A stretch of DNA of 36,528 nt, taken from a virus. Of the stretch, positions 1 through 36,528 are shown in pieces (the first letter of the stretch is position 1; the number at the start of each line of letters is the position of its first letter). The translations under genes and the position numbers were made by a program. The notes below the pieces were generated by a model. The model made no database searches, was not told where the DNA came from, and was given only the letters and a program-made list of their open reading frames with translations. The stretch covers positions 1 to 36,528 of IMG/VR virus record IMGVR_UViG_3300037264_000514. One strand, written 5' to 3'.

Positions 1-80
1 CTCCCAAATTCTCAATCACAAATCGTATCCTTGTAAACGGCCAGTATGTCAGCAATGGTCACTCCGAAAGGAAAACAAAA

Positions 81-287
81 ATGGAAGCCAAACCTGATTT
101 TTTCATGGATGGGGATATAAGCGAACTAATGCGCATTTTGGAAATGACAGAAGCTGAGATTTTAGAAGCGCGTGCATGGTGTAAACTGACAGCGTGGGTA
201 GATTCAATGAAACCATGTATTAGTCTAGGGACAGAACGCATAGTCTGCCCAAACGCAATTGTTGGTAGTTTTGTAGCTACGCACTAA
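81..287 (+). CDS. Hypothetical 68-aa protein with CPNAIVG tail
   Basis: Small acidic protein that I do not recognise. ATG at 81 follows a purine-rich GAAAGGAAAA ribosome site. The first 50 residues look like one or two helices (ISELMRILEMTEAEILEARAW). The last 13 residues, CPNAIVGSFVATH, match the end of the unrelated 1632-1925 protein, because the coding tail lies inside a 158-bp repeat that also contains the downstream leader. The tail differs by silent as well as conservative changes (S/T, F/Y), so it is probably translated in both genes. It is the first gene in the window, and what lies upstream is unknown. Confidence 0.6.
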   Translation: MEAKPDFFMDGDISELMRILEMTEAEILEARAWCKLTAWVDSMKPCISLGTERIVCPNAIVGSFVATH

Positions 288-398
288 TAAATAAACTTTG
301 AATCCCTAGATCGTCTAGGAATTCCCATAGGGAATGTGCTGGCGTGCCGCATGTCCCAATGTAAAACCTGCACGCCAAGAGGAAGAAGCAAAATGAAA
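241..398 (+). repeat. Long direct repeat, copy 1 (gene tail plus leader)
   Basis: Positions 241-398 align without gaps to 1879-2036, an offset of 1638. I count 11 mismatches, so 147 of 158 positions are identical. Identity starts in the last 15 codons of the upstream gene, crosses its stop codon and the non-coding leader, and ends just after the ATG of the downstream gene. The genes on both sides of the two copies are unrelated, so only this module is duplicated. Confidence 0.9.
305..385 (+). promoter_or_regulatory. Structured leader of the DUF932 gene (copy 1)
   Basis: Three consecutive inverted repeats lie between the stop codon at 285-287 and the ATG at 393. Hairpin 1 is CCTAGA/TCTAGG (305-310, 314-319) with loop TCG. 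Hairpin 2 is ATTCCC/GGGAAT (321-326, 330-335) with loop ATA. Hairpin 3 is TGGCGTGC/GCACGCCA (340-347, 370-377) with a 22-nt loop. The Shine-Dalgarno-like AAGAGGAAG begins directly at the foot of hairpin 3. The structure could control translation or RNA stability. None of the hairpins is followed by a T-run, so simple intrinsic termination is unlikely. No function has been demonstrated. Confidence 0.65.
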
Positions 399-1475
399 AC
401 CGGAAAATCGTTAGTAGATATGGCAAACGAACTGACACGAATTCACGAAACAGCTAAGGACTTCATCGTGCCAGTTTCTAAAATGCAAGCTGTACCGCTT
501 GAAAGCGGTGTAGGGCTTGAATTCCAAAACGGGGAACTGCACAACTATGGCTTAAACAATTGGAGTACCACGCAAGGCGCAGCGTTTACGGATATCCCAA
601 GCGCGTACTTGAACCGAATCTCTCAGGAAAACCCTGCTTTGGCCGCAAATGCACTGAATCATGGCTTTTCGATGCAAAAAGACGAAAGGCGCATGATCCG
701 AACTGTTGACGGAAAGGTCAGGGGCTTTCTATCTCCAAAATACCGGAGACTTGACGGTTACGATTTGCTTGGCGCGGTATTCCCGACCTTGCAGGAAAAC
801 GGATTGACGGTAGCTGCGAGCGAACTAACTGAGCGTAGGTTGTACCTTAAGGCGTTGTCTCCCAAACTCTTACTAGAAGTGAAGAAAGGCGACATGGTCC
901 AGTACGGGATCACTATTTCCACAAGCGACGTGGGAGCGGGAGCCTTTCGCGTTGAACCTTTCGTATACCGCCTTGACTGCCTTAACGGCATGATATCGGC
1001 AACCACGCTGCGCAAGTACCATCGTGGTAAAGACGTGGGCGAATCGGATGACGCACAGGAACTGTATTCTGATCGCACGAAGGAACTCAGTGACGCCGCG
1101 TTTTGGTGTCAGGTTAACGACATTGTTAAAGGCTCACTTGATCCTGCATTCTTCGAGCGAGAAGTGGACAAGCTCCGAATAGCGGCGGAAATGCCCATCA
1201 AGAACTACGATCTTGAAAGCGTCGTGGAACTTACGGCCAAGGCCGTAAACCTTCCGCTAGGCAAGTCACGCTTGCAAAATATCGTGGCCGCCCTTGCAAA
1301 CGGAAATGAGGGCGCTGGGTTGACCCAATATGGTTTAATTAACTCCTTCACGCGTGCCGCCTACGATGACAGCGAGTCATTCGACGATTCGATTGAAATG
1401 GAACGCGCCGCAGGAAAAATTCTCACGCTAGCCATGGGGCAATGGAAAAGGATAGCGGAAGCGGAAGCGGCGTAA
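393..1475 (+). CDS. DUF932 family phage/plasmid protein
   Basis: A 361-aa protein resembling the DUF932 (phage/plasmid-like) family. The family hallmark is visible about mid-protein: TSDVGAGAFRVEPFVYRLDC followed by LNGMI. The biochemical role of the family is unknown; members occur on phages and plasmids near replication or accessory genes. The frame is open from a GTG at 336, but that codon sits in the structured leader 3 nt after GGG. The ATG at 393 has AAGAGGAAG at good spacing and is preferred. A 20-codon ORF starting at 334 also overlaps this ATG as ATGA. A short hairpin with a T-rich tail follows the stop. Confidence 0.85.
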   Translation: MKTGKSLVDMANELTRIHETAKDFIVPVSKMQAVPLESGVGLEFQNGELHNYGLNNWSTTQGAAFTDIPSAYLNRISQENPALAANALNHGFSMQKDERRMIRTVDGKVRGFLSPKYRRLDGYDLLGAVFPTLQENGLTVAASELTERRLYLKALSPKLLLEVKKGDMVQYGITISTSDVGAGAFRVEPFVYRLDCLNGMISATTLRKYHRGKDVGESDDAQELYSDRTKELSDAAFWCQVNDIVKGSLDPAFFEREVDKLRIAAEMPIKNYDLESVVELTAKAVNLPLGKSRLQNIVAALANGNEGAGLTQYGLINSFTRAAYDDSESFDDSIEMERAAGKILTLAMGQWKRIAEAEAA

Positions 1476-1489
1476 CCTTAACTTCACGA

Positions 1490-1518
1490 AGGACCATGGA
1501 AGGTCTTACTTTTTATTT
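1490..1518 (+). terminator. Possible intrinsic terminator after DUF932 gene
   Basis: AGGACC (1490-1495) pairs with GGTCTT (1502-1507), six pairs including one G-U, with loop ATGGAA. It is followed by ACTTTTTATTT. The stem is short and weak, but its place right after the stop at 1475 and the T-run fit a Rho-independent terminator. Confidence 0.4.
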
Positions 1519-1560
1519 GCTTGCATGCTTGCATGCTAGCGTGTTAGCTTACCGCTTGAA

Positions 1561-1579
1561 GGTTAGATGGTTTCTAACC
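1561..1579 (+). promoter_or_regulatory. Hairpin upstream of the 1632 gene
   Basis: GGTTAGA (1561-1567) and TCTAACC (1573-1579) form a perfect 7-bp inverted repeat with loop TGGTT. No T-run follows. Just upstream, 1518-1535 repeats TTGCATGC-type octamers. It may be a leader hairpin or an operator. A second inverted repeat, GTGTAC/GTACAC (1599-1604, 1625-1630), ends one base before the candidate ATG at 1632. Confidence 0.4.
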
Positions 1580-1631
1580 CTCCCAAGATGAATGCGCCGT
1601 GTACAGCATGTCATCGGGTAACAAGTACACA

Positions 1632-1925
1632 ATGAAAGTAGAACGTAGTATGAGTAAAAAAATTGATATTTTGAAATTAGCTATCAGTGACTCCGTGAAG
1701 AAGTTTTCAAAGGATTATGATCGTGCAATATCGGTTTTAACGTTGCTTGAGCAAAACGGTTTGAGAATCGTTAAAAAATCAACCAAGAGCAAAATACAAA
1801 TTAAAGGTTATGTGAAAATAATCATTACTAATACTAGTACAGATGGAGATGCCCAGGTAACCCCATTAGAAAATCGGCTAGTATGCCCAAACGCAATTGT
1901 TGGTACTTATGTAGCGACACCCTAA
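1632..1925 (+). CDS. Hypothetical protein with CPNAIVG tail
   Basis: Unrecognised small protein of 97 aa from the ATG at 1632, or 91 aa from the ATG at 1650 (MSKKIDILKLAIS). Neither start has a strong ribosome site, and the frame is open back to a GTG at 1599. The body is lysine-rich (KKSTKSKIQIKGYVKIII) with a helical N-terminal half and a probable short beta hairpin. The C-terminal CPNAIVGTYVATP matches the end of the first gene in the window. The region is more A+T-rich than the structural genes. Function unknown. Confidence 0.55.
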   Translation: MKVERSMSKKIDILKLAISDSVKKFSKDYDRAISVLTLLEQNGLRIVKKSTKSKIQIKGYVKIIITNTSTDGDAQVTPLENRLVCPNAIVGTYVATP

Positions 1926-2036
1926 TAAACAAACTTTGAATCCCTAGATTGTCTAGGAATTCCCATAGGGAATGTGCTGGCGTGTCGCATGTCCCAAGGT
2001 AAAACCTGTACGCCAAGAGGAAGAAGCAAAATGAAA
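1879..2036 (+). repeat. Long direct repeat, copy 2 (gene tail plus leader)
   Basis: Second copy of the 241-398 module. It again joins the tail of one gene to the leader and start codon of another. Of the 11 differences from copy 1, one lies in a hairpin loop and two lie in the long stem, where they leave G-U pairs. None disrupts hairpin 1 or 2. Confidence 0.9.
1943..2023 (+). promoter_or_regulatory. Structured leader of the 2031 gene (copy 2)
   Basis: Hairpin 1 is at 1943-1957 (loop TTG instead of TCG) and hairpin 2 at 1959-1973, both otherwise identical to copy 1. In hairpin 3, TGGCGTGT (1978-1985) pairs with GTACGCCA (2008-2015). The two changes from copy 1 convert C-G to U-G and G-C to G-U, so the stem can still form. 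The Shine-Dalgarno-like AAGAGGAAG follows directly. The same two changes are also silent cysteine changes in the frame open from 1974, so a coding explanation remains possible. Confidence 0.65.
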
Positions 2037-2516
2037 CCACGAGTAGGAATTACGTCAATCCACAAATTAGAATCATCCGCACTAGACGCAATAGCCGATT
2101 CTATTGATTTAACTTTTGAGAGAGCGAGACTAGACGAAACAAAACGGCTTACAGAAGAAAACCCACGACTAGACGAATACGAAATTGACGCTCTTGTCGA
2201 CGAAAAAATGGAATGTTTTGAAACAGACTCTTGGGAAATGTTATGGGGTGCATGGGAAAAAAATGACCATGGAAAATACATTATATCTCCATCAAAAGGT
2301 GAATTCGCCGCTACGTATAACTCAGACACGGGTATAGTATGCGTCGAGTATTCCATTTACACTGCTGAATGTCACCATACGTCGCCCTGCTACGTCATGT
2401 CCGATGGATCCGGACCATGCGGTGACCTGGACACAAAAGGCAACTCGGTTGTGGCGTACACGTTACCGCCTGAATATTTTTCAAATAAGGAAACTTATGT
2501 ATGCTTGCAAGCATAA
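2031..2516 (+). CDS. Hypothetical 161-aa acidic protein
   Basis: I do not recognise this protein. ATG at 2031 has AAGAGGAAG 8 nt upstream, as in the DUF932 gene. The N-terminal 70 residues are strongly helical and charged (ERARLDETKRLTEENPRLDE). The C-terminal half is beta-like and carries several Cys and His residues (ECHHTSPC), possibly a metal site. The gene is more A+T-rich than the late operon. It ends within a palindrome, ATGCTTGCAAGCAT (2501-2514), that overlaps its last codons. Confidence 0.65.
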   Translation: MKPRVGITSIHKLESSALDAIADSIDLTFERARLDETKRLTEENPRLDEYEIDALVDEKMECFETDSWEMLWGAWEKNDHGKYIISPSKGEFAATYNSDTGIVCVEYSIYTAECHHTSPCYVMSDGSGPCGDLDTKGNSVVAYTLPPEYFSNKETYVCLQA

Positions 2517-2655
2517 GCCAAACTTATGCCAACCGACATTTATGAGTAGTTAAAGTAATACATTAACTATTGTCTCACTCCACGTTTGCACCGTATGGTC
2601 ACCCTTCCCTCGTTCAACAAAAACTTTCGCCCAACAATCTATAGGCCACGCGCCT

Positions 2656-2704
2656 AGCCTTGAGCCTTGAGCCTTGAGCCTTGAGCCTTGAGCCTTGAGC
2701 CTAG
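2656..2704. repeat. AGCCTTG heptamer tandem array
   Basis: Six perfect AGCCTTG units run from 2656 to 2697, followed by a seventh imperfect unit, AGCCTAG. The sequence CCTAGCCTTG flanks the array on both sides. Further single copies of TAGCCTTGAGCC occur near 2855. This is an iteron-like or slippage-prone microsatellite; on the minus strand it reads CAAGGCT. Confidence 0.9.
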
Positions 2705-2720
2705 CCTTGCGCGCACGCCA

Positions 2721-2755
2721 CGAGGTTCGAGGTTCGAGGTCCACAAGTTCGAACC
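2721..2755. repeat. CGAGGTT heptamers and inverted repeat
   Basis: CGAGGTT occurs at 2721-2727 and 2728-2734, with a partial third unit at 2735-2740. The last unit joins a perfect 7-bp inverted repeat, GGTTCGA (2731-2737) with TCGAACC (2749-2755). GTTCGAACC recalls a tRNA T-arm, but no acceptor, D or anticodon arm can be built around it. Confidence 0.75.
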
Positions 2756-2893
2756 ATATAGCCGCGTATCATCGGTGCTAGATGCCTTGCTGCAACTATC
2801 CTTGTGCCACGCGCCTAGTGCCTTGTGTGTATGGCCATGGTTCATGGTAGCGCGTAGCCTTGAGCCGCCTATCGCGTATGGTGGGCAATGGGG

Positions 2894-2943
2894 CTGTCTC
2901 ACGGATAGGGGGGGCTAGGGGCGGTTGGTATGTTGTGAGATAG
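2894..2943. repeat. Nine-bp inverted repeat before the late operon
   Basis: CTGTCTCAC (2894-2902) pairs with GTGAGATAG (2935-2943), including one G-U. The enclosed segment carries a run of seven G, and a C-rich tract follows outside. This may be a terminator-like, operator or origin structure. It is 80 bases upstream of the terminase small subunit gene. Confidence 0.5.
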
Positions 2944-3023
2944 ACCGTCCCCCCCGCCCAAAATTTTTGGAGCCTACCCCACTTTACCCTTTCATGTAGT
3001 TGCATGTAAGCTATACTCACGTA

Positions 3024-3758
3024 ATGAACGATCTAGCACAGCTTAAATACCCGAATTCGATCCCCGAGGGCAAGTTGGACAATGCGGTAGACCCTGCCCA
3101 TGTGCAGGAGTACGCGAGTAAGTACTCTGAGGCTATTCTGTTGGTTCCCCATAAAGTGCAGAGGTCCATGCTTTGGGTAGCGGGTGAGCACGCACAGTTA
3201 GACGAGCGGCAGTTGGAGCATAGGTGTGCTCCCAATCCCAAGACGAAGGTGCTGCGGGTAAACTTCTGGAACGAGTACTACGCAGCGATCCGCGAGGGTC
3301 GGAAGATGTCGATGATGAATGTGTATCGGACGGTTTGTACTCATGTGTGGTTTTACACCAAGCTCGACCGTCGGGAGTCGTGCGTGTGGATGTTCAGGCC
3401 CACTACGGATTACAACTCGTTTATGGAAGAGCAGCTGCACAAGGGGTTGCAGCGCATCGGGGAGATCTTAGCCCTGCCCATCGAGGTGAACGGGAAGGTG
3501 AGTACGCCCACGGCAAACCTGATTTTGAAGACGGTGCAGATGGTAGAGAATCGGGTGAAGGGTGCGGTAGTGCAGAAGCACGAGCATAAGAACTTGAACC
3601 TATCTCTCAGTGCGGATTCGGTGATGCCGAAGGACTTGATCGAACTGGAGAAGAAGATCGCGCTACTAGAGGCTAGCGGTGGTGTTCCAGTGGGGGGTGA
3701 TGAAGAGGATGAGGAGGCTGTATTGCTCCCCGAACCCACTCCGAGCGTTGCCGAGTGA
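3024..3758 (+). CDS. terS: Putative terminase small subunit
   Basis: A 244-aa protein assigned mainly by position: it overlaps the large terminase gene by 4 nt (GTGA) at the start of the late operon. It would recognise phage DNA and start packaging. The N-terminal half is mixed helical with several aromatic residues; a central region (KVSTPTANLILKTVQMVENR) is followed by a highly acidic C-terminal tail (GGDEEDEEAVLLPEP). No clear helix-turn-helix stands out. The frame is open from a TTG at 3000, but ATG at 3024 is the first normal start; no strong ribosome site precedes either. Role is inferred from context. Confidence 0.65.
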   Translation: MNDLAQLKYPNSIPEGKLDNAVDPAHVQEYASKYSEAILLVPHKVQRSMLWVAGEHAQLDERQLEHRCAPNPKTKVLRVNFWNEYYAAIREGRKMSMMNVYRTVCTHVWFYTKLDRRESCVWMFRPTTDYNSFMEEQLHKGLQRIGEILALPIEVNGKVSTPTANLILKTVQMVENRVKGAVVQKHEHKNLNLSLSADSVMPKDLIELEKKIALLEASGGVPVGGDEEDEEAVLLPEPTPSVAE

Positions 3759-5266
3759 GTGTGGACGGCGAGCCGTTAAAGAATCAATATGCGGCGTTGA
3801 AACGAAAGCACGACCTTTTAGAGCATAAGATCAAGTTACAGAAGGGGCTTCCACATCTTTACAGGTGGAAGAACTACGCATGGGCGGATAAGTTCCTAAA
3901 GAGCACGAACAAGATCAACTTAATTTGTGCAGCCAACCAGATCAGCAAGTCGAGTAGCCAGATTCGCAAAGCAATTGATTGGGCAACGAATAGGGCGATA
4001 TGGCCTAAGTTGTGGAAGGGTGAGCCTTTACAGTTTTGGTATTTGTACCCGACGAAGGATGTGGCTTCGATTGAGTTTGAAAAGAAGTGGGTTCCTGAGT
4101 TCCTTCCTGCGGGAGAGTACAAAGATTCCCCGCAATACGGGTGGAAGGAGGAGTGGAAGGGTGGGCATATCCAAGCCATCCACTTCAACACAGGGGTAAG
4201 CATCTACTTCAAGGCATACGCACAGGACGTACAGCATCTTCAGACGGGAACAGTGCATTATGTGGCGTGCGATGAGGAGATGCCGGAAAATCTATTCGAC
4301 GAGTTAATGTTGCGGCTGGCGGCGACGGATGGGTACTTCAGCATGGTCTTCACGGCCACGTTGGGCCAGGAATTCTGGCGAAAGGCCATCGAGGGTCGGG
4401 GTGAGGAGGAGTCTTTCCCCACCGCGTTCAAGCAGCAGGTGTCGATGTACGACTGTCTTGCGTATATGGACGGTACGCCTGGTGCGTTTACGGATGAGAA
4501 GATCAGCAGGATCAAGTCTTTGTGTAGATCTGAGGTTGAGGTTCAGCGTCGTGTGTACGGAAAGTTTGTTGCTGATACTGGGCTGATCTACGAGACATTC
4601 GACAGGAAGCGGCACTATCTGAAGGGGCATCCCGTTCCCCGCGACTGGCACATATACGCGGGAGTAGACCCAGGGGGTGGAGGGGAGTCTGCCCATCCTG
4701 CTGCGATTGCATTCGTAGCGTGCGACTCGGTGTACAAGCAGCTTCGCGTAGTGGAGTGCTGGCGTGGGGACAAGCAGTTGACCACGGCGGGGGACGTACT
4801 GTCTAAGTACATCGAGTTGAGGAATGCGCGGGGGTTTCGGGTTACGCAGGCATTCTTTGACTGGGCGGCAAAAGACTTCGGGACGATTGCCACGCGCATG
4901 GGCGAGCCGTTTATTCCTGCGGAGAAGAGTCATGAGATTGGAGAGGCGGCACTAAACGTGCTGTTCCGGCACGACATGCTGAAGGTTTACGAGAGTTCGG
5001 AGGCTGAGAAGCTGGTTGTAGAGTTTTCCACACTTCGCCACGGGATGCCCAAGCGCAGGCGTCTTGATGACCTATCGGACGCGGTGAGGTATGCGGTGTC
5101 CAAGATTACTATTGACTGGAATGCCATAACGCCGTTGACTGCCCAGGTAGAAGAGCGGATTCCGACCGAGGCTGACCTTCGCAGGCAGGCGTTCGAGGCT
5201 GTAGGGGTATCAGAAGAGGAGATTTCTCGTGAGTTCAAAGAGTGGAATGAAGCCTATGGCAACTAG
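3755..5266 (+). CDS. terL: Terminase large subunit (packaging ATPase-nuclease)
   Basis: A 503-aa motor that pumps DNA into the prohead and cuts concatemers. The ATPase P-loop is at residues 59-66 (AANQISKS), where the usual Gly before Lys is Ser. Walker B is VHYVACDEE (167-175) with D173 and E174. The coupling motif FTATLG is at 199-204. The RNase H-like nuclease begins with YAGVDPGG (D305), continues with FFDWAAKD (D369) and ends with DDLSDAVRY (around 438-446), giving the expected acidic triad. GTG start overlaps the small subunit stop by 4 nt, which implies translational coupling. Length is normal for the family. Confidence 0.95.
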   Translation: MSVDGEPLKNQYAALKRKHDLLEHKIKLQKGLPHLYRWKNYAWADKFLKSTNKINLICAANQISKSSSQIRKAIDWATNRAIWPKLWKGEPLQFWYLYPTKDVASIEFEKKWVPEFLPAGEYKDSPQYGWKEEWKGGHIQAIHFNTGVSIYFKAYAQDVQHLQTGTVHYVACDEEMPENLFDELMLRLAATDGYFSMVFTATLGQEFWRKAIEGRGEEESFPTAFKQQVSMYDCLAYMDGTPGAFTDEKISRIKSLCRSEVEVQRRVYGKFVADTGLIYETFDRKRHYLKGHPVPRDWHIYAGVDPGGGGESAHPAAIAFVACDSVYKQLRVVECWRGDKQLTTAGDVLSKYIELRNARGFRVTQAFFDWAAKDFGTIATRMGEPFIPAEKSHEIGEAALNVLFRHDMLKVYESSEAEKLVVEFSTLRHGMPKRRRLDDLSDAVRYAVSKITIDWNAITPLTAQVEERIPTEADLRRQAFEAVGVSEEEISREFKEWNEAYGN

Positions 5267-5570
5267 CGTGTTGAGCGCGAAAGAGATTTGCGAGATCATC
5301 GCCGTTTGTAAGTTGCATAAGGTTCAGGAACTCAGACAAGGGGAGTTCTTTATTAAATTTGAAGAAGAGGTTAAACTTCCCCCAGTTACTCCAGAAACTA
5401 AAGCCGTGGATGCGGGGGATGCGGTTATCATTGAAAAAAGTGCCATTGCTAACGAGGAATTGGAGATTCGCGATAGGCAGATGGCCGAGATGATGATTGA
5501 GAACCCGCTAGAATACGAGAAACTACTGGAGCAGGGTGAACTAGAACATGCCGCAAAAAAGCATAACTGA
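5256..5570 (+). CDS. Small helical protein between terminase and portal
   Basis: A 104-aa protein from ATG 5256 (MATSVLSAKEICEII). ATG 5247 and GTG 5229 are alternatives, both inside the terminase gene. An N-terminal helix plus short strand (ELRQGEFFIKFEEEV) is followed by a long acidic helix rich in Glu (LEYEKLLEQGELE). Small proteins with an SAKEICEII-like start occur at this position in other podovirus-like genomes, but I know of no assigned role. The end overlaps the portal gene by 23 nt. It could be a head assembly accessory. Confidence 0.65.
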   Translation: MATSVLSAKEICEIIAVCKLHKVQELRQGEFFIKFEEEVKLPPVTPETKAVDAGDAVIIEKSAIANEELEIRDRQMAEMMIENPLEYEKLLEQGELEHAAKKHN

Positions 5571-7701
5571 CCTAAATCAACTCTACGGCGAGATGGATCA
5601 GGTAGATCAGGAAGTCTTCGCGGAGATGCGGGGCAACTTGCTTTTGGTGTCTGGAGAACACTACTCTAAATACACGAGTAGGTACTGGAACCGGATACGC
5701 GACTCGGGCAACCTGGCTTCCGAGCAGAAGCTCAGACTCACGCAGAACCATACGCAGAAGATCTCGAAGATTTACAAGAACAACATTCTTTCTTACTCGC
5801 CTGGTGTCACGGTAGTTCCCCACAACGACACAGAGTTACAGGATATCAAGGACGCCGAACTTAGTGAGTCGGTGTGGATGTACGGGAAGAACCGCTACAA
5901 GTTGAAGGAAAAGACTCGCGAGTGGTGCTCTGAGTTTGTTGATATCGGGGAAGTGGCTGTAAAGATTTTCTACGATCCCGACGCAGGCAAGTTCTTGGGA
6001 CATGAAGCTGAGATGGGCGAGGATGGTCAGCCAGTCGTGGGTGAAGATGGCGAGATGGTTTCATCGAAGAACGCCAAGTTTAGCGGGGACTTTATATTCG
6101 AGACTGTCTTTGGATTCAATCTCCTGCGCCCGAAGGACTGCAAGAAGCTTTCTGAAGCGAAGGTGTTGTGTATTAGGAAGATGGCAGGGAAGACAGAACT
6201 TGAGTCTCGTGTTGAGGGCGACCCAGAAAAGATCAAGTTGCTGAAAGAAAGTCATGACCGCACCTATATGGTTTTCAACCAGACAGAGAGCATGTACGGA
6301 CAGAGCAAAGACGACGTAATGTTGCGCGAGTACTATTACCGTCCATGCCACGAGTACCCCCAGGGGTACTACTACATCACCACGGAGGACGGCATCCTGT
6401 GGGAAGGGGAGCTTCCCTTTGGTGTGTTCCCAATTATTACACAAACATTCGATGATTATGCGACAACGCCCCGTGGGCGGTCGATCATCAAGCAGATCCG
6501 GCCATACCAGGCTGAAGTTAACCGAGCAGCGTCGAAGATGGCCGAGCATCAGATCACGCTAGGTGACGACAAACTTCTCATTCAGAGCGGGACTAAGATT
6601 GCCAACGGTGGTCAGGCTCCTGGGATTCGGGCAGTTACTTACTCCGGCGTGCCACCCACCATTCTAGCTGGACGCGACGGAAGTCAGTACTTGGCGTACA
6701 TGAACGCGAAGATAGAGGAAATGTACGCAGTTGCGATGATTCATGAAGACATGGAGAAGAAGCAGGATGGAGTGATTGATCCCTACACCATGCTCTTCAA
6801 GTCTTTGAAGCAGAAGAAAAGCTTCGGCATCTACTCCACCAAGTTCGAGCAGTTTTTGACTGACGTTTGCGTGACGTACTTGCAGTTGGCGAAGCATTAC
6901 TTCGATGACGAGCGTGTAATTCATGCGGTGGGCAGGCGCGAGCAGCTAAATCTTGTAGAGTTTCGCGGAACAGACGAGATGAGCGTCAAGATCAAGGTTG
7001 AAGCGCAGAGCGACGACCTTGAAACGAAGATGGGCAAGCAGATCACGATGACCCAGTTCCTTCAGTACGCTGGAAGTCAGTTGGACAAGGAAGACATTGG
7101 CAAGATTTTGAAGAACATGCCGTTTGCCAACGTGGATGAGTCGTTCAACGACCTCACGATAGATTACGAGAACTCCAAGAACATCATCCTCCAAATGGAC
7201 AGGGGAGAAGCTCCCTACATTGGCGAGAAGGACAACCACAACTACATGATTAAGAAGCTCACGCATCGGGTGAAGATGGCGGATTTCCGCTTCCTTCCCC
7301 CGCAAGTGCAGCAACTCTATTCACAGACGATTGAGCAGTACAACCAACTCGCATCTGAGGAGCTGCAGAAGCTACAGGCACTAGAGCAGGGGTTCATTCC
7401 CGCGCAGGGGCACCTAGTTCCGGTGGATTTCTATGTGGTAGACCCCGCGAGTCCTGGGAAAACCCGCCGCGCAAGGATTCCGTACGATAGTTTGAACTGG
7501 CTGATTAAGAAGTTAGAGGTTCAGGGATTGACCCTCGACGCACTTGAGGAAATGCAAACATCTGCCCAGGCGGGAATCGCGAAACATGCGCTTTCTTCTG
7601 GTGCAGTAAAACCTCAAGCGCAATTCGGTGAGGGGGGTAGCCCAGGACAGGGACTACCTTCGTCACCTCCACCAATCTCTGGGATGCCTCCTGGGGGATA
7701 A
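5548..7701 (+). CDS. Portal protein (P22-like)
   Basis: A 717-aa protein that would form the dodecameric ring at one capsid vertex, the entry for DNA and the platform for the tail. The size matches P22-type portals. The N-terminal region (residues 1-90) has the helical core with NHTQKISKIYKNNILSY, typical of this family. The central domain contains RPYQAEVNRAASKMAEHQIT, and the C-terminal third is helical and Gln-rich (ASEELQKLQALEQGF), ending in a Pro/Gly-rich tail. ATG 5548 overlaps the previous gene. The place between terminase and scaffold is the usual one. The assignment is by pattern and order. Confidence 0.88.
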   Translation: MPQKSITDLNQLYGEMDQVDQEVFAEMRGNLLLVSGEHYSKYTSRYWNRIRDSGNLASEQKLRLTQNHTQKISKIYKNNILSYSPGVTVVPHNDTELQDIKDAELSESVWMYGKNRYKLKEKTREWCSEFVDIGEVAVKIFYDPDAGKFLGHEAEMGEDGQPVVGEDGEMVSSKNAKFSGDFIFETVFGFNLLRPKDCKKLSEAKVLCIRKMAGKTELESRVEGDPEKIKLLKESHDRTYMVFNQTESMYGQSKDDVMLREYYYRPCHEYPQGYYYITTEDGILWEGELPFGVFPIITQTFDDYATTPRGRSIIKQIRPYQAEVNRAASKMAEHQITLGDDKLLIQSGTKIANGGQAPGIRAVTYSGVPPTILAGRDGSQYLAYMNAKIEEMYAVAMIHEDMEKKQDGVIDPYTMLFKSLKQKKSFGIYSTKFEQFLTDVCVTYLQLAKHYFDDERVIHAVGRREQLNLVEFRGTDEMSVKIKVEAQSDDLETKMGKQITMTQFLQYAGSQLDKEDIGKILKNMPFANVDESFNDLTIDYENSKNIILQMDRGEAPYIGEKDNHNYMIKKLTHRVKMADFRFLPPQVQQLYSQTIEQYNQLASEELQKLQALEQGFIPAQGHLVPVDFYVVDPASPGKTRRARIPYDSLNWLIKKLEVQGLTLDALEEMQTSAQAGIAKHALSSGAVKPQAQFGEGGSPGQGLPSSPPPISGMPPGG

Positions 7702-7716
7702 CTGTAAAGGACGGAT

Positions 7717-8691
7717 ATGGTAGACGGAACAGAAGTAACGACGACGGAAACGACCTCAGCACCCGAGCGAACAGCGGAAACTCAGACAACTACGACACCA
7801 GCACAGACTATGACAGCGGCTTCAATGGCTGGAAAGATGACTTTGGTAGATGGACAGCAGGGTGTTCCCCAACCCTCCCCCTATACACCGAACTACAAGT
7901 ATAAGATTTTGGGAAAAGAGCAGGAATTCGACGAGTTTCTGCGTGGAGCGGTCAAAGACGCTGAGACAGAAGAGAAAGTTCGCTCGCTCTACACCAAAGC
8001 CAATGGCTTGGAGCACATGAAGGGCCAGTATTTGAAGACAAGGGAGACTTTGCAGTCGAAAGACAAGGAATTAGGGTCTATTTCGAGTCAATTGCAGGAA
8101 ATTGCCCAATATCGCGACAAAAAAGACTTCGGAAACGTGTTTAAGGGTCTAAATATCAAACCTGACGATGTTTTAGAGTGGGCGGTGCAGCACGCTGAGC
8201 GTATGCAGCTACCTCCTGAGCAGAGGCAACTGTACGAGGCCCAAGAGTCTGCACAGGACCAATTGAGGCAAGTTCAGCAGCAAAACCAGTGGTTACAGGA
8301 GCAATACAACTCACAGGTTGCAAATACCCGACAAATGGAGCTAAATCAGAGTATGGCAGATTCACAAATCAGTGAGTTCGCCAACACCTATGACCAAAGA
8401 ACAGGTCAGGAAGGTGCGTTTCAGATGGAAGTAGTGAGGCGCGGTGCGCTTCACTACCAGATGACAGGACAGGATTTACCTCCCGCAGAGGTGGTCAAAC
8501 AAACTCTGTTTGCACTCGGCTGGCAGGGTCAACAGGGCCAAAACCATGGCTCGAATGTGACTCAAATGCCACGCCAAGCATCAGGGCGACCCCCGATCAT
8601 CCCGCATGTAGCGGGTAAATCGGCAAGTCCAGTCAGGAAGTCGCCGAAGAGCTTAGACGAAATGAGGGCGTTGGCTAAGTCTATGGGCTAG
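7717..8691 (+). CDS. Putative scaffold protein
   Basis: A 324-aa protein directly upstream of the coat gene. It has a Thr/Ala-rich unstructured N-terminus, a long Gln/Glu-rich coiled-coil-like centre (residues about 90-215, with QLRQVQQQNQWLQEQY), and a short basic C-terminus ending SPKSLDEMRALAKSMG. Internal scaffolds guide coat assembly and often bind coat through a basic C-terminal helix, as known for P22. That C-terminal motif closely resembles the end of the 59-aa protein at 31546-31725. ATG 7717 follows GTAAAGGACGGAT. Confidence 0.8.
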   Translation: MVDGTEVTTTETTSAPERTAETQTTTTPAQTMTAASMAGKMTLVDGQQGVPQPSPYTPNYKYKILGKEQEFDEFLRGAVKDAETEEKVRSLYTKANGLEHMKGQYLKTRETLQSKDKELGSISSQLQEIAQYRDKKDFGNVFKGLNIKPDDVLEWAVQHAERMQLPPEQRQLYEAQESAQDQLRQVQQQNQWLQEQYNSQVANTRQMELNQSMADSQISEFANTYDQRTGQEGAFQMEVVRRGALHYQMTGQDLPPAEVVKQTLFALGWQGQQGQNHGSNVTQMPRQASGRPPIIPHVAGKSASPVRKSPKSLDEMRALAKSMG

Positions 8692-8725
8692 CCAACATAA
8701 CAATAAAAAATTGGAGGATTTTTAA

Positions 8726-9997
8726 GTGGCTACTACTGCAACTTTTGATTCGATGTTGAATGATTATCTGACCTACGACTTGTTGCTAAACGAGTTCATC
8801 AAGCGTGACTACGTTTTCAGCAAAATCGACAAGGACAACGGCTGGAAGGGTGGACCTTTGGTTGTGCCTTTCGAGGGAGCTTCTGCTTCGAGCATTGAGT
8901 TCGGCGGCCTTGCGGCTTCGAACGACATTGCTGAAGACAAGTTCGTTCGTGGGGAAGTATCGACCTACAAAGAAATTTGGGGAACGATGCTTTTCAACCA
9001 CAAGGATTTGATGCAGAACGACAAGATTTCTGAACAGTCGTTCCTGCGTATCCTTCCTGACCGTGTTGAGCGGTTCATGGACCAGATGAAGATGGTGGTT
9101 TCCGTCAACATGCTAGGTGGCCCACACTTCGCTCGCGTTACCGACGCGACGAACGCGGCAACTGGCCTTTTGATCGTTGACCGCCCTGACCGCTTTGAAA
9201 TCGGTCAGAAGTGCGTACTCGACGACAGCGACAGCCCACAGTTGACGGTTTACGTCACTGCGATCGACAACAACATCAGGTCTTCTGTCACAGCGATGGA
9301 CGGTCAGATCACGGTATCGTTGACTCGTGCAGGTGCTGCTGCCGACGTGTCGGCATACAGCGTGGCGCAGGCGGCGAAGTTCTACCACCCAGGTATCTTG
9401 GTGGCGGGAGTTGCGACGAACCATCTCGCCAGCTTGAAGTCCGGCATGTTGTCTGCAACGAACGGTGGCTCCTCGACTTTGTACGGTCAATCGAAGGTGG
9501 CTTATCCCTACCTCCAGTCGATCAACATTTCGGGTGCTGCGATCACTGCGGCGAACATCTTGGACAAGCTGTTTGATGCTTTTGTCATCACTCGCCAGCT
9601 TGGCAAAGGTACGCCGAATGAGGTTCTTGTGAGCTACAAACACTTGGGATCAATTCTCAAGTTGCTTGAAACGAGCAAGGGTCCGTTCACTGTGATTAGC
9701 CCTGCCGAAGCGAAAGTTTACGGTTGGACTGAGATCACGATTGGCGGCGTGAAGGGTAACTTGAAGGTGATCGGCATTCAGGAAATGGATGACGATATCA
9801 TCATCATGATGGACTGGAGATCTTGCAAGTTCCACTCGAACGGTCTTTTCCGCAAGCGCGTTGCGCCGGACGGAAAGCACTACTTCGAGGTGCGTTCGAC
9901 CTCTGGCTATCAATACCTTGTGGATATGTGCTTGTTCGGTGAGCTTGTGTTGTGCAAGCCCAACATGGATGGCATCATCTACTCAATCAGCTACTAA
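8726..9997 (+). CDS. Major capsid (coat) protein
   Basis: A 423-aa protein that would form the icosahedral shell. GTG start at 8726 with a strong GGAGG (8713-8717). The N-terminal part (YDLLLNEFIKRDYVFSKI) and the following KGGPLVVPFEGASASSIEFG resemble coat proteins of podovirus-like phages. A 110-residue insertion-like beta segment follows (TGLLIVDRPDRFEIGQKCVL). The C-terminal part (KVIGIQEMDDDIIIMMDWRS) fits the HK97 P and A domains. It is the gene after the scaffold and has the strongest ribosome site in the late operon, as expected for the most abundant protein. Confidence 0.9.
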   Translation: MATTATFDSMLNDYLTYDLLLNEFIKRDYVFSKIDKDNGWKGGPLVVPFEGASASSIEFGGLAASNDIAEDKFVRGEVSTYKEIWGTMLFNHKDLMQNDKISEQSFLRILPDRVERFMDQMKMVVSVNMLGGPHFARVTDATNAATGLLIVDRPDRFEIGQKCVLDDSDSPQLTVYVTAIDNNIRSSVTAMDGQITVSLTRAGAAADVSAYSVAQAAKFYHPGILVAGVATNHLASLKSGMLSATNGGSSTLYGQSKVAYPYLQSINISGAAITAANILDKLFDAFVITRQLGKGTPNEVLVSYKHLGSILKLLETSKGPFTVISPAEAKVYGWTEITIGGVKGNLKVIGIQEMDDDIIIMMDWRSCKFHSNGLFRKRVAPDGKHYFEVRSTSGYQYLVDMCLFGELVLCKPNMDGIIYSISY

Positions 9998-10012
9998 AAA
10001 AGGAGAATCATC

Positions 10013-10474
10013 ATGGCATTAGATAGCGTAAAACGCGCACGATTGGCTAAGTTTGCTCCGTTAGAGGATTTGGCGGAGGTGGTTCATCATCAGCATGGCT
10101 GTCTACAGGCCGTCTGGGACTTCAGTGTTCAAGGCGGAGCGGTAGGCGACATTGATTTGCTGGATGTTTTCGGAAAAAAGGCTCTACTCCCAAGTGGGGC
10201 TTTGATCCGAGATATTGCGGTACATGTTGAAACGCTGGTCACCTCGGGTGGTGCCGCAACTCTGGCTCTGAAGTCAGAGGGTGCTGCGGATCTCTTGGGC
10301 GCGACTGCTGTGGCATCATTTGCTGCGAACGCCAACTTGGACGGTGTTCCAGTGGGGACAGCCGCTACGGTTGTGCGGTTGACGGCAGAGCGAACGCTTA
10401 AGCTCACGGTTGCTGTGACAGCCTTGACTGCGGGTAAGGTCCACGCTTTCGTGGATTACGTAGTTCGATCCTAG
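10013..10474 (+). CDS. Putative capsid accessory or decoration protein
   Basis: A 153-aa protein immediately after the coat gene, with its own strong site (AAAGGAGAATCATC). The core looks beta-rich with regular Val/Ala/Thr strands (LIRDIAVHVETLVTSGGAAT). Such genes next to the coat often encode decoration or head-fibre proteins; I infer that role from position and fold-like pattern only. A strong GC-rich hairpin follows the stop and separates it from the tail region. Confidence 0.6.
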   Translation: MALDSVKRARLAKFAPLEDLAEVVHHQHGCLQAVWDFSVQGGAVGDIDLLDVFGKKALLPSGALIRDIAVHVETLVTSGGAATLALKSEGAADLLGATAVASFAANANLDGVPVGTAATVVRLTAERTLKLTVAVTALTAGKVHAFVDYVVRS

Positions 10475-10480
10475 TATTCG

Positions 10481-10517
10481 GTGGGGGAGTGGTGGGCGAA
10501 CCCTGCCCCTCCCCCAC
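10481..10517 (+). terminator. GC-rich hairpin after the capsid genes
   Basis: GTGGGGGAG (10481-10489) pairs perfectly with CTCCCCCAC (10509-10517); inner GGGC and GCCC can extend it. No T-run follows (ATCTAATCC). This may be a partial terminator that gives coat genes more mRNA than tail genes, or an RNA 3-prime stabiliser. Confidence 0.55.
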
Positions 10518-10538
10518 ATCTAATCCAGGGGGTTTATA

Positions 10539-10940
10539 GTGGCATCGGATATCCATGTCGCACTCGGACCCCTTGGCATTACCGACTACCAGAAGCTCCA
10601 CATAAACGCGGCTAACAGGCTGCTCACCTCTTCAACGGCCACTTCTCCGACTGGTCCATTTAGAATCACAGTCGGCGCGGCGACAGCAGTCGCCGCAGAT
10701 CCAATTGCACTAGCCTACACAGGTCGTGTTTCTATAGCCGTGCGGAATCTTGACGGCGCAGTCACGATTTATCTTGGTGCTACAGCAGGGGTAACGGCTG
10801 ACAACACAGCTACGGGTGGGTGGGAGATCGGGCCAAATTCAGACTTCAATTTGGACCTAGATGAGGACAGTGTATTTTTTCTCATTACACCTCCGGCAAC
10901 AACGGCTACATTTAAGATATTTGAGATATCTAGTACATGA
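10539..10940 (+). CDS. Small beta-rich structural protein
   Basis: A 133-aa protein of unknown function. GTG 10539 follows CCAGGGGGTTTATA, a good ribosome site. The sequence is Ala/Thr-rich with alternating hydrophobic residues (TGRVSIAVRNLDGAVTIYLG), suggesting a beta sandwich such as those in phage head-fibre or tail proteins. It overlaps the next gene by 4 nt (ATGA) and is first in a run of small virion-type genes between the capsid and the tail fibre. Confidence 0.65.
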   Translation: MASDIHVALGPLGITDYQKLHINAANRLLTSSTATSPTGPFRITVGAATAVAADPIALAYTGRVSIAVRNLDGAVTIYLGATAGVTADNTATGGWEIGPNSDFNLDLDEDSVFFLITPPATTATFKIFEISST

Positions 10941-11266
10941 GCAATATAACTGGATTTTTAAGACCTCAAGCTCCGACTACAGCAGGAACAGCTACTTCGC
11001 CTAAAATTTACAAAGTGTCACTTCCGCTAGCCGCGACTGAAGTTGCGCAAGCTCTCACGGCAGCGACAAAAAAGCTTCGGATAAAAGCTCTTGGTACAGC
11101 GAGAATTCAGTATAGTTGGGCTGCGGGTCAAAGTGGTGGCGCAGGCCCATTCTGGACAATCCCTCGCGGCGGTGTTGTGCCGATCGACGGGATTAGTTAT
11201 ACTGGCTCCATATATTTACAATCTAGTGAAGCAGGTGAGACTGTACAGATAGAAGAGTGGTCCTAA
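10937..11266 (+). CDS. Small beta-rich structural protein
   Basis: A 109-aa protein, not recognised, translationally coupled to the preceding gene by an ATGA overlap. It has a low-complexity N-terminus (APTTAGTATSPK) and a beta-like remainder ending in GSIYLQSSEAGETVQIEEWS. This resembles small neck, fibre or decoration proteins in form only. Confidence 0.6.
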   Translation: MSNITGFLRPQAPTTAGTATSPKIYKVSLPLAATEVAQALTAATKKLRIKALGTARIQYSWAAGQSGGAGPFWTIPRGGVVPIDGISYTGSIYLQSSEAGETVQIEEWS

Positions 11267-11294
11267 ACTTTTTTAGCCAATGGAGGGCTGAACT

Positions 11295-12020
11295 ATGAAA
11301 GACAGATTGATTTATCTCGTTGCTGATCCTACGGGATCGGACAACGTAGGCGCGTTTTTGAAGGCAGCGGGTGGCGAACACCTAACCAGTACGCTGATCG
11401 GTGCCAAGCAGACGCTTGACGTTAACGTAGTGGGTGACGCTGACGACGGGGTTTTCGCCGAAGACGATGCTTCAGCCGATCTTCATAAGGGGCAGAGTGT
11501 TCTTGCTGTGCGCAGGGATGCGCTCGCAATCGACACAAGCCTAAGCGGCGACTATGGTGATTTCAAGACGAATGACCGTGGCGCGCTTTGGGTAGCACCT
11601 GTGGGTAACATCGATGACGGCGCCGCAGACTCAGAATTCCCCGTGAAGGTAGGGGCTAGGGCGGATAGCGTGCTCTCGCTCGTCGCTGATGCGGATCGTG
11701 TGAACGTAGTCTCTGACTTGTATCGCCGCGTTCGCGTGAACGACGCGCCGGATGTTGCTATCGCTCATTCACAGGACACTGTGGACGACTCCCCTGAAGT
11801 GTTGATGGGAACGGCACTAGCTGGACGCAAACAGCTTTTCGTGCAAAACCTAGCGACTAACCAGGATATCTATGTCGGTGGCACCGGAGTGCTGTCAACG
11901 GATGGATTCCAGGTTCGTCGTGGATCGACTTGGGTATTTGACATGGGTCCGAATATCTCAATGTACGCCGTCGCTCCGAGCGCAACTCCGGCAGACATTA
12001 GACAGCTTGAATTGGCATAA
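11295..12020 (+). CDS. Putative virion protein with RxDxxGDY...L.V motif
   Basis: A 241-aa acidic beta-rich protein. The stretch around residues 70-100 (VRRDALAIDTSLSGDYGDF) followed by KTNDRGALWV is a motif seen repeatedly in phage virion proteins of unknown role. The C-terminal 60 residues (QLFVQNLATNQDIYVGGTGV) look like a beta sandwich that ends with a conserved RRGSTWVF-type strand. ATG 11295 follows GGAGGGCTGAAC. The position suggests a head-fibre or tail-associated protein. Confidence 0.7.
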   Translation: MKDRLIYLVADPTGSDNVGAFLKAAGGEHLTSTLIGAKQTLDVNVVGDADDGVFAEDDASADLHKGQSVLAVRRDALAIDTSLSGDYGDFKTNDRGALWVAPVGNIDDGAADSEFPVKVGARADSVLSLVADADRVNVVSDLYRRVRVNDAPDVAIAHSQDTVDDSPEVLMGTALAGRKQLFVQNLATNQDIYVGGTGVLSTDGFQVRRGSTWVFDMGPNISMYAVAPSATPADIRQLELA

Positions 12021-12042
12021 ATTAAAGGGTAATTAAAGGGCT

Positions 12043-12330
12043 ATGCGAAAGATCGAACGCCGAGACGGCATCATGATGAACAATGTTAGGGTGCTTCTCA
12101 AGCGTTCGGTCTTTCGTGAGCTTTCAATGGAAGAGATCATGGCGGCCTCACAAGCCTACGCTTGGACGTTGGAGTTTACATCTGAGATGGAGCGCGAGGG
12201 TGAAACCAACGCGGCTCTAGCAAGCGCTAAGTGCGTGGACCCAGGCCCCGTTCCCGTCCCAGATCCCGCTCCCGCCACTGTCGTTGCGGCACAGAAAAAA
12301 GGAACTAAGTCGGGCAAGGCGCGTAAATGA
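12043..12330 (+). CDS. Hypothetical 95-aa protein
   Basis: Helical N-terminal two thirds (MEEIMAASQAYAWTLEF), then a Pro/Val-rich linker (DPGPVPVPDPAPATVV) and a basic tail (KKGTKSGKARK). Such linkers join small domains in virion proteins. I do not recognise the family. ATG 12043 has AAAGGG just upstream. The stop overlaps the next ATG by 4 nt. Confidence 0.6.
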   Translation: MRKIERRDGIMMNNVRVLLKRSVFRELSMEEIMAASQAYAWTLEFTSEMEREGETNAALASAKCVDPGPVPVPDPAPATVVAAQKKGTKSGKARK

Positions 12331-12947
12331 GCGGTGGCACTGATTCAAACCAATCTTCAGGCGACGACAATTCTATTATTGAATTAGCCGATGGCACTAC
12401 AGCTGGGGCAGGCAAACCAAAACAAAAAGTTGATTCTGATTCTCGTGCATGGGTCGATGCCAAGGTATCGAACATATCTGGTGGAATAATTTTATCTACA
12501 TCAAAAAAACTTCGTTATGACGACATGAACGCGGGAATGGGTGGGGTTGCTCGTGGGACAACGATTACGACAGGTGCCGCTGCTACAACCGTTTATTCAT
12601 ACACGGGGAGTGGTGTTTTATCGGGGTTTTTGATTAATTTAGAATCAGCGAGTTCATCTTCCGACAACTGGCAAATTAATCTTTTAGTGGATGGGGAAGA
12701 AATATTTAACAGTGTTGGTATTAGGTCAAACGATTTGATTAGCTCAAGCGTGTATGACTACGGTTCAGCCGGGGCGAGAGAGCCTTTTGCGCTGGGCCTT
12801 GAAATGTCCGGTTCTGCCATATATTTTTCAACGTCCCCTAATTTTCCTGTGAGATACGAGACTTCAGTGGCAATAAAAGTTAAAAAGCTCACAGGCGGTA
12901 ATAAAATGTTCAACGCGGGTCTAGTCATTTTGACGAAGGAAACATAA
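12327..12947 (+). CDS. Small fibre-like structural protein
   Basis: A 206-aa protein with a Ser/Gly/Asp-rich N-terminus followed by a beta-rich body (TTVYSYTGSGVLSGFLINLE). The pattern of exposed Ser/Thr and alternating hydrophobics resembles phage receptor-binding or fibre head domains; no family is recognised. The gene is visibly more A+T-rich than the tail fibre downstream, which suggests a different history. It is coupled by overlap to both neighbours. Confidence 0.6.
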   Translation: MSGGTDSNQSSGDDNSIIELADGTTAGAGKPKQKVDSDSRAWVDAKVSNISGGIILSTSKKLRYDDMNAGMGGVARGTTITTGAAATTVYSYTGSGVLSGFLINLESASSSSDNWQINLLVDGEEIFNSVGIRSNDLISSSVYDYGSAGAREPFALGLEMSGSAIYFSTSPNFPVRYETSVAIKVKKLTGGNKMFNAGLVILTKET

Positions 12948-13213
12948 TGGCAAGCAGCAAGAACAGGTGTTACAGAATCAGCGTACCCGACCAGGCGAAT
13001 TCAATCGCAATACCTAGTGATATCGCATCGTGCTTAATTAGGAACGCGGGATTAGTTGATGTGCGAATCAACTTCAATGATGATGCGGAATCTGATTATT
13101 ACACACTAAAGGTTGGTGCTGACCCGATTAAAGTTGACGTTTACGGTGGCAAGACACTTAACACTGACGGAGTTGGAGGCTCAAGCATGATTGAGATCAT
13201 CACATGGGGTTAA
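12947..13213 (+). CDS. Small beta-rich protein
   Basis: An 88-aa protein of unknown function whose ATG shares one base with the preceding TAA. It has predicted beta strands throughout (DYYTLKVGADPIKVDVYGGK). It overlaps the next gene by 10 nt. It could be a tail or neck accessory protein, by context only. Confidence 0.55.
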   Translation: MASSKNRCYRISVPDQANSIAIPSDIASCLIRNAGLVDVRINFNDDAESDYYTLKVGADPIKVDVYGGKTLNTDGVGGSSMIEIITWG

Positions 13214-13464
13214 TCGCTAAAAAAGAAAAGACAAAGCGGTTTGATATTGAGATAAGTTTTGATCCATCTTCTCTTACGCTACACATTTTGGGACTACCAG
13301 GCGGAGAGCATAAGCTCATAGTTGACGATTCGATTGAGGAGGCAGTATCTAGCGTGGGTGGCGTTGCGACGCTAAATGTCGAGCCAAGTGACACGTTTCG
13401 AACGGTTCGGGTAAAATCTCCTGGAAGTGGTAAACGCGATCAGAGACTGGCATTTTTTTGCTAG
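13204..13464 (+). CDS. Hypothetical 86-aa protein
   Basis: Starts at ATG 13204 inside the end of the preceding gene. It has a basic N-terminus (KKEKTKRFDIEI) and then a beta-like body (LTLHILGLPGGEHKLIVDD). Not recognised. About 70 bases separate it from the next gene, which has its own ribosome site. Confidence 0.5.
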   Translation: MGLIAKKEKTKRFDIEISFDPSSLTLHILGLPGGEHKLIVDDSIEEAVSSVGGVATLNVEPSDTFRTVRVKSPGSGKRDQRLAFFC

Positions 13465-13536
13465 GAAAACATGCCAATGGAATCGAATCGGTGTACGATC
13501 ATATAAATTGGTCTAGGTATGTCGGGGGACTAAAAG

Positions 13537-13779
13537 GTGGCTAAAGAATACTCTGGTCAATATATCGCCCAATTAAAGGCCCACGCTCTCGATGCGACGA
13601 AGACTTACATTACCTATGACGTAGAAAATCGTATGGAATACGTCTATACTGCCTATACCGAAGCTTTGAACAGTACGGAATGTCTTGTAACCCAGTACTC
13701 ATACACTGGGGCAGGGTCCAATCGCGTAGCAAAGATGAAGGAATCTGTGGGAACGTGGTCCTCGGCTTACGACATTTAG
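13537..13779 (+). CDS. Small tail-region protein
   Basis: An 80-aa protein from GTG 13537, with GGGGGAC about 8 nt upstream. It is rich in Tyr and Thr (MEYVYTAYTEALNSTECLVTQ), with the form of a small beta protein. It lies directly before the long tail fibre and may be a fibre adaptor or chaperone. Function unknown. Confidence 0.6.
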   Translation: MAKEYSGQYIAQLKAHALDATKTYITYDVENRMEYVYTAYTEALNSTECLVTQYSYTGAGSNRVAKMKESVGTWSSAYDI

Positions 13780-13788
13780 AGGGTAGCA

Positions 13789-15894
13789 ATGTCTATTTGG
13801 GAACACAGTAGATTTGCGATTTACAATGCCAACCAGCACCCCTATCGCCACTCGACGGATGAACTGGCATTCTCCAGCACCCTTTTACCCTCCACTGTAA
13901 CGAATCTCCGCGAAGCCTTGGACTACATCATCGCAGTCCTTTACCCAAACTATGTGGGTACGTTTGCCACCCCTGCCGCTCTGCCCGTAGGCGCGGCGAA
14001 TGACTACGCCGTAGTCACTGACGATGGGGATGGGAAATCAGCGGGGTATGTCTTCCAGATCCTCGACGGCGCAGGCGTTTGGATCAAGCGATACGATGTT
14101 GACTGGTCACTTGAGGGGATCTTCGCTGAGACTGTCAACCGAACCCAATACATGTACGTCCACAAGTATGGGTTTACCGACCATGACGCCGCAGGTGTCG
14201 CCATCGTCGGCACCTACGCAGGTCAGACGCAGTACGGTGGAAATCTCACAGGACAGAATCTAACCCTCAACGCCAACTCAGCCGACGCCACGGGATACGT
14301 CCAGACGGATAACAGCTTTAGACCTACGGCCAACGGAACGCTTGATTTAGGTACGACTCTACTTCGGTTTGCCAACGGGTATATCAACACTCTCCTAGCT
14401 GGCACGATGACTGTTACGAGCGGGAGTATCACGGATTCAAGTGGGGCGATCTCCTTCGGCGATGAAAACCTGACCACTACGGGCAACGTCCAGGCCAATA
14501 CTGCGACGGTTTCCACCTCGGTTACGGTCAATACGGCAGGAAACGCCCTAGTCCTCTCCACAGGGTCCATCACCTCGGCAACGGGTGCGATCTCGTTTGG
14601 CGATGAGAACCTGAGCACAACTGGCACGCTGGCCTCCGGCACGATAACTGTCAGCGCCGACATGGTCATTGCCACGGGGTCGATTACCTCGGCATCGGGC
14701 GCAATCACTTTCGGTAACGAAAACCTTACTACGACAGGGACTCTAGGGGCAGGGGACACGACTGTAACCCGCCTTGATTCCGACAATATCCGCATCGACG
14801 GCAACACGATCTCTGTTACCAACGTCGGCGGAAACATGATCCTAGTTGCCAACGGGGTCGGCGTCGTCGACGTACAGTCGGCCATGACAACACTAAGTCA
14901 GACCGTTACCGGAACAGTGGGGATCACTGGCCAGTTAAACATCGACAATTTAAGGCTGGACGGCAATGTCATCTCCAGCACCAATCTGAACGGCAACATC
15001 ACGCTGACGCCTAACGGAGCAGGGTTTATTGAGACAAGTGCCAAAGTCCTTCCCGCCGCCGATGGCACTCTTGACCTCGCCGCGACACTCTTTCGGTTCA
15101 AAGACCTGTTCTTGTCCGGCGTCATCGGCGATGGCACGACTTCGATCACGCAGGCCACACTCCAGTCGCTTCGGGATATCAACGTAGGCGTCGGGGTGGG
15201 TTTTACGATCTTCTGGGATGGGTTGAAATGGGTGGCCTCCGCTCCCGATACCGAGATCGACCACGGAACAATCACGGGTCTGCTCGACGACGACCACACT
15301 CAGTACCTTCTCCTGGCGGGGCGAGCAGGTGGGCAGTCGGCAAATGGCGGCGTAGCCGCCAGCGAGAACCTGACGCTTGACTCGACCTCGCACGCCACGA
15401 AGGGGTCGATTTTCGTCAAAAGCAACGTGTCCCCATTCACCGACGCCTCCTATACACCACCGTGGGCGGGGACAGATCTTGGGGATGGGACCCACTACTT
15501 CCGCGATGTCTACACCAAAGGCGAGCATTTCGGTTTCCGCTTTGACAACGGGTTCACCTCGGCAACGCTGCCTGCGGCGGGGGCGTCTACGCAGGGGCGT
15601 GCGCTGTGGACGACGGATGACAAGCAGATCTACGTGGACGATGCCACGGCATATCAACGAGTCACGGTTCGCAGGCACATCGAAGATACGGTATGGAACG
15701 GCACAGATTTGACGAAAACGATCACGGTTTCGGCCAATATCACCGATGCCAGGAAAGCGTTGTGGCAGCTCAGGGACAACTCTAATAGCTACGAGATCAT
15801 GTTTGTGCCCATGACGACATCTTTAACCCAGGTCACGATCACGGTAAGTGTCGCACTTCCGGCTGGATCGTACCGATTAATTGGAATAGAGTAA
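13789..15894 (+). CDS. Tail fibre protein with tandem repeats
   Basis: A 701-aa protein. Residues 1-150 look like a virion-anchoring head. The shaft then has three related units with the core TGSITSATGAISFGDENL, and a second pair built on DNxRxDGNxIxxTNxxGN. A third pair has the form GTLDLGTTLLRF. Around residue 495 the common phage tail motif GLLDDDHTQYLLLAGR occurs. The C-terminal 80 residues probably form the tip. These features fit a trimeric fibre that contacts the host. The gene is clearly more C-rich than the small genes upstream. ATG 13789 follows GAGGGTAG. Confidence 0.88.
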   Translation: MSIWEHSRFAIYNANQHPYRHSTDELAFSSTLLPSTVTNLREALDYIIAVLYPNYVGTFATPAALPVGAANDYAVVTDDGDGKSAGYVFQILDGAGVWIKRYDVDWSLEGIFAETVNRTQYMYVHKYGFTDHDAAGVAIVGTYAGQTQYGGNLTGQNLTLNANSADATGYVQTDNSFRPTANGTLDLGTTLLRFANGYINTLLAGTMTVTSGSITDSSGAISFGDENLTTTGNVQANTATVSTSVTVNTAGNALVLSTGSITSATGAISFGDENLSTTGTLASGTITVSADMVIATGSITSASGAITFGNENLTTTGTLGAGDTTVTRLDSDNIRIDGNTISVTNVGGNMILVANGVGVVDVQSAMTTLSQTVTGTVGITGQLNIDNLRLDGNVISSTNLNGNITLTPNGAGFIETSAKVLPAADGTLDLAATLFRFKDLFLSGVIGDGTTSITQATLQSLRDINVGVGVGFTIFWDGLKWVASAPDTEIDHGTITGLLDDDHTQYLLLAGRAGGQSANGGVAASENLTLDSTSHATKGSIFVKSNVSPFTDASYTPPWAGTDLGDGTHYFRDVYTKGEHFGFRFDNGFTSATLPAAGASTQGRALWTTDDKQIYVDDATAYQRVTVRRHIEDTVWNGTDLTKTITVSANITDARKALWQLRDNSNSYEIMFVPMTTSLTQVTITVSVALPAGSYRLIGIE

Positions 15895-15898
15895 TTAC

Positions 15899-16405
15899 AT
15901 GGCGAAAATCTTTTCCCAACTTGAGAAGGCATCGTTGGAGAACTTGGCAGCCGATCCGGCACCTGGAAATAAAGGCCGTATTTTCATCCATACTGGGACA
16001 AACCTAGCTAAGTTTGACGACGGAACGGTAATCCAGACTTTGTCTACTGGCGCGTCTACTGTGGAGACACATGCCACTCACTTCGCCGAAGGCGAAGTGG
16101 GTATTGCGGGAGCATTGGCGATCGGTGTTGTAATTTCCCCTCCCCACTACGTCCCGTCGGCTCGAACGATCAGCGTGGTGAAGATCTCCGCAGAGTACTC
16201 TGGTTCAGCTGGTACGACGACTGTGCAGCTCTACAAAAATGGTGTTTCGGCTGGTTCTACAGCATCTCTAGGATTTACTGGAGCTGAGGCGGGGTCGACG
16301 ACTACGTTAGGAACTACGTTTGCGGTTGTTGCAGGGGACTTAATTACGGCAAAATTTACAGCACTTGCAACAGCAGTGCGTGATATTAGGATTGAACACA
16401 ACTAG
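15899..16405 (+). CDS. Fibre-associated protein
   Basis: A 168-aa protein starting 5 nt after the fibre gene. The N-terminus (SQLEKASLENLAADPAPGNK) followed by RIFIHTGTNLAKFDDGTVI matches a common start of phage fibre or appendage subunits. The rest is a beta sandwich-like stretch (TTTVQLYKNGVSAGSTASLG). It may be a second receptor-binding subunit or a cap on the fibre. No catalytic motif is seen. Confidence 0.7.
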   Translation: MAKIFSQLEKASLENLAADPAPGNKGRIFIHTGTNLAKFDDGTVIQTLSTGASTVETHATHFAEGEVGIAGALAIGVVISPPHYVPSARTISVVKISAEYSGSAGTTTVQLYKNGVSAGSTASLGFTGAEAGSTTTLGTTFAVVAGDLITAKFTALATAVRDIRIEHN

Positions 16406-16423
16406 GAGAAGGGGTTTGAATTT

Positions 16424-16897
16424 ATGATCATTGCACCGACTAACCATTTGGTAATTGCTGGTAGGGTTTTCACAGACCTGACAAATTTAATTATTGTTTA
16501 CGGATTTTTAAGTTCAAATACTAGATGTACGCTCCGAAGGGCGGCTGCCGCATCGGGCTATACCCCTTCTGGCTTAAATAAATTCAGGATGCAAGCTTTT
16601 TGGTTAGATCGCCAAGTTGGGGTTACAAACTCTGGGCGAACTTTACAGCCTGGCTATTCTGACAACGACGTTGGGTGGGATTCTGCCGCGGTTTTCAGTA
16701 CTGCAAAGTATCTGGGTGGTAGTGGTGGGTGGGGGCCTGGACAGGGGCAGACTATTGCTACGAATGATTTCTCACAGGTTCGTGAGGCGGCTATTGATCT
16801 CCAAGTCCCGAATGGAAAATTTGCCTTTATAGAACTTGTGGGCACAGCCGCTTCAGGGACTTCAGCTTTTATTGGGTATGGCTACGAGGAAGCATAA
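16424..16897 (+). CDS. Putative fibre or tail-tip protein
   Basis: A 157-aa beta-rich protein with Gly-rich and Trp-containing loops (YLGGSGGWGPGQGQTIATND). It is not recognised but sits last in the fibre group before the lysis genes. AGGAGAAGGGG precedes the ATG. The C-terminal strands (GKFAFIELVGTAASGTSAFI) resemble a jelly-roll end, as in appendage tips. Role inferred from place. Confidence 0.6.
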   Translation: MIIAPTNHLVIAGRVFTDLTNLIIVYGFLSSNTRCTLRRAAAASGYTPSGLNKFRMQAFWLDRQVGVTNSGRTLQPGYSDNDVGWDSAAVFSTAKYLGGSGGWGPGQGQTIATNDFSQVREAAIDLQVPNGKFAFIELVGTAASGTSAFIGYGYEEA

Positions 16898-16898
16898 T

Positions 16899-17057
16899 GT
16901 GGAAAATGCGATAGCTTTTATAGTATCAATGTTTACCGTGTTAATCATGTCCGGCATTACGGGCTGCGCGGGTAAGCGATTCGTGGTGAGCGATTGCGCC
17001 TACGTCGGCGCGCAGTCTTCGCCATCTGAATGGGTATGTTCTCCACAGAAAAAATAA
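16899..17057 (+). CDS. Small lipoprotein (possible outer-membrane spanin)
   Basis: A 52-aa protein from GTG 16899 with GAGGAAG upstream. The frame is open from 16836, but that start lies inside the previous gene. A signal peptide (residues 1-21) ends in lipobox ITGC, predicting lipidation at Cys22 and a mature part of about 30 residues. Its place two genes before the endolysin suggests an Rz1-like outer spanin, although the mature part is not proline-rich as classic Rz1 is. Two further cysteines could form a disulfide. Lipobox is clear; spanin role is inference. Confidence 0.65.
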   Translation: MENAIAFIVSMFTVLIMSGITGCAGKRFVVSDCAYVGAQSSPSEWVCSPQKK

Positions 17058-17194
17058 TGGTGATCTCGGTCTACATCTGCGCTTCGTGTAGCTTCTATGT
17101 CAGACCGCTTGGCAGTTACCCCGATAAGTGTCCCCAGTGCTTACATAACAAATTTCTTGTGTTGAAAAAATGGCTCCCACCTGTTGAAATATAG
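17057..17194 (+). CDS. 45-aa zinc-ribbon-like peptide
   Basis: A short ORF starting on the last base of the preceding stop (TAATG) and ending 2 nt before the endolysin ATG. It has CASC near residue 8 and CPQC near residue 25, a CxxC-x13-CxxC spacing typical of rubredoxin-like zinc ribbons, and a basic C-terminus (KFLVLKKWLPPVEI). Such peptides bind zinc and sometimes nucleic acid or protein. Tight packing between two genes and the paired cysteines support it as real. Its function in a lysis region is unknown. Confidence 0.6.
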   Translation: MVISVYICASCSFYVRPLGSYPDKCPQCLHNKFLVLKKWLPPVEI

Positions 17195-17196
17195 GG

Positions 17197-17643
17197 ATGA
17201 AGCCCACACGAATCATTGTCCATTGTTCCGCTACTGAGAACGGAAAACGGGTGGGGATTGAGGAAATTACCAAGTGGCATATTGGCCGTGGTTTCAAAAC
17301 AGTTGGCTATCATATTGTCATCGAGCCTGATGGTGAGGTCGAACGTGGGCGACCACTCAATGAGGTCGGCGCACATTGCGAGGGTGCGAACCACGACTCT
17401 ATTGGCATCTGTCTGATAGGGAATGACAAATTTAGCCTCAAGCAGTTTGACGTACTCCGATACCAGATTGAAAGCATTCTCATGACGTATCCCATCCGAA
17501 AGTGGGATGTTTACTGCCACAGGCAGTTTGGCAGCGCAATCAAGCAGGGAAAAACCTGCCCAAATATACCTATTAACAATTTACTGCATTGGCTAGATAG
17601 CCGCGACGATTCCGCACTTGAACTGTATCTGTTAAAAGACTAG
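17197..17643 (+). CDS. Endolysin: N-acetylmuramoyl-L-alanine amidase
   Basis: A 148-aa Amidase_2 (T7 lysozyme-type) zinc enzyme that cuts the bond between MurNAc and L-Ala in peptidoglycan. Expected zinc ligands are H9 (IIVHCSAT), H108 (YCHRQF) and C121 (GKTCPN). Y38 (GYHIVI) and K119 match catalytic positions of T7 lysozyme. There is no signal peptide, so release by a holin is expected. The C-terminal 20 residues extend beyond the usual fold. T7 lysozyme also inhibits T7 RNA polymerase, but no phage polymerase is seen here. Confidence 0.92.
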   Translation: MKPTRIIVHCSATENGKRVGIEEITKWHIGRGFKTVGYHIVIEPDGEVERGRPLNEVGAHCEGANHDSIGICLIGNDKFSLKQFDVLRYQIESILMTYPIRKWDVYCHRQFGSAIKQGKTCPNIPINNLLHWLDSRDDSALELYLLKD

Positions 17644-17666
17644 GATTTTTACAGAGGTGCAATCTC

Positions 17667-17954
17667 ATGGAAAAACTAGGAATCAAGGAATTAGTCGAAG
17701 TTTTGGACTTGGCCGAACACGTTGCTGTGAAAGCTGTCGAAGCTTCCCGCGACGGTTTGGGCTTAGATGATCTCGCAAAGCTTGTTGATCCCCTGCTCTG
17801 GGCCAAGGGCCGCGCAGCTTTTGTTGGCGCGGAGCAAGTGCCAGCCGAAGCAAAGGACTTGGATATCGCAGAAATCCGCGTTCTAGCCGACAAAGTCTGG
17901 GGTTTGGTAGAGAAGCTTGTGCAAGCGAGTAAGAAACCCGCACCGCTAGCCTAG
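17667..17954 (+). CDS. Small helical protein of the lysis region
   Basis: A 95-aa, strongly helical protein with alternating acidic and hydrophobic residues (IKELVEVLDLAEHVAVKAVE). ATG 17667 follows AGAGGTGCAATCTC. It contains no membrane segment. Position just after the endolysin suggests an accessory lysis or late protein, but I do not recognise it. Confidence 0.65.
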   Translation: MEKLGIKELVEVLDLAEHVAVKAVEASRDGLGLDDLAKLVDPLLWAKGRAAFVGAEQVPAEAKDLDIAEIRVLADKVWGLVEKLVQASKKPAPLA

Positions 17955-17957
17955 TTT

Positions 17958-18044
17958 ATGTGTCTTTTGGTCTTGGTAATTATTTCCGCTATTGGGATAA
18001 TTGTTATGTCTTTTGCAGGAGGTGGGCCACCATGCGCGAGTTAA
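17958..18044 (+). CDS. Possible 28-aa membrane peptide
   Basis: ATG 17958 lies 3 nt after the previous stop. It encodes a peptide with one hydrophobic segment (LLVLVIISAIGIIVMSFAGG) and ends at TAA 18042-18044, overlapping the next start by 13 nt in another frame. No Shine-Dalgarno is visible, so reinitiation would be needed. It could be a tiny holin-like peptide, a coupling leader, or chance. Confidence 0.3.
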   Translation: MCLLVLVIISAIGIIVMSFAGGGPPCAS

Positions 18045-18676
18045 TTCTTAGTCTAATTTTAGCACTGTCATTGTGCATGATTTATGCGCTAAGTGGGTGT
18101 GGGTCTAGGCAATTCCTTGTAGACCCTGCTGCTGCGGCGTCTACGGCGAATGATCTTACAGCACTTGCAGACGCGAGCGAACTTCAAGGATGCGGCACGC
18201 AGCTACAGGCTGGACTTCTCTTCTGTCGTATCGAGGAGTTCCAGTCTACGGATAGCGAGATTAGGTTTGTGGGTCCGATATCCAACTGTGCGCGGGAGTT
18301 CTGTGTGTACATCAGAATCTACTTCCCCAACGGTTCCCCGAGCCTAGAAATAGCAATCCCAAGGAAGCAGAACTACGTTGCAGTCAGCTGGAAGCAGCTA
18401 CTAGGTGGCAGGTCGCACTTTCTAGTGGGTGATAGGGGCTTCTGGCCTTTCGAGCGTGCGGTGTACTGGCGGGATCGGGAAGGTAGGGAGAACATAACTC
18501 GCGATGATGGGCTGATCTACATGCGGGTACTTCGCTCTACGGTGGGTGGGAAGACCTACAGCCCACTCCACGCATCCCAGAATTCACCTCACTTTGTTTA
18601 CAGCGCACGATGGCTTCACGGGGAGGTGTTTTCCCTCACTACGAGCGGTCGAACGTATGTGGGTAAGGCTAAATGA
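18032..18676 (+). CDS. 214-aa phage lipoprotein
   Basis: ATG 18032 has a strong GCAGGAGGTGGG upstream and is preferred over ATG 17960. Residues 1-22 form a signal peptide with lipobox LSGC, so Cys23 should be lipidated. The mature part has several cysteines (QGCGTQ, LFCRIE, NCAREFC) and looks beta-rich with a conserved-looking IAIPRKQNYVAVSWKQLLGG. It is too large for a classic spanin. Candidates are an envelope-located lysis protein, a superinfection-exclusion lipoprotein or a receptor-masking protein. The lipobox is firm; function is not. Confidence 0.75.
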   Translation: MRELILSLILALSLCMIYALSGCGSRQFLVDPAAAASTANDLTALADASELQGCGTQLQAGLLFCRIEEFQSTDSEIRFVGPISNCAREFCVYIRIYFPNGSPSLEIAIPRKQNYVAVSWKQLLGGRSHFLVGDRGFWPFERAVYWRDREGRENITRDDGLIYMRVLRSTVGGKTYSPLHASQNSPHFVYSARWLHGEVFSLTTSGRTYVGKAK

Positions 18677-18933
18677 GTTGGCTATCGCTTGCCCCAGGCA
18701 TCCTGAAGATTCTCTTTCGTGTATTTGTGCATGTGATGGCGGCACGGGCTGATGCGCTAGAGCGGCAGCAGAAGTGGGAAGCATCGCAGGATGAGCTTAT
18801 GAAAGCATTTGATTCGGCGTTGCTTGAGCTAAGGAAAGAAGCAGCGCAAGCAAAACAGCCAATTTCTGAAATTCAGGATAAAATGGACTCCTCTAACCCA
18901 CCAGGAGGAGGCGTTCATGGTAGAAGCGATTGA
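18673..18933 (+). CDS. Small amphipathic/coiled-coil lysis-region protein
   Basis: An 86-aa protein overlapping the lipoprotein stop as ATGA. N-terminal hydrophobic helix (residues about 5-24, LSLAPGILKILFRVFVHVMA) with an Arg in the middle, then a charged helical region (ALERQQKWEASQDELMKAF). It could be a membrane-associated holin partner or inner spanin. It ends in Gly/Pro and overlaps the next gene by 17 nt. Confidence 0.55.
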   Translation: MSWLSLAPGILKILFRVFVHVMAARADALERQQKWEASQDELMKAFDSALLELRKEAAQAKQPISEIQDKMDSSNPPGGGVHGRSD

Positions 18934-19141
18934 CCTGAAGCAGCTAGGTGTAGGGGCTTTGTTCGTTGTTGTAGTCCTCGACAGAGTGTTTGGGTTCCTA
19001 AAGGCAAAGCGGGAATCTGAGGAGAATGCCGCATCGGGTGAGATGCAGCGTGAAATGGAGCAGGCGATATACAAATTAACCCTGAATATGGAGCTTCAAA
19101 CACGTATTTTAGAGCGAATTGAGCAGCGTCTAGCGCGCTAG
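18917..19141 (+). CDS. Membrane plus coiled-coil protein (holin or inner spanin candidate)
   Basis: A 74-aa protein with a very strong site (AGGAGGAGGCGTTC). One membrane segment lies at residues about 10-28 (LGVGALFVVVVLDRVFGFL), followed by a charged coiled coil to the end (ENAASGEMQREMEQAIYKLT). An N-terminal anchor with a periplasmic coil is the layout of Rz-type inner spanins; BhlA-like holins look similar. With two lipoproteins nearby, a two-component spanin system is reasonable but unproven. Confidence 0.65.
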   Translation: MVEAIDLKQLGVGALFVVVVLDRVFGFLKAKRESEENAASGEMQREMEQAIYKLTLNMELQTRILERIEQRLAR

Positions 19142-19184
19142 TCTTCTCGAACGAACAGAACTATACTGCGACTACGGAGGTATT

Positions 19185-19586
19185 ATGGCGACTACACTTT
19201 CCCCAACCAACGTGGACAAACCCGTAACAGGAGACAAGGGTGCAGTTTTTTGGCCTGCCCTAGAAGAACTATTCCAATCGTTTAACGATCACGCGCATAC
19301 AGGCAGCGACTCAAACCGTCTCTCGGCGGCATCTTCCCAGGCAGCAGTGGACACCACCTCCATCACGGGAGCGGGGAGTTGGACCTCACTAGGCAGCGGT
19401 CACTACGAGAAAGTGATTACTATGCCTGCTGGCCTAGTGGTGGATGACGTACATATCCAGGTGCGGGGTGCGGCGGCTCCGGTGACGGACATGGTTCTTG
19501 ACCTCTCCATTGAGAAAACGGGGGCATCCACGTTCAAGCTTTCAACCAATACTCCGGTGGCGATGAAGATTTTCTACACCACATGA
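19185..19586 (+). CDS. Putative appendage or tail accessory protein
   Basis: A 133-aa protein from ATG 19185 with TACGGAGGTATT. The segment ALEELFQSFNDHAHTGSDSN is a recurrent phage structural motif (LxxxFNDHxHxG), found at the start of many fibre-related proteins. The rest is beta-rich. It is coupled by ATGA overlap to the large nozzle-like protein, so both likely act in the tail. Confidence 0.7.
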   Translation: MATTLSPTNVDKPVTGDKGAVFWPALEELFQSFNDHAHTGSDSNRLSAASSQAAVDTTSITGAGSWTSLGSGHYEKVITMPAGLVVDDVHIQVRGAAAPVTDMVLDLSIEKTGASTFKLSTNTPVAMKIFYTT

Positions 19587-22000
19587 TGCAACTACAGGGA
19601 CTCGACTTTGACGACTTCAGCGGAGGCATAACCGACAACTACGTCGATGCCCCGCTTTCGCAGTATCAGGAAGCCGACAACTTCCTCATTACGGTCAAGA
19701 AGAAGCTGAAACAACGCGGGGGGAGTGTGCTCTTCAACACCTCCACGGAAACACCTGGGAATAAGCACTTCGACATTATCACCGCAGGCCAGCGCATTGG
19801 ATTCCTGGCCTCGCACGACAACTATCTCGTTCCACTCGCGGCGAGTGCCAGCAAAGTTTTCCAACGCAACACCACGGCTACGGCCTGGAGCAACTTGGTT
19901 GGCCCCTCTGGGGCCAACGCGTTCCCCTCTGCCACGACGGCAAACCGTAGCTCGGCTGCGTTCTGGAACAAGCACACCCTCATGACTACGGACAATCTAG
20001 TGGATCGTCCGGTGAAGATTTACAGGGAAGCAACGGGCGACACGACGCTGAAGATCAGGACGGCTGGTCTTCCAAAAGTCACCGACTACGCCGCGAGCGT
20101 TACGATCACGCCAGACACTCCTGGCACCGCACACACCTACCTCTACGCCTTTCACTATTTCTACACATATACTGTTGACGGAACTACGTTTGAAGACAAC
20201 GGTCCCGTATACGCGCAGCAGGCGCAGAGCAACGTGGACATAACGGATGCGGGTACGAATGCAGCCGCCCAGGTGGTCATCACGGCAATCCCCTACATTT
20301 CCCCTGCCCTCAATTGGGACGTGGCCAACATCAAAGTAAAGATTTTCCGCACAATCGACGGTGGGGCAACCTTCTACTTTCTCACCACACTCACCGCAGT
20401 CGCGGGGGTGTACCCAACTTTTACCGATGACTTCAGGGATGATTCCAGCATCGTAGGTACGTCTACGATTCTTTCTAACCAGCCGCTCATGTACACCGAG
20501 GGGGGTGTGGTCGATAACGATCCCGTTCCCTTTGCGAAGTACGTCCACGTCAACAACGACGTGGCCTGGTACGCCAACGTCTTGGAGAAGGTAGGGGCCG
20601 TATACGAACCCTATGCCTTTCGTGTCAGGCAGAGCGTGCCAGGAGATATCGACGCCTGTCCCGAGAGTTTCTTCGTCGATGTTGAAGACGAGATCACGGG
20701 CATCGGTTCCCACGCGGATACCCCCATTATCTTTTGCAAGGCTTCGGTTTACCGAATTGATGGAACCTTCGACGAACTGGGGAGGGGAGGCGCATTCGCG
20801 CAGAAGCTCCCCGTTCCTGTGGGGTGTTTGAACCACAACTCAATCGTACAGACTCCTGAGGGAGTATTCTTCGCTGGAACAGATGGGTTTTATGTAACAG
20901 ACGGATACAAAATACAGAAGATATCTGAGAACTTTGATGCAACATATCGAACGATCACTCAAACAACAGCACAGAAGAAGGCACTTTATGGAGCCTATGA
21001 TCCCGAGTTCCGCCGTGTACACTGGGCTTTGCAATCCGATGTTTCTTCTCCAGACGCAGATTCCCTCTATGTATTGGATATTAGATGGGGAGTTCGACCA
21101 GAAAGCTCCTTTACCACCTGGAGCGGGGGGACTAGCTTCGCTCCCACTAGCCTTATGTTTTTCCCTTTCACCTATGCAGATGGGACGATCAGGGATCGCT
21201 CTTTGGTCCGAGCAGATCGTCGCGGCTATCTTCTAGTTCACGACGACCTACTCCCCGCAGACCTGGAAGTAGACACAATAGTTACGCCGACGTCATGGCT
21301 CCCCAAGCGGATTGACTACGAGTTCAAGTCAGCCGCTACCAACTTCGGTACAGACAGCGTGCGGAAGTGGGTGCCTAAGATCAACGTGAAGTGTAAGGGG
21401 GAAACCAATCTCTCCCTCGGCATTGAGAGCGTCAACGACGACGGAAGAAGCCAGAAAGCTCTAGCCCCCATCAGGATGCGGAGACTGTTCTTGTGGGGAG
21501 ATCCCGATATCGAGTGGGGTGATCCAAATCAGACCTGGGCATTCGCCGGATTCATCGACGAGATGCGCCGTTTCCCCCACGGTGGTCTTAGGTGTGCTTA
21601 TAAGCAGATCATTCTAAAGAACGGAAATGTGTACATTACCAAGTCGGACTTCAGGGGTACTGCCTCTGTATCGGTGTTCTCCGGCGTGACGAAGAGCGCG
21701 ATCCTAGACGATGGAGTCACCTTTGACTGGCCTACAAACCCCATTGGGATGACGCTTTCATTTGAGAGCGACAACTACTCACGGGAGCTAGCTATTATAG
21801 CCGCACCTAATGGGAACGAGGTACGGTTTAACGACCCCTCAAACGCCATATCCCTCGCGGCGGGGAAGAAGTGGCAACTCAAGGGGAAGCCCATCTCGGA
21901 GATGATCCACCTCCTCGGGTTTACCGTCGCCTACGCACCGATCTCCGACAGCGTGCAGGAGTACCAGAGCGATTCCACCTACACAGGCGAGAACACATGA
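19583..22000 (+). CDS. Large tail protein (nozzle / DNA-stabilisation-like)
   Basis: An 805-aa protein whose start (LDFDDFSGGITDNYVDAPLS, then QYQEADNFLI) matches the usual beginning of podovirus tail nozzle or tubular tail B proteins. Those proteins assemble under the adaptor and close the DNA channel. Central repeats of aromatic strands (GVFFAGTDGFYVTDGYKIQK) fit a beta-propeller, as in P22 gp10. It precedes the adaptor gene, consistent with this. The C-terminus (YQSDSTYTGENT) overlaps the next ATG. Family by pattern, not by search. Confidence 0.75.
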   Translation: MMQLQGLDFDDFSGGITDNYVDAPLSQYQEADNFLITVKKKLKQRGGSVLFNTSTETPGNKHFDIITAGQRIGFLASHDNYLVPLAASASKVFQRNTTATAWSNLVGPSGANAFPSATTANRSSAAFWNKHTLMTTDNLVDRPVKIYREATGDTTLKIRTAGLPKVTDYAASVTITPDTPGTAHTYLYAFHYFYTYTVDGTTFEDNGPVYAQQAQSNVDITDAGTNAAAQVVITAIPYISPALNWDVANIKVKIFRTIDGGATFYFLTTLTAVAGVYPTFTDDFRDDSSIVGTSTILSNQPLMYTEGGVVDNDPVPFAKYVHVNNDVAWYANVLEKVGAVYEPYAFRVRQSVPGDIDACPESFFVDVEDEITGIGSHADTPIIFCKASVYRIDGTFDELGRGGAFAQKLPVPVGCLNHNSIVQTPEGVFFAGTDGFYVTDGYKIQKISENFDATYRTITQTTAQKKALYGAYDPEFRRVHWALQSDVSSPDADSLYVLDIRWGVRPESSFTTWSGGTSFAPTSLMFFPFTYADGTIRDRSLVRADRRGYLLVHDDLLPADLEVDTIVTPTSWLPKRIDYEFKSAATNFGTDSVRKWVPKINVKCKGETNLSLGIESVNDDGRSQKALAPIRMRRLFLWGDPDIEWGDPNQTWAFAGFIDEMRRFPHGGLRCAYKQIILKNGNVYITKSDFRGTASVSVFSGVTKSAILDDGVTFDWPTNPIGMTLSFESDNYSRELAIIAAPNGNEVRFNDPSNAISLAAGKKWQLKGKPISEMIHLLGFTVAYAPISDSVQEYQSDSTYTGENT

Positions 22001-22323
22001 AGTCCCTATTCCTACGCGAGATTGATGACGAGCACACACAGGAGAACTTTGTCCGTATTCAGGATGAGATCAGGGCGCAGGCGTTCCTCAAGGGTCAGTG
22101 GAACTTTGTTGAACTGCCATTTACGGCAGCGGTGTCAAATTTCCGTTTCAAACACAACATGACGTTCACACCCAAGGACGTTATCCTGACTTCTAGCCGT
22201 GGAGCAGGGGTGGCTACGTTCAATTTCGACCTCTTTACCAATGAGTTTTTGGACATTTCCGTCACGGCAGCAGTCGTGTTAAGATTTTTCATGGGTTCTT
22301 ACAACGAGGTAAATAGGGTCTAA
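21997..22323 (+). CDS. Small tail-associated protein
   Basis: A 108-aa protein. The frame is open from 21871, but the ATG at 21997 (ATGA overlap) is the natural start. N-terminal helix (DDEHTQENFVRIQDEIRAQA) followed by beta strands (WNFVELPFTAAVSNFRFKHN). Small proteins of this build sit between nozzle and adaptor in related genomes. The exact role is unknown. Confidence 0.65.
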   Translation: MKSLFLREIDDEHTQENFVRIQDEIRAQAFLKGQWNFVELPFTAAVSNFRFKHNMTFTPKDVILTSSRGAGVATFNFDLFTNEFLDISVTAAVVLRFFMGSYNEVNRV

Positions 22324-23016
22324 ATGATCTATCCTACGCTTACGCAGATTGTAGCTAAGATCGAACAAGACCTAGATCTTGAGGAAGAGCTATTTATTCC
22401 CTCCAACGAGATGTTGGGCTATATCAACGAAGCCATCGACGAAGCCGAAGCCGTCATCCATACCCTCTACGAAGACTACTTTCTCACCTCGGCAAGCATT
22501 GCTCTGGTGGCAGGGACCAGTATCTACCTCTTACCCTCCAACATCTACGCGAACAAGATTCGGAACCTAGTTTACTCCGATGGGACTACGATTTTCCCCA
22601 TCAGGCGTTTGCGCTTCAACGACCAGTTTGAAGACGCAGCACTGATTAACACGTTCAGTGGGACAAGCTTCTATCGCTACTTCATCATCAACGCATCGGC
22701 GGCAGCGGGTATGCAGATCAAGCTGTTCCCCGCCGCACAGGAGACTTCAGCGACGAACGTGACCATCTGGTATCTTCGTAATGCCAACCGCCTAGCGGTA
22801 GCTGCGGATACCTGTGATATCCCCGAATTTATCAATTTCGTCTATCAGTACGTCAAGGTGAGATGTTATGAAAAAGAAGGGCACCCAAACACAGAGGCAG
22901 CACGAAACAGCCTGGAGCAACAGAGGCAGCTTATGGTGGACACTCTTACTTCGATGGAACCCGATGGGGACACAACGATTGAACAGGACGTGAGTTCGTA
23001 TAGGGAGCACAACTAG
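22324..23016 (+). CDS. Head-tail adaptor protein (gp4-like)
   Basis: A 230-aa protein starting right after the previous stop. N-terminal helices (EEELFIPSNEMLGYINEAID) followed by beta strands around residues 55-75 (SIALVAGTSIYLLPSNIYAN) and a C-terminal helical bundle are the layout of podovirus adaptors (P22 gp4/T7 gp11 type). Such proteins form the ring between portal and nozzle. Order nozzle, small protein, adaptor is consistent. Confidence 0.78.
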   Translation: MIYPTLTQIVAKIEQDLDLEEELFIPSNEMLGYINEAIDEAEAVIHTLYEDYFLTSASIALVAGTSIYLLPSNIYANKIRNLVYSDGTTIFPIRRLRFNDQFEDAALINTFSGTSFYRYFIINASAAAGMQIKLFPAAQETSATNVTIWYLRNANRLAVAADTCDIPEFINFVYQYVKVRCYEKEGHPNTEAARNSLEQQRQLMVDTLTSMEPDGDTTIEQDVSSYREHN

Positions 23017-23017
23017 G

Positions 23018-23923
23018 ATGGCAACATTCGGGCAGGACAGTGGGAAAGCGGTAGGGTTTGGCAAGGAGATGGCAAAGTCTGACCCGTACTACACAGGGTA
23101 TCGCTACGCACGCGGAGAAGATATTTCTGACGAAGATAAGGCGATGGCCGCTGTTGGAATCTTTGGGGGGCCAATAGGGCAAGGGGCAAACCTGGCGTAT
23201 CGAGGCGTGAATGCCTACGATAAAATGGATAGCTCCGCCGATCCTTCTGGAATCGTCGGTGGCGGGAGTACCCCTCCACAGTTCCAAGCCTACCAAGCCC
23301 CATGGGCACAGCAGGGTGGTGGACTTCAGGACGCGTGGCGAATCGGCGGGGACTGGAGCAACAAGATCAACCCAGCCGGACTTGAAGATCTCTATGCGGG
23401 GACAAAACGGGGGAGTAGTGGGCTTACCCCATGGGAAGCTCTGGCGTTGAAGCAGCAGCAGACGCAACAGACGACGGAGTTAGGTAACTTGGGTCAGCAG
23501 CAGGCATCGCAGGCCGCTCAGGCCCGTGCTGGTCTGGCCGCCAAAGGCGGCCTACGTGGAGGCACCGCCGAACGCCTGGGCACGCAGATCGGCAGGCAGG
23601 GTTTACTCGAACAGCAGAATCTAGGCAGGCAGGGGTTGACCTCGCGCATGGGTATCGGAATGCAAGCCGAAGACAAGCGCATAAGCACGCTGAGTGAAGC
23701 CGCACGCCAACAGGCGGCGGTGCAGCAGCAGAACGCGGCGAATGAAATGCGTGTCAGGGAATTCGATATTGGCACGATGAAGAATCGATCTGCTCAAGAA
23801 GAACAGTCACGACAGTTCGGGCTTGGGCAGCAAAACAAGTTGTTTGCTGGTCAGGAAGAGCGGAACGCGATGGCGGAACTCAACAAGAAAAAGGGTCTTT
23901 GGGACAGAGTATTCGGAGGATAA
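23018..23923 (+). CDS. Putative ejection (internal virion) protein
   Basis: A 301-aa protein rich in Gln, Ala and Gly. N-terminal Gly-rich part (GIFGGPIGQGANLAYRGVNA), then a long Gln-rich coil (residues about 150-280; QQASQAAQARAGLAAKGGLR) and a basic C-terminal KKKGLWDRVFGG. Low-complexity proteins of this kind after the adaptor are usually packaged inside the head and ejected with DNA. No catalytic motif seen. Confidence 0.7.
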   Translation: MATFGQDSGKAVGFGKEMAKSDPYYTGYRYARGEDISDEDKAMAAVGIFGGPIGQGANLAYRGVNAYDKMDSSADPSGIVGGGSTPPQFQAYQAPWAQQGGGLQDAWRIGGDWSNKINPAGLEDLYAGTKRGSSGLTPWEALALKQQQTQQTTELGNLGQQQASQAAQARAGLAAKGGLRGGTAERLGTQIGRQGLLEQQNLGRQGLTSRMGIGMQAEDKRISTLSEAARQQAAVQQQNAANEMRVREFDIGTMKNRSAQEEQSRQFGLGQQNKLFAGQEERNAMAELNKKKGLWDRVFGG

Positions 23924-23926
23924 GAC

Positions 23927-24334
23927 ATGCCGTTACCATTAGCAGCAGTTGCAGGGATCGGGGCAGGAATCGGGGCAATCTCCGGTGGCCTGAGCGCGTA
24001 CCAGAAGCAGAAGCAGGCGGAGAAGATGAACCGCTATGCAGGACAGGTAGCCATGGGACGTGCGCTCACCGACCGATCGTTTGAGCAATACCAAGGTGCA
24101 CCCGGCATCCTTCCCGAAGCCTTGGGCGGGGCCATGGGCGGCGCTCAGGCTGGTATGGGCCTACAGCAGCAGGGGGCTTGGACGCAACTGCTGGAGAAGA
24201 AGGTGGCAGAGGGTGGCGGCCCAGAGGCTCCCGCACCGGAGGCAGGAGCGGCGGCACCGCCTGCAGGAATTAGTCAGGAAGAGTGGGAATGGTTAATGCA
24301 GCGGCGGGCGCCGGATCAGGGAGCAAGACCCTAA
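23927..24334 (+). CDS. Putative small ejection protein
   Basis: A 135-aa protein with strong CGGAGGATAAG. A Gly/Ala hydrophobic N-terminus (residues 4-24, PLAAVAGIGAGIGAISGGLS) could insert into membrane, followed by a basic helix and a Pro/Ala-rich linker. This fits ejection proteins that form a conduit across the envelope. Shares one base with the next ATG (TAATG). Confidence 0.65.
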   Translation: MPLPLAAVAGIGAGIGAISGGLSAYQKQKQAEKMNRYAGQVAMGRALTDRSFEQYQGAPGILPEALGGAMGGAQAGMGLQQQGAWTQLLEKKVAEGGGPEAPAPEAGAAAPPAGISQEEWEWLMQRRAPDQGARP

Positions 24335-25572
24335 TGCCCATGGTCCCTGCTTACCTGGAGCTTCTGCGGCGGAAGATGGCGCTTGAAGCCCAAGCCCCAT
24401 CCTACGGCGAAGATTTAGGCAGACAACCCGCAGGCGAGGCTGCACTTGGCGTAACTGCACCATCTCAGTCGTATGGCGAGCTTGGACGAGATCCGGCAGC
24501 ACTAGCACTACCCGCAGGCGGAGAAGATTTTGTCACTCAAGCTCAAGGTAAGGGATTAGAAGGCGAGTCATCTCTAAAGCAGGACACAGTACTCAAAGAG
24601 GACACTTCGCCTGCGCTAAGAGATCCCCAAAGGGCACTACCAGGGCACAGGGAAATTAACAAATTTGTGGGCGAGTTGCCTGGAATGCGCGAACTAGAGG
24701 ACAGTATCAAGGAAGATCGTGATTACGCCAGAGAGCTAGGCAAGATGAAACCAGGCATAGACCTGGCTCCTGCCATTGGACTCTTCGCGGCTCAGTGGGG
24801 TGGATTTCAGGGTAGTTCCCTCCCCGATGTGTACAAAGCGGCTAAGAGCGGAAACGCATTAACGCCTGAGAAAATGGCAATGCTCAAGAAAGCAGTTCTC
24901 AGTAACGCCACTGAGAATTCGATTAAGCTAATGAATCTGAAGAGAGAGTACGAACGCGACATAAAATCGGAGGGTACATCCACACTTACGCAGACCATGG
25001 CGGAAGCAATCAGGTTAGCTTCAAAGCCAGTCGATCCGAAGGTTCAAGGGGATAACAGAAAAGAAGAGGCGGAAGAACGCGAAAAACTTTTGAAGAGGTT
25101 TAACACAAATACTGAATTGGACAGAAAAGCGATGGAAGCCGCAGGAACTATTCTGACGCAGCCAAGTAGCAAACTGGAACTACCTGCGATTAGAAACTAC
25201 ATTGTTAAATCTGTACTTGGCGACACAGGCCCGATGAACAAAGAGCAGGAAAACACTTCAGTCGATGAATCCCTGCCTGGGCAATGGAAACAATTATGGG
25301 CATCTATTGTGAGTGGGAAGTTAGATGCTGGTGCACGCGCACTTGTTATTGAGTTTGCCAAAGATGACTATAAGCGCAGGCTGTCCAAGCTACATGATGA
25401 AGCTGGCAACATACTGAGCGACACGGGTAGGTATAACCTCAGAAATCCAAAACAACTTCTTGAGTCTGAAATAAAAAGATATGAAAGTACGCTGAAAAAG
25501 ATACCTATTACGACAAAAGAGAAGATCGACAAGCGCATGGAAGAGAAGAAAAAAATAGGAACGGTTAAATAG
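24334..25572 (+). CDS. Putative ejection (internal virion) protein
   Basis: A 412-aa helical protein. ATG 24334 (TAATG overlap, AGGGAG upstream) is preferred to upstream starts at 24283 or 24289. It contains a short duplicated motif near the N-terminus (SYGEDLGRQPAGEAAL and SYGELGRDPAALALP), a central region with conserved-looking APAIGLFAAQWGGF, and a Lys/Glu-rich C-terminal half. Position between two ejection-type proteins suggests an internal virion role. No enzymatic motif recognised. Confidence 0.68.
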   Translation: MPMVPAYLELLRRKMALEAQAPSYGEDLGRQPAGEAALGVTAPSQSYGELGRDPAALALPAGGEDFVTQAQGKGLEGESSLKQDTVLKEDTSPALRDPQRALPGHREINKFVGELPGMRELEDSIKEDRDYARELGKMKPGIDLAPAIGLFAAQWGGFQGSSLPDVYKAAKSGNALTPEKMAMLKKAVLSNATENSIKLMNLKREYERDIKSEGTSTLTQTMAEAIRLASKPVDPKVQGDNRKEEAEEREKLLKRFNTNTELDRKAMEAAGTILTQPSSKLELPAIRNYIVKSVLGDTGPMNKEQENTSVDESLPGQWKQLWASIVSGKLDAGARALVIEFAKDDYKRRLSKLHDEAGNILSDTGRYNLRNPKQLLESEIKRYESTLKKIPITTKEKIDKRMEEKKKIGTVK

Positions 25573-25573
25573 T

Positions 25574-27472
25574 ATGTCTGGTGAGAAGAAACCTCCGCTG
25601 CCGGAAAGCATAGACGCGGAATTGCGCCGAGAGATTACTGAAGCACCGGAGAGATACCCAGATCCAAATGACTTAAAGCTGCGTATGGAAACAATTAGAG
25701 AGTATACCAATGAGCTAAAGGAAGAGTTCGAGATTCCCGAGGGCCACGAGAATTCGATACTTGAGGGCGTGTTCAAAGTGATGGACGCAGCCTCTTACGG
25801 GCCAGCAGTACGCGCTGGAGCAGCAGCTATACTAGCCCCAGGCAAAATACCGACGAGTGAGTTTGCACGCGGGTACGATCCGCGAACTACTGAACACGCG
25901 CCAGGTGGTGAGGAAATTGCCGAAGCAGCTGAAATCCCCACTGAACCCAAGCTTGGGCAATTCCTCTGGACACCTGAGCAAGTGGAAGACATGGAATTAC
26001 TTGATCCGTTGCCGCTCAAACACATGATCCCCACAAGCGAGGGTATGCTGAAGGATATCAACCCGCGTAGTGCTGCCGCGTTTGGAATTGATTTGCTGGG
26101 GGCACCACAGGGAACTGCACGCAAACTGCTGGGTACTGTGGGTAAAATTCCAGGGGCCAAGGAACTGGGTGAAAAATTATGGGGGCTGCGCACAGCTGGT
26201 AAGGGGGTACAGGCAGGTGTAGACATAGCGTCCAGTCCCACTCAGCGACTTCTACAAGCCGTAAATAAATGGTCGTACAACTTCCCCAGCGCGGATCGGG
26301 CAGCACTTGAGGCGGGGAAGGGAACTACTAGAAAGGTTTTACCGAGTTTGGGAGAGCGACCTGTTACCGATATACTCAGTAAGTACAACGTCATGGGTGG
26401 GAAGGTTCGCCAAGCTCAGATGTACGAAGACCTTATTACACGGAATAACGACGAGGTTACCAGAATACTTAGTGATGTACATGCCGCCACCAGAGGCGAG
26501 GCTAAAATAAGCGTACCACACGCCAATAAAGAAGCACGAGTAGTACTCTACCAAGCGATGCGAAATCCAAAATTGAGGTCAGACGCAGAGAGGCTGCTCA
26601 AGCAAATGGATACTGAGTTTGGAGATCCATTCCCAGAGCTTACAGAGCAAATAGTTGACGCGGAGAAAAGAGCAACAGCATACGCAAGAAAGCGGATACC
26701 AAAAACGGAGGGTATGCCAGACTACGGGGATGCTGTCGATGAAGAGTTGGGGGCACTATACACACAGCTAGATGACGCCTACGAAAGATTAGACGCGCCT
26801 TCGCTCGAAATGATGTGGAAAAAGGGTAAAGGGCCATCTGTAGTTCGCCAGCCTATCTTAGACGCAAATGAAACTAAGAAAACCCTACAGAAACTAGCGC
26901 AAAAATCGTACCCACCAGGAGTGGCTGCTAAGCCAGCGGAGAGCCTGGAAACACAAATGCACAAGGCCCAAGCCTATGGGCATAGAAAGGAAATTGAGAG
27001 AACAACGGCGGAATACATTTCCCCAAAGGAAGCAAAACGCCTTCACGATACAAACCACGAACAGAGTATTCTACTCTCCGGCAAAGAGGGTTTTCTTCAG
27101 GATATTGACCAAGCAGCTGGTACAGGGTCAATCATCAATAGATATGAGGCGGCAAAGCTGCCTACGATGGTGGGGTTAGGGACGGCTGGGAGTACCTACT
27201 ACGGTTCGAGTGGGAACGTACCCTTGGCTCTAGCTGCTGGTGGAACAGCAGCCGCGCTAGCCACTCCGAGGGGAAAAACGTATTTAGGGAAAACTGCGGG
27301 TGCGTTGGGCAAACAACGTCTAGGCGTAGGTCTTGACCAGGTAATTCGTGCTACGGCGCGTCCACACGTTGAGAGCGTAAACCCCTACGAAGAACTGTAC
27401 AAGACGCAGGAAAAAGAGCAGCAGCAACCACGCTCGGGCAGGTATAGACTACCCAAGGAGAGCAAAAAATGA
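25574..27472 (+). CDS. Large internal virion / ejection-type protein
   Basis: A 632-aa protein. Residues 70-90 and 565-590 are Ala/Gly-rich hydrophobic stretches (AVRAGAAAILAPGKIP; GNVPLALAAGGTAAALATPR) that might contact membrane. The middle is helical and charged. I find no lysozyme or transglycosylase signature such as the ExS motif of T7 gp16. The C-terminus is basic (PRSGRYRLPKESKK). Being the largest gene at the end of the morphogenesis block, it is a likely ejected protein. Confidence 0.68.
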   Translation: MSGEKKPPLPESIDAELRREITEAPERYPDPNDLKLRMETIREYTNELKEEFEIPEGHENSILEGVFKVMDAASYGPAVRAGAAAILAPGKIPTSEFARGYDPRTTEHAPGGEEIAEAAEIPTEPKLGQFLWTPEQVEDMELLDPLPLKHMIPTSEGMLKDINPRSAAAFGIDLLGAPQGTARKLLGTVGKIPGAKELGEKLWGLRTAGKGVQAGVDIASSPTQRLLQAVNKWSYNFPSADRAALEAGKGTTRKVLPSLGERPVTDILSKYNVMGGKVRQAQMYEDLITRNNDEVTRILSDVHAATRGEAKISVPHANKEARVVLYQAMRNPKLRSDAERLLKQMDTEFGDPFPELTEQIVDAEKRATAYARKRIPKTEGMPDYGDAVDEELGALYTQLDDAYERLDAPSLEMMWKKGKGPSVVRQPILDANETKKTLQKLAQKSYPPGVAAKPAESLETQMHKAQAYGHRKEIERTTAEYISPKEAKRLHDTNHEQSILLSGKEGFLQDIDQAAGTGSIINRYEAAKLPTMVGLGTAGSTYYGSSGNVPLALAAGGTAAALATPRGKTYLGKTAGALGKQRLGVGLDQVIRATARPHVESVNPYEELYKTQEKEQQQPRSGRYRLPKESKK

Positions 27473-27765
27473 AGATCACCGTCGCCGCAGGCGAACCAAA
27501 AAAGAAGCTCGATGACTGGCAGGTTGAAGACGCGCTTAGAACACTGATTCGCGCCCAGGAGATCCGGCACGACGGCGAGCTAATGAAGCTCGTCACCAAG
27601 CTGGCGTCAAAGCAGAAAAAGGCGATCTCCGATATCTCCGACCTCAAGTCGGCGTACAATCGTCTGGTGGACCAGAAACAACCCACGGTTGAGCACGAAG
27701 ATGACGACCTAAACGACGACGCCGAAGACAAGGCGCTCGAAGCGCGAATACAGGCGGAGGACTGA
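27469..27765 (+). CDS. Small charged helical protein
   Basis: A 98-aa protein coupled by ATGA to the large internal protein. A helical body (WQVEDALRTLIRAQEIRHDG) is followed by an Asp/Glu-rich tail (EHEDDDLNDDAEDKALEAR). No family is recognised. It may be a chaperone or cargo of the ejection proteins. Confidence 0.65.
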   Translation: MKITVAAGEPKKKLDDWQVEDALRTLIRAQEIRHDGELMKLVTKLASKQKKAISDISDLKSAYNRLVDQKQPTVEHEDDDLNDDAEDKALEARIQAED

Positions 27766-27767
27766 GT

Positions 27768-28337
27768 ATGGCGATGACACCAGCTTGGATGCAGATGTAC
27801 AAGCAGATGATGCAGAAGCCAGCCGCGAGTGAGGCGTATGGTCCCCAGGAGCTATACGGCCCACCCGAAGTCTCGGAACAGCCCCAGGCGCAGATGCCTG
27901 CAGGGCATCAGGTAGGCGTACTCGGCGAGATGGGTGCGGAAGCCCACGAACCCATGGACTTAAGCACGCTGTCACCCGAGGCGAAGCGGATCATGGAGGG
28001 TGTGCCGGAGAGCAAAACGCCGAGTTCGGCTCAGGAAGTTCATGCCAGGATCAAGGCCCACGGGGAAGACCCCGCCATGGAAGGCCGCGTAGAGGAGAGA
28101 TTGATGGAGCGTGATGCCATAGAGCACGACTACCGCATCGAATCAGATCGCCAGCACAAAGCCGAAGAGGATGCCATAGATCAGCGCGAAGCTGAGAGGA
28201 AAGATGTGGAGAGCAAAATGTACCTCATGGGGAAGGGTAGGGGACGCTCGCCTGCAATTCCTCGGACCTTAGACGATATGCGTATCCGAGAACGCGAAAT
28301 GGAGCGAGACAAGCTCAGAAAGGACATGGGGTACTAA
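27768..28337 (+). CDS. Late-operon protein with PRTLDDM motif (paralogue 1)
   Basis: A 189-aa protein starting MAMTPAWMQMYKQMMQK. A long charged helix fills the C-terminal half, which ends PRTLDDMRIREREMERDKLR then KDMGY. The start (PxWxQxYKxxxQK), the TLDD motif and ERDxLRKD are all shared with the next gene, though the order of the last two differs. This marks the two as diverged paralogues. Likely an internal or assembly protein; unknown function. Confidence 0.65.
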   Translation: MAMTPAWMQMYKQMMQKPAASEAYGPQELYGPPEVSEQPQAQMPAGHQVGVLGEMGAEAHEPMDLSTLSPEAKRIMEGVPESKTPSSAQEVHARIKAHGEDPAMEGRVEERLMERDAIEHDYRIESDRQHKAEEDAIDQREAERKDVESKMYLMGKGRGRSPAIPRTLDDMRIREREMERDKLRKDMGY

Positions 28338-28338
28338 A

Positions 28339-28839
28339 ATGCCATTCTGGGCACAGCAGTATAAAAAATCGCATCAAAAAAGCAGAAGTCCAGCTTTAGA
28401 GGGAGTGGATGTGAGTCCTGCTACTCCAGAAGAGTTAAAACATATCGAAATGTTGAATGAATCAGATATTACTCCAGAAATGGAGAAACAACATATCCTC
28501 GAAAAGTTCAGACATGGGTTGTTTAAAGGAGACAAAGAGTTATTTTTGATGAATGAAGACCCCGCCGAAAGGGAAGAATTTCGTGAAGCCATTGAAATGG
28601 GAGAAAGACGCAAAAGGAAACTTCAAATGGTGCAAGAGAGGAAGAAGCGCAATGAAGGATTCCCAGGCGAAGCGGATTTAGAAACAGAAGGAAAGTCTCT
28701 CTCCGCAGCGGAAAAAGAAGTTTACACGAAGTCGAAAAAAGAAAGAGACATTCTAAGAAAAGATATTCCCGCTAACAGCAAACCTAAAACATTAGATGAC
28801 ATAAAGAAAAAACGGAAACTGTTAGAGACAAGCGGTTAG
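28339..28839 (+). CDS. Late-operon protein with PKTLDDI motif (paralogue 2)
   Basis: A 166-aa protein starting MPFWAQQYKKSHQK and ending ERDILRKDIPANSKPKTLDD plus a basic tail. It shares start and end motifs with the preceding protein. The gene is far more A-rich (GAA/AAA-laden) than its paralogue, so the two have different composition histories. It is the last late gene and faces the converging early operon; I see no strong terminator in the 55 bases that follow. Confidence 0.65.
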   Translation: MPFWAQQYKKSHQKSRSPALEGVDVSPATPEELKHIEMLNESDITPEMEKQHILEKFRHGLFKGDKELFLMNEDPAEREEFREAIEMGERRKRKLQMVQERKKRNEGFPGEADLETEGKSLSAAEKEVYTKSKKERDILRKDIPANSKPKTLDDIKKKRKLLETSG

Positions 28840-28894
28840 ATTAGCTATTTATCCCTAGATGATCTCCGTCGCCGCGGTATGGAGTTGGGCTAGT

Positions 28895-29296
28895 CTACTT
28901 CTCGGGGTCGATGATGCACTCAAGGGCCATGATCTCCTCAGGGAGAACACTGGCACCGTCGAGCTTGCTCAGTTCGAGCGGGTCACGGTCGATCTCAACA
29001 ACAATACCCTGCCACTCGATAAAGTCTTTTCCGAAGGCTTCCTTGGCGTCTTCCTTGATTTCAAGCCTGCCATCTGCGTCCCGCTTCACACTTCCGTCTT
29101 CGTTAAGTATGGCGTGTTTAAGGGCAATCTTGTGGTAAAGCTCGGCGGCTAAGGCGATCTCTTTGTCTACCTTCGAGCAAATCTTCCCAAGTGCATACGA
29201 CGTTTTCGGGGAAAACCCACCCTTTGCCTGCGCGAGCTTCTGAAGCCCACGAATAAACCTGGGGTCGTTCAAGTCCTGATACGCGATCTTAACCAT
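28895..29296 (-). CDS. Conserved phage-type 133-aa protein
   Basis: ATG 29296 with AAAGAGGAGACAAT. Helical N-terminal half (DPRFIRGLQKLAQAKGGFSP, then KTSYALGKICSKVDKEI), an acidic beta C-terminus (DFIEWQGIVVEIDRDPLELS). This pattern recalls DUF1617-like phage proteins, with low certainty. It is last in the minus operon and overlaps the nuclease gene by 28 nt. Confidence 0.7.
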   Translation of the reverse strand: MVKIAYQDLNDPRFIRGLQKLAQAKGGFSPKTSYALGKICSKVDKEIALAAELYHKIALKHAILNEDGSVKRDADGRLEIKEDAKEAFGKDFIEWQGIVVEIDRDPLELSKLDGASVLPEEIMALECIIDPEK

Positions 29297-29613
29297 TCGA
29301 TTGTCTCCTCTTTGTTTGTAGTCGCTATTCTATGTAGGTCAGCCAGAATGTAGTGCCAGTTCTCGGGGTAGGCAACGGCAGAATACCCACCACACACATG
29401 ATCTAGGAATAAGTTTCTCGCCTGGAGCTTCGTGGTTTTGGCTCCCACGGATCTCTTTAATTCGAGGGAAACGAAAAATCCGTTCAGGCACATGAGGATA
29501 TCAGGCGTTCCCCGCACCGATACCTGGGTGATGCGGTACATGTGGCAGTTGGGGAGAGCTTCCAGAACGGGCTTTATCCTAGCGTAGAACCGCGCCTCGG
29601 GCTGCCTGCTCAT
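29269..29613 (-). CDS. VRR-NUC domain nuclease
   Basis: A 114-aa stand-alone VRR-NUC (PD-(D/E)XK) endonuclease. The motif set is visible: RGTPDI (residues 34-39, D38), SLELKRS (E51, K53) and the downstream KLQ (Q64). Phage members of the family cut Holliday or flap junctions and may resolve replication intermediates. The start overlaps the polymerase stop by 4 nt, so the two are co-translated. Confidence 0.9.
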   Translation of the reverse strand: MSRQPEARFYARIKPVLEALPNCHMYRITQVSVRGTPDILMCLNGFFVSLELKRSVGAKTTKLQARNLFLDHVCGGYSAVAYPENWHYILADLHRIATTNKEETIEWLRSRIRT

Positions 29614-31406
29614 GCCGCCGCCTGCTCTTCTTTGTCAAACCAGTTACGGCTAGAATACTCGACGCTACAGGTGAGGGGGAGGTGTCTGCTCTTGTACGCG
29701 GAAGACATGATCTCCCGCACGCGAGCGGGTACTTCAGGCTCCGAATGATGCACCTCAATCAGTAGCTCGTCGTGTACCTGTATGAGTAGGTTGGATTTCT
29801 TCCCCGCTAGGTAGGCATCCACCGCAACCATGGCTATCTTCATAGCATCAGCACACCCACCTTGGATCAAGTGGTTCAATCCCCTGTAGGCGAAGTCGGT
29901 ATCGGGGTATCGGTATGGTCTGCCTAACCAGTTGCGGATCGTATGGTCGCTTCGGTAGGTGATGCTAGTTGATACCGCGTTGATAAACCTACGCATGGAT
30001 GGGGCAGAATCGAGAACTGCCTCTTTGATTGCCTTAGCCTGCGCGTAGGTCTTACCCAGGTTCTTGGCGAGGAGAGCAATCCCGCTCCCGTAGATGATGG
30101 CAAAGTTCGTTGTCTTGGCCTGGTCGCGAGTAATCCCCACGGGATCGGCGGTGGCTTGGTGAACGTCAAGCCCACCCAATACTTTGCCGATTATGTTCAT
30201 ATCGCCTATGTAGTCCAGCAGTAGCTTAAACTCCATCTGGTCGTAGTCGATCATGGTGAAAGAGTAGCCATCACGGGGGATCAACGCTCGGCGAACGGGG
30301 AACTCACACGTTTCCTTACTCGGTAGTTGTTGAAGGTTAGGCTCGGTAATGCTTACCCTCCCCGTAGCCGTACCCGCTTGCCGGATATTGGCATGGATCA
30401 CACCCTCCCTATCTGCCATCCACAGCAGGGTATGGAAGAAGGTCAGGCGTTTAGTCGCGGTACGGATATCTTGGATAACCTTGGCGATGGGGTGGTCGAT
30501 CAACTCAAGGTTTTGATCGGTGAAAGAGGGGTTGCCCTTCTTGGTCTGTTTGATCGGTACACCTAGTTTGATGAAAACATTTTCTAGCTCTTTGTTTGAG
30601 TCGGCGAATTCTATACCTGAGATTCTGCTATACTCTTGGGTCAGCTTTACGATCTTATCCTGCTCATGGGGAATCACCTGGGAGCAATACCCCTTGTCGA
30701 TACGAACGCCTTTCCTCTCCATGTTGAAGCAGACCTTCGTCACCTTGGATTCAAGGTCCATCACCATCATCGCATTGCGCCCTGGGCTTTTAGCTGCATC
30801 ACTCAGTATGAAGTCGCGTTGGTGCCTGTAGAGAGCAAACGTCACCCTAACGTCTTGCTCGGCGTAGCGTGAGATAATGTCGAAAGGTACGCGGTGAAAG
30901 TATTTCTTCTGCCCCATGGTTTTCTTTCCAGGGATGAAGACCGATGTGTGTAGCCCGTTGGCCTCAATGTACTTCTCCACCTCGTTGCTCTTTTCAATAC
31001 CTATCCTGGCCCCACAACTAGCGAGCGAGTAGGCGAGATGGGAATTGTTCTCGATGCGCGCACCCACCTCAGTGTCCCAAACACGACCAGTAAAGCTAAG
31101 GCCATCAGCGAGGAACATGCCCATATCGAACTTCGCGTTGTGCATTATCCAGGTGATGCGTTCATCACCGAAAAGCATCTGGAACTTGTACAACTCCGTA
31201 CGGGGTATGACAGTATTGGCATACGACGCCTCAGTCGCGGGGTTGAAGTTGAAGTAATAGGTTTCCTCCCCGTCCGAAATGGCTACGGAGAAAAGCCTAT
31301 CCCCTCTGTCGGGGTACAACCCAGTCGTTTCAGTGTCGATAGCTAAGACAGTCTTACTTGAGAGCTTTCCTATGATCCGATCGAGACTTTGCGGTGTAAC
31401 TATCAT
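29610..31406 (-). CDS. polA: DNA polymerase I family A with 3-5 exonuclease
   Basis: A 598-aa replicative polymerase. Exonuclease motifs: DTETTG (D24, E26), HNAKFDMGMF (D94), YAEQDVRVTF (D185). Polymerase motif A is MIDYDQMEFK (D387), motif B RDQAKTTNFAIIYG (R427, K431, F435, Y439) and motif C QVHDE (D546, E547). The position matching E. coli residue 762 is Phe. The 5-3 nuclease domain of bacterial Pol I is absent, as in T7. Start ATG 31406 has GGAGC. It overlaps the upstream 63-aa gene by 53 nt. Confidence 0.96.
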   Translation of the reverse strand: MIVTPQSLDRIIGKLSSKTVLAIDTETTGLYPDRGDRLFSVAISDGEETYYFNFNPATEASYANTVIPRTELYKFQMLFGDERITWIMHNAKFDMGMFLADGLSFTGRVWDTEVGARIENNSHLAYSLASCGARIGIEKSNEVEKYIEANGLHTSVFIPGKKTMGQKKYFHRVPFDIISRYAEQDVRVTFALYRHQRDFILSDAAKSPGRNAMMVMDLESKVTKVCFNMERKGVRIDKGYCSQVIPHEQDKIVKLTQEYSRISGIEFADSNKELENVFIKLGVPIKQTKKGNPSFTDQNLELIDHPIAKVIQDIRTATKRLTFFHTLLWMADREGVIHANIRQAGTATGRVSITEPNLQQLPSKETCEFPVRRALIPRDGYSFTMIDYDQMEFKLLLDYIGDMNIIGKVLGGLDVHQATADPVGITRDQAKTTNFAIIYGSGIALLAKNLGKTYAQAKAIKEAVLDSAPSMRRFINAVSTSITYRSDHTIRNWLGRPYRYPDTDFAYRGLNHLIQGGCADAMKIAMVAVDAYLAGKKSNLLIQVHDELLIEVHHSEPEVPARVREIMSSAYKSRHLPLTCSVEYSSRNWFDKEEQAAA

Positions 31407-31545
31407 GCTGCTCCATAATGTAGCTGGCTACTAAAGCGGAGAGGGAAACACTGCGCGCTAACGCCTCATGCTTTAAGGAATCCTTCAGCCCAAGAGGAAT
31501 GTAAACGTAGAGAGTATCTTTCCGAGTACCCTTTTTCGCTGGCAT
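31354..31545 (-). CDS. Ribbon-helix-helix-like small protein
   Basis: A 63-aa basic protein. The strand YVYIPLGLKDSL followed by helix KHEALARSVSLSALVASYIM is the layout of Arc/CopG ribbon-helix-helix DNA-binding proteins. It could be an autoregulator of the operon or a DNA-organising protein. ATG abuts the previous stop (TAGATG); the end overlaps the polymerase start by 53 nt, an unusually long overlap. Confidence 0.7.
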   Translation of the reverse strand: MPAKKGTRKDTLYVYIPLGLKDSLKHEALARSVSLSALVASYIMEQHDSYTAKSRSDHRKALK

Positions 31546-31725
31546 CTAAATCCCCTTTTTCTTCGCAATAGCCCTGAGGTCAGCCACGCTCTTAACGGCA
31601 GGCTTCTTCGGCTTCTGCTTCATGTCAGGCTTGGGGTAGGCCATATCAGCCGCCTGCTTCTGAGGTTTCCCCGACTTCATACCTGCGGGATACGCTTCCT
31701 TGCTCTTTCCTGATTTCATTGGCAT
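31546..31725 (-). CDS. 59-aa basic protein with scaffold-like C-terminus
   Basis: ATG 31725 has AAAAGGAGGCGTT, so the upstream in-frame start at 31785 is rejected. Lys/Pro-rich and probably disordered, with a repeated MKSGK unit (MKSGKSKEAYPAG, MKSGKPQKQAADM). The C-terminal KSVADLRAIAKKKGI aligns with KSLDEMRALAKSMG at the end of the scaffold protein. It may bind DNA or share a partner with the scaffold. Confidence 0.65.
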   Translation of the reverse strand: MPMKSGKSKEAYPAGMKSGKPQKQAADMAYPKPDMKQKPKKPAVKSVADLRAIAKKKGI

Positions 31726-31748
31726 AACGCCTCCTTTTGTTAAAGGCA

Positions 31749-31782
31749 CGCGGGTGGGAAAACAACCGAAAACCCACCCGCG
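31749..31782 (-). terminator. Ten-bp GC-rich hairpin inside the minus operon
   Basis: CGCGGGTGGG (31749-31758) pairs perfectly with CCCACCCGCG (31773-31782) around a 14-nt loop. On the minus strand it follows the 31793 stop by about 10 bases and is followed by TGCCTTTAAC, which is a poor T-run. It may terminate part of the transcripts or protect the upstream mRNA end. Confidence 0.5.
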
Positions 31783-31792
31783 CACCAGCTTG

Positions 31793-32545
31793 TTAGAACG
31801 GTGTAGTTGAATCCACCGTTTCAGAAACCTGTTCCTTCAAGTCCGAATCGTCAACTTTGTGCATACCTTTTTTGATTGCACTATACCACCTAAAGGCACC
31901 AGACACTTCCGCGCTCGTCGTGGCCCTGCCGCTGGCTACCTCAAACACCGCGAACGTACCCAAATCGTTCTTCTGTGAAGAAGATGTCAACGTGAGTACC
32001 CTGCTAGCAGGCGGAAGCTTCAGCATCTCGCACTGTTTGAAGAACGTAGCGATCTTCTTCCCCGCTGTGTAGGACGTTCGACGAAACGACAAGAGGATGG
32101 GGAGTGCGTCGGCATTCGTCGCCTCTGCCGCCACTAGAGCGTAGAAGTTCAGCGACCTATCGTACCTAAACGCTGTGCCATCTGGACTAATACCATCAAT
32201 TGCCCTATCGGCGTTCGCTGCGGTGTACGGCTCGGCCCTAACGTACTCGTACTTCTCCCCTCTCTTCTCCATGTAAATCCAGCTTTTCGTGCTGAAGAAG
32301 GGGACAACGTCCACCCCCTTAGTCTTCCCACCTAGTATTTCTCCTGTGACGGAGTTGACGATCTCACCCACAGAAGCCCTGCCCTCGGCGACGAAAGTTG
32401 ACTGGCCCTGCATGAGTAGGAGCTTTGGGATAAGAATGTCTGTGCTATCTACACCCTCTGACCCCCATGACCCATCACCCACTAGAGCTACTTCGTTGTC
32501 GGACACTCCCACTACTTCATTCTTAGACACTGTTACCTCGTTCAT
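31793..32545 (-). CDS. Putative phage DNA-binding/recombination accessory protein
   Basis: A 250-aa protein with a Val-rich N-terminus, a motif IPKLLLMQGQSTFVAEGRAS and VGEIVNSVTGEILGG, and a beta-rich middle (VDVVPFFSTKSWIYMEKRGE). Similar phage proteins occur in replication operons, and a ssDNA-binding role has been suggested for some by context. I cannot prove it here. Start ATG 32545 with GGAGCACAAA and a 4-nt overlap with the next upstream gene. Confidence 0.65.
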   Translation of the reverse strand: MNEVTVSKNEVVGVSDNEVALVGDGSWGSEGVDSTDILIPKLLLMQGQSTFVAEGRASVGEIVNSVTGEILGGKTKGVDVVPFFSTKSWIYMEKRGEKYEYVRAEPYTAANADRAIDGISPDGTAFRYDRSLNFYALVAAEATNADALPILLSFRRTSYTAGKKIATFFKQCEMLKLPPASRVLTLTSSSQKNDLGTFAVFEVASGRATTSAEVSGAFRWYSAIKKGMHKVDDSDLKEQVSETVDSTTPF

Positions 32546-33072
32546 TTTGTGCTCCTTCGTACTGCGATTGATTCCATTTCGGTTGGATCGGAAATACCTG
32601 GGATCGGCTCGGGCAGTACACCCTTGGCGACGTAGGCTTCCCTATCTGCTTTGCAATATGCGTTCATCGTAACGTGATGAACCGTTACCAGCGATTCAAA
32701 CAGTCCCTTAGACTTAAGATGGTTGAAGAACAGAATCCTATCTTCAGGGGTCTTAGGCATGGTGTAGGAAAGCCTGCGGTGAATATAGATCGAGGTGCCA
32801 TCGACGAGCTTAAAGTCTGTACGACCTAGCTCGTGTAGTGCCTCTAGCATCTTGTTTTCCGTAGCGTTTAGCTCGGCTTCCTTCTCTTTCTTCTGCCTAG
32901 ATAACTCGTCGATCTCCATTCGCTTGTCGCGAATCACCTTACCGATCACCTCAAGCTCCGTCACCGTGATGGAGCTTGTAGGCGGTGTGGCATCCCACGC
33001 CATCTGCTCCCCCACTATTTGGGGGATGGGCAATGTAGTTGCCCCCGTTTGCGTCTGTGCCTGTGTTTCCAT
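32542..33072 (-). CDS. Replication-region protein with coiled coil
   Basis: A 176-aa protein. A long helix at about residues 45-85 (DKRMEIDELSRQKKEKEAEL) is followed by a compact domain (GTSIYIHRRLSYTMPKTPED). Such proteins recur next to ssDNA-binding-like genes in phages; no activity is assigned. It overlaps the following gene by 4 nt, so the two proteins are probably made together. AAGGAA precedes ATG 33072. Confidence 0.65.
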   Translation of the reverse strand: METQAQTQTGATTLPIPQIVGEQMAWDATPPTSSITVTELEVIGKVIRDKRMEIDELSRQKKEKEAELNATENKMLEALHELGRTDFKLVDGTSIYIHRRLSYTMPKTPEDRILFFNHLKSKGLFESLVTVHHVTMNAYCKADREAYVAKGVLPEPIPGISDPTEMESIAVRRSTK

Positions 33073-33094
33073 TTCATTTCCTTCTTTCGTTGTT

Positions 33095-33114
33095 CACGAG
33101 GATCATACCTCGTG
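33095..33114 (-). promoter_or_regulatory. Leader hairpin or operator
   Basis: CACGAGG (33095-33101) and CCTCGTG (33108-33114) form a perfect 7-bp inverted repeat with loop ATCATA. It lies 22 bases before the 33072 gene on the minus strand. An A+T-rich stretch (33121-33150) just upstream could hold a promoter, but no clear -35/-10 pair is visible. Confidence 0.5.
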
Positions 33115-33150
33115 TTGATGCGTACATGATATTTTAATTGTTTGCTAGTA

Positions 33151-34587
33151 CTATTTTTGGGCGGGGCAATTATTTTCTTCCGCGAGCTTTCGGGTGATGT
33201 TGGAGATCAACCGTTCCCCCATGTCCTGTTTATTAGACAGAGCTTGTTGAATGATCTCGTCGATGGTGCCTGGGGAAACTAGGTCAATGCGCAGTATTGA
33301 AGAATGGACTTCACTCCCTCCCCTGTAGTTACGCGCCTCGGCTTGTATTTCAGATTCCAGGGAGAAGGTGCGGCTGTAGAAAATCGCCACACTTGCCGCC
33401 GTGAGGTTGATCCCGATACCTCCCGCACTGGGGTTGCCCAGTAGCACGCGCACCTCGGGGTCGGTGTTGAACGCCTTGATGTTTTCCCGCCTATCCTCGG
33501 TCTTCGTTTCCCCCGTTAGCTCCGCATGCTTTAGGCCAAGGTTCGCCATGGCCTTACGGATAACAACGTAGTCTTCTTTCCACACCGCCCACACGATGAC
33601 CTTGCTTGTCTCGGCGTAAATCTCCAGAAGTTCCTCTAGTGTCTTGGCCCTGGGGTTATCCTCTATCCGGTGCATGGTGCCATCTTCCATGGGAAGGTGG
33701 CCGCTGAGTATCTGTTGCATACGCAGAGCTTTAGTCAGCGCGATACTCGTCACGCAGACCTTACCGCCCACATAGGCTAGGAAGTGCTGCTTCATTTCCT
33801 CGTATAGCTTCGCCTGGGAAGGGGACATGGGGACACGCACGACTTTCTTAACCAGGGGAGGAAGGTCTAGACAGTTGGCCTTTTTGATGCTGAATGTCTT
33901 GGATGCAACGGCTCGGGATATCTCCCCTTCTGCCCCCATCCTCAGCTTCCAGTTGGGGAAGTGGATATGCTTTGGCATACTCGCGTTAGCGTCGTAGAAG
34001 TACCTGGCGCGGAAAGCGAAGAAGTTGCCACCAAATGTTTGCCCACGGTCGAGCACGCAGAACTGTGAGAACAAGTCCATGGGCGAATTGAGTACGGGAC
34101 TACCAGTCATGATGTACCGATGGGTAGCTATGCGAGCTAGTGCCATCGCAGCCTTGGCCCGTACTCCTGTAGGGTTTTTAATCTTCTGGCTTTCGTCGCA
34201 TACGAATACTTCCACAGGCCATGCCGCCAGCTTCTCCTGCAACGCTTTCATCTGTAGTGATTCGTAGTTGGTTATGAGGATAGGGGATCGGGGATCTCCC
34301 ACGCTCTTAATCCGACTGGCCCCCGACTTTAGTAAAACCCTAATTTTGTGTTTGGGGATATCCGAATGTAGAGCAATCTCATCCACCCAATTGTGACACA
34401 CGACTGATGGGGCTAAAATCAGCGTGTTCATGATGCGTTTTCTAGAGTTGTAGAGCGCACGCAGGACATGGATCATCGCGCCAGTCTTGCCAGTACCCGC
34501 TTCAAAGAACAAACCGTAGTGGTCGCCGTTCTCTAAAGCCAACCTAACGGCGCGCTTCTGGTGGTCCCATAGGGTGACTTCGCTCAT
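33151..34587 (-). CDS. SNF2-family DEAD/H-type helicase
   Basis: A 478-aa superfamily 2 protein. Walker A GTGKT is at residues 31-35, motif Ia near TLILAPSVVCHNW, motif II is CDESQKIKN (131-138) where SNF2 proteins usually have DEAH. Motif III TGSP is at 161-164. Motifs V and VI are GGIGINLTAA and QAEARNYRGGS. It would use ATP to move along duplex DNA; in phages such proteins may serve replication or recombination. Start ATG 34587 (ATGA overlap, GAGGTACAGGC) is preferred to 34650. Confidence 0.92.
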   Translation of the reverse strand: MSEVTLWDHQKRAVRLALENGDHYGLFFEAGTGKTGAMIHVLRALYNSRKRIMNTLILAPSVVCHNWVDEIALHSDIPKHKIRVLLKSGASRIKSVGDPRSPILITNYESLQMKALQEKLAAWPVEVFVCDESQKIKNPTGVRAKAAMALARIATHRYIMTGSPVLNSPMDLFSQFCVLDRGQTFGGNFFAFRARYFYDANASMPKHIHFPNWKLRMGAEGEISRAVASKTFSIKKANCLDLPPLVKKVVRVPMSPSQAKLYEEMKQHFLAYVGGKVCVTSIALTKALRMQQILSGHLPMEDGTMHRIEDNPRAKTLEELLEIYAETSKVIVWAVWKEDYVVIRKAMANLGLKHAELTGETKTEDRRENIKAFNTDPEVRVLLGNPSAGGIGINLTAASVAIFYSRTFSLESEIQAEARNYRGGSEVHSSILRIDLVSPGTIDEIIQQALSNKQDMGERLISNITRKLAEENNCPAQK

Positions 34588-34991
34588 GCCTGTACCTCTA
34601 TAGTCTGTCCCGACATATTCTGCCCAGGAGTGAACAGCACGTAACCGCAAGCCTCATTCGAGCATCGACCTGTTTTATTTATGGAAAAAGTTGTGTGTCC
34701 ACATGCACAAAAAAATCTGACGGACGGGTTAGTAGGCTTTGGATTCATATCGTTAGGTCGCACCGGATCGCGGCCTTCCTTCACCGCCTGCAAGCGTTCG
34801 ATCTCACGCTCCAGATACCACTTGGCCTTGCCGAGATCCTCAATTTCCTTCGTGGCGTCCTTCTTTCCGGCACGAGCAATGTATTTAATGCAGTTACCGC
34901 GATGGTAATTTAATCCCCAGTCTTCGATTGCCTCGATGACTTCTATTTTCCCTTTGACGTAGTGTGCTGGTGAATTGATTGCGTCGGTCAT
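34584..34991 (-). CDS. DUF3310 protein with C-terminal zinc ribbon
   Basis: A 135-aa protein. Residues 8-70 match DUF3310: HYVKGKIEVIEAIEDWGLNY, GNCIKYIARAGKKD and EDLGKAKWYLEREI. T7 gp1.7 of this family is a nucleotide kinase for dTMP and dGMP. The C-terminal 45 residues form a separate module with C95, C97, C110 and C115, a likely zinc ribbon. Overlaps both neighbours by 4 nt, indicating tight coupling with the helicase. Confidence 0.85.
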   Translation of the reverse strand: MTDAINSPAHYVKGKIEVIEAIEDWGLNYHRGNCIKYIARAGKKDATKEIEDLGKAKWYLEREIERLQAVKEGRDPVRPNDMNPKPTNPSVRFFCACGHTTFSINKTGRCSNEACGYVLFTPGQNMSGQTIEVQA

Positions 34992-35206
34992 TCTTGCTCC
35001 AATATTCTCATCTCGGATCCAGAAGGGTCAGGGCACCACACGTCATAGGTTTTACGCACTACCTTGGTTTCTCCTGGCTCAATAAATCCATCCGGTTTGT
35101 TTATGTCTGGCCCGTAGTAAATCCTATTCTTCCCGCAGTTGGTCACCTCCAACCCACCTGGAACCATAAAATGTTTACGCTCTTTATGCAGTACTAGCTT
35201 AGCCAT
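34988..35206 (-). CDS. Small beta-like protein
   Basis: A 72-aa protein. ATG 35206 shares one base with the previous stop (TGATG) and has GGGG 7 nt upstream, so longer starts are unlikely. The sequence (HFMVPGGLEVTNCGKNRIYY) looks beta-rich. Unknown function in the early operon. Confidence 0.6.
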   Translation of the reverse strand: MAKLVLHKERKHFMVPGGLEVTNCGKNRIYYGPDINKPDGFIEPGETKVVRKTYDVWCPDPSGSEMRILEQE

Positions 35207-35397
35207 CAATGACCCCATATCTGGACTAACGTCCATACCAGTAGATTCAATGCAAGCCCCACGAGTGAAGCCGCCATCATCGTGGTTCCCGATGTTTCCA
35301 CTGTTTTGTTTTCAATCGCAGCACCGAATGAACCTATGCTCACACCCGTGACAAACAATACCCCGAGGGTCGCCGCTACTTTAAACCAAATGCTCAT
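35206..35397 (-). CDS. Two-helix membrane protein
   Basis: A 63-aa protein with two clear membrane segments: residues about 5-26 (FKVAATLGVLFVTGVSIGSF) and about 40-60 (MAASLVGLALNLLVWTLVQI). Early phage membrane proteins of this size include host-takeover or superinfection-exclusion factors; a holin is less likely outside the lysis region. Coupled by ATGA to the gene before. Confidence 0.65.
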   Translation of the reverse strand: MSIWFKVAATLGVLFVTGVSIGSFGAAIENKTVETSGTTMMAASLVGLALNLLVWTLVQIWGH

Positions 35398-35675
35398 TTT
35401 AAGATCCCCTTAAGCGTTTGAATCTGCTCGGCCATGCGTGCATTCTCGTCCTCAAGTTTCTTGACGTACTCGTGCTCTTTCAGCACTAGCCGCACCGCCT
35501 GTCTTAACTCTATGTTGAAACCGGGTCCGTGGGTTTGAACAAGAACGGGTTGGGTTTCCTCAATGACGAGTAACCCTTTCCCCACGAGATCGCCCAGTTG
35601 GTCTAGGATTATTTTCTCTTTCTGTTTTAAAACACTATTTAAAAGATCATCTCTTAAACTATCAACGCCTATCAT
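35394..35675 (-). CDS. Coiled-coil early protein
   Basis: A 93-aa protein. ATG 35675 has GGAGGAG at usable spacing; the start at 35732 would lie within RNA element A. Helical throughout, ending in a coiled coil (EHEYVKKLEDENARMAEQIQ). A minimal ATG-TAG pair sits between the ribosome site and the ATG. Not recognised. Confidence 0.65.
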   Translation of the reverse strand: MIGVDSLRDDLLNSVLKQKEKIILDQLGDLVGKGLLVIEETQPVLVQTHGPGFNIELRQAVRLVLKEHEYVKKLEDENARMAEQIQTLKGILK

Positions 35676-35700
35676 TTCTACATCTCCTCCAATTAAAAAT

Positions 35701-35828
35701 CCGCGCAGGCCGCTCGTTACTAACGTCAGCATTTAAGCCATGCAATCCGATCACATGGCACCTGCGCGGTTATCGTTCATGTGAAAAACGCGGCAAACCG
35801 CGCACAGCTCTCGCCGCATGAACGAAAC
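35701..35828 (-). ncRNA. Structured RNA element A
   Basis: Read on the minus strand, TCGTTCATG (35825-35817) and CATGAACGA (35781-35773) close a three-way junction. It holds CGGC-GAGA-GCTG (35816-35805), a 2-nt linker TG, CGCGG-TTTG-CCGCG (35802-35789) and a 7-nt tail. Three bases later CCGCGCAGG/CCTGCGCGG (35769-35761, 35709-35701) closes a second junction with GCCATG/CATGGC (35759-35754, 35742-35737) and CGTT/AACG (35725-35722, 35718-35715). GAGA is a GNRA loop only on this strand. ATTTTTAA follows the last stem, so it may also terminate. Linkers mirror element B. Confidence 0.7.
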
Positions 35829-36020
35829 TCATTCATTTCTTGTAATCAGAACCGTATTAGACCTTTCGTCGTATTCCACTGATTTAGCTTCCCCGTAACA
35901 ATCGCACCCCTCGTGCGAAACCTTGGCATCCATAGGGAGCGCGGAGAGAAGGTTTATTAATTCCCCCACAGTTAATATATGCTCTTGATCCTGTTTAATA
36001 TCGACGGCCTCGTTACTCAT
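35829..36020 (-). CDS. 63-aa early protein
   Basis: Small acidic protein: LTVGELINLLSALPMDAKVS followed by an HEGCDCYGEAKSVEYDERSN segment. The first part resembles short phage proteins with an LxxLP-type helix, of unknown role. It lies between RNA elements B and A, its stop 4 bases before A. A 15-codon ORF upstream ends on its ATG (ATGA). Confidence 0.65.
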   Translation of the reverse strand: MSNEAVDIKQDQEHILTVGELINLLSALPMDAKVSHEGCDCYGEAKSVEYDERSNTVLITRNE

Positions 36021-36064
36021 TTTATTCCCAATGCCTCTCTAGCTATTTTCGTACTCAACTCCAT
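36017..36064 (-). CDS. Possible 15-aa leader peptide
   Basis: ATG at 36064 opens MELSTKIAREALGIK and stops at a TGA overlapping the next ATG by 4 nt. It begins 12 bases after element B ends. No ribosome site is visible. It could couple translation to element B folding, or be chance. Confidence 0.3.
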   Translation of the reverse strand: MELSTKIAREALGIK

Positions 36065-36075
36065 TGTTTAATAAA

Positions 36076-36196
36076 ACGCGTGGGCCGGAACGCTCGTCCC
36101 TGCTCATACATCTCTTGCGAGACACCCACGCGTCTTCTCGTTCATGTTACCTACCAGCTCGGGTGCTGGCAGCTCTTACGAGCCATGAACGAAACT
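36076..36196 (-). ncRNA. Structured RNA element B
   Basis: Minus-strand counterpart of element A. TCGTTCATG (36192-36184) pairs with CATGAACGA (36146-36138). Inside are GCTC-GTAA-GAGC (36183-36172), linker TG, CCAGC-ACCCGA-GCTGG (36169-36154) and a 7-nt tail. Four bases later ACGCGTGGG/CCCACGCGT (36133-36125, 36084-36076) encloses GTCTC-GCAA-GAGAT (36123-36110) and GGGAC-GAGC-GTTCC (36100-36087). GTAA and GCAA are GNRA loops. It lies between the truncated 36219 gene and the 36020 gene. TTTTATT follows the final stem. Confidence 0.7.
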
Positions 36197-36218
36197 TTTT
36201 TATCTCCAAGCGCCCATA

Positions 36219-36528
36219 CTAAAGCTCATGATAAAGCGCCTCTTGCGCGACCGACTTCGCGTAATAGCGGTCGCCATTGCCACTTGCGATTTCTTCCAAC
36301 GCCTCCCGATACCTCGCGTGCTCCGCCACGATCCGCTGAATCGCCTCGCCGGTATCCGCCACGCCGGGGATGACGTAGGCGTTCACGCGGTCGCGGAAAG
36401 TGCGGAGGGCTTCGATCTCGTCGAGCAGGGCGGGTAGAAACTCTCTAACCGGCTCTCCAAAGTCCCGCCAACAGCTATCACATACAGGGTCGGCTAGAAA
36501 ATCATCGGTTTGATCGGGTTCCAAGCAA
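36219..36528 (-). CDS. Truncated early protein (5-prime end outside window)
   Basis: At least 101 residues are visible; the frame stays open to the window edge and the only in-window start is a TTG, so the true start is probably beyond 36528. The N-terminal visible part has CDSC, a possible half zinc site, then a long helical region (EAIQRIVAEHARYREALEEI). Helical phage proteins with an ALEEIA segment of this sort are common and unassigned. Confidence 0.65.
   Translation of the reverse strand, partial: CLEPDQTDDFLADPVCDSCWRDFGEPVREFLPALLDEIEALRTFRDRVNAYVIPGVADTGEAIQRIVAEHARYREALEEIASGNGDRYYAKSVAQEALYHEL

Follow-up and report, generated by a model that had tools for sequence, protein, structure and literature searches.

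Elements A and B, two diverged copies of a structured RNA motif of unusual layout, are present in one uncultivated phage, and we conclude that the motif is real. The phage is represented by the IMG/VR record IMGVR_UViG_3300037264_000514, a linear sequence of 36,528 bases from an uncultivated bacterial virus; the whole of this stretch is referred to as the window. Element A (positions 35701–35828, minus strand) and element B (36076–36196, minus strand) were delineated by a predicted fold, a layout descriptor, and a covariance model. Each is predicted to form a double three-way junction.

The elements are composed of two domains. Domain 1 consists of the closing stem P1 (UCGUUCAUG/CAUGAACGA), an abutting 4-bp GNRA hairpin P2, a second hairpin P3, and a short single strand. 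Domain 2 is formed by the GC-rich 9-bp stem P4, the adjacent hairpin P5, a joint, and the third hairpin P6. In the predicted fold of element A (minus strand), P1 is built from positions 35817–35825 and 35773–35781, P2 with its GAGA loop from 35805–35816, P3 from 35789–35802, the single strand from 35782–35788, P4 from 35761–35769 and 35701–35709, P5 from 35737–35759, and P6 from 35712–35730. The predicted parts of element B, on the same strand, are P1 at 36184–36192 and 36138–36146, P2 with a GUAA loop at 36172–36183, P3 at 36154–36169, the single strand at 36147–36153, P4 at 36125–36133 and 36076–36084, P5 with a GCAA loop at 36110–36123, and P6 at 36087–36100. If stacked, P1 and P2 form 13 bp and P4 and P5 form 14–20 bp, lengths to be compared with the (nearly) continuous duplex of some two helical turns that defines an RNase III processing site. 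P3 has 6–7 bp in the energy model. P6 is the part least similar between the copies and is bulged in A. The fold predicted for the minus strand agrees with the original prediction that both elements are double three-way junctions, and the order of parts given there stands. The linkers are shorter than stated, because the energy model pairs the putative TG linker and part of the 7-nt strand as an extension of P3. The putative 1-nt T linker is instead a U·G pair, by which P4 reaches 10 bp in A and B alike.

Pairing within each of the two copies is kept through sequence change. When a covariance model is trained on B alone, A is recovered at 53.6 bits (E 1.8e-9), and the next match reaches 12.9 bits. 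Deprived of base pairs, this model scores A at 10.3 bits (E 0.02), a comparison that is indicative rather than exact, since the effective training weights of the two models differ. In an alignment fitted to the structure of B, a fit that favors a high pairing count, all modeled pairs with letters in both copies are standard (70/70 cells). Twelve pairs are changed on both sides, a covariation statement that rests on two sequences, the minimum; sliding the partners by 1–3 columns leaves 0 or 1 such changes. Outside the closing stem, 11 of the 24 aligned pairs are identical, so the earlier claim that nearly every helix differs yet pairs was right about the pairing and overstated the difference. 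The compensatory changes and the recovery of A by the B model bear out the view of two diverged copies of one RNA shape. At the level of sequence comparison, it is well supported that A and B share one uncommon fold despite their differing letters. Two copies in one genome can suffice to establish an RNA fold without homologs.

The minus-strand folds of A and B have energies of −58.9 and −57.7 kcal/mol and z-scores of −4.5 and −5.5, respectively, and none of 200 shuffles is as stable as either element on this strand. The plus strand also folds (z −5.2 for A and −3.2 for B), as expected of inverted repeats, yet less stably than the minus strand. The GNRA loops lie on the minus strand, which is the coding strand, as had been predicted. 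The G·U pairs also lie on this strand and become A·C mismatches on the opposite one. This strand preference fits an RNA produced from the coding strand and, taken by itself, is also compatible with a strand-specific single-strand DNA site. A descriptor of the layout (closing stem, abutting hairpin of 4 bp and 4 nt, second hairpin, 4–9 nt, closing stem) matches only A and B on both strands of the whole window. A Markov background gives 0.13 descriptor hits per 36.5-kb strand, and 2.2 Mb of random sequence of the same composition contains no match as strong as A or B. When shuffling is confined to the letters between the arms of the closing stems, the domain-1 layout recurs in 0.4% (A) and 0.6% (B) of shuffles and the domain-2 layout in 7% (A) and 5% (B). 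The domain-1 layout with a GNRA loop is found in about 1e-4 of shuffles.

Profiles of portal, terminase, and internal virion proteins suggest that the phage is podovirus-like. The left part of the window carries structural genes transcribed rightward. The right part, transcribed leftward, encodes a PolA-type DNA polymerase, an SNF2-type helicase, and small genes. A and B are located at the 5′ side of the leftward cluster, as far as the contig extends, and occupy its only gaps longer than 80 bases. The remaining genes of this minus-strand cluster are packed, and most overlap or abut. Upstream of B is a gene cut by the contig end (36219–36527, minus strand, no family match), the stop codon of which lies 27 bases before the closing stem of B. 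The gene between B and A (35829–36020, minus strand) encodes a protein of 63 aa belonging to phrog_21180, to which PHROGs assigns no function, and its UGA stop immediately precedes A. The gene downstream of A (35394–35675, minus strand) encodes 93 aa without a family match; it is served by a strong ribosome-binding site, GGAGGAG, at 35684–35690, outside the fold of A. A stop codon thus closely precedes each element, and the start region that follows is left unmasked; the elements sit 15–60 nt ahead of the next start codon. The flanks are AU-rich, with AGAUAAAAAAGU before B, UUUUAUUAAA after B, and AUUUUUAAUU after A.

Translation across the elements was considered and rejected. The reading frames stay open for about 25 codons past both stops, lengths reached by chance, and the frame in which the closing stem would be read is not the same for A and B, which speaks against stop-codon read-through or frameshifting. 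Leader peptides starting from the AUG of the closing stem lack a ribosome-binding site at a usable distance. A slippery-type heptamer, A AAA AAG, is located at 36195–36201 (minus strand), 2 nt ahead of P1 in B; by this point the upstream gene has already ended with its stop codon, and A lacks the heptamer.

The closing stem is kept to the letter. Its 5′ arm with the prefix, AGUUUCGUUCAUG, spans 35817–35829 in A and 36184–36196 in B (minus strand) and is identical in the two, in line with the common closing stem noted originally. Over the closing stem and its AGUU prefix, 22/22 columns are identical, compared with 49% of the other aligned columns. At the rate of 11/24, nine identical pairs are expected about once per thousand. 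Such identity beside a diverged remainder means that the letters matter in addition to the structure, or that the copies have been homogenized. It points to a partner reading the letters. Swapped pairing between the identical arms of A and B would also explain the identity and is possible in principle, although local pairing should win. The sequence identity and the position of the elements 15–60 nt upstream of the next start codon would suit operators, at which a phage protein bound to the closing stem would regulate how the neighboring gene is translated. We consider operators quite unlikely, since the fold leaves the start regions unmasked and sequence-specific protein recognition of a perfect RNA stem is uncommon.

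Conserved ends, a variable interior, a conserved folded shape, and a position after small genes are shared by A and B with integron attC sites. Accordingly, the elements could be folded single-strand DNA recombination sites that bound gene cassettes, and a 68% homolog of the 63-aa gene does occur within an attC-like cassette array. However, the core sites RYYYAAC ... GTTRRRY are absent from A and B, the closing stem carries its GTT and AAC triplets in the reverse order, and the fold is branched. Moreover, no recombinase was found among the window proteins scanned against Pfam or PHROGs, and in phage KP1 no element flanks the homolog of the 63-aa gene. We therefore regard recombination sites of this kind as very unlikely.

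We tentatively propose that A and B act in cis as diverged copies of a single element, set between genes in the leftward early/replication cluster of this podovirus-like phage, a role that is plausible though somewhat short of probable. Both elements lie between genes, on the sense strand, and have a stable fold, the marks of an intercistronic element; we infer from the gene order that the surrounding genes of the cluster are co-transcribed. A compact fold with helices of about 10 bp or less at junctions may be a poor substrate for RNase III and would block 3′-to-5′ exonucleases. Cleavage in the AU-rich flanks would then provide the upstream message with a protected 3′ end. In this manner, A and B may punctuate the polycistronic mRNA, so that translation and decay of the neighboring genes are unlinked, and a protein of the phage or of the host may recognize the conserved closing stem. 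The proposed cis role rests on position and shape, as the elements contain no known nuclease site and no homolog was found. It is opposed by the competition of the closing stem of A with a local hairpin, AUGAAUGA/UCGUUCAU, that forms from the final codons of the gene upstream once this coding end is included. The mean pair probability of the closing stem of A is 0.96 for the element alone and 0.13 with flanks of 100–300 nt. No such hairpin competes with the closing stem of B, which is stable in its context (0.99), and the competition in A is therefore not a shared switch.

A second alternative pairing is seen in A between UGCGCGGUU in P3 and its perfect complement AACCGCGCA, with which P4 begins (35761–35804, minus strand); such a match arises in 0.2% of shuffles. 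This 9-nt complementarity to the 5′ strand of P4 would make a switch possible if the P4 hairpins were attenuators, and P4 would resemble a terminator in that it is GC-rich and followed by ATTTTTAATT in A or TTTATTAAAC in B. Both functions are highly improbable. The terminator scores are negative (−25 and −12), and a scan for promoters and intrinsic terminators recognized none at A and B. The P3–P4 switch was rejected because the alternative state of A is 9.4 kcal/mol less stable and is not kept in B, where the complementarity is only 5 nt, a length reached by chance in 21% of shuffles.

Processed stretches between phage genes are known from other systems, with which the proposed cis-acting element can be compared. 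In phage T4, RNase E sites process polycistronic phage mRNA (PMC3014915). A and B resemble these sites and the RNase III sites of T7 as structured or processed stretches between early polycistronic genes. The T7 sites lie between the genes of the early mRNA, and RNase III sites are long irregular hairpins, unlike A and B, in which helices extend for at most about 10–11 bp before a junction, except for P5 of A stacked on P4. Mobile regulatory cassettes of T4-type phages, which reportedly couple a stem-loop with an early promoter, are likewise repeated stem-loop elements between small early genes, whereas A and B are branched and have no recognized promoter. For these cassettes, PMC4177764 cites Arbiol et al. 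2010.

The put RNAs of phage HK022 have about 70 nt and two stem-loops, are located one in each of two operons near promoters, and act without a phage protein (PMC9378689). Like putL and putR, A and B are two related structured RNAs of early phage transcripts in one genome, near the 5′ side of the early cluster, and might modify the RNA polymerase transcribing it so that it passes downstream terminators. Such an activity of A and B is improbable: in contrast to the two unbranched stem-loops of put, the elements have about 125 nt and two three-way junctions, both are in one cluster, and the contig does not include the promoter. It is possible, if somewhat unlikely, that A and B are the bodies of small RNAs cut at the AU-rich flanks and acting in trans as a regulator, protein decoy, or counter-defense. 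Their compact, stable, self-contained folds of 120–130 nt would suit such RNAs, and the closing-stem letters and kept shape fit a protein ligand. Nevertheless, no promoter of their own was recognized, no homologs were found, and there is no conserved single-stranded stretch to act as a seed.

For the stabilization of mRNA by a cis-acting element, a simple hairpin would suffice, and the kept branching and closing-stem letters suggest a more specific partner. We consider it unlikely that the two-junction fold with its closing stem of fixed sequence represents a new class of phage RNA that binds RNA polymerase, a nuclease, or a defense protein and changes its action during infection. To our knowledge, few structured RNAs have been described from phage operons, and most of these are hairpins. 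Here a branched RNA has been preserved in two copies by compensatory changes, in a phage that lacks close cultured relatives, which makes it a candidate regulatory or protein-binding motif of a new kind.

The original prediction knew of no named RNA family with this layout, and a search with Rfam 15 covariance models (gathering score or E up to 10) produced no match for A or B. ARAGORN recognized no tRNA or tmRNA. Portal and major capsid proteins have 0 matches in the GenBank phage collection, in which the terminase has distant matches only, and a short-pattern search of IMG/VR found no relative of the helicase. The nearest phages found have at most 56% identity in terminase and 39% in polymerase. 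The model of both copies has no convincing match in 51 related virus records searched in full, nor does the descriptor in 80 polymerase-related loci and the terminase-related records; the apparent hits in terminase and polymerase relatives are intragenic or have a fold without the layout. In IMG/VR, the closing-stem pattern occurs at 8 loci, none of which has the layout, and the closing stem with a GNRA hairpin at 15 loci, every one inside reading frames. No matching element adjoins the homologs of the 63-aa gene in Pseudomonas phage KP1 and 8 IMG/VR loci. A terminase search of genome contigs yielded two loci in two genomes with an RNA match in neither, and a plasmid search gave no match. Homologs with covariation in related phages, which had been suggested as a check, were thus not found, and A and B cannot be called a family beyond this genome. 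Since the relatives available for the search are distant, this absence is not informative for closer relatives. The searched sets may also omit near-identical records.

Other structured elements were encountered in the window and in the searched records. A second duplicated intergenic element, unrelated to A and B, is located at 241–398 and 1879–2036 (plus strand). Its copies of 158 nt are 93% identical and run from the end of one gene through three hairpins into the start of the following one; they differ at GC-to-GU positions in one stem. If the contig ends adjoin, this pair and A and B would flank a divergent early region. In the IMG/VR contig with the 68% homolog of the 63-aa gene (L149), long imperfect hairpins, the ends of which resemble TATAAC...GTTATA, stand between small genes at 1865–4995; this contig has the appearance of an integron cassette array and not of a phage. 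An intergenic RNA of about 200 nt is common to two terminase-related phages (G015, locus L045, 31199–31408; G012, locus L047, 315–506); it is composed of a 19-bp hairpin and a long branched stem, with a strong plus-strand fold and no Rfam match. In the window, a very strong GC-rich hairpin, GGTGGGGGAGTGG...CCCTCCCCCAC, occupies a short gap between structural genes at 10475–10525 (plus strand, z about −6). A hairpin of about 16 bp, CGAAAGATCGAACG...CGTTCGGTCTTTCG, lies within the first codons of a gene at 12044–12118 (plus strand).
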